This document shows, piece after piece, positions 1 through 64,000 of a stretch of DNA of 64,000 nucleotides. The position numbers and the translations under genes are program-made. Source of the DNA: Mugil cephalus (taxonomy: Eukaryota > Chordata > Actinopteri > Mugiliformes > Mugilidae); the NCBI RefSeq assembly GCF_022458985.1, contig NC_061782.1:26097672-26161671 (forward strand), written 5' to 3'. The notes under the pieces are model-generated. The model had not been told where the DNA came from. It did no database searches and saw only the letters and a list, made by a program, of their open reading frames with translations. Numbering within the stretch: the stretch's first letter is position 1; each line of letters opens with the position of its first letter.

Positions 1-329
1 GCTGGGAATAAATTAATACCATGGCCAAGGATGTCCTGATCTCAAAGATACTATAGATACACTATACCAAGTGAACAGACAACACCCGTTTCATCCTTGG
101 TCACACAACTGATGGTTGGATATGCCAGTATTACACCTCCACATGCTCAGTCCCACTCCTCTGGATTCCCATCAAGATCACAAAACTCTTGGATCAGACA
201 CTTTGCAATTCCTTGGAACAAGATGCCTGCATCAATGTTGCAGATGACATTAAGACAGAAGAGGGCTAAACCTCAAGACAGAAGAGCCTGGATTATAACT
301 GTGATGAGCGCTATGTAGCAACACTGCCC

Positions 330-1440
330 AAATCCCAACAAGGATGCCTGTGATGAAATAGGAAAACTTATTGTGGCAAAATATCCTTCAACCTTTGCAG
401 ACACAAGTGAGGAAGTAGAAGAGTTTGGAGTGGGATACTATTCACTTGCAAAACAGCTGAAGACAAGAGTTGAACATGTAAATTGAAATAATGTCACTGA
501 AAAAATACGGAGACCATGGAGATCAGTAACAATGACAGAAACTTTGGATGATGATAGCACACCCACCAAAACAGTGTGGTGCAAAGTAGACAGCTATGGC
601 TGCATTAACTGGCAGCACAAATGTCTCCCAGAAGGAGACTGCTGACTCTTTAGAAAAGAGAAGAAAAGATGTAGCCGATATATTCCAGTCCACTGGCCCC
701 AGAGCTCTGGCGAGGCCAGTTGTTGACGAGTCAATGAGGTTGACATACATTTATCAGCGTCACCTGATTAATGCCTGACTCTGTGACCATTTTAAGACTC
801 TCACAGGTATTGGTATCTGTGATCGATTCGGGGAGCCTCTTCAGTCCAAGGGCACAAGGATCATAAACTTTTTCATAAGACAGACCCAGAACACAGATAT
901 CCAGCATTTTTTACAAGCTATTGAGAACGACACAACAGCCAGGCCGGCATAGCAGCAGTGCTTCTTCTAATGAAGCACTTCATGGAACAACAGGATTCCA
1001 TCTTTCTTTTGTCAGATGTGAGCAGGCACATATATTGTTGTGAATTACGCGAAATGGCATCAAATATATAGTGGGCCAAGTGGATTCACTCTTATGGACT
1101 GCACTGAATTGTTGTCTTTAAGATGCTTTTTACACATGTTGTAATCCCAGGCTTCTTCTGTGTTTTAAAGACAACCGCAACAAAACTATCAATTGAGAGA
1201 GACATGACACTGCCAACCACACAGAGACTGATAATTCTTGGTAAGAGAAGACTTCTCTATAATTTTGAAGAAGGCTAGTGTATCCCTTTTAGAGTATGCC
1301 TTTTCAAGATGTGGAATGTCTTTTTGTCTTTCAGGGAACACATTTCTCTCTGCAACAAAGTGGATGGTGAGCATCAATGGAAGGGTGGCCTACGTTTTGG
1401 AGCCTGCTTGTGCAACATTGGAGCTCATACAACAGTAAAT
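330..1440 (+). pseudogene. Decayed copy of a teleost multicopy 'SAMD3-like' gene
   Basis: Broken coding pieces in changing frames recall a multicopy teleost gene family often annotated as sterile alpha motif domain-containing protein 3-like. Around 331-485 one frame reads a block with KYPSTFAD and GYYSLAKQLK, then a stop. Around 585-640 it reads DSYGCINWQ-like sequence, and around 780-960 an LTGIGICDRFGEPLQSKGTR-like block split by stops. At 1250-1440 the C-terminal block ends in ACATLELIQQ. No continuous frame or convincing splicing joins them, so this copy is dead. The family assignment is from memory. A second copy lies on the opposite strand at 2649-5600. Confidence 0.4.
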
Positions 1441-1654
1441 GCTTATTCTCTTCTGTGCTGTGGATTCAAAGTTGATCTTTTTCACCCTCTCTGAGCTGTA
1501 ACAAGCCATGTAAACATGTATTAATGTATACATTCCATGTTTTTGTTTTTTTTCCCATCAATCTTCTCTTGCCTAAAGATTCTTTGAGAGGATCAATCTG
1601 GACGAAGGAACGAAATGCACTGCACAGGAGCAGTGGTAAAGAGGAAGGCAGAAG

Positions 1655-2210
1655 TCATCAACAGTACACAGTAAATTTTGCAGTGTTAAAGTAACACTTA
1701 AAGAGTTAAATTTAACACCATTTCCGAGTGTACTTGGTCCCACTCGGAATTAGTGTTAAATTAACTCTTACTGTAGTGTTTAGAATTTCAGAGTTAAATT
1801 AACTCTAAATAGAGTAAAAATTTAACACTCGCTTAAACTGAATAGTGTTACTGAAATTTTACACCAAAGGTTAAATAACACTTAAGAGTGTAAACATTAT
1901 TCTTGGTAGAGTACATCATTGGCTCTTCTATGGTGTCAAATCAATTCTGATTGAGTTCCATTCCAGTACAGATTAACACTGCGTGGAGTTATTAAAAGTT
2001 AACACTGGAGGGTACAACAACTCTGCTAAGTGTTGATATTACACACCACTGTGTTGATAATTTACTCTCTTGCAGTGAAAAACAAGCTCATATAGAGTAA
2101 AATTCTAACACTGTGTAGTGTGAATCAAATTTGATACTATTTCTGAAAATAAATCTTAGCAGTGTTAATTTTACACCTAATTTACTCTTTTGTAGTGTCA
2201 ACTTGCATGT
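1655..2210. repeat. MITE-like repeat built from inverted AGTGTTA/TAACACT motifs
   Basis: This AT-rich stretch repeats the heptamer GTGTTAA/TTAACAC many times in both orientations, for example near 1684, 1761, 1823, 1880 and 2163. It could fold into many alternative hairpins. No ORF is present. The ends (CAGTGTTAAAGTAACACT near 1680 and AGTGTTAATTTTACACC near 2161) are roughly inverted. That fits a non-autonomous DNA transposon made of iterated inverted units, but I cannot name the family. Confidence 0.4.
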
Positions 2211-2446
2211 AAAAATCACAAGTTTCCACAAAATAATGCATTTAAGAACTTTATTAGCAGCTCTCAACTATGTCAGGCATAGTAAAATATCAACTCATCA
2301 AAGCAGCTCATGTAGAATACAAACCTACATTCAAAACATTGACCTTAAGTCTGCATAAAATGACAATATGGAACAACATACAAAGAGGAATCTGTCGTTC
2401 CATACTTCAATTGTACATCAAATGGTCTGAAGTAATGCAGCTCATT

Positions 2447-2648
2447 TATGGTAAATGGTAAATGGTCTTGCTGTTATATAGCGCTTTTCTACCTACTCAC
2501 ATTCACACACCAGCGCCAGTTGCACTGGGAGCAACTGGGGGTTCAGTATCTTGCTCTCACACTTCGGCATATGGCACACTCAGGGGATCAAACCGCAAAC
2601 CCTTCGGTTCATGGACAATCTGCTCTACCTACTGAGCCATAGCCACCC
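2447..2648 (-). mobile_element. tRNA-derived SINE, minus strand
   Basis: On the minus strand the element opens with GGCTCAGTAGGTAGAGC (box A-like) followed by GGTTTGCGGTTTGATCC (box B-like), a tRNA-type Pol III promoter. It ends with a GCGCTATATAA core and repeated ACCATTT units. Its head directly abuts the last recognisable codons of the minus-strand SAMD3-like pseudogene, so its insertion appears to have cut off that gene's C terminus. Related copies or fragments lie at 36017-36114, 41648-41835 and 48630-48958. Confidence 0.7.
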
Positions 2649-4698
2649 CTTTATGTTCATGCTTGCTGTTGTAGGATGTGCCAAACACAAAATTAGCCTT
2701 AAACAGTTCATCAAAGGCACCAAAAGAAGAGGTTGACCTGCAAGGTATGGCATTCTTGTCAAGAATGATGAAGAACTGGTGGATTGCATTCTTCTTAACT
2801 TCAACACCCAGGAGATAGGGTTGAGCTCTGGTGGTGATAGCATCAAGATGCTCTTGAATGTTTGTTCCAGTCTGCGAAGTCAAACACATGAAGATATGAT
2901 TACAACTGGACAGTTCTAATACATAAAACCAAAACAAAAACACTTTAAGTTAGACATATTCGCCACCAACTAGTTGCTTATTAGAATACACGCTAGCCTC
3001 ATATTGGCTGTCAGTACTCATTAAAAAGCACTTTATTAATGCCTTATTGTGCATGACTATATTCTACAACTATTAGGCAATTATATACGATTTGTTCCTC
3101 AATTCCCAAAAATACAAACCTTCTTGAAGACCACAAGATGCTTCTCTGCTTGGGATGCCGAAACCTTTCCTGGTCTCTTCCGACCCTGAACAGAGGGTGG
3201 AATCAGGTGTAGCAGCAATAAAACCGACGAAAGGTCAGTGTCTCAACCTGTAACAACAATCGTGTGTTCAATCTCAACACACTGCAGTTATGCAGGCTGT
3301 CAACAAAATTCAGTGACTCTGCGATGGAAGCAACACTTAAAATATATATTTTTTAAAACAATAACGGAAAGATAGCAGTTTTATATCATTACAAGAAGTT
3401 ATCCAATTCAAACCATAAGACCTACACTTCAGCGCTTTTGAAGTTTTGTTCAATATGTGATTCTTTGGCTGATTCTACATCACATGGGAAAATACAGTAT
3501 TATAAATACTGATATCAAAAAAAGTTTTAGAAACCTGGACAACTTTTAAAGAGGTACTCTAACCAAAAGTATAAACTTAATTACTGACTGTACTGTGATG
3601 AAAAATATCAGTGCTGGTGTAAATATTGTCATTTTTTTCTTCACAATTTATGATAATTACTATTATTTTGTGCCTTGAAAATGGCTCAAAATGTCTGCTG
3701 TTTTGAATCACCCTAAAATTTGCCGTGCCAGCCTGTAGACAAAGTCAGAGGAATTGAAGGGTGTAGCTAGACTTCAAGGAAAATTATTTTACTGAAAAAC
3801 ATTATGCACAACAAATGCAATAACTGATCTTGCGACTGTTTTGTTCCATACATTTTTTCAGTATTACCTCCAAACAACGATCGCCTGTCTTTAGCGGTGC
3901 CTCTCTGAATAGTTTTAATCCTTCAGGCCAAGTGCCCAGTTCCACTCTCACCATCATAATAGTGCTCCTTGGAGGATGAAAGGATAACAAAACATGACAT
4001 TCATTAATAACATTTAAAAGTAAAAACAACAGGCTCCAATAGGGTTCAAAATTCTTCAATACAGCATTTAACATTACTACAACCATTACTGTGTGCAACT
4101 CACATAGCCATTCTTAGAGAATGGGTCACTGAGGTAGGGGAATAAGGTCACTATTCCTCTGGCGTACTTTTCTTTCACTTGTCTGGGTGGGGATGTACTG
4201 CAAGGATTAAGGAGTTTGCAGTTATAATCACTGGATTTAATTTCAATTTCAAATTAATATCTAAGTAAGATTCAGAACACAAGGACTGTTAACAAATTAC
4301 CCATTCTTTTCTGTCATGTCAGCTGCCAGTATGTTCACCATTTTTCGTCTGGTTTCATCCATCAAGGATTTGGTTCGGTTGTATTCATTTATTACACGTT
4401 CCCCACCAGGTATGTTGGTAAGAACGGATTCCACCAACTTGAAACACAATACAAAACAATTCAGCACATTAGGACAATATCCACTGCAAATCAGAGTTCA
4501 CTTAAATATTGGAAATAAATTAATATCATGGCTAAGGATGTCCCGATCTCACAGACATCGGCGTAGAACAATCAGCAGACTACAGACAGTATCTTAATTC
4601 AGGTAAAGGCTGCACCAAAGTGACTGTCTCCGTCCAGACAGTGACAAGGTTATAAGGATTACAGAGAGGATTTGTTAATTTATACTTTATTGTAAAAG

Positions 4699-4747
<49 letters not shown>

Positions 4748-5600
4748 CAAGCATTTAAATTTAATTGATTTGAATAACTTTGATGTACTTGAAGTGTACA
4801 CTTTATTATAATAAAATTTAAAAAAAAAAAAAACTTCAAGACATAATCATGAGATCAACAATGTCTTCAAACCACGTAAATGTCATAAGAACTTATTTAT
4901 AAGCACTTACTTGCTTAGCTTCTGCATCCAACCTCTGGCGTATCAGAAAAAGAAAGGACTATCAGAAATTATGTCTGTGTCCTCAGAGTCCAAGGAATTG
5001 AGGAATGATGGTTGGGACTGCTCAGGAGAGGCAACCGTGGGGACAGATTCTAATCATGAATTGAGAAATAGAAATAAGAACACATTATATAGAGTTTGCT
5101 GGTAACCCTAACCTGCCACTTCTAATAAACATAATAACATAATAGAAATTTAACAGAATCAAACCTGAGTCATACTTGATGGTTAACACCCCAGTTGAGG
5201 GATCCGTTACTACATCCTAAAAAAAGGGCTTCATCCAACTCAGTCCCTGAACTGGCGACAACTTTCACACCTTCTGTTACAGCTGGGACACCAAACTTGG
5301 CAAATGCTAGGAAACAGGCACAAAAGCTTGTGTAAACAGGAAAATCATTGCTTATCTAATCATAACATTTCACTCCTCACTTGAATGACTGAATCTGGAT
5401 TACCTTTTACAGTAGGGCTCAAACAAACACTTAAAGTGAATTAAGTATTTTTTATGTTTTTGTACCAGAGTCGCCTCCTTCCTTCACCACCTGACAGAGT
5501 TTGAGTGGAAGAACTTGGACTAGGTGGGTTATCTCAGACTCTGAGCGGATAGCTCTCTGCTTCCTGCAGCCTCTGCCTATTGCAGAAGCATCTTCACAGA
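2649..5600 (-). pseudogene. Multi-exon 'SAMD3-like' teleost gene, broken
   Basis: Read right to left, exon-like blocks follow in a sensible order. Near 5580-5470 there is an LPLKLCQVVKEGG block. Near 5310-5170 there is TEGVKVVASSGTELD followed by DPSTGVLTIKYDS, resembling a PB1-like end. Near 5050-4910 there is a serine/acidic linker. Near 4440-4300 an exon ends in TEKNG with a GTAATT donor, and near 4190-4090 an exon with ARGIVTLFPYLSDPFSKNGY ends in GTGAGT. Near 3965-3860 lies an HYYDGESGTGHLA exon, near 3235-3125 a basic GRKRPGK exon, and near 2875-2649 a C-terminal exon with FDELFKANFVFGTSY. The introns show it is not a retrocopy. The 3960 exon has an in-frame TGA where a tryptophan is expected, and a SINE truncates the C terminus. 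The family name is tentative. Confidence 0.5.
4697..4743. repeat. (AAT)n microsatellite
   Basis: About 15 uninterrupted AAT units lie in an intron-like part of the SAMD3-like pseudogene. The leucine-rich ORF across it is an artefact. Confidence 0.95.
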
Positions 5601-5609
5601 GCAGGCAGG

Positions 5610-6640
5610 ACGATCAGACATTACACACATTATAATGTCAAGTTCATGTTCAAATTGTAGTAGAGGGGAGTTGATGCACTTGTATTTTTTTGTTTTATTG
5701 TTGATTGTGTTTTATTGTTCTGAGAATTGTGTCTATTCGGATTTCCGTTCCAGACTTAATGTTTGGTCAATGTTTGGTTAAGACAGTCATTCCCAGAGGA
5801 TGTATGTCCTACTGATTTGGCACTCATGAGGTTCGGGAGGTTTACATTTATGGTTTTAAGTTAAATTACTCAACTATTGGATGGAAGTCAGTACAGTCAG
5901 ACACATTCTCCACAGGATGAACTGTAAAAAATACATTTCTATTTAAATACATGTAAATGTAAATACATTTAAAAGTTAAAAGTTGTGTAAACTGTAAAAG
6001 TTTTTTGTAAAAGTTTAAAAGTTAAACACATTTATAAATAGCCAAGCTATTGTACAAGGATTGGGTATGGGTTATCTCTCCTCGGCGCAAATCTTTTAAT
6101 TCATTGATGTGTAATACTGAGGTCTATTCTCGTATTTTTAGTAGTAGTTTTACATTTGCACATGTTCCAAAGGTTTAAATAAAGAATTTGCATTTTTTAA
6201 AATAATTGTTGCAATTTGTATTGATTTTCAGCAGTATATTTTGAAAAAAATAAATAAATAAATAAAATATAGAATTACAGTAGTGTACTGTTATTAGTTA
6301 ATTTACAATATCCAACTCTATTTCACTTTTACAGTAACAAAGTGTTAGTAAGTTACTGTAAAAACCCTGTGAAATGTCTAACAATGTTCTATGTGTTTCC
6401 TTCCACCTAATGTAATAGGTCAACCAGAAAGGTGGCCGTGTTAACCCACTGAAAAGAGATATATCGCAGAGGATCAATAAATAATAATAAATAAATGATT
6501 ATGGTCATACCATTTTCCACTCATCCCAAACTCAGTGTCTTCTTTCATGTTCACCTAAGGCAGCCTACTGAAAATTGATCCATTTTGCCCCTTGCATACA
6601 CTGTAGTTTGCTAACCAGATGTTTATACTTTTTTTCAGGA
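5610..6640. other. AT-rich spacer with a MITE fragment
   Basis: No supportable coding sequence is present. Near 5930-6030 there are short direct repeats of AAAAGTTAAAAGTT type, and at 6244-6266 an (AAAT)n tract. A stretch at about 6415-6475 (GGTCAACCAGAAAGGTGG and onward) resembles the inner part of the MITE at 36115-36723 (GGTCACCCGGAAATCGGG and onward). Confidence 0.5.
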
Positions 6641-7600
6641 TTATTTTTTCTCCCCTGAAGTTCTCTGGCACCGACCAGGGAGGCGTGCCTCACACTTTGA
6701 AAACCTCATAGAGGGTATAGAGAAAGGGGCTAAGCATGCAACTCTAAGGGGAGCCAGTGTTGATGCTGAGAGCTGAGGACGGACATGGTCCTACTCTCAC
6801 CCTCTCGGAGCGGTTTGTCAGAAAGCAGGTGCAAATGGATTGTCAGTAGTTTAGTGACCAGTCTGTTGGGTATGATGATCTTAAAGACAGAGTCAAAGTC
6901 TGTGAAGAGTAACCTGCCTTAGCTCCCTCTCTGTTCCACGTGAGTGAGTGTGGAGTGAAGAGCTGTAGCAATGGTGTGTTCTGTAGTTCTGTTTGTCCTG
7001 TATGCAAACTGGCAGGGATCGAATGTGGGTGGCAGGCTTGCTGTGATGCCACTTAAAGACCAGTTTCTCGAAACTTTTCATAATGATGGGCCCTGACTGG
7101 TAGTCATTGAGGCTGCTGGTGTAGGTCTACTTTGGTAGTTGAATGGTAGTGGAGGAGTTCAGGCAGGGTCAAATTAACTACTGGGACAGGGACTGGTTAA
7201 TTATGCTGGTGAAGACACCAGCTGGTCAGCACAGTCTCTCAGCACCCTCCCAGTGACCCCATCTGGTCCAGCAGCTGGGATTCACAGCCCACAGAGTGCG
7301 CCGTACCTCCTGTGCCTGCACTGTGAGGATGTAGCTGCTGGGGGCTGGTGAATGTGGTCTTTCTGCTGCTAGTGACCCAGCTTTAAAGCAGACAAAGAAG
7401 TGGTTTAGCTTTGTCCAGAGTATTTGCTCCCCTGGTGACACATTTTATGTGTTGGTAAAATTTAGAGAGCACTACCTTTAAGTTGGCATGGTTTAAGTCT
7501 CCTGCCTCTGGATACACTTCTGTTGAAGGCTGATGGCATTGTACAGGTGGTTAAAGGCTAAGCCGATGGTAAACATTTTCGTGGGAGATATGTAGGTCTG
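6640..7600 (-). mobile_element. Degenerate LINE reverse transcriptase fragment
   Basis: On the minus strand, broken frames give non-LTR RT blocks in order. Near 7230-7170 there is a QLAGVFTSIINQSLSQ-like segment. Near 7090-6900 there is an IIMKSFEKLV block followed by a frame reading FAYRTNRTTEHTI-like sequence. Near 6890-6830 a DSVFKIIIPNRLV-like segment appears. These match the general layout of Rex/CR1-type LINE reverse transcriptases of fish. Stops and frameshifts are frequent, so it is a dead fragment, and the clade is a guess. Confidence 0.5.
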
Positions 7601-7619
7601 CATTTGACAGTCAAATATT

Positions 7620-8600
7620 CTAGGTCAGGAGAGCAATAGCTAACAACTCACCAGTTCCTGCATGGGTGGAAGGAAGTGCTTTCACATCTGTTCTCTCTGT
7701 CTGACTGTCAGCAGGATCACACAATTTCTGCAAAATGTAGTGGAGCAATGACCAACTTAGATGCCATATACCTCTGCCCCCAGTACATATACATAACAAG
7801 GAAGAGAAGCGTAATTGGTCAATATTGCACAAAACGACAACAAAAATGCACTAGGGGAAGAGGTCTGTGTTTGACTATGATTTGTACATAGGTAGCGTGA
7901 CAGTAACCAACTCAAAAGCAGAAGAAGAAGGTAAATTAATTTAAATTGCTACAATAAATGCAGGACACAATAATAAGTAAACACTATTTCCGTCAATGCC
8001 ACCTGAATAAGACCTTCCAGTTTTTATTTTATTTATTTTTATTATTAATTTTATTGTTGGTCTTAATGCCAATTTAATAAAGACTTTTAAGCATTGTTTT
8101 CCTACTACTTACATTAAATATATGATAGTAGCCTGTCAGGCATGTGTGCAAACACAGACTGACATGACACCCAAGTAAAAACATAAGTCTGTGATGACCC
8201 ACAATAGGGAACATAGTAAAGACATTCACCCAGGTACCAGAGGGCTTGTACCTTTAAGAGCTAGAGTTTACATGGTTGCTTAGCAACCTGAGAGTTTATG
8301 CAGGTTCCAGGTTCTACAGAGATATATGGTTTCTTAGCAACCGTTCGGTTTCAGTATTTTCATTGTGTGGAGAGTAAGCAAACTCAACTCACCTCAGTCT
8401 CCGGTCTGATCATTATTATTTACATCTCCACAAGTCCAGATAAATTTAACTAAACAATATGCATAAATAATACATGACCATAAACCATAAAATCAAGTCC
8501 AGGGGACTCATTTGTCAATGACTGTGTCAGTGTTCACTCAGATCAAGACTCAGTAAGTGAATGGGATTTTTTTATTATTATGATTATTTCTCTCCTCTGG
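7620..8600. other. Non-coding spacer
   Basis: No gene or recognisable element seen. The 60-70-codon ORFs here lack domain features, and the sequence is AT-rich intergenic in character. Confidence 0.4.
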
Positions 8601-8800
8601 GTACTCCAGTTTCCTTCCACCTTCCAAAGACATACTCGTTGATTGGTGATTCTAAATTGTTTGCCTCTGTGTATTAGCCCTGTGATGGACAGGTGACCTG
8701 TTTAGGGTGTACCCCGCCTCTCGCCCAATGACAACTGGGATAGGCTCCAGCAACCCCGCGACCCTAGTGAGGATAAGTGGCTGTAGAATGTAGATGATGT
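8600..8800 (+). repeat. Dispersed fish repeat 'family A' (LINE tail-like)
   Basis: Contains the block GCCCTGTGATGGACAGGTGA, then a GGGTGTACCCCGCCTCTCGC stretch, ending in GAGGATAAGTGGCTG. Related copies lie at 18600-18740 and 49445-49685, with a reverse-strand piece at 18200-18265. This is a very common teleost repeat that I associate with the 3' tails of Rex/RTE-type LINEs. I cannot fix the family name without a library search. Confidence 0.6.
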
Positions 8801-8824
8801 GACTTCTCTCCTCCTCAAACCATC

Positions 8825-9445
8825 ACCTTACCACGGTAGACCCTATGGGCTATGCTTTCTGGGGAATTTTTCCCCTTACGTCTTCGCCCATGGGATTTGG
8901 CCAGGTCCAGCCTGAACTGGATGCATGGACTCACCTCCCAGAGCTTGTGGAAGAGGTGGAGCACTATTGGCTAGACATCACCTGGACACACAGTGTCGGC
9001 TCTGGAACCCAAGTCCTTGAGAAGGATGCGACCCTCTTCTTTGTTGGACTTGCTCCAGGTGAAAGGTGGAGGGACAGGGTGGGCTTTTTGCTTGCCCTAA
9101 GACTCTCCGCCTGTATGGTGGTGTTCTCCTGGGTGGATGAAAGGGTTGCTTCCGTGTGCCTTTCGGGTTGGGGAATAGAGCCTGAATGTTGTTTACGCTT
9201 CTGCGCCAAACTGCAGGTCAGAATACCCACACTTTTTGGAGGCCCTAAGACGGACACTGAATTGTGCCCCAACTGGGGACTCCATTGTCCTGCTGAGGGA
9301 TTTCAACACCCACGTGACATTGTCGAGGCGGCTGTTGCAAGTTACAGCTGCAAGGTCACTGGTGCTGTTCGAGGCGATAAGGTGGTGGGAGGTGGGAGCC
9401 GTCAGGCTGAAGGAGGAGGCCTACAGGGCTTTATGAACCAGGGTG
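8825..9445 (+). mobile_element. LINE endonuclease-domain remnant
   Basis: The long open frame from 8845 is not the real frame. The overlapping frame near 9236-9340 reads ALRRTLNCAPTGDSIVLLRD followed by FNTHV. This is the LLGDFNAHV-type motif of the apurinic-like endonuclease of LINE ORF2, preceded by a CAKLQ..YPYFLEAL-like segment split by a frameshift. No reverse transcriptase follows. I therefore call it a LINE fragment, not a host gene. Confidence 0.5.
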
Positions 9446-9479
9446 AACGAATGAATCCAGTGTAAAGGACTTTGGAGTG

Positions 9480-10080
9480 TATTTGATAATCTCTCTCACA
9501 ATATCAACAATATGCAAAGCAGTTATTACGTTATGCGCTTGTGACTTTGTTACATTATGAGCTGATGAACTTTCAAATAAAGGCTAAAATGCCAAAAAAT
9601 ATTCTTAAAAAAACACTTTTATTAACAATTCACTTATGTGCTTTTGGCAAACATAAATGAAACATAAACATTCAATTTTAATTTGTACAAAAAAAACAGG
9701 ACAGTAAAAAACATTTGTACTTGGAACCAATGACAATCGAAATGCCACTGACGTGGAGTCAAAATCAATGCCAACTTACAAATATTGCACTTTCAAATGT
9801 GCAATTCTCAAGCTCTCAGGTTTTAAATCTATTTTATAACATTTTATTTTCTTGTGAGCCTTGGTCTGTTCTTGTCCGTCTGTGATTGTATGACTGAAAG
9901 CAACAGTAACACAGAAACCACAGATGTGCTGTTAACCACCCAACAAAGGCATAATGATTTTAAAAATCCTAAAAGTTGGTAGTGGCAAAAAGGTGGCAGT
10001 TTTCTCTGCTCTAAGACTGTGTGGGTGTGTCCGCTGGAGGGGCCCAATAAAAATACTCAACTTAAAATAAGCCTTCAGGA
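9480..10080. other. Non-coding spacer
   Basis: AT-rich sequence with no convincing ORF or repeat structure. Confidence 0.4.
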
Positions 10081-10125
10081 CAAATCTAATCAAATAAAAT
10101 CAAACTTTATTTATATAGCATCTTT

Positions 10126-10128
10126 CAT

Positions 10129-10193
<65 letters not shown>
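10126..10193. repeat. (CA)n microsatellite
   Basis: About 33 CA units, followed by imperfect CA-rich sequence to about 10240. The tract interrupts or abuts the 3' end of the minus-strand L2-like LINE. Confidence 0.95.
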
Positions 10194-10200
<7 letters not shown>

Positions 10201-11076
10201 ATTACACAGTTACACGCACACTCATACCCATATACAATGTAAGAGCTGTTGAGACATGGCAGGGCCCTGAAGCGAAGGGACCCACAGAACGGCGCCCCAA
10301 GCATGGCAGGCCCCCATGAGGAAACACTGAATAATTAAAAGACTAAAACAGTAAGATGTGGTAGGGAAAGAATAAATACATAGAATAATAAATAAATAAA
10401 ATAAGTAAATAAAACGAAATAAGTAATACCAATATATCATAAAAGTAAATAAATGAGTAAGTACTAGGAAGAGTGGAGTAAAAGTATTAAAATACATGAA
10501 AAACACTAGTAAATAAATAAATAAAACAAAATCATGTAAAAGTTTGATTAAAGAGATGAGTCTTGAGCCTCTTTTTAAATGTATCAACAGTCTCTGCAGC
10601 CCTGAGGTTCTCTGGCGGGCTGTTCCACAGTCGGGGGCCATAATAACTGAATGCCACCTCCCCATGTGTCCTAGGTCTAACTTATTGTGCCAGAGGACCT
10701 CAGGGTTCTCGAGGGTTGATACGGTAAAAGCAAGTCAGACAGATAAGGAGGTCCAAGACATTTAAAAACTACTAAAAGAACCTTAAAATCGATCCTGAAA
10801 CTCACAGAGAGCCAATGCATCGATTTTAAATCTGGTGTAATGTGCTCTCACCCTCTGGTTCTTGTCAGCAAACAAGCGGCTAGTAATTGTAAATTGTAAA
10901 TGATCTTTTTAGGAAGACCAGAGAGCAGAGCTTTACAATAATCCAGAAGACAGGAGCTAAAAGCATGCATCAGCACCTCCGTGTTAGCCTGAGAGAGAAA
11001 CGGGCCGCTATATTCTTAAGATGGTAAAAACCTATCTTTGTTACATTTTTGATGTGCGGAATAAAAGTTAGTCTAA

Positions 11077-11605
11077 TCACACCCAGATTTTTAACAGATT
11101 GTGATATCTTAAAATCCTGTAGTTCCTGTAAACACAGTTTAAAAGGGCATCAATAGGCCCTGTGTCATCAGGAGACATGGCAATGTACAGCTGTGTATCA
11201 TCAGCATAACTGTGAAAGTTGATGCCGTGCCTCCTGATGACGTCCCCAAGAGGAAATATATAGAGATTAAAAAGAGTTGGCCCTAAAATTGACCCATGGG
11301 GCACCCCACACTTAATGTTATGCCTTCTGGAGGAACAGATATTCATACTTACAAAGAAATGTCGCTCTGTGAGACAGGAATTGAACAGTACCAGAGATGC
11401 CGACAAGGTTACTGGGTCTGTTTAATAAAATGCAGTGGTCTACTGTATCAAATGCGGCACTAAGATCCAGTAAGACCAGAACTGTGACCTTTTGTGAGTC
11501 CATGTTACGCCTGATATCATTTAAAATCTTTAAAAGTGCTGTCTCGGTACTGTGGTTCATCCTAAAACCAGATTGAAATTTCTCTAGAATGTTGTTTCTA
11601 ATCAA
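11077..11605 (-). pseudogene. L2-like LINE reverse transcriptase fragment
   Basis: Two overlapping frames cover RT motifs. The first (11605-11318) has FQSGFRMNHSTETALLKI and LDLSAAFDTVDH, where FDTVDH is motif A with a catalytic aspartate. The second (11406-11077) has GVPHGSILGPTLFNLY (motif B) and SYADDTQLY (motif C; ADD supplies the catalytic aspartates). A frameshift near 11400 separates them and removes the intervening residues. The motif order and the YADDTQLY spelling are typical of the L2/CR1/Rex group. Confidence 0.8.
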
Positions 11606-12134
11606 GAATTAGTTTACCTGATTAAAAACAATTTTTTTCTAAAATTTTACTTAAAAATAGTAAGTTGGATACAGGTGTGTAATTATTAAAAATCTTGGGG
11701 TCTAAATGGCTCTTCTTAAGAAGGGTTTTCCCTACCGCCATTTTGAAGGCAGTGGGGAAGACCATGTCTGAAGAGAGCAATTTACTATATTTAAAATGTG
11801 TTCCTCAAAAAAATCATAAAATGTTCTTAAAAGTGATGTGGGAATTGGGTCTAAAAGGCAGGTTGTGGGCTTTACTTAGGAGAAAACTCGACCAAGCGTC
11901 CTTGCATCAACCAAGGCAAAACTCTCCAGTGTTTCCTCAGGTAAAAGCAACGGTTCTGGTGTGTTAAGATGGATATTTTGAGAAGTTAAAAGACCGGATC
12001 TGATCTTATTGATTTTACTTCTGAAGTGGTCTGCAAAGTCCTCGCAGAGGATGTCTGTTGACATCATGGGAGGTTTATTAAAATTTGGGTTTGTTAAAAT
12101 ATCGATGGTGGAGAAAAGGGATTTGGGGTTATTT

Positions 12135-12776
12135 TTATTGTCTTAAAGTATGATACTCTGGCCTGTTTGACAGTATTGTTGTAGATTTTGAGTTCTGTAA
12201 TATTTCATAATGAACAATTAGTTTTGTTTTCCTCCACTTCCTTTCTGCACTCCTGCATTTCTTTTTCAATTGTTTACAGACTTCATTTCTCCACGGTGGT
12301 GTAGGTTTTGTTCTTATTATTTTAGTTAAAAGTGGAGCCACTGAGTCTAGTGTTGACTTCAGTTTCATACTAAAATCGTCCACAATAAAGTCACATTGCT
12401 GGTAAAACTGCAGCAGGAGTGCTCTGTAAAATCTCAATAAAGCAGCCACTTCAGAAGTTAGGTAGCATTTCCTCACTGTTTTCACCGGGGGATCCTGGTG
12501 GCTAAAACTGGTGATGTTAAAATACACACGGTAGTGGTCAGACACAGCCAGGTCAACAACAGAGGACACATCAGTGGACAGGCCATAAGTTATGACCAGA
12601 TCCTGGGTGTGTCCTCTGTTGTGAGATGGCTGTGTGTCCGAGGTTTTATCTGCATGCAAATTAAAATCACCAGTTATTAAAATTCTATTGTAAGCAGAGT
12701 GTATGATTGATACTAGCTCTGAGAATTCATTTATAAAACAGGAGGAATGATGGGGTGTCTGTATATTGTGATGCAA
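12135..12776 (-). pseudogene. L2-like LINE endonuclease C-terminal part and linker
   Basis: The frame reads ILITGDFNLHADKTSDTQ (the GDFN motif of the endonuclease), then HTQDLVITYGLS and VSDHYRVYFNI (the SDH motif with the catalytic His), then a basic linker with PWRNEVCKQLKKKCRSAERK. The N-terminal half of the endonuclease is missing or out of frame. It lies between the esterase and RT fragments of the same element. Confidence 0.8.
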
Positions 12777-13122
12777 AGAATTTGAGGACTGGTAAAAACA
12801 AAAGCATGATACTCAAATGATGAATTTTTTTTAAAAGAGATTTCATTTGAGATAAGCGAGTTCTTAATGAATGATGCAGTTCCTCCTCCTCTCTTCACTC
12901 CCCTAGTTGTAAATTAAAAATTAAAATAAAGTGGGAAAGCCTCGGTGAGAACAACTGGTGCATCACTGCCAAGCCATGTCTCTGTTAGTAGTAAAATGTC
13001 AAGATTAACTAAAATCAGGTCGTTTATGATAAAAGTTTAGAACACACGTTCAGCACAGCCAACTTCAGTCCGGTTTAAGTGTGAGTGGAACTGAAGTGAC
13101 AGGGACTAGTACCGGGGGGACG

Positions 13123-13797
13123 TCAAACATTGAGGGACGGAGTAGGAGTAAATGGATCGGATAGGCGTGGTTGAGTGTGTAGAGTGTGAAATGCTGGCGG
13201 ACAGGTGACGACTACCGGACTTATTGAGGTGGAGACCGTCAGCGCTGAAAAGATGCCTTCTATCCCAGAAACGGTTAAAATTGTCAATAAAAGCGATGTG
13301 TTGAGGTTTAACAGCCTACTGAAACGACCCATCCCCCAGCCACATGTGGGGGTGGGGCGGGAGTTGTGGAAGTTGCAGTGGAACTGTTTAATTGAGTGGA
13401 AAAGAAGAAGGAAGTCCTGTTTTATTATTTCAGACTGTTGTTTTGAGATATCGTTTGTGCCAACATGTATAATTATTTTATGGGCTTCGAGATGAGATTG
13501 TATGATGTCCGGGAGTTTGTCCAAGATGTCCAGAACGGTCGCACCTGAAAATGATAATATGAGCCCTCCCCTCAATCTTACATTCCTCACGATGGAGTCT
13601 CCAATTAACAGTGTAGTTGGAGGGGGCCTGATCAGCGGTGGAGACGTTACCAGAGGTGGTGGAGATAATGGAAAATGGCGGACAGGACGGAAGCAACTTG
13701 ATGACATTTTTAAAATAAAGTAACGACAGGAGCCACTGTTTGATTCGACAACTATGTCGTGGGTAAATGTGCAGTTAAATATAATGTAAAAATACAA
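13123..13797 (-). pseudogene. L2/CR1 LINE ORF1 with SGNH-esterase segment
   Basis: The 224-residue frame has a proline-rich start, then LLIGDSIVRNVRL (GDS block with the nucleophile serine) and IIIHVGTNDISKQQSE (the GTND block of SGNH/GDSL hydrolases). After that the frame drifts, and the final DxxH block is not readable in frame. Esterase domains are known in ORF1 of CR1/L2 LINEs, so this is a transposon protein and not a host lipase. Confidence 0.75.
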
Positions 13798-13867
13798 TTT
13801 AAATGACTAGCTAATGTGTCAAACTATATCAAATAAGAGACCCTTGTAAAATTTAGTTCTTGGCAGA

Positions 13868-14340
13868 TGTTCAATTCATTCTGGTGGCATCTTCTCTTTG
13901 GAGTCTCAACAAATCATCAGAAGTCAGAGTCCATGTCATCAGAGTGATCTTTATTGCCAGCAAAAAAGGAGAGCAGCATCACAGTGCACAAAGGTCACCA
14001 CGACCCTGCTCTGAGGTGCGAGGGCTACTGTTCTTATCTTTTATACCTTTGGGACCTCACAAGTCACACCCTTGTCCATCCCCTACATTGGGGCACACCC
14101 TCACCAGCCCCTTATTTTAACCAATTATATCATTAGAAATTTCTTCGTCACCGTTGCTGAGCCACGTGACCTTGGATGCAACGTGATCTGCTCCAAATAC
14201 CTTTCTATTTTTTCCTCAGGTTCATCCACCTGCATTTACATCAGTAGCTTTGGAATTTCCATAGGCTCCCAGTTTCACAAAGTTACTCCCGCCCAATTTA
14301 GTCCACTCTTTAGCTCAATTTCTTTAAAATAACCAAGTTT
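13868..14340 (-). repeat. Possible solo LTR, minus strand
   Basis: On the minus strand a TATAAAAG box (14037-14046) is followed about 90 bases later by AATAAA (13950-13955) and a pyrimidine-rich stretch ending in AACA at 13868. That order is U3-R-U5-like. The 5' boundary is unclear and no second copy or coding interior was found, so the call is weak. Confidence 0.3.
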
Positions 14341-14985
14341 ATTGCAAACAAACTAAATTTTACCAAGTGTAATAAGTGCGACTATCTTCTATATACACAG
14401 GTGCTCTTGTGAGGAATACAGTAGATTTAATTTCAGTGCTCTCCCTTTGTGTTCTAGTAGTACATACCTGGTGAAGGCCCATCATATCAAACTTAATGTT
14501 GTAATCAGGCTAATGACATCATGATTGGACATATCATTGTAATTCAGTCATAACCTTATAATCAAACATGACATCATAGTCATTCTGCTTGCATCTATTT
14601 TCCATTTATCTTCTTTTTAGCACATCACAGACTTTAAAATTACACTACAAAACCTCACTCTCCCTCACTATAAATCGATGACATACGCAAAACTCTCAGA
14701 AATGTTGAGGAGCCAGTGAGAGTTGTTGGCAGCTACTGAATGTAACTAATAAAGTAACTTATAATCTAACTTCCAAAGTGGTTTAAAACAGCTGAACAGG
14801 AACAGGAAATTACATAACATTGTCAGGTTTTGTCATTTCTTGACTGGCTGTGAAACATTCAGTCACAAAAGCTTATATTTTAGCACGAAATCTGTCCAAT
14901 CAGAAACCAGGAATGATGTCCCTATCCCTTCCATAATATGAAATATTGTGTTTTTTCAGTGTCTTTGTGTTTTGTGAAATGTTGT
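14340..14985. other. Non-coding spacer
   Basis: AT-rich sequence without a recognisable ORF, motif or repeat. Confidence 0.4.
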
Positions 14986-15312
14986 CGTGTTTTGACCTTC
15001 AGGGCCACCGTACACCCCCTTACAGAACTCTCACACATGCACCCTCCCCCGTCAGCCACGTACACTCACTCACTCCTGCTGACAATCAAACAGACTATCA
15101 GTCCTCAAGACAATCACACACACACACAGCATTTCATAGACTGGAACTTGCACTCAACTGCACTTTATGTCATTACATTATTTACATTTTCTTTGTATAT
15201 ATTTTGGTAGTGTTTTTTATTTGTAAGTGTTGTTCAAATGTCTGTGTATTTATGTGTAATTTTGTTATGTTTCCATAATGACAATAAAGACTCTTGATTC
15301 TTGATTCTTGAT
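14985..15312 (+). mobile_element. LINE 3' end with (ATTCTTG)n-type tail
   Basis: A terminal non-coding segment ends in AATGACAATAAAGACTCTTG, then three copies of GATTCTTG. Short tandem tails of this kind are typical of 5'-truncated CR1/Rex1 LINE insertions. No RT remains. Confidence 0.55.
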
Positions 15313-17420
15313 GTGGTGGGACACATACTCCCACATTAGTGAGATGTCTGACCCTGAGGAGATGCACACATCTTATCTAACCTTGGATGAATGGATGTTA
15401 ATGGGAACAAGTGTTATGCTTCTCTTTGTTGTTCTGGATGAGGTTCTCACACTAGTGTTCGTTCTCTCCTCTACATCTGAACAGGCAGAATGCGACATGT
15501 AGGATGTGAATTAAAAGTGGAAGTAGGAGAAAAAATATATATAACAATATATATGTGTGTGTGTCCATTTGATGGATTGACATTGTCAAAGGTGTAACTA
15601 TGTTTGCTAAACCACTCAAGATTCAGTGGAAGTAATGATCAACCATTTTATATGTTATGTACGAACACTAGGTGATGAGCAAATTAAATATTATCTTACA
15701 GGGACAGCTGTTGAATGGCAACCTCAAAAACATTTCTCTTTTCCTGCTTCTTACTACATGGAAAAATGGACAAAAGTGATCGTATACAATGCTGTGTGAA
15801 GGAATGAGTGGGTTAAATGTAGAGAAAGAATTTCCCACTGAGGATCAATAAAGATAAAGGAGAAAAAAATAATCAGATTACATAAACCTTATCGGATAAA
15901 TTATGAACGGGCATTTTATTTAGTTCTTAATAAGCAAAGAAAAATTATGATAATCACATTCAGATATACTCTTCTAGTTTAGAAACTGTAACTCTGGAGA
16001 AAGTCCAGCCTTTTAAAGATTTACAGACCCATATTTTGAAATGCCACTTGTCACTTGTGTTGTGGAAATATGAGATTCGTGGAAATGACACTGAAGATTC
16101 AGATGGCTTGTGTTGAAATAAGGTTTACTAATATCAGGAGAAATAGTGACAGCTGTTCATGCATTTGGAGTCAGAACCATTCTGCCGAGCCAACCATGAC
16201 AGGAGGAATATAAGATGTGACATTAGGTGTGAGGTCAGCCGCTGACTATCACCATCTGTGGCAGCAGTCAGTCTATCCAGCTAACCTTGTATACCCTGTT
16301 TTGTCTATGGAAGGAACACAAACAAGACTAGGTCAAAGAGACCTGTTTAACATATTTTTTTTTTCTTCACAAATACTCAGCAAAGTAACTCTCTAACTCT
16401 TTTTATTACACAGCTTCTTCAGTCAATAAATGAATTAGGGAAATTAGCTTTCCCAACTTTTAAGACTCAAATCACAGGGCAACATCCTAGAGATCTGCAT
16501 AACAGCTTAGTAGCCTCTTTTGAGGGCCATGCTGTCTGCTGTCTGTACTTCTCTTATCAAAGGCACAAGGTAAGCTAAATAGCAAACACCCTGCAGAACA
16601 AAGTCAGCATACAGCTAGAAGCTTTATCCCGACAGACTAAATACACTCTCTCCAGGAGCGGAGCAACACGCACAACTGATAAACTATCGCTGGTGCCCAA
16701 ATCAAGGTTGTAGCCCACACCCTAGAAACATAAGGAAACATTGTGCAAGGCATGAATCTTTATATGGGGAATATAATGTAAACAATCCCTCAACTGTGTT
16801 TTTCTCTGTTGAAATGGCAGCAGAACAGTTATGAATCATAATTTGTGCAACTCTAATAATACCTCAGTTAACACAGAGGGAGTGAAGGGCTGGGGTACAC
16901 ACTGTGGGCTCAAAGGAAATTCAGATCAGTTGGTTTGGGCTAAACTAAGGGAAATTTTATATCTAAATGCTCCATTACTGTCCAAAAAAAGTTTTCATAC
17001 CTCCATTGCAGTGAAATATTGCATTAAGTATCACTCTCACGTCTTCAAGTGCAATTTCTTTTAGTATAGTAATAAACAAAATAAAAATATGTAAGAAATT
17101 TTGAGTATTGGGTAATTTTGGTTCCAATGGTCCACTAATGAAGGCTGTGTGTTTTATTAAAAGACACATTTTCTGCTGCTGTGCTTCATTTCTTTATAAA
17201 GCCAACACGTTTGAAAATTCTTCAGACAAAAATGGCGTGTTTCCTAACACAGGAAACACGCCTGAAGATATAGATTCTCAGCCAGGAAGGCTAAAGTTGC
17301 TGCCAGATGAACCAACAGCTTGGAAGACAAACCAAGATCTGGGCATTTAAGGGTTTCTTCAGCAAGAAATGCTAGCATCCTTATTTGCGCATGCAGAAAA
17401 AAAGGAGCTCCAATAGCAGT
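15312..17420. other. Non-coding spacer
   Basis: Two kilobases of AT-rich intergenic sequence. Only short unsupported ORFs and a short TATATATGTGTG tract near 15550 are visible. Confidence 0.4.
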
Positions 17421-18195
17421 GGTCAAACCAGACTGGTATCCAGGTGTCTCCTATGGAAACAGCTCCCAGTTTGTATTCGGGAGGCAGACACAGTCTCTAC
17501 TTTTAAGGTCAGGCTTAAGACTTTCCTTTTTGACAAAGCTTATAGTTAGCAAAGTTATAGCTAAAGCTTATAGTTCTATTACTAACCGCTGTGTCTCACT
17601 CTCTCCCCTCCCCTCCGCTCCCCCTCCATCTTCTTGTGAGGGTCTCTGGTCTGGAGTGCTGAATATCTGACCTGTGGAGTTCTAAGCTACATCTGCTGCT
17701 GTGGCCTCATCAACGAGCCCAGTCTTCATGGTCTGGAGTGCTGTGTATCAGACCTGTGGAGCTCCATAAACTACATCTGCCCCGGTCTTCATGGCCTCCT
17801 CTCATTGTCTGCTCCTACCTAGATGAACAATTCACCAACCTGCCCATGATTCCTGTCACATAAGATCATCAGCTATGTGTTACATTATTAGATTCTACGT
17901 GTTTCCTTCAGCTTGATATATGTATCTATGACAGAAGTTTGTTCTGTTTCTCCTGTTCTTCTTCTTTTCTTTTCTTCTTCTGTTTCTAGCGGCTGGCCTT
18001 CGGCAGATGGGTCCCTCCATATGAGCTGGGTTCTGCTCAAGGTTTCTTCCTGTTAAAAGGGAGTTTTTCCTTGCCACCGTTGCCCTCAGGCTTGCTCTGG
18101 AGGTTGCAGGCTGGTTTTTGTGAAGCGTCTTGAGACGATTTGTATTGTTATTGGTGCTATAAAAATAAAACTGAATTGAACTGAATTGAACTGAA
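17420..18195 (+). mobile_element. LINE 3' end (RT C terminus plus long 3' UTR)
   Basis: Near 17440-17560 one frame gives a GGRHSLYF/TFKVRLKTFLFDKAYS-like segment, typical of the last residues of some fish LINE ORF2 proteins. A characteristic 3' UTR follows: GGTTTCTTCCTGTTAAAAGG near 18042, GTCTTGAGACGATTTGTATT near 18128, and a (TGAAT)n tail at 18172-18196. The last 110 bases recur at 58210-58320. A diverged copy of the middle section lies at 63060-63620. Confidence 0.6.
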
Positions 18196-18254
18196 TTGAG
18201 AGGAAACCGGAGAACCCTGAGAAAACCCACACAGACACAAGGAGAACATACAAA

Positions 18255-18490
18255 CTCCGCCCAGAAAGATCATCTAAAGAGCATCATACTAACAGTAAAA
18301 TCTGCTGGTGGTAGTGTGATGGTCCAGGGCTGTTTTGTTGCTTCTGGACCTGGAAGACTTGCTGTGATAAATAGAAGCATGAATTCTGCTGTCTACCAAA
18401 AAATCCTGAAGGAGAATACCTGTTCATGACCTCAAGCTTGAAGCGCACTTGGGTTCTGCAGCAGAACAATGATCCAAAAAAATTTTTCTG
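18255..18490 (+). mobile_element. Tc1-like transposase fragment
   Basis: The frame at 18260-18429 reads SAGGSVMVQGCFVASGPGRL, then AVINRSMNSAVYQKIL. This is the block around the second catalytic aspartate region of Tc1 transposases. A frameshifted piece around 18440-18480 (VLQQNNDPK-like) continues it. Terminal inverted repeats are absent. It lies directly after a reverse-oriented piece of repeat family A (18200-18265). Confidence 0.7.
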
Positions 18491-18599
18491 ACATGGCCAT
18501 TTCGATTTTGTCTTCCCTTAATAATACTAACCTTCATTTAAAAATTGCATTTTGTGTTTATAATATTTAAATTGGTTTGATTATCTAAATCATTTCGAG

Positions 18600-18740
18600 T
18601 TGGAATCTGACTCGACCTTTCTGGAGTTTGCATGTTTGTTTGTCTCTGTGTTAGCCCTGTGATAGACTGGCGACCTGTCCTGTCCTCTCGCACGATCACA
18701 GCAACTTCCACAATCCTAGTGAGGATAAGTAACAAACATG
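18600..18740 (+). repeat. Repeat family A copy
   Basis: The block TTAGCCCTGTGATAGACTGG, then CGACCTGTCC and GTGAGGATAAGT match the copies at 8600-8800 and 49445-49685. The middle is deleted compared with 8600-8800. Confidence 0.6.
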
Positions 18741-19429
18741 CAAAAAAATCAGAAATGGTCTCCAATTTGGCCTCCCTGAACCTAAATTCACAGTGGGAAT
18801 CTACAGAGGATTAGGGACACTACTTGTCCAGATGCAGAGTGTGTTGTGTTATAGTGTGGTTCATAAGTCAGTGAATTTTTTTTTCTCAAATCCACATTTT
18901 TTGAACATTATAGAGGAAAATCTTAGCATGGCTTAGTGAAACACTGTCATAAATGTCAGTCAATACCTGAGTTTTTGCTGTGGCAGCAGTGACTACATCC
19001 ACAAACAATACGTTAGCTGTAACCAAATGAGCTAGCTCAGGCTCTTCCTGATGTCTCACACCAGTCTCTTCATTGCTCTGTCCATTATGTTGACATCCTC
19101 TCCAATATAAATGGAAATGACCTCGGTGCATCATGTCTTCAACAACACTATACATTGCAGAAACATATTGATTAGATTTGGTGCCATTTGTCCTACCACA
19201 TCTCAGATTAGCAGCTATCTGACTATGGACTACGGCGACTGACTATTACACTTTGCTCTAGCGTCAGCTGCAAACTTCCGCTGGCTGTGACATTTCACAG
19301 TGTGCTCTGCGAACTGACTCACAGGTTTTTTATAGGTGGTAACTAGGCAATAAGATATTTTTTTGTGTGCTACGACACAAGACATGAACATGGACAGATA
19401 TATGTAGTGTGAACAACATGATGACAATA

Positions 19430-19575
19430 ACAATATGACAGTATATTTGACAATTATTACAATTATTGTAGCAACAGGAATAATAATAACCACAATAATA
19501 CTGATACTGGATACTAATACTACAACTACTACTACTACCAACAACAACAACAATAACAATAATAATAATATGATG
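19430..19575. repeat. Impure trinucleotide-rich tract
   Basis: Imperfect AAT, ACT, AAC and ATG units with no ORF of substance. The valine/isoleucine-rich reverse ORF is a low-complexity artefact. Confidence 0.8.
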
Positions 19576-20045
19576 ATGATAATGATGGCAATAAAGGGAA
19601 GATTGAGCAGGAGGGGGTGGAAGAGGCATGGGTATATTTACTTGAATTAAATACAGGGGTGCCGCCAGTCACATTGGACCCAGAGGACGCCAGACTGCAG
19701 CTCCCCAACACCTCCGCTCTTACCCCACCCCCACACACCCCAGAGTGCATGCAGCACAACACCTTTATATTTGTTTGTTTTTGTTTTGGTTCCAATAATA
19801 TAAGTAATGCATTAAAATCATAGTGCGTGTGGTGTGTTAAAAACAGGCTGGGGCGTTGACTATTATGCTGTTTGTTTGCTCTATGTGTCCCCTTTCCTTA
19901 TACTGGTGTGTAGTGCATTAAAAAAAGGGGATGTGCTACATGGAGACACTCCAGGGCAGAAAACCCTCCAGGGTGAGTAGATCAAAGGACAGGCCCACGC
20001 CAGCCACAGCAGGACCCGAGGCAGAGCCAGTATATAACAGAAAGA

Positions 20046-20230
20046 ATGCATAATAATAATAAAAATGATAATAACAATAATAATAATAATAATAATAATA
20101 ATAGCAGCATTATCACTATCATCTTTACAGTTGTATCTGTTCTCTCTTCCTCACACATTCCATGCCTTAGGAGTTATTTGATAATAAAAATGAAATTATT
20201 GATATTAATAATAATAATAATAATCATAAT
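20046..20230. repeat. Two (AAT)n microsatellites
   Basis: AAT-rich runs lie at about 20046-20103 and 20205-20230, separated by ordinary sequence. Confidence 0.9.
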
Positions 20231-20256
20231 AGGAATACCAGCATCAATCACAACAA

Positions 20257-20260
<4 letters not shown>

Positions 20261-20298
<38 letters not shown>

Positions 20299-20312
20299 GT
20301 GGGTGGGTGGGT

Positions 20313-20349
<37 letters not shown>

Positions 20350-20456
20350 GGTAGGTGGGTGGGTGTGTGTGTAAGTGGGTGGGTGTGTGTGTGTGTGTGG
20401 GTGTGGGTGGGTGTGTGTGGGTGTAGGTGGGTGGGTGGGTGTGTGTGTGTGGTGCA
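20261..20456. repeat. GT / GGGT compound satellite with G-quadruplex motif
   Basis: (GT)n alternates with runs of GGGT and short GTAA or GTAG breaks. At 20301-20315 the plus strand reads GGGTGGGTGGGTGGG, four G3 runs with one-base loops, a canonical intramolecular quadruplex motif. A second near-match (one GG plus three GGG runs) lies at 20426-20439. Confidence 0.95.
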
Positions 20457-20599
20457 TGTATATGTGTGCGTGTAACACTGGTAAGTACTAATTATTTTAT
20501 GTGAGGATAATGCTATCGATTGAGATAGTTAGATAACAGACAAGAAAAAGAAGTATTGAATGGAATTATGTTTGCAAAAATGTGATAGAATCTGACCAG

Positions 20600-22440
20600 A
20601 CAGACCAAGTTTCTGTTTTGTTGTTTTCCAGAGAAATGTGGTTTGAAAGACGGTTCCTCCAATGAGCCAAATGTATGTTGTTTTTTGATTTCCAGTTCAT
20701 GAGAATAGTTTTCATGGTGATGGTTAGGGCCTAGCTGTTTATTGTTTGCTTTGTCCAGGTCAAGAAATGTTGAGTCTCCTAAAAGGGGTAAAAGAATGTG
20801 GGATAGTGTCTCTGTGACCTCTTTCTAAAAGTAGTTGACAGGTGTGCAGAGCCATGTGGCGTGAAGGTATGTGTCAGGACAATTTTGTGTGCAGTGTGAA
20901 CATATTTCAGACGTGCCTCCTATTCTAAACATCTTGCACCCGCTGTAGTGAGTTCTATTGTATGAGTCTTTAGTCACAGTACACATGTTTTTACAGATTT
21001 GGGTCCAGAAATCGGCATTGGGAGCAATGGGGAGGTTTGTTCCCATTTTATTGCTGGTAGAGAAATGGACCTGTCTGACTGTAGTATTATTTTACACATT
21101 TTGGAGAGGAGTCCTGGGGAAGGAATTTTAATCAATTCAGAGACTGTATCTGGAAGATATAGACTGATATTTCTGTTGTTAATCTTTGATCAGATGGCTG
21201 ATTTTAATTGATACTATTCTAAAAATTGGTTGCTCCCAATGCTGTATTCCTGGACCAAATGAGAGAATGGAACCACGGTGTTAGTATGAAAAATGTGTCT
21301 GAGGTGTGTGATGCCCTTTATAGCCCATGTGTGAAAATTCAGTGTTTGTTTGTTGCCAAGGAAATCAGTATTATTCCAGATCAGTGTCAAAGTACATGGT
21401 GCAAGGGTGGAGTTTGTGATTCTGTGGAGTTTCTACCAGGATGTCAGAGATGAGGCTATTGTTATGGCCTTGAAACATGGGTGGTGTTTGATGAATTGAC
21501 TGAGAAATGCAGTGTCTGAAATCTGAGTGGCCTTGCAGAGTGCTTGTTCTATGTCTAACTGGGTGTTATCTGAGTGACTGGGATGAATCCATATATATAT
21601 ATTGTGTAACTGATTTGCCAGAGAGTAGTGGTAGAAATGTGGGGCATCTAAGTCTCCTTGTAATTTTGGGTTCTGAAGAGTGGTGAGTTTGATCCGAGGT
21701 GTTTTATTTGTCAAGTAGAATTTGGTGATGATTGAGTCTAATGATTTGAACCAGGTGTGAGTGGGATGAATTGGAATCATTGAGAGCAGAAACTTTATTT
21801 AAGGAAGTATTGACATTTTTACCAGTGCTATCCTGTTCAGAATGGATATTCCTAATTTAGATTGTTGTCTATGGTTTTCAGTAGTGGGTCAAAGTTCAGT
21901 CCAATCAGCTCTGACAGCCTGGTTTGATGAAAATGGAAAATAGTGATGGGAGAATAGGCATCCTTGCCTAGTTCCCTTGTGCAGTGTGTAAGGTTGTGAT
22001 GTCAATCCATTAGTACTGATGGTGACTTAAGGTGCAGTGTAGAATATCTCGATCCATTTAATCCAAAGTCAAACTTATGTAGTATGGTGAAAATAAATGT
22101 CCAGTTTACCCTGTCGAAAGCTAAGGTAGTTATGATGGTGTCTTCTTTTTTCAGTGATGAATAATGAATTGAATTAAACAATCTGCGTGTATTATTGGAT
22201 GCCTGTCTACCTTTGATGAAGGTGGTCTGATCCAAATGAATTATGAATGGTGTGACTTTTTCTAACCTATGAGATAATGTTTTATTGATGATTTTGATGT
22301 CTCCATTGATCAGAGATATGGGACAGTAATTTGATGGCAAAGTTGGATCCTTATTGGGCTTGGGTAGAAGTGAGATTACGACTGTATTAGGCAATAAGAT
22401 TGACTCACTGCGGTCACTGTTCTGTTCTAGCTTTGTGATC
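20600..22440 (-). mobile_element. L1-clade LINE fragment (RT to C-terminal region)
   Basis: On the minus strand, 22394-22002 reads VISLLPKPNKDPTLPSNYCP, then ISLINGDIKIINKTL and IHLDQTTFIKGRQASNNTRR, which are the opening RT motifs of L1-type LINEs. Further along, 21780-21433 has TWFKSLDSIITKFYLTNKTP and LDAPHFYHYSLANQ, and 21046-20825 has a cysteine-rich ICSHCTQNCPDTYLHATW segment near the C terminus. Between 22002 and 21780 the catalytic YADD region is missing. Two or more deletions or frameshifts make it non-functional. Confidence 0.8.
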
Positions 22441-23215
22441 TTTTGTGCACAGGCTGTGTATTAAATATATTATTGCTGGTTTATCCATGCCTCTCCCTTT
22501 TAATTGTTATTTTCAATTATGTTATGTGACATGTGAATAATAATAATTCATAACATGATTAGTCTTTTTGTGAGTTTAATGCCCACAAGTAAAATGGTTC
22601 TCATTGAACGGTATGTTTGTTTACACTGTTGAAGTTAATGATGTTAATACCATGTCTGGGTCAAATAATACAGGACACAAGGTCATGTTTGGTCTGACAG
22701 GGGTATGCAGGTTGCTTCATTGGGAAGGAAAGTGATAAAAGCATTAAGAGCTACTAGCATTAACAGATGCATTTTCAGATGAGTGTCCATTTCGGCAGTA
22801 CTTTTGTATAGTGGCATCTTTGCATTAGGAGCCCATTAGAAGGTGCTGCTGTGCCAAAAAAAAGTTTCCTGTGTCAAAAATGTGCATAAGTTAATAATAA
22901 TAAACGTATATTAATATGATAATATACAGTATGTTAGAGTGGTACAACGTAATGGTTACCATTGATACTTCCCAGGGAGAAGGTTTTAAGATTTTCTTTC
23001 AATGACCCACCAGAATTTGCAAACCAAAATTGCCACTGCTTTTGTATTGTAGGTTTTGCTACACACTTGATAAACTGCTGCTGATTTGCTGCAATTACCT
23101 ACTTGGTTTCTCTCCTGTCTTCTCAGAGGGGCTTGTGTTGTTTTTGTAACGTGATTAGCTACTAGGTGACTTCATGCCTATGAACAACTAGATACTGGTC
23201 ACCCTGACATCCAGT
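22440..23215. other. Non-coding spacer
   Basis: No ORF or repeat recognised. Confidence 0.4.
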
Positions 23216-23560
23216 GTCCAATGAAGACCATGGAGTAGCTGCCCCAGGTCCACTACAACCTACAATCTCGACCCACTGCAGTTTGTGTACCTGAAGAAGT
23301 TAGGGGTGGAGGACATGGGGAATGCTGCTCTGAGGTTCATGTTTTTTTGACTTCTCCAGTGCATTCAGCACCATCCAGCTCCTGTTACTGAGGGACAAGC
23401 TAACAGAGATGGGAGTGAACTCACACCTCACTTCCTGGATAGCGGATTATCTCACTGGGAGACCTCAGTATGTCTGAAGCTATTGTGAGCAGCACTGGAG
23501 CACCACAGGAAACTGTACTCTCCCCTGTCCAATTCGGCATGTTTTTTTCATTTTATATCA
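23215..23560 (+). mobile_element. LINE reverse transcriptase fragment
   Basis: Frames around 23335-23540 give FFDFSSAFSTIQLLLLRDKL (RT motif A), then LTSWIADYLTGRPQYV and, after a small deletion, GAPQETVLSPVQFG (motif B). It resembles Rex/CR1-type RT and is truncated at both ends. Confidence 0.6.
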
Positions 23561-23984
23561 GCTGTATAAGTTGAAAGACTGAATGACTGTCTCTCATGCA
23601 TCTAAACGTTATCATCCAAATAGTGTCTTTTGAACTAAACTATGTCATAAATTTGCTCTTAATTTTAATTGGACAAAAGATGGAGTGGCTTCACCTCTCA
23701 TGCATCTGGCCACCAAGCTGTTCAATACTCCCCAGCCATTTAAAGTGATTATGGTTTTCAGTGTGTCAGGACCTAATGTTTGTCCTGGATAGAGATGATA
23801 CATAGACAGTTAACCAGTCTGGTAGTTGAAAGAATATCCCCATTTCTAGCCTGTCTCCAAACACCACTCTTCTCTCACTCACCTCTTAAATGTTATCATC
23901 AATTTCCACTTAACCTCCTGATGACCCCTTAACCTAAAGGTCATTGGTGTCATCCATCAAACCTTTGACAGAAGATCTACACCT

Positions 23985-24395
23985 GGGGTGTCAAACTCAT
24001 TTTGGTTCAGGGGCCACATTTACCCCAATTTAATCTGCAGTAGGCCGGACCAGCAATATCACAGAACAATAACCTGTAAAGTAACAACTACAGATTTTTT
24101 CTATTTGTTTTAGTGCAAAGAAGAACATGTAAACTTACACATTTAAAAAACTGCTTAAAAAAAAGAAAGGAGTTTCTTAAGAAAAATAAATGCAATTTGG
24201 GTACATTGCTGTCTGCTCTGTAGTCCTGGGTCTCAGTGTTGTGTTCTGTCCAGTTCTCTGACTAAACTTGAGGGAAGAAGTTATTTTCATTGAAAAAATG
24301 CCTTGTCTTGTATGTAATTTTGTCACTTTGCAAATTCATGTTGTGGGCCATATTAGACCCTCTGGTGGGCCGCTTTTGGTGGGTTTATGTACGTA
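23985..24395 (+). mobile_element. hAT-like non-autonomous DNA transposon
   Basis: Begins with GGGTGTCAAACTCATTTTGG and a GGGGCCACAT block, and near its other end has TGGGCCATATTAGACCCTCT and GGTGGGCCGC. The 'GTGTCAAACTCATTT ... GGGCC' signature is common to vertebrate hAT-type MITEs. The far terminal repeat is eroded. No transposase is present. Confidence 0.55.
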
Positions 24396-24616
24396 ATACT
24401 AAAGTCATGTGTGCATTTTCACAAGCACAAGCAACGGTGTCCCTTATTGTATATAGTACTCCCAAATAATAAAGTGAATATTTACACTGTTTCTTTTAAA
24501 GACCATGTTCAGATCTGACCTTACTATAGACCCATGTAAAACAGTGTTTGGCTGTAATGATAACAACTGGAAAAGGCATTCTTTGTATAGAAGTATTCAT
24601 TGTGTCATTTCTTGAC

Positions 24617-24622
24617 TTTAAT
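24617..24622 (-). terminator. lhb polyadenylation signal (ATTAAA)
   Basis: ATTAAA on the minus strand, 61 bases past the lhb stop codon. This fits the short 3' UTR expected of gonadotropin beta genes. Confidence 0.55.
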
Positions 24623-24682
24623 TACACAAGGGACAGAAACACAATTATTTGCTCAGTTACAACAATATCCAGTTACTTCGGA

Positions 24683-25977
24683 CTAGTAGTAGAAAGGTAT
24701 GTCATTCATGCAGAAGTCTGGCTGCAGGCTCTCAAAGGTGCAGTCGGACGTGTCCATGGTACAAGGACCACAGTGGCAGCTCAAAGCTGCAGGATAGGTG
24801 ACAATCGGATCCACTCCGTGCAGACAGTCAGGAAGCTCAAACGACTTGTAGTACCATTCCCTGTATGTGCACACATGCTGGTACACGTTTCTGTACGGTA
24901 TCTTGACAGGGTCCTGGAGGGAAGCAGCCTAAGAATCAGTGTCCTGTTCATGGTCTCTTACAGGTCATAGGCCAGGTTAATAGAAATGGGCAAATTAAAG
25001 CAACATTTTGAGTGAGATCATACATGTATTTTGAGAATCTGCTGTCAGAAATGCTCTACTGCTTCAGTTGCAGTGCAGTGTAACAGGTCACACTCAGTGC
25101 TCAAGCATAAACCAAACAACCATGACCAGTTTGTCATCTAACCGACAGCCATAAGGTTGAAGTAATGTCCATTAAGCCATTCACTTATTATCCATAATAC
25201 CTTGGTGGGGCAGAGTCCACTGCAGATAGTTGTTTCCACTGGATGACACCTGGGGCAGCCCTTCTTCTCCAGAAACACTGTCTGGTTTATGAGCTGGCAG
25301 GATGACAGCTGAAAAGGTGTTGGTGCTGTTAAAAGATCCAAAAGAGATATCAACCATAGTGTCTTCGGGAAAATGTTTTAGTTGTTTTAGATGTTTTAGT
25401 TTGTCAGACTTTCATTTGAGTTCAGGTCTTGCATATATTCCTCTCAATACTTCAAATGTGTCAGTTAGATGATTAAAACAAACAAATAACAAAATAAATG
25501 TTAAAAATTACCGCTTTGTCTGTGAAGGTTCTTATGCAGGTTATATGCAAAAAACAAAGCTGAACCAAGAACAAACTGACTTGTATATAGTCAGTATAGG
25601 GTATAGTGTTTTTTATTATGAACATCTGTGTGTCTGTTAAAGAAAAGATACTCACTTATGATTAGACAAGTTTGTTTTGATCCTCATCGCTTCCTTAATG
25701 CTATACTAATGACCCAGTAATGGTTACCAGTGTTTTAGAACTAAAGAAGCTAAATAGCAGAGTCTTCATATATCATATTGTTTTTATATATTCATATATA
25801 AAAGCAAGAGCATTTACCATGGTGCAAGCTGCTAAGTATGATGGACATAAACTGACACAGTCAAACCTTTTTTTATTTTATTTTACCTGCTGGACTAAAG
25901 GCCCAGATGAAAGATGAGGTGCCGAAAAACAAACTTAAAATCAGGGGAGACGTCGCTGTACTGACCTGTGCCATCAT
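24683..25977 (-). CDS. lhb: Luteinizing hormone beta subunit
   Basis: A secreted pituitary gonadotropin beta subunit that pairs with the common alpha subunit and acts on the gonadal LH receptor. Three coding exons give 148 residues: 25977-25887 (phase 1, GTAAAA donor), 25325-25201 (TTAACAG acceptor, GTATTA donor) and 24913-24683 (CTCCAG acceptor, stop at 24683). Residues 1-34 form a hydrophobic signal peptide. The mature chain starts near [12 protein letters not shown] and has the 12 cysteines of the glycoprotein-hormone beta cystine knot, one N-glycosylation site (Asn44) and the fish LH C-terminal stretch [16 protein letters not shown]. The CSGLC loop differs from the CSGHC I recall from other fish. 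The first exon has a good acceptor (TCCCCTACAG) at 25980-25979, so an upstream non-coding exon exists, predicted near 35692-35713. A 9.3-kb retrovirus lies in that intron. The frame is intact. Confidence 0.93.
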
Positions 25978-26001
25978 CCTGTAGGGGACAAGGTGAGCTG
26001 G

Positions 26002-26005
26002 TTGC
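26002..26005. repeat. Target-site duplication (TTGC), lhb-proximal copy
   Basis: TTGC immediately precedes the left LTR and is repeated at 35311-35314 after the right LTR. A 4-bp duplication is typical of gamma- and epsilon-type retroviral integration. Confidence 0.85.
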
Positions 26006-26400
26006 TGTTGTATATTGATGTGCTGAAGAAAGAAGTGATCACCGCTGACAAGTCTTATCTTGCATTTAAAAAGGTTTATTTACAAGAAAGAACAATGTCA
26101 AACTCTTGCCGAATCTGAGAGAGCCTCTGGCCAATCGTCGAATCCCCTCTCCCATTCAGCTCCCACAGTCACCTTATATAGGATGGTCATCCCCGAGAAC
26201 CCCCATACACAAACAAAGCTTTATATTGTATGTCCTGGTTCGTTTCACGAACTGGCATCTGGTAAATTACCTTTTTGACCTTTAACCATTAACCTTTAAC
26301 TATTAACCTTTAACCATTAACTTTTAACTTTATACATCCTTCACAACCCCCAGGCACAGGAAAGGGACAGATAAGAAGAACAAGAAGTTAATATACTACA
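26006..26400 (-). repeat. 3' LTR of the endogenous retrovirus
   Basis: 395 bp, TG...CA on the minus strand, base-for-base the same as 34916-35310 as far as I can read. TATATAAGG (26172-26180) is a TATA box and AATAAA (26075-26080) the poly(A) signal, about 95 bases apart. Tandem CCATTAACCTTTAA-like units lie in U3 (26277-26330). A splice-acceptor-like CTTCTTTCTTCAG ends at 26023. This LTR is the proviral edge nearest lhb, ending 28 bp before its start codon. The 72-residue ORF in it recurs in the other LTR and is not a gene. Confidence 0.97.
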
Positions 26401-26414
26401 TATTTCCCCCCTTC
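26401..26414 (-). other. Retroviral polypurine tract
   Basis: On the minus strand GAAGGGGGGAAATA directly precedes the 3' LTR. It is the expected plus-strand primer site. Confidence 0.9.
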
Positions 26415-27175
26415 GAGGCTCCTAGAGTCTCGACCACCAAAAAACACATTCAAACACACATTCAAACACAAAAACATATTCATTGTTATAACAGAATGAT
26501 ATGTCCTTCTTACAGTGCCAGTTACAGCACAACCCTTAACGATACAACAAATTCATGGAGTGTGAGAGCGAAAACCTATCAGACAGTCATCTTTCTTAAA
26601 ATGTCCACCTTTCAATCTAGACAGGAAATTCTCTCACGGCCCCTCTGTCTAAGGCGACCACACAGTAGTACTCCAAGCCTACTAAAAAGAAGGATTTCTA
26701 AAATGTATAGGGAAATATCTTAAGCAGAGTATATATATATGGATACCTCAGAAAATAAATCAAAACCATATCCAACATCAGGCTGGTCGACCCATCGGAC
26801 CCTCCATTGGACCTTTCCCTTCCTAGCATTACTTTCCTTAAACACCCCGAAACAAAAAGAAAACAACTGAGGTTCCAATACATCCACTTTCTTAACAAGC
26901 ACATAACTCAATTACATTTTTTACAACATTGATAAAACAAAAGTATGTTGCACTGTGATTCTTTTCCACTTTGCTCCATTCGTTTCCCACTGGCACTGCA
27001 AAGCTTCATCACAGTGTCCTAGTTCAGGGTCCTTCAGTCCCCGAACACCCAGCTTCTCACAATGATCCTCCTTCAACGTCCGTCTAGGAAGAGAGAGCAC
27101 AGCAGTATCTTTGCAAACATTAAAACAAATAGACACAATATATTTAAAAACAAACATCAACACACACACATTTCT
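26415..27175 (-). other. Provirus 3' segment, env absent
   Basis: Only about 760 bp separate the truncated integrase from the polypurine tract, far too short for an envelope gene. No signal peptide, surface-protein cysteine pattern, furin site or fusion peptide could be read in any minus-strand frame. I see short unassignable ORFs only. It is either deleted env sequence or a non-coding 3' region. Confidence 0.7.
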
Positions 27176-27412
27176 CCCTTGACTCTGTGGATGATAAACT
27201 GCCCCAAGACGCTGTTTAATACCCAGTTTCTGTAAAATCAATTTCACAGTCTTATCCACAAACTCCTTCCCGTTATCCGAAGATATTCGATCAGGAAGTC
27301 CCCACCTGCTTATGACCTCCCTGCACAGAAACTTTGCAACTGACTGAACATCCTTTCGCTTAGTTGGACAAGCTTCAGGCCATCGTGAAAATCTATCCAC
27401 GACGACCAACAT
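27176..27412 (-). pseudogene. Retroviral integrase core, second part, truncated
   Basis: This frame begins with VVVDRFSRWPEA and contains SSDNGKEF, whose aspartate is the second catalytic residue of the DDE core. It continues to YHPQSQG at 27176. The third catalytic glutamate is expected two residues further on, but the sequence there turns into unrelated residues. The active site is therefore incomplete and the C-terminal domain is gone. It is joined to the upstream pol frame across a frameshift near 27415. Confidence 0.88.
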
Positions 27413-29625
27413 GTACCTCTTTTACCTGCAACCGGTTTTATCATATCGACAAAATCCACCACCAACTCACGCATTGGACCCCTTGGCGTTGGAATATGAC
27501 CTGGAGGAACCATCACACCCCTCCGAACATTATTTTTCAGACAGATAGTGCACCTGCTTATAACATAATCAATTTGCTCAAGCAAATATGGTGCCCAAAA
27601 TCCATACTCTTTTATAATCTTCCTCCTAACTTCCCCCCTTGCAACATGGGCTAAGCCATGTGCTTCCTGAATCATCAATCCCAACAGGTCTGGAGGTGCT
27701 ACTATCAGTCCCTCATGATTTCTCCAAAGACCAGTAGAATCCTGTGTTGCCCCTCGATCTACCCACAACTGTTTATCCACCTCAGAGACAGCTTCCTGCA
27801 TTAAGACCACATCTTTCACTGTAATCTTATCCTCCAAATCTACTTCATGTGTGACCAAGAAAACTTTACCCAACTTCTCAGCTCCTGTCACTGCTTTTGC
27901 AGCCTCATCAGCCGCTTTATTACCCTGAGTGACTCTTGACACATCCTTCTTATGTGCTGCACATTTAGCTATTGCTATTTCTTTAGGTTTCATCATAGCA
28001 TGGAGAAGTTTCATTATCTGAGTGTGATGCTGTATTGGGGAACCATCTGTTTTCTTAAACCCTCGATTTTTCCATACCGATCCAAACAAATGACACACAT
28101 TATGAGCATATGCAGAATCTGTATAGACCGTCACACGCTTGCCTTCCGCTAAAAGACATGCTTCAGTTAACCCCACCAATTCGGCAAGCTGCGCTGATGC
28201 AGGCTGCGGTACCACTTCCGCTTTCTCAACAACAAATCCTGTTCCCTGGGCTTTTACCACCGCATAACCAGCACTCAAATTATCTCCCACACGATAACAG
28301 GACCCATCTGTCCAATACTCTACATCTGCCTCACGCAGTGGGAGAGCTTTCAAATCTGACCTTAATCTTGAGTATTTCTCTGCTTCTTGAACACAATCAT
28401 GTGGTTCACCATCTTCTGGAGTTGGCAAATTCTCAGCTGGATTTATCGTAACACATCTGACTAATGTGACATCCTCCTGTTCTAAAAGCCTATTATAGTC
28501 TCTAAGTCTAGGCATGGTCAACGTATACCTGCCATAGTTCAAAAGATTTCTGAGACTATGATGAGTAAGAATTGTCACTGGATATCCCCTCGTGACCGAA
28601 GATGCTTTGTCATACATTAAATAGACTCCCACCATTGCTCTATAACACAGTGGTAGTCCAAGTTCAACATCTGAGTAAGCAGTAGAATAATATGAAATAG
28701 GTTGAGGACTGGTCCCTGTACCGGTTGGCTGACAAAGAACTGCACATGCATATTTTCCTCCAGCTGAGGTAGATACGTACAACAGAAAATTCTTGGAATA
28801 GTCTGGAAGTGCTAACGCTGGAGCTTCTTGTAACCTCTGTTTAATCGTTTCAAAGGCTAATAAACCATCCTGTGTCCAGAGAAGATTACAATGAAGTTGA
28901 GTACTCCCAGTATCTTTAATCATAGCCCTTAAAGGTCCTGTCAAACTTGCATAATCTTCAATCCATGCTGAAGAGTAACCAGTGATACCGAGGAATGTCA
29001 TCATCTCCCTGACTGTTCGGGGCTTTGGAGCCTTTCGAATAGCCTCTAAATGACTGTCAGAAATACTTCTGTGGCCCTGTGATATTGTTTGACCCAAATA
29101 AACTACCTTCTCCTGACAATATTGCAACTTCTTCTGTGAGACCTTGTGACCATTTTCTGCCAAAATCTGCAACAGCTTAATTGAGTCTTCATGACATGTT
29201 TTTTTATCTGGTGAACAAATAATAATGTCATCTACATATTGAACCACTGTACTTTTTAATTTTTGATCTAGTCCTGCCAAATCATCTTTCAATACTTTAT
29301 TGAAAATATGAGGGCTATGTTTAAATCCCTGTGGCAACCTTTTGTACACATAAAACTGTCCCTTGTATGTGAACCCAAACAAACCCTGACTTTCTACGCT
29401 CAGTAGAACACTGAAAAATGCACCGCATAAATCCAATACTGTAAAATGTGTAGCATTTGGGGGAATTTGAGCTAACAAAGTATGCGGATCTGGCACTTCT
29501 GCTGGAAAATCGGCTACTACTTCGTTCACAAATCTCAAATCATGAACCAAGCGATAGGAATCATCTGGTTTCTGTAAAGGCAACAATGGCGTATTGCTTA
29601 TAGGATTTTGAGTTATCTTCAGCAC
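27310..29625 (-). pseudogene. Retroviral Pol: reverse transcriptase, RNase H, integrase start
   Basis: A 771-residue open stretch. The RT begins with LLPLQKPDDSYRLVHDLRFV, has motif A near residue 65 (VLDLCGAF), LPQGFKHSP near residue 97 and the catalytic YVDD at 130-133. RNase H follows, with YWTDGS, AELVGLTEA and VYTDSAYAHN giving the acidic residues. The integrase zinc-binding H-H-C-C region follows (HGLAHVARG ... CTICLKN), and then the first catalytic Asp in ELVVDFVDM. The frame is lost near 27415. Upstream an in-frame TAA at 29665 separates it from protease. Enzymes of this type copy viral RNA and integrate the DNA; this copy cannot make a full polyprotein. Confidence 0.92.
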
Positions 29626-29664
29626 ATCTGCTCTCAGAAGTCCTTCAAGCTGTGGTTCAATCCC

Positions 29665-30573
29665 TTAAACTGCCTCTTCTTTCAGTGGATACTGATTCTT
29701 CCAAGGAGGTCTGGCTCCAGGTCTAAGCTCCACTTTCACTGGTTGAGCTGATTTAACAAGACCAATATCAGTACTGTATCGAGACCACAAACATTCAGGT
29801 ACTTGCTGTAACATTTCTCTCCTCAAAACGTCTGCGTCCATTTCAACCCCACATATCGTTTCATGTGTCATTTGGACAACTTGTGGTCGCCCATGTCCTT
29901 GAGCAGATATCATAATCTTGAGAAACCGCTGATCCTCACTCTTCCAGATGGCAGAATTCCCCTCTACTGGTGCAAAAACAGCTTTTACTGCTTCCGCCAT
30001 CATTTCTCCTATATCTTTCTGTTCATATTCTTCAGACACCATCAAAGTCACATGTGGTACACTCTCTTTGATTTTATATTCTTCGCTCACATATTCATTC
30101 ATATCAACCATCATTGCTGCTCCTTGTGGTCCCAAAATTATACAAGACGAGGTGAGTTCAACTTCTTTTGGTTGACGACTTATCCACTCCTCACAATTTG
30201 ACTGGGCAGCGTCCTTAAAATACTTGAGCGTACAATGAAGCGAATAGTCTGGAAGTTTTGCATCAGGCATATTTGCTACAATGAACTTCTCCCACAATTT
30301 AACAGGTTCCAAAAACTCTGCACTAAGATCTCCAATCCAGCATACTGAAGAGGCCTCCACATCTGTTGTCATCAATAGTTGGTAAGCAGTATCAGATGGC
30401 ATCTCCACCAAACAGCCGTCGGGTGTACACTTTATAACACACTTCAATCTGCATAAAGCATCTCTTCCTAACAGTGCAATAGGTGTGTGTTCTGAAACCA
30501 ATATAGGTATTGTAGTCTTTTGATTTTTATAACAGAGCTCAATTGGTTTTGTAACAGGTACCAGCTGTTTCAC
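29665..30573 (-). pseudogene. Protease C terminus, 2H phosphoesterase-like domain and RT linker
   Basis: A 302-residue frame. Residues 31-43 contain LLGRDALCRL, the conserved C-terminal element of retroviral aspartic proteases. Residues about 78-215 do not belong to any standard Pol domain: LHCTLKYF (His113) and PHVTLMVS (His174) are two HxTL motifs 61 residues apart in a predicted alpha/beta setting, the hallmark of 2H phosphoesterases. The stretch after 250 (VKVELRPGARPPWKNQYPL) is the usual entry to RT. A frameshift separates the active-site half of the protease at about 30585, and an in-frame TAA (29665) ends the frame just before RT. Family membership rests on two motifs only. Confidence 0.65.
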
Positions 30574-30574
30574 T

Positions 30575-30758
30575 CCCTCAAACCCCGACCAGACATAGGG
30601 AGGTGTATAGCATCTTCAGGCCGAATACAGGTGAAAGCCGCTCCGCTATCTACCATCACTTCTAATGGTCTATTATTTACCTTCACCATTATTGTTGGAT
30701 CTTGTTCCGGCCCTGACACCACCAGCTGACACCCCCCTTTCGAATTTTCCAGGCACCC
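30575..30758 (-). pseudogene. Retroviral aspartic protease, active-site half
   Basis: In the same frame as gag, after the UAG at 30759-30761, the sequence reads QLVVSGPEQDP, then VMVDSGAAFTCI. DSGA (30639-30650) is the catalytic triplet of aspartic proteases. The frame ends at a stop near 30580 because of a one-base shift. The remainder of the protease continues in the frame starting at 30573. Confidence 0.88.
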
Positions 30759-32912
30759 CTAAAATCCTTGCTCTGGACCCCTATAAGGGTTCGCCGGTCC
30801 CCTGATTATCAATTGCTGACCTCTGAATCCTCCTCTTGCATTTCCCCTGAAGTTTCCTCTGAAATTTCCTCCTGGTCTATCACACTCACGAGCAAAGTGT
30901 CCAAACTGTCCACAGTTATAACACACTTCTGAGAACTGTTGGAAATTAAAGTTTCCTCTTCCTCTTCCAAAGGTTCCTCGACCTCTTCCTCTCCATATTT
31001 GCAGCTGGCCAAAAGTTGGTTGTGTGTTATAAACAACAGGGACCACTGGGGACGGTTGAGGTGATTGAAACTGAACCTGGTTTGGCTGCAATTGTGGTGG
31101 CGGCTGATTTTGTTCAGGCTGGCTCTGTAAAACTAAAGCCTGCTTCTTCTCCTTCTTCTTGTTATCCACCAATTGTATTTAATTGAGTTTCCGAAGAGTT
31201 TCTTGATCTTGTTCCTTCTGATCATACTCCTTCTTTCTATACAGGTCCACTTGATGTGCTACATGGTCTGTATATACACCCTTCGCCATATTTCCAAGAC
31301 CAACCACTTCTGCCAATTTGCTCCGCACTGGTAGAGGTAGCCCCTTCTGTATCTTGGCTCGCAAAATTGATTGCTCCATTTGGCTCTCCTCTGGATCGTT
31401 TCCTGTGACATTTCTCCGCACTTGATAGGCTCTTGACACATAGGCTCTCGGATTTTCTTCCTGTCCCAGTGGCTCAATGAGAATGTTGTCGGGGTGTATA
31501 TTTGTCGGAAATGTATCTTTCAATGCTCTCCATACTCGACCTCTATTTGCTGCAAACAGCTCTGAATCATTTACAGCAGTTTCCACATAACGGTTTAATC
31601 CAGCTCTCTGCAAAATCTCCCCCATGGCTGGAACCCCAAGTATATTAGCCAGCAATCTCTTAATGTCTCCTACTGCAGCTTGCGTCCCCACCATGATCTC
31701 TTTGAACTTTGAGATCCAAGGGTGTGCTCCATCTTGAAGAGTAGGTAACTTTTCAAGTATATCTGACATGTCAGTACTCTGCCAAGGTTTATACTCCAAG
31801 TTCTGACCTCTTATGACAACTGGACACATCTTACCAGGCTTCTTCTCTTTCCTTGAACGCAGTTCATATTCCTTGTCCTGTTTTTGGGAACCTGTTTTCC
31901 GCAACTCTTTCTTCTGAATCTGCAGTTCTTGTAATTGGTCTTCTAATGCCTTCCTTCCTTTTGGTGTAGTGCATTTGTCCAGACATCTACAGCATCGATC
32001 TATATTCTCTTCAACTTCTCTTAAAATCTGTCGTCTTTCTTCTTCTCTATAAGCAGTTTTTATCTTAGCAGACTTCAAAAGAGTAGGACTCTCACTTTCT
32101 TCATCACTTTCCTCATTCTCAATCTCATTTTCACTTCCACTTTCACCTTCAACTTCACTTTCATCTCTCAGTTCCATTCTTCTTCCTGTTGTACCTCCTC
32201 TTCTTTCCGCTCTGGCCAGTAGTCGTCTGACTGCTGGATCATATCCTCCCATGGCTTCTTCTTCATCACTCTGATCCTCCACTTCTCCAAAATCCATCCT
32301 TTTAATTCTCAATCGTCCTCCGGTCTCCAAACGTGTCGTTTTCTTTTTACTTTTTGTACTTGGATACATCCTAATAGTTGTCTCTGCTTTCCCCCACTTC
32401 TATAACCTGCTCAGCCTCATTCTTAATGTGGTAATTGCCCTCTTGACTAATTACCGGAAGCTGAGGATAAACTTCCCTGAGCTCCATCTCCTTCTTATAC
32501 GGCGGAGGTCTCTGTACTGAAACTACATGTGAAAAGGGTGCATCAATCTCTGCCATTAACTTCTCTGTTTTCTTCACATTCTTTTTCATTTCATCTACCG
32601 TCTTCTCTTCACAGTCTTTCTTCATCTCCATCCATTTCTGTCCCTCCTTCTCAAACAACTGGAGAATGCCAAGCTCCGTTTGTCTCTTCTGTTTACGTCT
32701 TTCACCTTTTCTTCCTTTCTTTTCGTCTTATATGTGGTCACAAGCACCTGTATTGTTTTTATTACTTCTGGATTAAAGGTTCCTATCACTGGCCATGGTT
32801 GCTCAATTTCAGGCCAACGCTTACATTTCTGTGACATCTTTGCAATACCTTTAATTAAAGGGTTATTCTTCTGAACTACCTCAACAGGAGTAGTTACTTT
32901 TGAGTTATCCAT
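30759..32912 (-). pseudogene. Retroviral Gag (matrix, capsid, nucleocapsid), broken
   Basis: Starts at ATG 32912 (no glycine at position 2, so no obvious myristoylation). The matrix-like part contains a PPPY late-domain motif at about 32510. A frameshift near 32690 and another near 32371 divide it. The frame 32369-31179 has an acidic stretch, a coiled-coil-like charged region, then capsid with a major-homology-like segment (LGQEENPRAYVSRAYQVRR). An in-frame TAA at 31179-31181 separates nucleocapsid (31178-30762), which has one CCHC knuckle ([15 protein letters not shown]) and RG-rich flanks. Gag ends in UAG at 30759-30761 and protease continues in frame. Gag forms virus particles and packages RNA. 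Confidence 0.9.
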
Positions 32913-33686
32913 TTTTGATATAATAGTAACACCCCCTTTTTATCTGTAATCAAATTCAACCTAATTAAAAATTACCTTAACTCTATTCTATTATCCTATT
33001 ATTATGTTTATTTTAATTGATACACTATTATTATTACTACCTATATTCCCCTTTTTATCACAATCAACAAACAAATGAATCAATTTGCCAACTTCAGAGG
33101 ATGCAAAAACAACCCTACAGATGTAAGAGCAAACAACGCCAGGTCCACACACAATATCAACCATATACAAACAACCGATCAAATTGCAAGGTACAGCTTC
33201 CCCAACTCAGCAGAAATTAAACTCTGTTTTCTGAATGGTCAGTCATTGCCAAGCCTCAAACTGCAACATACATGCTATGTGCAAACAAATGAATATACTG
33301 TAATTGTCCCAAATCTGATTACCAATCAAACAATATATGTATCATCAATATCAACTATTAACAAATGCATAGAGGTCAAAAAGCAGGTAGGTTAGAAAGA
33401 GTCTGTGGATAAAATCACACTGGCCTTATTGCTGGGTTCAGATGCGTGTGCTGTCGTCTGCAAGCCTCAGGTTTCCTGTGAGGTAGACCAGCTGTTCTCT
33501 CCTCTGCCTCCAGACACCCCCCTTGTCCTTTTGCTTCCTTCTTGAACTCTCACCCCATAAAAAGAGACAACAGGCAAACACTTTAACATTGTAGAAAACC
33601 ACTAAGTACAATACACTCTTCAATGTGACTAACACATTCCTGCCAACACTTTCCTTTATTATTTCTTTAAATATAAAGTCCTTTTT

Positions 33687-33850
33687 CTGGGGCTCATATA
33701 TTTTAACAGTTTCCAAAGTCCTCCAAGCAGAGGCTCATAGTATTTTAACCAAAAAAGTCCCCACAAAAGGCTCATACTATATTTATCAAACGTCCTTTAC
33801 AGGCTCATATGTTTATCAAATGTCCTTAAAAAAGGCTCATAGTATTTTAG
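33687..33850. repeat. Degenerate tandem repeat with GGCTCATA core
   Basis: Five copies of GGCTCATA (near 33691, 33731, 33771, 33802 and 33834), each followed by an AT-rich stretch such as GTATTTTA and, in part, a TCC-TT block. Spacing is 30-40 bp. It lies inside the proviral leader. Confidence 0.75.
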
Positions 33851-34647
33851 CAAATACTGAATATGTAAGTATATTATTATTATTTTCATCTCCTTAATCT
33901 CCTATTTCCTAATTTTATTTGTTTTATTCAACATAAAATCTAACATATTACTTCATAAAACCGGTTGCCACACACAACAAGGATCCACAGACAACACATA
34001 CAGAACACACAAATTTAAAGTGATCACACATTTCTCTTCCAAATAACTAAGCCTCTAACTTCTCTCTAACTTCTAACTAACTTCTTTTCTTTTAACTACT
34101 ATTTTCCCTTTCTCTATTAACTATTCCTATTTTCTTCTCTTTTCTTTTTTAGGCGATTCTTTCTAGCGGTCCTAGACCTGCCCTAGTAGCCTCAAGCTAT
34201 AGAACCCCTTTTTCTCTATTCCTTTTTAACTCTTATATCCTCTTTTCTTATTTTCCTCTAAATTTACCTCTTTTTTTGAAAAATTCAAATGTTCCTAATT
34301 TCCCCTGGGCCCAGGAGTTCTCTCTCTCTCTTTTTTATCCTATTTTTACTTTAAGCCAATTCCTTTAAAGCCAATAAAGCCAATTTTCACACTGCTACCA
34401 AAGACCATGTGTCTTACTAGTTACAGCGGTAAAGGGCCCCTCCACTTAACTTTGCACGATGTGAGTTCAGCGCCTCATGCTACTAATTAAGCTTTTCTAC
34501 TCTTATTTCTTCTATTCCTTTTCTATTCTCTTCTTCACTTTTTCTCTATTTGTAGGCCTACTCTTATTTCCCTTCATTCCTTAATCCTAACTTCTCTTTT
34601 TCTTATCTTCTTATTTCCTTTCAAAACTATATCATCCTTACCCCCCT

Positions 34648-34669
34648 TTTGCGTTGCCAGCAACGCAAA
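34648..34669. other. Perfect hairpin in the proviral leader
   Basis: TTTGCGTTG and CAACGCAAA are exact inverted repeats around a CCAG loop. Its location between primer site and gag fits a dimerisation or packaging stem-loop. Confidence 0.6.
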
Positions 34670-34893
34670 GAAACCTCAAATTTAGAAATTTAGAACGATG
34701 AACTACTCCCAACAGCAGCACAACAACCACCCCACAAAGAGCCTTAAACGGTGTGTCCCCACAGCAACACTGCACAGTCCCCACGAGCAAACCAGCGCAC
34801 TATAATGTGAAAAACTCACCCTGTATATAAGTCGACTGATGCGGGAGTCAGCTCCTCAGGACTGAAAGCAGATGCTGAGAGGCCACAAACACG

Positions 34894-34911
34894 TCCAAGT
34901 TCGTGACGCCA
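34894..34911 (-). other. Retroviral primer-binding site
   Basis: TGGCGTCACGAACTTGGA on the minus strand, four bases after the 5' LTR. It starts with the obligatory TGG that pairs with a tRNA CCA end. I could not match the rest to a specific tRNA. Confidence 0.75.
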
Positions 34912-34915
34912 AAAT

Positions 34916-35310
34916 TGTTGTATATTGATGTGCTGAAGAAAGAAGTGATCACCGCTGACAAGTCTTATCTTGCATTTAAAAAGGTTTATTTACAAGAAAG
35001 AACAATGTCAAACTCTTGCCGAATCTGAGAGAGCCTCTGGCCAATCGTCGAATCCCCTCTCCCATTCAGCTCCCACAGTCACCTTATATAGGATGGTCAT
35101 CCCCGAGAACCCCCATACACAAACAAAGCTTTATATTGTATGTCCTGGTTCGTTTCACGAACTGGCATCTGGTAAATTACCTTTTTGACCTTTAACCATT
35201 AACCTTTAACTATTAACCTTTAACCATTAACTTTTAACTTTATACATCCTTCACAACCCCCAGGCACAGGAAAGGGACAGATAAGAAGAACAAGAAGTTA
35301 ATATACTACA
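34916..35310 (-). repeat. 5' LTR of the endogenous retrovirus
   Basis: Same 395-bp sequence as 26006-26400, with TATA box at 35082-35090 and poly(A) signal at 34985-34990. It lies on the lhb-promoter side of the insertion, in lhb sense, and is followed at 35311-35314 by the TTGC duplication. Confidence 0.97.
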
Positions 35311-35691
35311 TTGCTAAGTTAATTAGTTATCAATTTACATTCTTTGGCTAACAAACCCACTAGCCTATGACTCAACTTCACCAATCATTTTGAACCTGTG
35401 TTAATAAAAAATAAATAAATAAATAAACTTTTTGATTAAGTAAAAATAATGTTTTTGCCGAGGTTTGAGCCCTAAGAATGATTATCCCATCAATAAAGTA
35501 TTTATGGATATTTTTTTAGGAATTGACTTCTAGTCTACATAATCCTTAATTAATCCATAATTAATACAGTAGCTATAATTTATTTAAATTCCTATGCTAT
35601 GATGTAACATCAATAAAAGAAAAAAGTGATAACAACAAATCCAGAACATTCAAATAAATCACATGTTTTCATTCAAAGCTGCCTTACTTAC

Positions 35692-35713
35692 CTCTCCTGT
35701 GTTTGCAGGCAAT
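35692..35713 (-). other. lhb: Predicted non-coding exon 1 of lhb
   Basis: A strong donor (ACAGGAGAG/GTAAGTAAG) on the minus strand lies about 48-54 bases downstream of a CATAAAA box. A short untranslated first exon fits gonadotropin beta genes. Before the provirus inserted, the intron to the coding exon would have been about 410 bp. The transcription start is inferred only from TATA spacing. Confidence 0.55.
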
Positions 35714-35739
35714 GTGCTGAGCTCTGATATCCTGCTCAG

Positions 35740-35746
35740 TTTTATG
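35740..35746 (-). promoter_or_regulatory. lhb: Predicted TATA-like box of lhb (CATAAAA)
   Basis: CATAAAA on the minus strand, about 30 bases before the inferred start of the short exon. Confidence 0.45.
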
Positions 35747-35921
35747 GAGGATGCCTGACTTTGGCATCCAGGACAAAGCATGTTTAATGTCACTGCAGCT
35801 TTAACTCTGATTACTTTTTTTCCCGTGAAAGGAAGAAGCACAGTACGCTTAAAGTCTTTATTTATCCAGGGGATTATTCTCCCTGGATCCGTTGTGCTTA
35901 TTTTAACAAGAAGGGGGAGTG

Positions 35922-35940
35922 CAAGGTCAGGGTCAGGTCA
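35922..35940 (+). promoter_or_regulatory. SF-1 (gonadotrope) element and nuclear-receptor half-site array
   Basis: CAAGGTCA (35922-35929) is a consensus SF-1/NR5A monomer site. GGGTCA and AGGTCA follow directly, making three half-sites in 17 bp. It is about 210 bp upstream of the inferred lhb start. SF-1 sites of this type drive LH-beta in pituitary gonadotropes. Confidence 0.6.
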
Positions 35941-36016
35941 TGTCATGGCCAAATATATGATTACACAAACACTAATAATGTATCACTGAGGCTTTATAAT
36001 ATTCACAAATTTAAAT

Positions 36017-36114
36017 GGTAAATGGTCTTATTTTTATAAAGCGCTTTTACAGTAAGACACATCTGCCCATTCACACAAGCACACACACATTCACACACGG
36101 AGCAGCTCGGGGTT
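36017..36114 (-). mobile_element. SINE tail fragment, minus strand
   Basis: Contains AAATGGTAAATGGTCTT and AAGCGCTTTT, as in the SINE at 2447-2648, plus the CAGCTCGGGGTTCAG block. It is truncated exactly where the adjacent MITE begins. Confidence 0.6.
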
Positions 36115-36723
36115 CAGTGGGTTTACATGCACGTGAAAAAACCGAATTATTGCCTTAATCGGACTATAACAGGAGAACTTAAGTGCATGTTAACACGTTA
36201 CTCGTGTTAATTAATAAATGAGAGTTCTCATTATCCGATTGAGACACCCAGATAATGCGATTGGAATCGGAGTTTTCCATCGGATTATGCGTGTGCACAT
36301 GCTCCACAACCACTGCGCTGGCGTGTGACCCCGAAACAAAAACGTCCAAGAAAGTCAGTCGCAGAAGAAGAGAAACGGAGCCGCTAGAACCGTCTGAGGG
36401 ATAGCGCGGATCTTGCCCGTACCATAAGTAGTGCGAACATTACGTATAAGATTAAAAAAAAAGTACTATTATCCGTCTGGTTGTTGTTTGAAATGACGAT
36501 CTGCCGCATGAATGACTCTTGTTTATTATATCACATAATAGGTCACCCGGAAATCGGGCCGTATTAACGTGGTATTATCCCGCTGAAAAGACACGTATCG
36601 CCACCTAGTGTGGAAGAGGAGAGCAGTTATTCGATTTTCTTGCATGTAAACTGGGACAAGGACTGTAGTCAGAAAGTCGAATTTTGGGCATAGCTCGATT
36701 AAGCGCTGCATGTAAACGCACTG
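36115..36723. mobile_element. MITE with terminal inverted repeats
   Basis: Starts with CAGTGGGTTTACATGCA and ends with TGCATGTAAACGCACTG, inverted repeats with one mismatch in 17. It is about 609 bp long with no ORF of note. It lies in the 1.5-kb shared upstream region of lhb and cox20. A related inner fragment lies at 6415-6475. Confidence 0.75.
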
Positions 36724-37234
36724 CTGGCTTCCTGTTTGATACCGTTTATTTTAGATTTTAATCCGTTCGTTTAAGGGAGGGACTATCGAAGGGGAAATTG
36801 TTAAAGAGTTATTCGGCTTTTCTTATGTTTTGTTTTAGGAATTAACTATTCACGTCCACATCGTTCAGACAAGATAAGACAATATTAAACCGTGGACGGC
36901 TGGGTAGATCTCAAAGTGTGTCGACTACAAAAGTAGTAGTCTGTATTTAAAATATGTCTTGAGAACATATGTATGACATTTGAATTTTTTTTTTTTTTTT
37001 TTTTACCGTTTAATTAAATGTCCCTAAAAATTAGTACGGTGCGATAGTGATTTTTGTAAAGTGGGGCCACATTAACCGTATGTTCTTTTTGAAGACGGCG
37101 CTTAATAGAGTACGGACACATCCGGTAAGATACAGCGCACGCGCAGAGGCAGCGCGTTGCGTAAAGGTTCAGGTGATATTTTGTAAATTAAATTGGGCCT
37201 AAATTTTTCAGAACAAGTCAGACAAGGTGGGGCA

Positions 37235-38476
37235 ATGGCAGTGGAAGACGAAGAGAGTCAGAACAAGGTGAGAACTTGAAAAAATGCTATGCTGCAAGAT
37301 GAAAACAGTGAAAATGTCTGTTAGCTTCCAGTCTTCAGAACGTCGACAACAGTTTTTAATCAAGGGTTTAAATATTTAATACTACAATGGAGTTATGCAT
37401 GCATGCCGTTGGTTTTATCACAAAGTTTAGATGAAACTCTCGACTACAGGTAACACGAGCTAAATTGATATAACCAGAGAGAAAGAGAGAGACAGAACGT
37501 TCATCATCATTCATCATCAGTCATGATCATGGTCATCGACCTGAGCGAAAATGTAACATTTAAAAATGACCAGGATGCGAAGACGAAATTCACAAGAGTC
37601 GCAGTGGTCAATGCAGCTTCAAAGTATTTAACCCTGACCAATTCGGCTTTGAAAATTTAGTAGGCTGCAGTATTCGCTACTGTTATATAGACGGAAATGT
37701 TTAAAGTTTTTTTTTTTAATTTGGCGTAGTTATTTCGTAACTTACGGCTCATGTTAAGTCTCACTGTGTTTATTATAATCTTTTATCTGGTTGCTAGAGG
37801 GACAACAAACACAAATGTGTGCAAAATCGACAAAACACGCACACAATTATAAAGAATGGAACCAAAAGTAATCTGATCCTGTTTTTGTCCTTCAGGGTTT
37901 TAAGCTTTTAGGAATCCTCGACGTCCAGAACACTCCTTGTTCCAGAGAGGCTATCCTGCATGGAGCTGGAGGCTCACTAGCTGGTGGCCTGCTTTATTTT
38001 CTTGCTACGAGTAAGTCTTATTTCTGGACTTTGCAAGTTTTATGTGTCCATCTTCTTGTGGCCCATTGTGTGATAGTTTATTGTCTGCCCTGTTGTCTGC
38101 AGGTCGGGTGAAAAGGTCTTTTGATGTGGGATTCGCTGGTTTTATGCTAACCACACTTGGGTCTTGGTATGCCTTCAAGTCCTTTTCTTCTTCGCCTTTC
38201 ATATTTTGATCAGGACAAATGTTGGCATTTTTCAATAAACCTGCTATGAAAGAAAAACTTGTTTTCTGACCAATTTTCCCTCAACACTAGCATTTCTTAC
38301 TATTGCTTCCCTTTCATGTCTCCATCTCCAGGTTTTATTGCAGGATGAACAATGCTAAACTACGTGTGCAGCAGAGGTTGATCCAGGAAGGCATAAAGAA
38401 CAAGGTCGTGTATGAGGGAACTGTTTTAGACCCCACACATAAACCCAAAGCAGAAGCACCTTCAGGCCCTTCATGA
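37235..38476 (+). CDS. cox20: Cytochrome c oxidase assembly protein COX20
   Basis: An inner mitochondrial membrane chaperone that stabilises newly made COX2 during complex IV assembly. Four exons: 37235-37267, 37896-38010, 38103-38166 and 38332-38476. All have GT-AG borders and consistent phases, giving 118 residues, the same length as the human protein. Conserved blocks are LLGILDVQNTPCSREAILHG at the start, two membrane segments (about 30-50 and 58-76), GSWFYCRMN, and VVYEGTVLDP near the end. The start ATG sits in a GGCAATGG context after a CpG-rich upstream stretch (about 37080-37160). An AATAAA at 38985-38990 ends the 3' UTR. It lies head-to-head with lhb, about 1.5 kb apart. Confidence 0.95.
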
Positions 38477-38984
38477 TCACCAGCACCAAAACTCATCTTC
38501 CTTCTCAGTAAGGATTTGGAGAACACTGATATTAGATATTATTATTAGCTAAAGATTATTTAAAAGTGATGTTTTTTGATGTTGTTTTAGTTTTGTTCAG
38601 CAGCAGAACAATGGAGTCTATAAAAAGCCTGCTTTATGAGCAGTTTGTTTTGGAAACATCAAGCCCTGAGCACTCAAGTCAAGCTCCACCTGAAACATTT
38701 CCAATGTTTTTTGACTGCTGCTCTCAGCGGTTATCTGAATCCTAAAACAAAATCTCTGGAATTTTCTTTATTTTAAATGTTCCATCCAAATATTGATAGT
38801 ATAAATTCGGTCAAACCCTGTCATGCCTACATTGAGTCTGTTCTACTGCCTAAAAGTTTATTCAACTTCTAAATAATGTTAGACAGTTACCAGTGTGTTG
38901 ATCTCAGTCTGTAATGTTCCCCTGAATCTGAACTGTTTGTCATACTGAACTGGCGTATGACATGTTTCTGTTTTTAAAGACTGT

Positions 38985-38990
38985 AATAAA
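38985..38990 (+). terminator. cox20: cox20 polyadenylation signal
   Basis: AATAAA about 510 bases past the stop codon. Confidence 0.7.
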
Positions 38991-39009
38991 GACGTCTGTT
39001 AAAAGGCAA

Positions 39010-39985
39010 ATCTTCTCACAATCATCAAACTTGTGCTTAAGTTCTATGATAAAGGGTGAAAAAGTAATTAAGTACAGGGATAATCACTGTGATTTAGCAT
39101 TGAATCAGCCCTTCAATTCACTTGTAAACACAACAAATTGATCAATAATTGTGAGAAATTAAATGTGTGCTAAAATAAATGGAGAAAATCTAATTTAATG
39201 ATTTTATAAATGGGATGAGCAAGTTTAATAATGCTTTTTGATTTGTTATTTTGCAAATGCAAAACTCATCAGGTATTCAAAGCAAAGCTCAGCAAGATGA
39301 ACTGAAATCAATGAAAGTCACTGAATCCACACAGACTCCTGGTAAGACAAAATAACTTTCATCATAATTTATGTAATCATTTTAAATATGCATCTGTTTG
39401 ATTGTGATAGTGCACACATTCCTTTTGCTGCTAAACTTACAGTAATTTAGCTTTTCGGCTGTTTGGTTAGTTGATAAACTTTGTTATATTTGAACTCATA
39501 TCACTAGAAGATCCAACGGCTAGATGAATGACTAAGTTCAAAATATTTCAGACTTGGTGTGCTGTTGTACCACCAGTTGGCCAGCTGGTGTCACTCCATC
39601 CATACTGTGAATATTTCCTGCTTGAATAGTCCCACCACTCCTGCAAGCTCTGTTATAACTGAAATAATTCCCACATTAAATCAAGACATAAAACCAGTTC
39701 AATCTGGTATAAAGTGGCTTGTACACATTTTATGGTTATTTGACAGTCATTTTTGTCTCTTTTCCTATAAGATGCACAAAGCTTTGGTGGTGATTCGGTT
39801 ACTGCAGATTTTCTGTCAATAGTCAATTTAGTAGTGTGAATTGTGCATGTAACATTTCTGTAGTGCCATATTTTTTAATAGAAAAACACTAGATTGTGGT
39901 TTCGAGGACTATATGTTAACCCTCATAAAACACTGAAACTTTCCACCTTACATTGAAAACAACCTCACACGGTACACTAATAACA
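39010..39985. other. Non-coding spacer
   Basis: AT-rich intergenic sequence without a recognised element. Confidence 0.4.
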
Positions 39986-40695
39986 CTGTCCTAGTGAAAA
40001 GGGCAGGCAGCAAAAACTGTAATTCTTGGCATCACTGAGGAAGCTGTACCTGTCCCTGGATCTGCTAATTTGCTTTACAGAAGCTCTGTGGAAAGCAAAA
40101 TAACCTACGACGTGTTAGTATGGTTCAAAATTGTGGCTGACAGGAAGTCTCTGGATAGAGTCATCGAGTCAGCGCAGAACATTGTCACAACACAGCTTCC
40201 CACACTATCTGACTCATACAGAACAGATGTCTGCACAAAGTCACAGACATCACACAGGACTGCTCCCACCAAGCAACAGCCTCTTAATACTGCTTGCCTC
40301 TGGAAAACACATTAACAGATTTTACCCAAAAGCAATAAGCGAGCTAAATAATTGAGACTCTGGTGCACTTTCAATATGCAATATCTGATTAATACTTCAC
40401 ACTGGTACTGTGCATTATATGTCCATAAAAAAATCTACCTACTTACATTTGTCCTTCTTGTTTTGACCTATTTATTACTGTCGAGTTTTTGTTGTTGAGC
40501 GTTTTTTGTAGTATACTGTATACAATTCTGTGTTCGCTTACCTGCACCTTATTGTATTTATTTATTTATTTATTTTTTGTAATTTTTTATTAACTGTCTA
40601 TTGCCGTGTTTTTTGATTGTCTTTGTTTGCTCTTGCACAAACTACATAGGAGATGAGTTTAAATGCTTGTTGTAGTACAAGGACATTAAAGGCAT
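39985..40695 (+). mobile_element. LINE 3' end (ORF2 C terminus and 3' UTR)
   Basis: Broken frames read LLYRSSVESKITYDVLVWF, RVIESAQNIVTTQLP and NRFYPKAISELNN, typical of the last 100 residues of a Rex/CR1-type ORF2 protein. A T-rich 3' UTR with a (TTTA)n run at 40556-40576 follows. Confidence 0.55.
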
Positions 40696-41645
40696 TCTTC
40701 TTTTAGATCCTTCATAATCTATAGTTCCACTTCCCTGGCACAGTATATTTCATTCTGAACTTGAAACCGTCAGAGGACACAGGAAGCAGTCTGTGTCCTT
40801 CTGAGAGCAACACTTGCTTGTAGTCTTATTTTAGCAGACCTTTATCTCAGTGCCATGTGTTTGTGTCCCCTGTGATTGTTCTACCGGAGCTGTTGTCACA
40901 CGCACGAGTCAGGAGTGAGAAGCCACCTTGTGCTCCAACATTGCACTGTTGAGTTGTTGACATAGACAGGAGGAGGGAGGACAGTCCGGACATCCATCAC
41001 TGACCCAACATGCCACACAGTCCCATACAGACTTACTGAGGGCAGTGGGGTTATTGCTGTGTGTCATATTACAGCTAGCAAGCTGGCAGGGCACATGAGG
41101 TCAGGCTGAATGTGGTGGGCTTTTAGCTAGTAGAAGGACTCAGTAACACTCATTACATTCTGCTGACATTGTAAATGTAATTCTTATTATTGTAATTATT
41201 AGAGTATTTAGGAGTAACTCAAAAAGTTATTATTTATGCAAGCAGTAGAGAGGTGTGGGTATTTTTTTTTAAATCTCTCTTTTTGTAAATGGCATTTTCT
41301 TAGCGATCTCAACACACCTAATTATTGTTCAAGTTTGTTAATCCTCAGTTAATAGAAAATACTTATTTTATTACTCAAATATGCTCAATGTCAGTTTTCA
41401 GAACAAATGGGGAATAAAGGAGTTGGCAGTTAGTAGACTGACATATCTGTGTGATCTTAAAAAGTGCCATAAAATAGATTTGTCCTTTTTCTGAAAATAT
41501 GCTTTTATTAGAAACAAGGCTAATATAACCAGTTTATACTGAAATGTATAGCCTGATGATTATATAGAAATTCAATTACTATAATGTATAGAGAAATCAA
41601 AAGAAAAACTTGAATTGAAGTTTGTCGTATATATGAATAATAGCA
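40695..41645. other. Non-coding spacer
   Basis: No gene or repeat recognised. Confidence 0.4.
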
Positions 41646-41647
41646 TT

Positions 41648-41835
41648 GTACGGCTGTGGCTCAGTAGAGTGGGTCGTTCACAAACCGGAGGGTTAGCGGC
41701 TTGATCTCCAGTAAGTGTCCTCGAGCAAGACACTTGACACCCGAGTTGCTCCCAGTGCTTGGTATGTGAATGTGTGTGAACTTGTGTGAACAAATGGGTA
41801 GATGTGTCACTGTGACTGTGCACTTTGAAGACCAA
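41648..41835 (+). mobile_element. tRNA-derived SINE, plus strand
   Basis: The head GGCTGTGGCTCAGTAGAG (box A-like) is followed by GGGTTAGCGGCTTGATCTCC (box B-like) and GCAAGACACTTGACACCC, which is shared with the SINE at 48630. Confidence 0.65.
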
Positions 41836-43020
41836 TATGTAGAAATCACAAAATACAGAGTCAATAACCATACTGGATTATAAAGTCCAAATCCCCATAA
41901 AGTGGAATACATTGTCTTCTAAGGAGGAATAGGATATTTATGAGCACAGTCTCAGCCTAGGGTTACCCTAGTCCTACATAACTCAATAGTACAACAGGTG
42001 CTAAAAACATTATTATTAATTATATAGTATTTGAAGGAATACTTCCTAATAGGCAGACTTCACATCATGACCTACACTGTCAGTCACTTTTAGATGTTAA
42101 ATACGTGAGGCAAACCGTATTTTACTTTGATTAAATATTTGTCCAAAGTAAAAGGCCTGTTTTCATAATTGAAAAGTAAGATCACGTATTTTACTACATT
42201 TAGTAAAATTAAGAAAGCAATGGCTGCCATATGTCAAAGAGAGACACAAGCAAATATACCAGACAAAAACAACAATAATGTGTTTGTGTTACATAAAAGG
42301 CAGAGATGATTTTAAATTGATCACATTACAACTCTTAGGTTAATGCAGATTTCATGTAATCTTCTTTGCCCAGTCTTGAGTACATCACAATTCAGTCAGT
42401 TGGCTTCACAGACATAAAAAGCCGGTCGTTGGGTTGCTGAAGCACCCCCATTCTTTTATTTGACAGTTTGCCGGATGTCAGCAGTATTCACCAAACCACA
42501 GGCCTTAGTTTCAACATTAACCACAATTTACTGTTTTTAAATGCTGAAGCCTGCAAAAATATCAGACTAAAGGAAAAATGTGGGTTCTCACATGAGCTGA
42601 CCAGCCCTTGCACCAGTAACAGTAACAGTGTTCAAAATATGTCTTTGGAAATTCACAAGCTATGTTTCTAATGTAGCTGCTTTGGCTGCATCGAGTCTTT
42701 GATAATTGTAGTAACATAATTTAAATATGTTTGACACCCAAGAAACAGCATTAATGATGACGCCTGCACCAATAACTGTTGAAACAGTTAAAGAGATGTA
42801 AATTACTGGCTCAGAAGAGTTTCACTGTCTTGGCTGTCGGTGATTAAAAGTATCAGAGCTGCATAAAATTGCAGAAGATGTTGAGCTCTTAAAACAAAGA
42901 GCATAGGTGTGATGTTTTTCCATTTAGGCTAAAATATAGTCTACTATAATTAAATATGTCTGTTATCTGTTAATAAATCAGTCTAAATGAATGCAAAATG
43001 TGTAAAAAAAAATCTTACGT
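41836..43020. other. Non-coding spacer and likely slc5a7-like 3' UTR
   Basis: No independent gene seen. The part next to 43025 should include the 3' UTR of the minus-strand transporter gene; a TTTATT (AATAAA on the minus strand) lies near 42455. Confidence 0.4.
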
Positions 43021-43024
43021 TTAC

Positions 43025-46000
43025 TTAACATGTAGATTCTAACATTGGTTCACACACTTCTTTGTTCTCATTTTGCTCTTTCAAGATTGTGTCCTTGATT
43101 TCAGATGTGACACCACCTTGTGTTTTTGTTAAGCTCTGAGCTTTTACATTAAAAACGTCCCATTTCTCAGGAATCAGCCCTGTGTTGAAGAGCACAGAAG
43201 CCAGGTAGGAGAACGACACGATGGCCACCACCGCAGACACCATGCAGATGGTCCTGATTGGTGAACGTTGGATGTAGACACCATTTACCAGAGTGCATCC
43301 TGGGAAATGGATAACGGGTGGAATCCCCAGCTGTGGCTCCCCACACAGCACCCTCAGCAGGATGCCGACAGCACAGCCCAGAACAGCCCCAAAACCGTTG
43401 GAGATGTCGAAGAACAGGACACAGACAAGCTGAGGTAGCATGAGGGTGTAGGTGAGATCCGAGCGAAGAATCCAGATCATCAGAACACTGTTGTCCAAGA
43501 AAGTGAGAGATGTACCGGCCAGGCCCATCACCACCACTGAGACCCTGATGACCCACTGGATCTCCTGCTCTGATGCCTGCCCAGAAAAAACAGAATTGTT
43601 CCATTTCAAAGCAGTGGCCCAGTCAAATCCGCATTTCTTAAATTTACATGAATTTCTGTTTCCTAGTTATGAAGGAATTCACCTCCTCTTCTTCCTCACC
43701 TGTGTCCTTATTATGTTCTTGTAGATGTTGGAGGTGAAGATGGAGGCTGCAGAGAGTAAAGCTGAGTCTGTGGATGACATGACGGCTGCTGCAACCGCCC
43801 CAATACCAATGATGGAGATGTAGGTTGGGGTGAGATGCTGCAGGACGATTGGCAAGACGAGTCCCATTTCCCCACGTTCAGAAGGAGACGGAGAACCGTA
43901 AGAAGTCAAGTTCCAGTCTGAGGGACAGGAAGAACAGTTCAATTAAAGCTTCATTAGCAAGTAGTCACATATCTCAGTGACCAAGAAGAAGAACACACCA
44001 AGCATAAAATCTGTACAGACAATGGCTAAATCAGGCTTAAAGCAACACTTTTATTCTCACTAACGACATTTAATATCAATTTATATTTATGTTTAGTTTT
44101 ATTCTCTGGTCCACAATCGTACTTGCGGATGCAGCCGCTGCTCCAAGGAGGATTGGAGGAATGCCAAGGGTGGGAACAATCAATGCAGCAGCAAAGCAGG
44201 TGATTTTGGCTGTGGTCGAGGAGGCGGCAGACAGCGTCCTTTGATGGAAATTCTGAAGACCCAAGTTCCCCAAACCCTTAGGGGAATAAGAGGATGAGAA
44301 GGAAAATAAGACAATGAATTGTAATGTACTGTTCCACAGCACGATAAGTCTTTCACAGTCCATGAACTGAAGCTTGATCAGCTCAAATATCTGAAAAAGC
44401 TGCACCTCCTGAAGAGCTCTCAGTCATGCTAGGAAATGCAAACCTAGGTATATTTCACCCAAACCTATTAACTAATTCTTTTAGAAGCCACACCAATACG
44501 AATTCTGTAATGACATTAGGGAGCAGTGTAAACATGAAACCTGAAAGGAATGTCAGTATAGATGGTGCAAGGATGTCCACCTAATTGCATAAGCAACAGT
44601 GGTCTAATATCACCTGCAAAAAAGAATGCGAACCTCAAAAGTGAAACTTGATTTAATGTAATAGAGAGGGGACCTCAATAACATCCTGGAACAATTTTCA
44701 CCTCACAAAAACATTTGAGTCTCACCAGAAGCAGGAAGTTATCAATCCACAGCCAGGCTCTGTCTGCCTCCAGAGTGCCAACCCACGGAGACTGGAAGGT
44801 GTAGTTGTAGGCTGTCTCTGTAATGTCCACAACCGCTGAGTTCATCAGGGCGAAGGGAACGCACAGCCACTAAAAAAAAAAAAAAAAAAAAGATCATTAG
44901 CAAACTCAGGTTTTCTTTTAGTTTTTTGAGTGTCTTTTTTTATTCCACTATAAAGCTGAGATTGAAAAGAGGATTATTTCAAAATATTAATCTGTTCCAT
45001 TAATTATTTTTTCTTCCAACCACAAGCTGGAGGACAGCTAAGGGGATAAATTAGGAAAAGAGCAAAAACATACCAAGCTGACGAAAATGAGGATGAGCTG
45101 AATGATATCAGTGTAAGCCACGGAGTAGAGACCGCCCATTAGTGTGTAGGTGATGGCCACAGCAGCAGAGATCCAGATGCTCACAGTGTAGGAGAGATCC
45201 AGGATCACGCTCATAGTAACCCCTGTCAGACACGCACATTTGAGTTTTAAACATCTACATATGGCATAATATTCTAAACACCTTCCTAATATTGTGTAAG
45301 CCTCCTTTGTGCTCCTAAACAGTTCTCATGAGAGAATGGACATGAATGGACACACTGTGAGGATGTCCTTGTGTGTCTGGTAACAGAATGTTGTTAGCAG
45401 GGGCCTTTGGGTCCTATGGGTTGAGGGAAGGGGCCTCTGTGGATCATGCTTGTTCCAGGGCATCCCACAGATTATTTTGATTTTGATTTCATTTGTCTAT
45501 TTGGTGAGAAAACTTGGTATAAATATATGACGTTGTGTAAATGTGCCGGTTTCCAAACATAACATGAACAAACAAACAAAATTACATAATACATAAACCC
45601 TGTGGGACACCAACAGGACTGTTACGCACGGGGCTCTGTTTGAGTTGGGTTCTGTTGATGGTGTGATATGCCTTCTTGAAGTTGAGGAATACAGTTACAC
45701 AGTATGGTCAATGGAATTAATTCTCAGTGAATAGACACTCATCTAATCACACATGGTCTCTTTTAAAATGATACTTTTGAAATGAAGTTCCTCCTCTGAG
45801 CATTTCTCTTTTATCTTTAGTTTCAGGAAACTTTCTGTTAAATTTGTGACATTCATGAATGGTCCGAATCTACTGACTGGCTTTGAAACAAATGACAGGT
45901 ACCGAGTTGCAGTTGCCAGCCGTCCTTTTGTTTTTGTTTTTTTTCCTGTGTTTCAAACAGTTGCACACAGAAGTACAGCAGTGGACCTGAGTTCGGTCCC

Positions 46001-49000
46001 CAGTCAGAGCAAAGTTTACAGAATTTCTCATAAGATTAATAATTTCATCTGTTTATTTAGAAGATATATATTTTAGATATAGATGGGATGTCTGTTTGAA
46101 TGATTCTGATCCTAATCTTAACTTATCACAGTGATTATTTTGAGGATAAAATAATCTTAAAAGTCTTTTGAATGGCTCTTCGAAAGAATCGGATCCACAA
46201 GACCTGTCTCCCTTCAAAGAGCCATACAGTGGTGCTTGAAAGTTTGTGAACCCTTTAGAATTTTCTATATTTCTGCATAAATATGGCCTAAAACATCAGC
46301 AGATTTTTTACACAAGTCCTAAAAGTAGATAAAGAGAACCTAGTTAAACAAATGAGACAAAAATATTATACTTGGTCATTGGTCATTTATTAATTGAGGA
46401 AAATGATCCAATATTACGTATTAGTCAGTGGCAAAAGTATGTGAACCTCTAGGATTAGCAGTTCCTTTGAAAGTGAAATTAGACTCAGGTCAATCAATGG
46501 GATGAGAATCAGGTATGAGTGGGTACCCTGTTTCATTTAAAGAACAGGGATCTATCAAAGTCTGCTCTTCACAACACGTTTGTGGAAGTGTATCATGGCA
46601 TGAACAAAGGAGATTTCTGAAGACCTCAGAAAAAGAGTTGTTGATGCTCATCAGGCTGGAAAAGGTTACAAAACCATCTCTAAAGAGTTTGGACTCCACC
46701 AATCCACAGTCAGACAGATTATGTACAAATGGAGGAAAAATTCAAGACCATTGCTACCCTTCCCAGGAGTGGTCGACCAACAAATATCACTCCGAGAGCA
46801 TGGCGCATAATAGTTGGCGAGATCACAAAGGACCCCAGGGTAACACTGAACAACAATGGTGTGTTTGGCAGGGTTGCAAGGAGAAAGCCACAACTTTTTG
46901 GTTTAACAGAAAAGTGTTATGTTCGGAGAAAGTAAAACAGTGCATTCCAGCATATGAACCCTATCCTATCTGTGAAACATGGTGGGGGTAGTATCAGGGT
47001 TTGGGCCTGTTTTGCTGCATCTGGGCCAGGACGGCTTGCCATCATTGATGGAACAATGAATCAGAATTATATCAGAGAATTATAAAGGAAAATGTCATGA
47101 AGTCTGTCAATGAACTGAATTCAAGAGAAGGTGGATCATGCAGCAAGACAATGTCCCTAAGCACACAAGCCATTCTACCAAAGAATAGTTAAAGAAGAAC
47201 AAAGTTAATGTTTTGGGATGGCCAAGTCCTGACCTTAATCCAATCGGAATGAGGTGGAAGGACCTGAAGCAAGCAGTTAATGTGAGGAAACCCACCAACA
47301 TCCCAGAGTTGAAGCTGTTGGAATGGGCTAAAATTCCTCCAAGCCAGTTCGCAGGGCTGATCAGCAGTTACCGGAAATGTTTAGTTACAGTTATTGCTGC
47401 ACAGGGGGGTCATACCAGATACTGAAAGCTAAGGTTCACATACTTTTGCCACTCACTAATATGTAATATTGGATCGTTTTCCTCAATAAATAAATGACCA
47501 AGTATAATATTTTTGTCTCATTTGTTTAACTAGGTTCTCTTTATCTACTTTTAGGACTTGTGTGAAAATCTGATGCTGTTTTAGGCCATATTTATGCAGA
47601 AACACAGAAAATTCTAAAGGGTTCACAAACTTTCAACCAACACTGTAGATCCAATCTCTACTTTTGGTGAACATGTTGAAATGTTGCATGGAGGTATTGA
47701 AGCCAAGCTTAACCTGTTCGGGGATATTATATACAAGAGCTGCAAGGACAGATTTGGTGAAATTATCGCCAAGCATATGTCTACCCTAAGAAAGAATGGA
47801 AGGGGGGAAAAATAGATCACCCAGCTTGTGCAAAGGCATGGACAACTGGAGGAATGCAACCCAGCCAGAAAGAGAAGGCCTGAAAGCCCTTTGGGAGGAG
47901 GTCAGGCAAAGGCTAGCAAGGCTCCGCTGAGCTGAACGCATACGTAAGTGCAGCAATCAATGGTTGGAGGCACCAAACTACCATCTGGTCAGAGGCTACC
48001 CCCATTGAGAAGCTACATGGACAACATCACCAGCCTCCTTCAGACAGCAGCCTGTACATCTCAGCTGCTGATAAGGTGGGATGAGTTGATGTCATGGGCC
48101 TGCATGAAGGTCAAGTATGCAAATCCCATAGCCTGTCACTCAGGAGAGTGATAATAAGCTGATAACAGAGATAATAACAACACTAATACTTCATCACTGG
48201 GGGAGAGAAAAACCCTCTCCTGATGGAGCAGCCCATCAGAGGCCTAGGAAGGCAGTATACTGCAGAACTGTTCAACAAACAGGTGGGCAGGACTGTCATG
48301 AAACACCTTACAGACGGCCTGGCAAGGACAGACCAAAGTCAACTCCCTGGAAAGTACAAGACCTAGTGCTACCAGTTCACACTCTACAGGAGATTGATGT
48401 GGCTTTTGAAAATGAGCGAAATCACCTACTCCACTGTCAAGATGGATGGAAAAACCAACTCATACATCAGAAAATGGTTTTTGGCTGCCGGGAAAAATGC
48501 ACTGCAACTGTCACTGCAGTCTATCACTGTCAACTGTCAACCACTTGCCTTTTGGGGGACGCTGGGTGATGGGAGGGAAGCTGAGGAATGCTACGAAGGA
48601 ACTTTCAGAGGAGACTGAAAAAGGTAGTTGGGAAGCAGCAGCTCAGGATGTAGAGCGGTCACCCAATAACCGAAAGGTTGGCGGTTTGATTCCGCCCTAT
48701 CCCAAGTCTGTCCATTGTGTCCTTGGACAAGACACTTAACCCACCTTGCTCCCAGGTGCATGCTCCCTGGTGTATGATCGTGAGGCAAAGTGGCGTAGGA
48801 ACAAGCACGTAGGCACAAATTGGCAGCTGTGACTACTGACGTAGTTTACCACCACCAAAGTGTGACCGTGTAAGTGAATGAATAATGCGTACAATTGTAA
48901 GCGCTTTGAGCATCTAAAAATGGAAAGCGCTATATAAAACCAATGCATTATTATTATTAGCTTCTAGCTCTGGCTGAGAAGGAAGGACAGGAGCTGGGGA

Positions 49001-51785
49001 AAGAACACCTAACCCCCAACAACAGCTGCAGGAGGTAACAGCTGCCAGCTGCAGGGGGTGACAGGAAGATGTCCCTCTCACAGCCCTGCCACCAGGAGAG
49101 GTTCCAGGGTTAAAGAGGTGAAATGCTGGTGAATGGTGGTTCCTGGCTGAAGGTCCTGTAGCTGACCCACTAGAGGAGGTGCGACTGACAGCAATGCCCA
49201 GCAGGAAGTTCCATCTATCTGTGCTAAAACTTAAGCAGAGGTTATTTTATAGAGGTCATGTGAAGTTCTGCATTCTGTCTTAAGCTAGCCAAAGCTAGTC
49301 GCTTTACTTCTAACCTTAAAATGCCATGCAGTCAGATAAAAGGTTGTCTGTAAGTATTGTGTGTATTTGGTCAGTGCATCATGGTTATTTTCTTAACATT
49401 TGAGCAAAAAATATAAGTAAATTAAAAGTAATTAAGAGTGATAGTTGATGAACGAGGGCAGCACAGTGGCTCCTCTCAGTGAGAAGGTCCGAGTTTAAGT
49501 CTGTATGTTCTCCCTGTGTCTGGGAGGGTGTCCTCCCACCTTCAAAGACGTGCTTCTTAGGTTAACTGGTGATTCTAAATTGACCTTAGGCACGAGTGTG
49601 AGTGTGAACAGTTGTTTGTCTCTGAGTTACCTCTGCTACCCTAATGAGGATAAGCGGTAGTAGAAGATGAAATGAGATGAGTTCATGAACAAGGATGGAA
49701 AGAAGATACTCCTTCATGAGTGTTACTGTTAAAACCAGCCTGGTGTAGCCAGACTCAGCTTTTATCAGAGTATGAGTCTGGTAATACGCCATCTGGATTT
49801 TATTATGGGGCACATTTAAACCAGTACAGGGAAAGAAAAATCCTCTGCATGTAACTGGATAGTCCTCCAGCCAATCAGAGTCGTTTTGTTAACAAAACAA
49901 ATTCAACTCAGAGTCTGTGCAGCTTCTGCGTCAACTTAACACAGAAGTCTAAACCGCCTATTACTCTTCTGGTGGGGAGTTAGGATTCAAATAGGAACAT
50001 CTGGGGCTGTTACCCTTCAGAAACTCTTATGAAGGGTGTTTGATAATGACCAGATACTTGCCTTTCCTATTTTTCCAATGATGGTAACCCATTTGAAACT
50101 CTGTTGTACCATTCTTTGGAAAAGGAAGACCTCCCTCTACACCCTATTTAAACCCCAACTCCCTACTAGTCTCTTAGAACTGAAAAAGCTACTTGAATTA
50201 AGACTTATAGAGTTTCTACAAGTCTGGTTGTAGTCCTTCTTTTCAGCTGTGTTTTGTTTTGGATATACGATGACCTGGATGTCTAAGAACCTTCACAAAC
50301 ACGTGACACTGTTACATTACATTTTATGGCCTTGACTCTCAAGGTGCGCAGGGACAGCATATGAACCACATACTAACCAGTGTACCTCAGTGGTTGATTT
50401 TAATACGTTTTTTTTTTTTTTTTGACTCAACCATCCCAAACACTGCTGTGTAGTTGCTGGTATGACTGAAGTTCTTGATCTACTGATGGAGTTATTTCAG
50501 ACCAACTGTACAATTTAAATTCAGGCTCGCATTTCACTCAGCACCTCAGCCAAGAGCTGTGATCAACAGCTGCTCCGCTGCCAGGGTAAAACATATGAAG
50601 ATCAAATGCATCACAAACACACCCACACTGGAGGTGTTGCATATACAGTAGAAACATTCTTACCTAATCCTATGAGCGTTCCTGTCACCCACATAATCTC
50701 CGATACCAATGAAGCCAGTGACAGAGCGGCTGTCGGTACCTTTCCATATTTGATCTGGAAAGGATCCATCATGGTCACATATTTATTGTTCCTCATTGGC
50801 TCGGCAAAGAAGAGTCCACCTCGGTAAAGAAAGAAAGAAATCAGACGATTTATTTGGTGAATGTAATGTATGTACATCTGTCATTTGAATGTAGTGGTCG
50901 TGGTTATTTTATATGTAGGCCTACTAATTTGGACTTTCCTCATGAAACTGTTTTGCAAAAGTGGTAAGCCATCAGATGCAGCTGTCACTATAATGATACA
51001 CTCATTACATACAGTATATGCTGTAAATGTAATTTTTCAAAGTAATTTGCCACACAGTTCTAAAATAGTAGGTTACTTTATAATTATTTGGATTCTGCAG
51101 TGTAAAGTATTCAGTCTTGGCTTTGAATCGTACGTATGTTAGTGTGCATTCAGTAGGTTTTAAGAGGATAAAGCTTATTTCTTTCTCATGTGATATTCAT
51201 TGGTTTTGCTCTCCTAATAAGGAAAAATGTGTAATCTGTTCATGTAACAACAGAAGTCCTTCAGTCTGATCTCAGTCTTGACCTTTAAAATTAAATTAGA
51301 TTTTGTTAAGATTAAGATTTTAGCAAAACAAAAAAAAAAAAAAAAAAAAAAAGGCCTGACTAGTATATTATGAATGGTAACCATCTATCTATTATATAGA
51401 TATTGCTACTTATTGTCCTGAGGATAGCAGGGTACACCGTGTACAGGTTGCTAGAGCTACTCTAGCAAGCATAGTAAGCACAACATAAGATGAGGAAGTC
51501 AATCCTCTGGGTTTCTTCTTCATTTTATCCATCCGGTGTTGTGAGCTGTCAACATCATGGGCCCCAGACTGTGCTTCTACAGTATACTCTCTCAAGTTCC
51601 AGTGAAAATTAAACCTCTGACCTTGGAGTGCTCATGGGGCTCTACCTGTTTCCCCAGCACTCATCTTACCTATGATGAAGCACAAAGTTGCTGTGATTGG
51701 CATGACAGCCCAGATCAGTCCCATGGAGGGGTTGTATACCGCCTCTGCCGTGCCCACGATGAATCCTCCTCCTACCCATGTAGCT

Positions 51786-51840
<55 letters not shown>

Positions 51841-52597
51841 TTGACATGCATGCACGGGAAGCTAGGTCGCTACTACCCGTCTGCAACCCGATAGCAAGAA
51901 CCATCCCTTCTACTGTAACTTTAATTAGGAATTAAATTTGAATAGGCATTAACTGTAAATTTAATGAACACTTGTTTTAAAATATCCCTGACATGCACGC
52001 AACAAAACATTAATCTCCTCCGACGTTTGTACGTTTGTATCTTACTCGGCATAACCATACCGCCTTCCTGCCTTTCGAAAAGCAGTCTGTACTCTCCTCC
52101 CACCCGTTAATGTCTAGCAATTTCTAAATATACATATATTAAAATAAAACTCGGGTTTCCGCGATTTGTGGACACAGGTCACGTTTCATCTTATTTTATT
52201 TTGTATAGATCTATATATTTTCAGATTTAAGAAACGAGATATCATTTTAACGTTAAATAATCCGAAACGCAACTGAAATCCCCAATTCATCACAATCACA
52301 AGACAGAAGCAAAGGTTTTTGATTTGTTTTAGTTTTTGTTGTTGTAGTTGGTTTGTCATAATTTCCAGACGTCCTCTCGTCCTTTTGCCCGTTCCCTTGC
52401 CGCAGCTACTCGCCTGTCATGGTGAAAATGCCGACCGCCAGATTGATGCCTCGGTTGCCCAGCAGAGCCATTTCCGTCTTATCCCCCTGGCCCTTCTTGG
52501 CTTCCCTCTTAGACTTGAAGGATGCCCAGATGCCGATCCCGAGGACCAGCAAGTAGAACAGCATCATGACGGAAACTCCGGGGATGTTGAGAGCCAT
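43025..52597 (-). CDS. High-affinity choline transporter-like protein (SLC5A7 family paralogue)
   Basis: A sodium-coupled solute symporter of the SLC5 family, closest to CHT1. Eight coding exons: 52597-52414, 51783-51670, 50819-50664, 45222-45074, 44869-44726, 44276-44123, 43917-43700 and 43576-43025. Phases agree and give 556 residues (human CHT1: 580). Family blocks include [57 protein letters not shown] and, in the C-terminal tail, a DTILKEQNE segment resembling the CHT1 endocytosis motif region. The start has a strong ACCATGG context. Two aromatic residues that bind choline in human CHT1 are changed (Tyr91 to Ala93, Trp254 to Leu256), while Trp62 and Trp141 are kept. Intron 1 has a GC donor. 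Intron 3 (5.4 kb) is packed with transposons. It may be a teleost-specific paralogue with another substrate. Confidence 0.88.
46225..47647 (+). mobile_element. Tc1/mariner-type transposon, decayed
   Basis: Long inverted ends: CAGTGGTGCTTGAAAGTTTG at the left, and CAAACTTTCAACCAACACTG at the right. An inner inverted block includes GTAGATAAAGAGAACCTAGT against its complement near 47530. The transposase is visible in broken frames ([52 protein letters not shown]), with an internal deletion around 46850-46900. It lies in intron 3 of the slc5a7-like gene, opposite to its transcription. Confidence 0.9.
47655..48625 (+). mobile_element. Non-LTR retrotransposon fragment (R2-like group?)
   Basis: Broken frames read [36 protein letters not shown] and, upstream, [20 protein letters not shown]. 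This resembles fish retroelement proteins related to R2-type LINEs. A continuation without coding capacity may lie at 48960-49250. The clade is uncertain. Confidence 0.45.
48630..48958 (+). mobile_element. tRNA-derived SINE with (ATT)n tail
   Basis: GCAGCTCAGGATGTAGAGCG (box A-like) and GGTTGGCGGTTTGATTCC (box B) form the head. The body has CCTTGGACAAGACACTTAAC, and the tail AGCGCTATATAAAACC is followed by (ATT)4. Nearly full length. Confidence 0.8.
49445..49685 (+). repeat. Repeat family A copy
   Basis: Contains GCACAGTGGCTCC, ATGTTCTCCCTGTGTCTGG, GGTGATTCTAAATTG and TGAGGATAAGCGG, matching the copies at 8600 and 18600. Confidence 0.65.
51786..51839. repeat. (CA)n microsatellite next to a splice acceptor
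   Basis: About 27 CA units. On the minus strand this is a (TG)n tract ending two bases before the TACAG acceptor of exon 2 of the slc5a7-like gene. The usual pyrimidine tract is thus replaced by alternating TG. Confidence 0.95.
52412..52413 (-). other. GC splice donor of slc5a7-like intron 1
   Basis: The exon ends ...ATGACAG and the intron starts GCGAGT. Protein conservation ([10 protein letters not shown]) and the phase of exon 2 fix this junction. GC donors are a known minor class (about 1 percent) spliced by the major spliceosome. Confidence 0.85.
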
Positions 52598-52599
52598 GG

Positions 52600-55500
52600 T
52601 GGAGCCGCAGGATTCCGACTGAAGGACTGAGCGTCTGTGGGGCCGCCTGCATGACACAGTAACATATCCCTCCCTGCTGCTGCATGCACACGGTCATGGA
52701 TGAAATGCACTGAAACCCAGTGGAGACGCCTGGTACTGCAAACTGCAGTCAAGGTGGAAGACAGTCATGATTCAAAATGGGACAGGCTTTTTGATTTGTA
52801 CTATTTGTACTATTAGATGTTCTGCTTTGTCTCGGTTGGAGGTGCAAATAGTTTTTGTTTCATACAGTTCAATATATACAGAGAAATATATCTTTGTTTT
52901 TCCACTACTGCAGTTTGATCGTTAGTTCATTCAAAATATGGTTTAGCTTTTATTCTGAAATACTTGGATGCGCAATCCTGAGACAGTAACTGTCTGTAAC
53001 TGATTCCTTTTGTCCGCAGATTACTCTGACTCAACCAGAGTCCTGCTGACTTTCCCATGATACAAAGCAACAAACTGGGGGCCTCTTCACTGTAACAATA
53101 GCTTTATGTGTCTTTACAGTGTTTCTGGGCATCCTGTTGAGCATAGGTCATCTGCAGTATGACCTGAACGCATCATATTGAAGATTTCTCACAGCTCCAG
53201 TTGATCCTTTGAATTGTCATGTAGACAACCTCCTCACTACTTATCAGAACAGTATGAGTGCTGAGTATGAGAGAAATTTGATGCTTTTGGCTGATTTACT
53301 GTATTTTAATAATAACAAAAAATAATATATCAATTTTTATGGCACTTTTCTAAGTACCCAAAGAATCTTTACATGATTGTAAACATAAAAGGAGAAGTAC
53401 ATGGACAGAACAAGACAAATACAAAACAGAGAACACAACTGGAGTGGATGAGGGTGGACAGGGAATGGTCAGATGTTAAAGGTGATCTTGAAGAGGTGAA
53501 ATTTGAGTTTGCTTTTGAATGAAGTGATTGTGTCAGAGTTGCAGATGTTGAGGGGCAGGAATTTCATAGGGTTGGGGCGGTGATAGCGAAGCTCTGTCAT
53601 TTTAACTATTCACAGATATACCACATTTCTTTCATATCAACTGCAAATTGTTCACAAAAATATTCCCACATACCTCATTGTGGGTTTGGGTCTGCAAATT
53701 ATTTTGACTATGTGCTTATTAGAAAATGACCATTTCGTCCCATTTACTTTTAAAACTGGAACAGTCTTTAATTTTCCCAGTGATCTTGTTGTCATCTGCA
53801 CTGATTCATTGCTGGATGTATATTCCCAGGTGTATATTTAGTCTACAATGTAATGTATGCTCTGTGTAATTTTCTTACACAACATGTCAGCAAGGCAGAG
53901 AGATGGGCAGCTGTTACTTTATGATCTTTGGATGATAAAGTTTAGTTTTGATCTTTATTTAATCAGTAAAGCCTCTGACCACACTGACATGATAGCTGGC
54001 CACTGAAACTTTACTGTTCCAGTTATGATTTGTTGCTCAAGGGCACCTCAGCGGGGCCACCTGTGGATTTAGTGTCTGTGTCACCACAGGAAGCAACATT
54101 TGACGATCCAGTCATCAAACACTATTGCTGACACCTTCAGTACTTAACCAGTGGGGCACCACACTAAGCCTGCTGTCACATTCTTCAGATTAAGTCTTTG
54201 TGATTACGAATCAGCATCCCAGCAGATGCTTTTTAATGCCATTTAAGTCATTTAATCATGACTGTTGTTTGTGGCTTGTGGTTTTGCACTATTAGACATT
54301 GTAGGTTAGCATACACAAAACACTTCTCACTGAATCATGCCTTGTGCCTTTGCTGATAATTAATTTAGAAATCTTGGATTTGTCTAAAAATAATAACTAA
54401 ATGTTATTGTCTTTTCTGTTACTCGTGTGTTGGCTTATTACGACCATCAAGCCTGTGTTTTTCCACTCTTGTGCACAATGCAAATGAAAAAAAGAGTCAC
54501 TTGCTGAAACATTTTCTGTTGTCACATGAAAGGACAAAAAGGGACAGCCACAAGATTGCAGTCTGCCTGTATGTATTCATTTAGATGCATGTTTTTTAAT
54601 GTATTATGTCAATCTGCTTTGTTATACAGTATTATAAGTCATGAAAAAAGTCCTTGCTAAAACACTTTCAGTTTCCTCATTGGTTCATTTTGATTGGAGG
54701 GTATGGGCACATAGTAAGAAGCAGTTAAGAATTCGCAAACTAGGGAATCTTAAAACTTGATTCTGATCAAGCATGATTCTAATGCATTTGTTGATGTATT
54801 TTTGATTGAATCACCAGTTTCCAAAACGACATTTCCCCTGATTTTATTATTATTCTTTTTTCCATCGCTGCATTATTATTGTCTCTGTCCTTGTGAGTAA
54901 AATCTGTTTACTGCCCCTTTAAAAAGAAGCCAATTTACTGGACAGTCACCCAAACATATAGAACTGAGATAAAGGCTGCTGCAATATATTGATGTCAGTC
55001 CTTCATGCAAATCTTCACTCCCTGCATGTTCACAAACACAGCATGGTTCATCTACGCCAACAGAGAACATTCAGCCCATTAGGGCCTCATTCAAAGCAGG
55101 CAGCTGAGCTCTATGGAGATAAGAAGCTGAGCTCTGCAGCAATAATCAGCATCCCACAAAGCACCTCTATGCATACTTTCACACACAGACCTGATGCAGT
55201 TACACACACACCTGCAATTACCCTGCAATTTTTACTGACACTCAGACACAAGACCTTTGGCTCTGAAAGAACATGTAAAGTTTTTTAGGACTTTAAAGGA
55301 ATACTTTTTGGTGGATTGAAGTTGGCAGGTAAGATAATGGTGAAAATGTATTATTTGATTCTTGAACTTTATAAACCTTAAACAGAAGATACAACCAAGT
55401 TTAACTTACTTTAAATATTGACTTTCTAAAGATGTAAATCATGAGAGAAACATAAATGGAGTTGTTTGTTTGAACTGATAATTTGTCTGAAAACTGTATG

Positions 55501-56150
55501 GACCTGTATTTACTGCATTTTCTCAAATCATAACATACTGTAGCTTTGTTATTTTGTTAAATACATTGCATAGCTAATACACTTTGCATTGCCTGCCCAG
55601 TGCCAGCTACAAACAGACAAAACTCTCTAACAGGTAGCTGAAGAAGACAGAACATCACGCAGTTGACTGCAGGAAAGCAAACTAGAGCTAAAGTAAAATA
55701 GAGACAGCTTTTGTTTTTCTAAATGTAGATAAATGTGTATTGAGGTTTTACGATAAACAATTTATTTGTCATGTATACTATTTAAAACAACAACAAAAAA
55801 CATTTTGTCTCCACACTTTAATCAATGTCTTTTGTGATGCCCTATCATTTTTGCAATACCAAAAAGCAAAATGGAAGGCATGATGGCAGAATTGAGTTGG
55901 ATAGTTGAGAGGCGTCAAACCTAATGGTCATCTGTCTGCATTCAGAGCAATAATACATCAAGGTCGCAGTTAGGATATGAAAACGTGTGTGGTGCTTGTG
56001 TGGGGCTAATATTTGTTCTGGTTTTTCACCCTAGAGTAATGTGGATATTACAACCTACTTTACTCACAACATCAGCAAGGGGACAAACTTCAAAGGGGCA
56101 TCAGAGTCAATCTAAACAGCTGAACACATAAATAGGCCACTGTGTTGCCT
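52600..56150. other. Intergenic region with LINE-like 3' UTR remnant
   Basis: Holds the 5' flank of the slc5a7-like gene. At about 53310-53600 there is a segment (AGGTGAAATTTGAGTTTGCT and onward) resembling the structured 3' UTR of L2-type LINEs such as 10450-10650. No other coding sequence could be supported. A (CA)-rich ORF at 54989-55288 looks spurious. Confidence 0.45.
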
Positions 56151-56155
56151 TTTTT

Positions 56156-57345
56156 ATGGCTGACAGCTGCACAGTGACAACAACTGTCCCAGTCAACGTC
56201 ACCAGCAACAGCACCACACCTGCAGCTGTCCAGGTAGCCACTGTGATCGACTGGTTGACCTTTACCATTGGGTTGCCTGCCATCGGCCTGGCTATTTACA
56301 CCCTAAAGAATCTGTACAAAGGTTTGTCCTCACCTGCTGAGATCAAAAATGTATGTTTTGCAGAAAACACAATCAATGTGTCACATGATGGGGTCTCTGT
56401 ACTTCCATTTGCTATTGAAAGTGTTGTTGTTTGAGAGTAAAAAGTTCAGCCAAAGGTTTTACATAGACATGTAAATGACCAAAGTGCTGCTGTGTGGCTT
56501 GAGAAACTGTACCAGTTTCTACTGTACCAGTACTAATTGTACTGGCACTAGGGTGCCAGTACAATTAGTAGTTTAGTTTTGGTAACACATACATGTGGCA
56601 ATCCTGCGTTCTCTGTCCAGGTGATAGTAAAGTTCCAGTGCACGTCATGTTTCTCCTGATTTCTGACATCATCAGTTTCTTTGGTCGTCCTCGTGTGGAT
56701 AAGGGCATGGAGAGGGGATCTGTCTTCTCTTCCAATCCTACCGACTTCATCTTCTATTTTGGTGTGGTCTCCAACATCACCCTCATGCTGCTCATTGCAC
56801 AGGAACGCCATCTCCTGGTGGCCTACCCACAGTGTCTGGGGTGCTGCAGCATGATAAGGAGGTCTCCTGCAGTGGCCCTGGTGGTGTGGGCCACTCCATT
56901 TGGGATCCTGGCCCTCGCTGTGCTACAGTACAACATGTGGTTTGCCGTGTCTCTGCTTGCTCCTTTCCCCTTCCTCCTCTTCTTTGCTGTAGACGCCTGG
57001 AGAGCCTTGATTTGTTCCCGGTCCAATCCTCCAAACCCAGAGAGGAGGAGGACGGCGTGGGGAATTGGTGCTATCCTGGCCAACTACACTCTCCTCTATT
57101 CCCCCTTCATCCTTAGCATCCTCCTGAAGGCTCTGTGCTGTGATGTGACGGTGGGCTACCTGGGACTGGTGTCTCATCTGCTGCTGTACCTGAGCCCTCT
57201 GGTTGACCCCTTCCTCTACATATTTATGACCAAAGGGCTGAAAGAAGTGCTGCAGGCATTGCCCTGCTGTCAGAACCGAAATCTGAAAGAGAACACAAGA
57301 CTTGCAGTGACTACTGTGGCAGAGACTGTGGAGACAAGACTTTAA
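56156..57345 (+). CDS. Atypical class A (rhodopsin-like) GPCR
   Basis: A seven-pass receptor of 296 residues in two exons: 56156-56321 (GTTTGT donor) and 56621-57345 (TGTCCAG acceptor). The extracellular N terminus has two N-glycosylation sites (NVT, NST). TM1 lies at about residues 27-50 and TM2 around VPVHVMFLLISDII. The TM3 end reads AQERHLLVAYP in place of DRY, and TM7 reads LVDPFLYIFM in place of NPxxY. No cysteine pair for the TM3-ECL2 disulfide is visible, and the TM6 CWxP motif is absent (ANYTLLYSPF instead). The C tail has a CC pair for possible palmitoylation. It resembles lineage-specific teleost receptors without a known ligand. AATAAA lies near 58052. Confidence 0.8.
56531..56570. 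other. Perfect 18-bp hairpin in the GPCR intron
   Basis: Arms at 56531-56548 and 56553-56570 are exact reverse complements around a TAGG loop. The structure ends 50 bases before the exon 2 acceptor. Confidence 0.9.
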
Positions 57346-58200
57346 GGAGGACAGCTGGTTTTCAAAACACATTTAGATCCAAGTTAGTCTAGTTCGGACC
57401 ACTGATTATCATTATAGCTTATGGTCAGGACATTACTTTGTGTCTGCAGTTTGGCTCCATCTTATGTACTGATGGCGCAATGACATCCAGTGGTGGAGTC
57501 AGCATTACTGATTGGCTTCAAGTCTGCTGATAATCCACACACTTGTCTGATCAGCAGCTACTTAAACTCAGCTGTTGTGGTTGCAAGTCTCTTTTAATCG
57601 CTCTGAGTTGCTCTTTATGTCCAAGTTCTCAAAAAGGTAAAGTGACTTCTTCTCTGGTTTTCATGCCACACTGCACTTATGTATGGGTTTATAATCTACC
57701 TATTTTGGTGTCATTAATACATTTTTAAAAAGTCCCATCTCTAGAAAATCTCTTTTTCTGTAAAATCATGTCTAGAATCTCATATACTTAAAGCACAGCT
57801 TCACTTTAAAAACTTAAATCAAATCTAAGTGTGTAACAATTAATATTGCCATGGGAAAATTTGCCATTAAAGTTCATGTATGTGTTTTGTCATTTCACAC
57901 CATGTTTAGACCCTTCACTATATCCTGACTCTCATTTGTTGCATGGGTTTATGTTCTTAGTTTCATCTGGTTGGATGAGTGAAAGCAACTGGACAAAAAG
58001 TCACAAGCCAACTGATACTGTTGTACCAGCATAGACTGTAGTTAACACTGTAAATAAACAGCTACCATTTGGAGTCACAATGGTGTGATTTGCTTCTGTT
58101 ATACACTATCCCTTGTGGATATGTATCTTAAAGTACTTCACTTGGTGAGATCAAAATAACAAATGAAATGTTGGAGGTGGACCAAACATTTTAGTAAAAT
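57346..58200. other. GPCR 3' UTR and spacer
   Basis: No further ORF is supported. A poly(A) signal (AATAAA) near 58052 probably ends the GPCR transcript. Confidence 0.5.
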
Positions 58201-58209
58201 TATAATTTA

Positions 58210-58320
58210 GAATGTAGAATCAGGCTTGCTCTGGAGGTTGCAGGCTGGTTTTTGTGAAGCGTCTTGAGACGATTTGTATTGTTATTGGCGCTATATAAAT
58301 AAAACTGAATTGAATTTAAA
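58210..58320 (+). repeat. LINE 3'-tail copy
   Basis: AGGCTTGCTCTGGAGGTTGC through GTCTTGAGACGATTTGTATT to the (TGAAT) end is nearly identical to 18085-18180. It is a short 5'-truncated insertion of the same LINE family. Confidence 0.75.
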
Positions 58321-58578
58321 ACCCAAAGAAATTACATTGTCTGCTGTATTTGTAGTGTGGGAAAAGGGAGGTTTTAATGACCCTTTTACAATGGGAATTA
58401 AAACACAAATTTATGTTTGGCAGGTATTTAGTATGGACAAATGATTTTTATTTAGTTGTCCTCCTTGCTCTGTTTGGACACAACAGGATATTTGCTATAA
58501 AGTCAGCAGCTTCTCTGCAACATCCAGTAACTTTGGTTTTATACTGCTCCTCCTTCCTCCACCTTGGTAGGATTGACT

Positions 58579-61500
58579 ATGGCAGCAAAAGCCGCTGTTA
58601 ATGGGCCTCTGCCCAATCACCCAGGACCAAATGAAGAGAACCTGCAGTCTCGTGCAAACTGTGATGTTACAAGCTCTGTACAGCATAATCCAGGCACAAG
58701 CCAGAACCCAGGATCTTCATCTCGTCACCAGCCTCCTTGTTATGACCGACCTGTCTTCAACGTTCATGCTCCACCCCCGCCCCCTTTTCTCCAATACCAG
58801 TGGCCCATGCCATTCTTCTATAACCCATTTGCTGGCTTCCCAAGCGTGGGTGAGTGAAGGGGTTTTTTTTGTGCGTGTTTTTTTTTTTTTTTTTTTTTTT
58901 TTTCTTCTTCAATTCAATAAGAATGGTAAAATGTGCTCATAATATTGTCTAGTTTGTCTTTAGTTGAAAAACATGCAATGGTCTTAATGTTTATTTAAAC
59001 TTGGGTGTCAAAATTATAAGACTATTGTATTTTCTTACATTCTGCGTTTCAGGCTATGGTATGGTCATGCCCCCTTTCCCTCCACCCCCCTACATCGAAG
59101 CTCCAGCATACATTCTACCCAACCCTCACATCCTACCAGTGGATTACAGACGCATGCTCCAACCACAGGTTCACGCACCTGCAGCGCCATCCCAGAATCC
59201 AAACCAGGCCCACAGGATGCGCCTGCCTCGTTCTTTCCCTGTAACAGAAACCGTGAATTCTGGAGTCCAAACTGAACCCACACAGAGACTGGTTATAATG
59301 GGAGATAATGGCTATAATGAGGGATGCCCACTTAACTCAGATTCTGGGCAGGGAACTGCCTCAGATACTCCATCCTCAAGCTGCAGCTCCCAAAGGCGAG
59401 CCTCAACTGAGGGTGAGAAAGATCCATTACCCCACAATAATGCAAAATATGCCCAGGTTAGCTGGCCCTGTGCAAATATTAAAGTTACACATGGCTTTAA
59501 AATCCTACATCCTAAAGGGATAAATGCTGTTCAGTCAACTGTAAGTGCAACCCAAGAAAACCAAAATGAGCATAAAGACAATATAGGTCAGGAGCCACCT
59601 CTTATCCACTATTGGAGAAATGGACACTGCAATATGTCAACAGTGAGTTCTCCAGAAAGTGGGGCTCCTTTCTGCAGCTCTCCTCAAAAAGAGGATGAGG
59701 TCGTCAAAGAGAGATGCATCTCTGTTCCTGACATCCTAAAGAGTTGGGGAAGTGGCAAACCACAGAGGGCTGCACTGCTGAATTCACTCAATGCATCACA
59801 TAAGCTTTCTGGAGATGAGCAAGAAAAAGGCAATGAGATGAATCTGCAAGAAGACCCAGAGATCATTCCTTATCAAATTGCTTTAAATAACTGTCAAATG
59901 AATGAGTCAGTTTGGTCTGTGGAATCACTAGCCCCCTATATACCCACTAAGGAGTGGCTGCTGAAGAATGGCATGTTTGAGCCCGAGGTATTTGACATGG
60001 CAGTGGAAATGGAAAATGTTCAGATGTCGATTGAAATCGACAACCTTGTTGAAGGTAAGGAAAGGAGGAGAGCTCGTAGGTTTTCTTCTTCTGATTCTCA
60101 AGTACTACACAGCTCACTCATTTTCAGGACCCCAGCTGAGAAGTTAAGTCCTCCAAAGAAGCCAGAAATGGAGACTGAAACCGATGTGTCTGAAAAGAAG
60201 GGACCGGAGCAGGACAAGATGATGGCTTCCACAGAAAAATCCCAAAGAAAAGACCTATTGGCTTCTCCTCTTCCCTTGAGTAAAAATTTATCTCCCCTCA
60301 CTGAGGAGGATTTTGATGAAAATGGGTCTTCTGAACCCAAGGCTAATCAAGGCCCAAACCAGGAAACCATTACCATAAATGACATTTTCCAAAAAAGAAC
60401 AGACACAGAGGTGGAGGAGGGAGCAGTTGACAATGAGGTGCGAAAAGAGGAACTCTATGTTCCAGTGGCTGACCAGATGATGCCTGAATTATCACCATCA
60501 AAGGGACATTTAGTTGACTGTGGTGTCCAGTGCTCAGAGTTCAAGTGTCCGTGTGGGGAGGTGAAGGATTGCATGGAACAAAACAAAAGGCATCCTTCTA
60601 AATGTCCAGGTAGGCTGCACTTGGCTTTATCAATGTTTTGTCTTATTTGTGCAAATATGAGTGCTTAAACTTGTCTTGTAGATATGAAGAAGGCAAACAC
60701 GCAGAAACATTTGAAGAGGAATGGTTTCTGGAGGAATAAAGCTCAAGGTAATGCATTTATACAGAGACCTGGGATCCGTTGCACAAAACCAGGATAAGGG
60801 ATTAAGCCGGGATATGTCGGTTATCCTGAATGAACTTATCCATGATCCGGTCACACGAAAGCAGGATAGGGGAAAGGAATGTTATGACATAAGTTACCAT
60901 GGAGATTTATTCTGTGGACCAGGCTAAGTTCCAGGATCTATTTAATCTGGCCCCTTATCTCAGTGAGCAGTCATCACAAATGGAAACCAGTATTTATTCC
61001 ACTGCCCACTACACATTCAACTAGACCGTGTGTGTAGTAAATTTCAGCTGTTCCGTAGGCAGAGTAGGCCTATAACTACGTTTTTCGGAGATGTTTAACG
61101 ATTTGGATTGTGACGTTTCAGGGGAGTAGTGAGTTTATTTGTGCGATAGGCTACTTTGCCACAGTGTTTCCTTTCGTTTTAATTTGATCTTTTACCTCTT
61201 CATAGGCCTACCTATGGAGGAAAATAAGCCTGGACGCTCTTGTTTTGGATTCATTGAGCCCAGGCTTAGTCATTTATTCTGGATATCTGAAACCTACTTT
61301 TGTGCAGCGACCCCTGATCCAGTCATTGTTAGTGGATTTGTGTATTGAAAAATGACCCCAGTTATGTAGGTGTGGAACATCACGTGGCAGCACAAGAATA
61401 GGCTATGTGTACATTTTTTTTGTAACCGATTAAGACTTTGGAAGAAAATTATACGTTTGCAATAATGCAGGGCCCCATCACTCATTGTGAGGATCTCACT

Positions 61501-61886
61501 GAAACTTTTTTCAGGGTCTTTTTAACAATGTTTCTATCGGCAGACAAAAATGGCAGCCAGCAGGAAGTCTACTGCGGACAAGCTGGTAAACTTGTGAAAT
61601 CAAAAGGTAAGTCAGATTGATGTGGATTGTCTGGATGGTGAACACTTGTCACATGGTGCAGGTTGCTGATGAAATGGTAGCTGGCTTATTTCATCCTGTG
61701 GTGTAAAGCAATTTAATTATAGAATGCATCACTTCCGTGTTGGATTTCTCAAGTCCATTCTTCTCATACCTACATGGTGGCAACTTGACATGTTTCCTTA
61801 AGTGCTCTTTTCTTCTCTTTTTTCTTTCTTTTTTCTATGTTTTTGTGTAATCCCCAGGAGGAAATGGAAAGAACCTGAGAAGCTGA
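58579..61886 (+). CDS. buc: Bucky ball / Velo1 family germ-plasm organiser
   Basis: An intrinsically disordered oocyte protein that builds the Balbiani body and germ plasm. Exons: 58579-58849, 59053-60609, 60682-60747, 61544-61606 and 61858-61886. All have GT-AG borders with every intron in phase 1, giving 661 residues. The BUVE region is clear, with YQWPM (about 72-77) and PVDYRRM (119-125), the aromatic/proline prion-like part shared by Bucky ball and Velo1. A VQTEP segment follows near 158. SVPDILKSW and SLAPYIPTKEWL lie in the large exon, and a cysteine-rich CSEFKCPCGE near its end. The start ATG is preceded by an acceptor-like TTGGTAG, so a 5' non-coding exon is likely. AATAAA lies at 61944. 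It could be buc or a buc2l-type paralogue. Confidence 0.85.
60766..61319. mobile_element. MITE in buc intron 3
   Basis: The left end GACCTGGGATCCGTTGCACA and the right end TGTGCAGCGACCCCTGATC form imperfect inverted repeats. The interior holds repeated CAGGATAAG/TTATCCTG motifs. No ORF. The family is possibly Harbinger-like. Confidence 0.55.
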
Positions 61887-61943
61887 ACAGACTCCACTCT
61901 ATCCTTGGTTTTAAATCTAATTAAAATTAAATTTCTATTTTTC

Positions 61944-61949
61944 AATAAA
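61944..61949 (+). terminator. buc: buc polyadenylation signal
   Basis: AATAAA 58 bases after the stop codon. Confidence 0.7.
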
Positions 61950-62089
61950 TTTTCTGTATAATATCAAAAGTAATGTGACTTTTGTGTGTTCAACACTGGA
62001 GATGTTGAATGGTGACAAATTAAAGAAAAGGCCAGTCTGTGATTAGCTGCCACTTGTATATTGTTTGCATAAACTACAGTACTCAAAAT

Positions 62090-62620
62090 GAAAGTAACCC
62101 CTTTATCAGAGCCACAGTCAAACTCCTCCAGGATGGCACGTCAATACCATTTGCCCCACAATGCCATTGCCAAGTTTGCTTATTCTGGGAGACGGACAGT
62201 TACTCTAGGAGAATCGTACAGGGCTGCAGAACGTACACAACCCTTCAGCAAGACCGGTATTTGCTCCTTTATGCAAGGAGGAAAAGCATGAGGACTGCCA
62301 GAGTCCCACAAAATTACTTCCATGCCAGGCCACTGGCATCCAGTGCTTTTCAGAAGACAGCAGGATCACCCTGAACATATGTGACTGATATGAAAGGATG
62401 TGGAGAAGACTTCCAGAATGTTCTGCTCCCTGCAACATCTTTCAGCATGACTGGTTTAATGGTGGGTCAGTGATGGTCTGGGGAGGCATAGCTATGGAGG
62501 GACAGACCCCTATCTCAACATTGTAAGGCATGCATACAAGCACATGGGGGACCGTTTGGAGTATGACTGAGCTGCTGTCAATTTGGATTGTGGGGGTGTC
62601 CATTCAATGTACATATCCAG
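62090..62620 (+). mobile_element. Degenerate Tc1-like transposase fragment
   Basis: Broken frames read TLQQDRYLLLYARRKSMRTA, then ARPLASSAFQKTAGS, and near 62460-62520 a VWGGIAMEGQTP-like segment. These fit the DNA-binding and catalytic blocks of one Tc1-like family found in fish. Terminal repeats were not recognised. Confidence 0.5.
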
Positions 62621-63055
62621 CATGATTTAACAAGAGTGTGTGTGTGAGAGAGAAATTGTCACCTTCAAATATATGTTGTCAAAATTTTGCAAATTGTCTT
62701 TTTAAAAAGGCTATATATGTATACACAGTCAAAATGACGGAGACAACATCAGGGGACACAATGATTCAGGTTTCATAACTGTTTTGGTAATATCTGTTTA
62801 AAATCTCATCCGTTTCATAAAGCACACCTTCTGGTATTATAATAATCATTGCATTCAGAATTATGTTGAAACATTGGAGAACTCACATGTGTGAAATTAA
62901 GTTTGTTTTCTGTGTGAACTATTCCTCAGTTCTGTTTGTGTGCTATATTGTGAGTCATTCTTGTTAAAATTGAAAACAGTCAAATTGATAAAGCAGTGAC
63001 TGCTTGTTTAGGTCAAATTGTGATTTGAATTAACCAGGTGGCACTTAACCCGACA
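62620..63055. other. Non-coding spacer
   Basis: No gene or repeat recognised. Confidence 0.4.
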
Positions 63056-63059
63056 ATGC

Positions 63060-63620
63060 CTTATTCAAAACAATTTAAAATCCTCCTTAAATACAAGACC
63101 CCTAAAGGCTTGGTGCCATCCGACTTCATAGCACCACTGTCACCCCAATAGATTACTTGGCTCTGTGCATTGCAGGCTTACTTGTGGGTCCTTGAGTATG
63201 AAGAAGTAAAACGGGCGGTAGAGTCTTCAGCTAACATGCCCCTCTCCTGTGATCTAGGCTGCTAGAGGACTTCCATTGATGCACTGAATAGCTGTCTTTC
63301 TCATACCAAGCATCTATCCTCTAATTTCTTGGGTAATTTCTTAACTCTTACTACTAATCATTTATCTGCTAAACTATTGTTTAGCAACAGTATTACCGGT
63401 TATTAGCTGTGGGTCATCCTCCATATCCCTTTCATCTTCTCCATCTTCTTGTGAGTATGTCTGGCCTAGAGTTGCGTGTTTCTGTCCCATGGAGTTCTAT
63501 ACTACTCATCTGTGGTCCTGGTCTCAATTGAGACCACAGATCTCGATCTGTCTAATCTTCATGGCCCGCAGTTAACTACTCCTACCAGAATGCATCATTC
63601 TCCAACCTGCCCATGGTATT
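63060..63620 (+). mobile_element. Diverged LINE 3' end, same family as 17420-18195
   Basis: Shares the blocks ATCTTCTTGTGAG, GGAGTTCTA..CTAC and CCAACCTGCCCATG with 17625-17850, in the same order. Near 63060-63260 a broken frame has the KILLKYKTPKGLVPSDF type of ending. Confidence 0.5.
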
Positions 63621-64000
63621 GCAATTATTATAACAGCTATCTCACCTGTAATATAACTGTTGTTGTATGCCATTATGCTCTTGTTTATATTCATTTTTAG
63701 CCTCCCATGCAACATATCTTGTACTCTTATTTGTATCATAATTCATTTCTACATGTACGCTTTAGTCACATGTATGTGACAGATGTATGTTTATCTTGTT
63801 GCTTCGCTGATCTGAAATTATTCAAAATCCACAGGATGCACAAGATTTACAACTAGAGACATTATAAAAATAACAAGCAAACATGTTAGATGCATCCATA
63901 AAACACTTTATATAATGCCAAAGTGTGGCAATAACCGAAGCCCACTGTCCCTCATTAAGTACGTCAAAAAAAATCTGTCATTTTAGATAAATACAATGCT
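63620..64000. other. Non-coding spacer at window end
   Basis: AT-rich sequence with nothing supportable. Confidence 0.4.

Follow-up and report, generated by a model that had tools for sequence, protein, structure and literature searches.

The lhb locus and the inserted provirus

The DNA analysed is a 64-kb stretch of the Mugil cephalus genome (the window), in which lhb and a provirus are both read from the minus strand. The lhb coding exons are found at 25887..25978 (start codon and signal peptide; donor CAG/GTAAAA at 25887), 25201..25325 (first part of the mature subunit; first base after the acceptor at 25325) and 24683..24913 (last coding exon with the stop codon), and each shows 100% identity by tblastn. 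When joined, they encode a 148-amino acid product that matches the annotated M. cephalus LH-beta protein at 100% and gives a Pfam PF00007 match of E 4.9e-33. The acceptor of the start-codon exon, CCCCTACAG, ends at 25979 on the minus strand; the first exon base is G (25978), followed by the ATG at 25977-25975. No second lhb is present within the 64-kb window, where other matches of the three exons are short and have E values of at least 0.46.

An untranslated exon 1 is predicted at 35692..35713 on the minus strand, with donor GAG/GTAAGT after 35692 and a 5′ end (35713) that is not fixed; a gene structure fixing the 5′ exon of a teleost lhb was not found in the literature, as represented by excerpts. 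Upstream of exon 1 are a CATAAA box at 35746, TAATCC at 35876 and TGACCTTG at 35929, of which we take the last two to be a Pitx-like site and an SF-1-like site, respectively.

The element spans 26006-35310 (9,305 bp) and is situated inside the predicted lhb intron 1. Its 5′ LTR (34916..35310) and 3′ LTR (26006..26400), both on the minus strand, are identical at 395 of 395 bases, are the only copies of this LTR in the window and, on the plus strand, run from TGTT to TACA, with the TG...CA ends of retroviral LTRs. A base common to 26401 and 35311 is counted as coincidence and lies outside the 395 bp. A 4-bp target-site duplication, TTGC, is exact at 26002..26005 (3′ LTR side) and 35311..35314 (5′ LTR side). 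Read directly from the minus strand, a primer-binding-site-like stretch follows the 5′ LTR (34897..34915) and a polypurine tract adjoins the 3′ LTR (26401..26413). The primer-site-like stretch begins with TGG and was matched to no tRNA; an ARAGORN scan of the window for tRNA genes was negative. The positions of the purine tract (26401) and the primer-site-like stretch (34915), together with the strand of the pol domains, indicate minus-strand transcription of the element, the same as for lhb. The exact LTR pair, the exact duplication and the retroviral domains in between argue that the insertion is not a chance arrangement.

Only 27 host bases (25979..26005) separate the LTR from the lhb ATG exon; this remnant of the native intron, which includes the pyrimidine tract and the acceptor, is intact, and its acceptor ranks first in the region. 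The predicted intron 1 measures 9,713 bp with the element and 404 bp without it and one TTGC. The original prediction, of a recent endogenous retrovirus lying in predicted intron 1 between plausible branch points and the acceptor, is borne out by the identical LTRs, the TTGC duplication and the retroviral domains. Its LTR boundary (26006), acceptor end (25979) and ATG (25977) all hold on the minus strand, as does a filled intron of about 9.7 kb; the empty intron, given as about 410 bp, computes to 404 bp.

Coding content, class and age of the provirus

Pfam and tblastn searches reveal gag, protease, reverse transcriptase (RT), RNase H and integrase in this order, in broken frames of the minus strand. 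The gag region (31149..32631), aligned by tblastn with the M. cephalus protein P0207, occupies two frames (frame -2, 32631-32386; frame -3, 32393-31149) with a change near 32390 and a stop at 31181-31179, and its 396-amino acid frame shares 93-97% identity with three other M. cephalus proteins. The nucleocapsid part (30762..31178) has a CCHC zinc knuckle (PF00098, E 5.4e-08). The first half of the protease (30576..30719; PF13975, PF13650 and PF00077, with tblastn frames) is followed, after a frame change near 30580, by an open frame at 29668..30615 that contains the protease end, a 2H-phosphoesterase domain and the RT start, as delineated by AlphaFold2, Foldseek and VIA-align, and that meets a stop at 29667-29665. 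RT, RNase H and the integrase start lie at 27313..29664 (PF00078, 2.9e-28; PF00075, 2.3e-21), and after a frame change near 27420 the integrase core and end continue in another frame at 26921..27421 (PF00665, 3.2e-15; tblastn frame -1). The element body thus has five reading-frame breaks, i.e. two stops and three frame changes. Between the end of the integrase frame (26921) and the LTR there are only 520 bp, and the one frame searched there has no Pfam match. The element is an env-less endogenous retrovirus, with no room for env.

Among the best 60 of 211 matches, the solved structures closest to the RT/RNase H region are RT/RNase H p80 chains (E 7.3e-107), which rank ahead of Ty3 RT and HIV RT. 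These chains are presumably those of XMRV/MLV, and further, lower-ranked chains presumably those of foamy virus. By these sequence matches the element is assigned to class I (gamma/epsilon) endogenous retroviruses, with a predicted RT and RNase H closest to the MLV type.

A separate observation concerns the pol frame at 29668..30615, which carries the 2H-phosphoesterase domain at about residues 84-250. The frame has the motifs HCT and HVT. Both motifs occur as HxT/S in 13 of the 19 relatives inspected (19 of 120 listed); of the other six, four begin after or inside the domain and two have substitutions. The two histidines are invariant in 12 of 12 aligned rows. Foldseek and VIA-align match the region to CNPase at 13-17% identity, and the AlphaFold2 model of the whole frame has a mean pLDDT of 67.6 and a pTM of 0.54. 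The Pfam match to 2_5_RNA_ligase2 (E 0.009) falls below the family cut-off, and in a PDB profile search with the frame, the best 60 of 448 rows were chains of RT or of retroviral polyproteins; fold and motifs are therefore the basis of the assignment. As a prediction, the modelled fold and the two H-x-T/S motifs place the domain in the 2H superfamily. A 2H-phosphoesterase domain is reportedly a feature of Walleye dermal sarcoma virus (WDSV). In structure comparison, the frame's best matches among named viral entries are to proteins of walleye epidermal hyperplasia virus 1 (WEHV1; E 1.1e-10, 19% identity over the match) and WDSV (E 5.9e-09, 14%), both labelled 'Envelope polyprotein' in the structure library; the top match, Q2VF30 (25% identity), has no name there.

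With no differences in 395 bp of LTR, the 95% upper bound on age is 0.38-1.9 My at assumed rates of 1e-8 to 2e-9 per site and year. Zero LTR differences, the sole basis of this estimate, suggest that the insertion is young. The description 'near-fresh' therefore agrees with the LTRs (395/395) but has to be set against a body with five frame breaks. With divergence at its 95% upper bound (0.38% per lineage), 5.5 kb would be expected to gain about 1.0 nonsense and 1.7 frameshift mutations, using assumed proportions. Identical LTRs around a broken body suggest either copying in trans or residual assembly errors. The provirus was probably broken before it landed, or else the assembly retains indel errors; decay after insertion appears less likely than either as the sole cause of the five breaks. 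A published M. cephalus assembly, possibly not the source of the window, was built from PacBio subreads with wtdbg2 and short-read polishing (PMC9247318, in excerpt), and residual errors of such a long-read assembly could cause frame breaks.

Proposed effect on lhb transcripts

Splice sites and branch points were scored with crude weight matrices over 36000-24600 of the minus strand. The exon 1 donor (35692) is the best of 727 GT sites in this region and second of 7651 window-wide on both strands; the acceptor of the ATG exon is the best of 981 AG sites and ranks 34th of 8287 on the wider count. The empty site has a candidate branch point, CTAAT, at -36, within the sequence named in the original prediction, and another at -32. 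At 18-60 nt from the exon, the top branch-point scores are 2.68 and 2.13 for the empty site and at most 0.79 for the filled one. It should be pointed out that the LTR end supplies weaker candidates at -30, -38, -46 and -58. The claim that the provirus parts the acceptor from its branch point stands for the best candidates, which have been moved away, but the acceptor keeps these weaker ones, and failure of splicing does not follow from the insertion. The further expectation, that such an insertion would change lhb splicing or expression or else be polymorphic, is a reasonable one.

The orientation of the element provides a stronger reason to expect an effect, one missing from the original prediction. 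Since the provirus is in the sense orientation, its LTR poly(A) signals, cryptic acceptors and strong leader donor all lie on the lhb pre-mRNA. Each LTR carries an AATAAA on the lhb strand, the 5′ LTR at 34990 and the 3′ LTR at 26080. By itself the motif says little, as the 9.7-kb intron has 10 AATAAA and 9 ATTAAA on this strand, one of the former (35584) in the native intron. Cryptic acceptors scoring 4.6-6.0 are found inside the element at 27083, 26678, 29571, 33114, 29207, 34932 and 26022, the last two in the 5′ and 3′ LTRs. The 5′ LTR acceptor (first exon base 34932, score 4.62) and the leader donor AGG/GTGAGT at 34820, second of the 727 GT sites, delimit a predicted 113-nt pseudo-exon (34820..34932, minus strand) that holds no ATG.

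We give an even chance to the reading that a class I endogenous retrovirus, probably defective by then, recently jumped into the predicted lhb intron 1 in the sense orientation and lowers lhb mRNA mildly to moderately, making a hypomorphic and not a null allele. Transcripts from the native promoter would still have exon 1 joined to the ATG exon, both sites being strong, with a weaker branch point within the LTR used in place of the native ones. They would have to pass the poly(A) signal of each LTR, the cryptic acceptors and the strong leader donor, and a share would end in the element or gain the 113-nt viral exon in the 5′ UTR. We expect lhb transcripts to be fewer or rerouted and not lost altogether; LH-beta itself is unchanged, as no coding base is touched, and the position of the provirus could alter the amount of LH made. 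Adult lhb-/- zebrafish are infertile (PMC13275923, in excerpt), which makes it unlikely that a null allele is common. The published insertion patterns that support this reading are mammalian. Of the mutagenic LTR insertions of known orientation close to exons in the mouse, 20 of 26 are sense, compared with 435 of 1447 full-length elements in the reference (excerpts of PMC3088655); in simulations for an ETn element, the most frequent fault joins an LTR acceptor to an internal donor (PMC1794541, in part), and intronic MLV insertions change host transcripts (PMC6466679, in part).

A less probable reading, although the best placed of the alternatives, is that the provirus is a neutral passenger, whereby splicing excises the longer intron without fault, lhb is expressed at normal levels and the insertion is drifting or has become fixed. 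It accords with the two lhb splice sites still top-scoring in the region, with the intact coding sequence and its product identical to the annotated protein, and with the wild spawning of M. cephalus from July to October in the Mediterranean (PMC9023507, in excerpt). It has to contend with the sense orientation, with the poly(A) signals of both LTRs and with a distance to the acceptor of 27 nt; in mammals, the vicinity of exons is depleted of near full-length LTR elements, most of all of sense ones (PMC3088655, in the same excerpts).

It is improbable that the 3′ LTR has taken over as promoter, starting transcripts near 26150 that run straight into the ATG exon with a leader of about 173 nt. 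The LTR has a TATATAA at 26180 on the lhb strand and further TATA-like motifs at 26225 and 26334, splicing would be unnecessary, and the leader from the putative start has a single upstream ATG (26065) with an 8-codon frame. However, the poly(A) signal of the same LTR follows about 70 nt after this start, and LTRs of endogenous retroviruses are often silenced. A scan of the LTR for bacterial-type promoters and terminators, a type not informative for fish, found nothing. The human CGB1/2 insertion, described as the source of a putative new promoter and first exon (PMC2599907, in excerpt), offers a precedent for such a takeover.

Somewhat more doubtful still is the idea that the provirus became part of LH control in the mullet lineage, with an LTR/leader promoter or the 113-nt 5′ UTR exon serving lhb. 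If so, LH-beta output would depend on retroviral regulation and differ between fish with and without the insertion, with a possible part in captive-maturation differences. As to early-stage arrest, nothing ties it to the lhb provirus, and the stage, in our judgement, points upstream of LH.

A strongly damaging allele, rare in the population or present in one copy in the sequenced fish, is a shade less credible again: the youth of the insertion (the upper age bound above) and the infertility of the zebrafish mutants would fit, but both splice sites are kept and the annotation of the gene gives an identical protein. An assembly artefact, with the provirus belonging elsewhere or its sequence mixing copies, is scarcely credible even though other copies of the element exist on other contigs and the published assembly is of the polished long-read kind described above, since a misjoin would not yield a perfect 4-bp duplication and complete LTR ends on both sides, and a subread N50 of 28.7 kb (PMC9247318, in excerpt; the window's source may be another assembly) would span the element.

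The insertion is a concrete variant: a large sense provirus at the first lhb coding exon can be genotyped in existing reads. Public M. cephalus reads are available under BioProjects PRJNA675305, PRJNA1220361 and PRJNA1221841, the last two described together with 72 re-sequenced Mediterranean fish (PMC9247318 and PMC12382950), and among other Mugilidae an assembly exists for Planiliza haematocheila (PMC9247318). The provirus also represents a natural test of how much distance from an acceptor is tolerated for a sense provirus in an essential gene.

Comparison with known systems

In open-licence literature, covered by titles and the starts of abstracts, no insertion of an endogenous retrovirus in a fish lhb was found. 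The closest parallels in arrangement are the mouse intronic sense elements (MLV in Hr, Aifm1 and Myo5a; ETn in Adcy1 and Zhx2; excerpts of PMC6466679 and PMC3088655), which share the sense intronic position, the LTR poly(A) signals and the splice sites. The mullet insert differs in its host gene, which encodes a fish hormone, and in its distance of 27 nt to the first coding exon's acceptor.

With regard to the fish host, the epsilonretroviruses and their relatives (WDSV and WEHV1, with ZFERV and SSSV as named in excerpts of PMC4977317) are the natural comparison. The mullet copy is without env and has five frame breaks, and its likeness consists of modelled structure matches of one frame to WEHV1 and WDSV proteins. 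Among 2H phosphoesterases of the CNPase/RICH type, the mullet domain is set apart by its place inside a retroviral pol frame, and any catalysis is a prediction from sequence and model.

Human CGB1 and CGB2 of the LHB/CGB cluster resemble mullet lhb in that an insertion immediately before a coding exon of a gonadotropin beta gene brings new 5′ sequence. As described in the excerpts of PMC2599907, the human insert is 736 or 724 bp, replaced 52 bp of promoter and the 5′ UTR, shifted the frame and is not called a provirus; mullet lhb, in contrast, keeps its native promoter and its ATG.

The insertion and the lhb gene

The endogenous retrovirus (ERV) lies at 26006–35310 on the minus strand, in the predicted first intron of lhb, the luteinizing hormone beta-subunit gene. 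Its two long terminal repeats (LTRs), the near or 3′ LTR at 26006–26400 and the far or 5′ LTR at 34916–35310, are 395 bp each with no base differing. The 9,305 bp element has a perfect TTGC target-site duplication on both flanks, and it ends 27 nt from the start (25978) of the exon that carries the lhb ATG; these properties confirm the ERV insertion originally observed. Misassembly would hardly yield both a perfect duplication and complete LTR ends. Predicted intron 1 is 9,713 bp in length, and 404 bp after removal of the element and one TTGC. A purine tract adjoins the lhb-side LTR, a primer-site-like stretch adjoins the far LTR, and all retroviral domains detected are on the minus strand; thus the element and lhb share the direction of transcription. 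This sense orientation is the main addition to the original prediction, whose interpretation, that a recent provirus parts the lhb acceptor from its branch point and should change splicing or expression, or be polymorphic, is supported in part. The insertion is an ordinary type of event in an extraordinary location.

The lhb coding exons (25978–25887, 25325–25201 and 24913–24683, minus strand) join to give a 148 aa product that matches the cystine-knot domain PF00007 (E 4.9e-33). The product is 100% identical over 148/148 residues to a Mugil cephalus protein annotated as ‘gonadotropin subunit beta-2-like’, which bears out the coding structure independently and marks the host as flathead grey mullet. 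Outside M. cephalus, full-length LH-beta matches do not exceed 77%, with some partial matches up to 84%; mullet LH-beta (24683–25978, minus strand) appears rather divergent.

Age, frame breaks and relatives of the element

With rates of 1e-8 to 2e-9, zero differences in 395 bp of LTR give a 95% upper age of 0.38–1.9 My. Despite the identical LTRs, there are five frame breaks between 26921 and 32631 (minus strand): three frame changes, near 32390 in gag, near 30580 in the protease and near 27420 in the integrase, and two stops, at 31181–31179 in gag and at 29667–29665 in the reverse transcriptase (RT). The 520 bp from integrase to LTR is too little for env. A copy already broken before it moved, for which an intact relative supplied the proteins in trans, explains the identical LTRs and the broken genes together. 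The main alternative is that the breaks are indel errors remaining in the repeat; a published M. cephalus assembly, not necessarily that of the window, is described as a wtdbg2 assembly of PacBio subreads, polished with short reads (PMC9247318). In other M. cephalus copies, annotated proteins extend beyond the position of the gag stop (P0205 and P0207, both ending 12 residues later) or of the RT stop (P0140).

The best solved-structure matches of RT and RNase H are p80 RT chains (E 7.3e-107), which we take to be XMRV/MLV. Of the 7992 best-sharing candidates in a protein search with this region (27313–29664), 137 were relatives. Among the 120 of 137 listed, close relatives (81–90% identity) occur in the percomorphs Pampus, Archocentrus, Scortum and Amphiprion and in the characiforms Astyanax, Pygocentrus and Metynnis, the last two matching no more than about half of the query. 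Such identity across distant teleost orders suggests that the family may have spread recently between species. Gag has 96 relatives, three of them from M. cephalus (93–97% identity).

A 2H-phosphoesterase domain is found between protease and RT (residues ~84–250 of the frame at 29668–30615, minus strand). Its fold is nearest vertebrate CNPase/RICH, and WEHV1 and WDSV proteins are the top named viral structure matches of the frame. From primer site to gag (32640–34896, minus strand), ~2.2 kb is without a recognised protein; the few frames searched there gave as sole match a weak Gag_MA at the gag end (32625–32939, E 0.033). WDSV carries an extra gene in the region between primer site and gag.

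Elsewhere, the window contains an inverted repeat (46225–46448 and 47432–47647; 224 columns, 91.5% identity) that may be a foldback or MITE-like element, and a 95 bp direct repeat (18086–18180 and 58220–58314) with 97.9% identity and 40 kb between copies. It also has a GT-rich minisatellite (20258–20473, period ~50–52) and a plus-strand open frame (56593–57345) matching the rhodopsin-type receptor domain PF00001 (E 6.9e-09).

Splice sites, promoter and branch point

Splice-site and branch-point scores are from crude weight matrices. The donor of predicted untranslated exon 1 (35692–35713, minus strand), GAG|GTAAGT at 35692, ranks first of 727 GT on the same strand between 36000 and 24600; across the window it is second of 7651. 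For the acceptor at 25978, the ranks are first of 981 AG in the same interval and 34th of 8287 across the window. Upstream of exon 1 are a CATAAA box at 35746, a presumed Pitx-like site at 35876, and what we take to be an SF-1-like site with neighbouring half-sites at 35929–35940; as sequence motifs, these would fit the promoter of a gonadotropin beta gene. Should lhb transcripts instead start immediately upstream of the ATG exon, the promoter would contain the provirus, and the effect would be larger.

Within 18–60 nt of the ATG exon, the best empty-site branch-point candidates are at −36 (score 2.68) and −32 (2.13), and the provirus displaces both by more than 9 kb. The filled site has candidates from the LTR end at −58 (0.79), −46 (−0.08), −30 (−0.27) and −38 (−0.35). 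The proposed separation from the branch point thus amounts to a weakening (best score 2.68 to 0.79) and not a loss. The A at −16 (2.87) is identical in both sites, but is probably too near the exon to act as branch point.

Added signals and likely effect on lhb

Each LTR places one AATAAA on the lhb strand (34990 and 26080), and the whole intron has ten AATAAA, these included, and nine ATTAAA. In the lhb direction, the near LTR has TATATAA at 26180 and other TATA-like motifs at 26225 and 26334. Each LTR also has a cryptic acceptor (34932 and 26022; score 4.62), outscored within the element by those at 27083, 26678, 29571, 33114 and 29207; an acceptor-like site at 35395 (5.65) is native and present regardless of the element. 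The leader donor at 34820 ranks second among same-strand donors between 36000 and 24600, and with the acceptor at 34932 it forms a predicted pseudo-exon of 113 nt without an ATG.

Splicing into the ATG exon would leave the protein unchanged, as the sole untranslated base there is the G preceding the ATG (25977–25975). Part of the lhb mRNA may be lost through early polyadenylation or LTR-joined forms, and since both host splice sites remain strong, partial rather than complete loss is expected. Adult lhb−/− zebrafish are described as infertile (PMC13275923), which by analogy would argue against a common null allele.

In simulations of mouse ETn, the commonest disturbance reported is use of an LTR acceptor with an internal donor, in 36% of simulated transcripts (PMC1794541). 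Mutagenic mouse insertions of known orientation are given as sense in 20 of 26 cases, versus 435 of the 1447 full-length LTR elements near exons in the reference (PMC3088655). Both sets of figures are from mammals.
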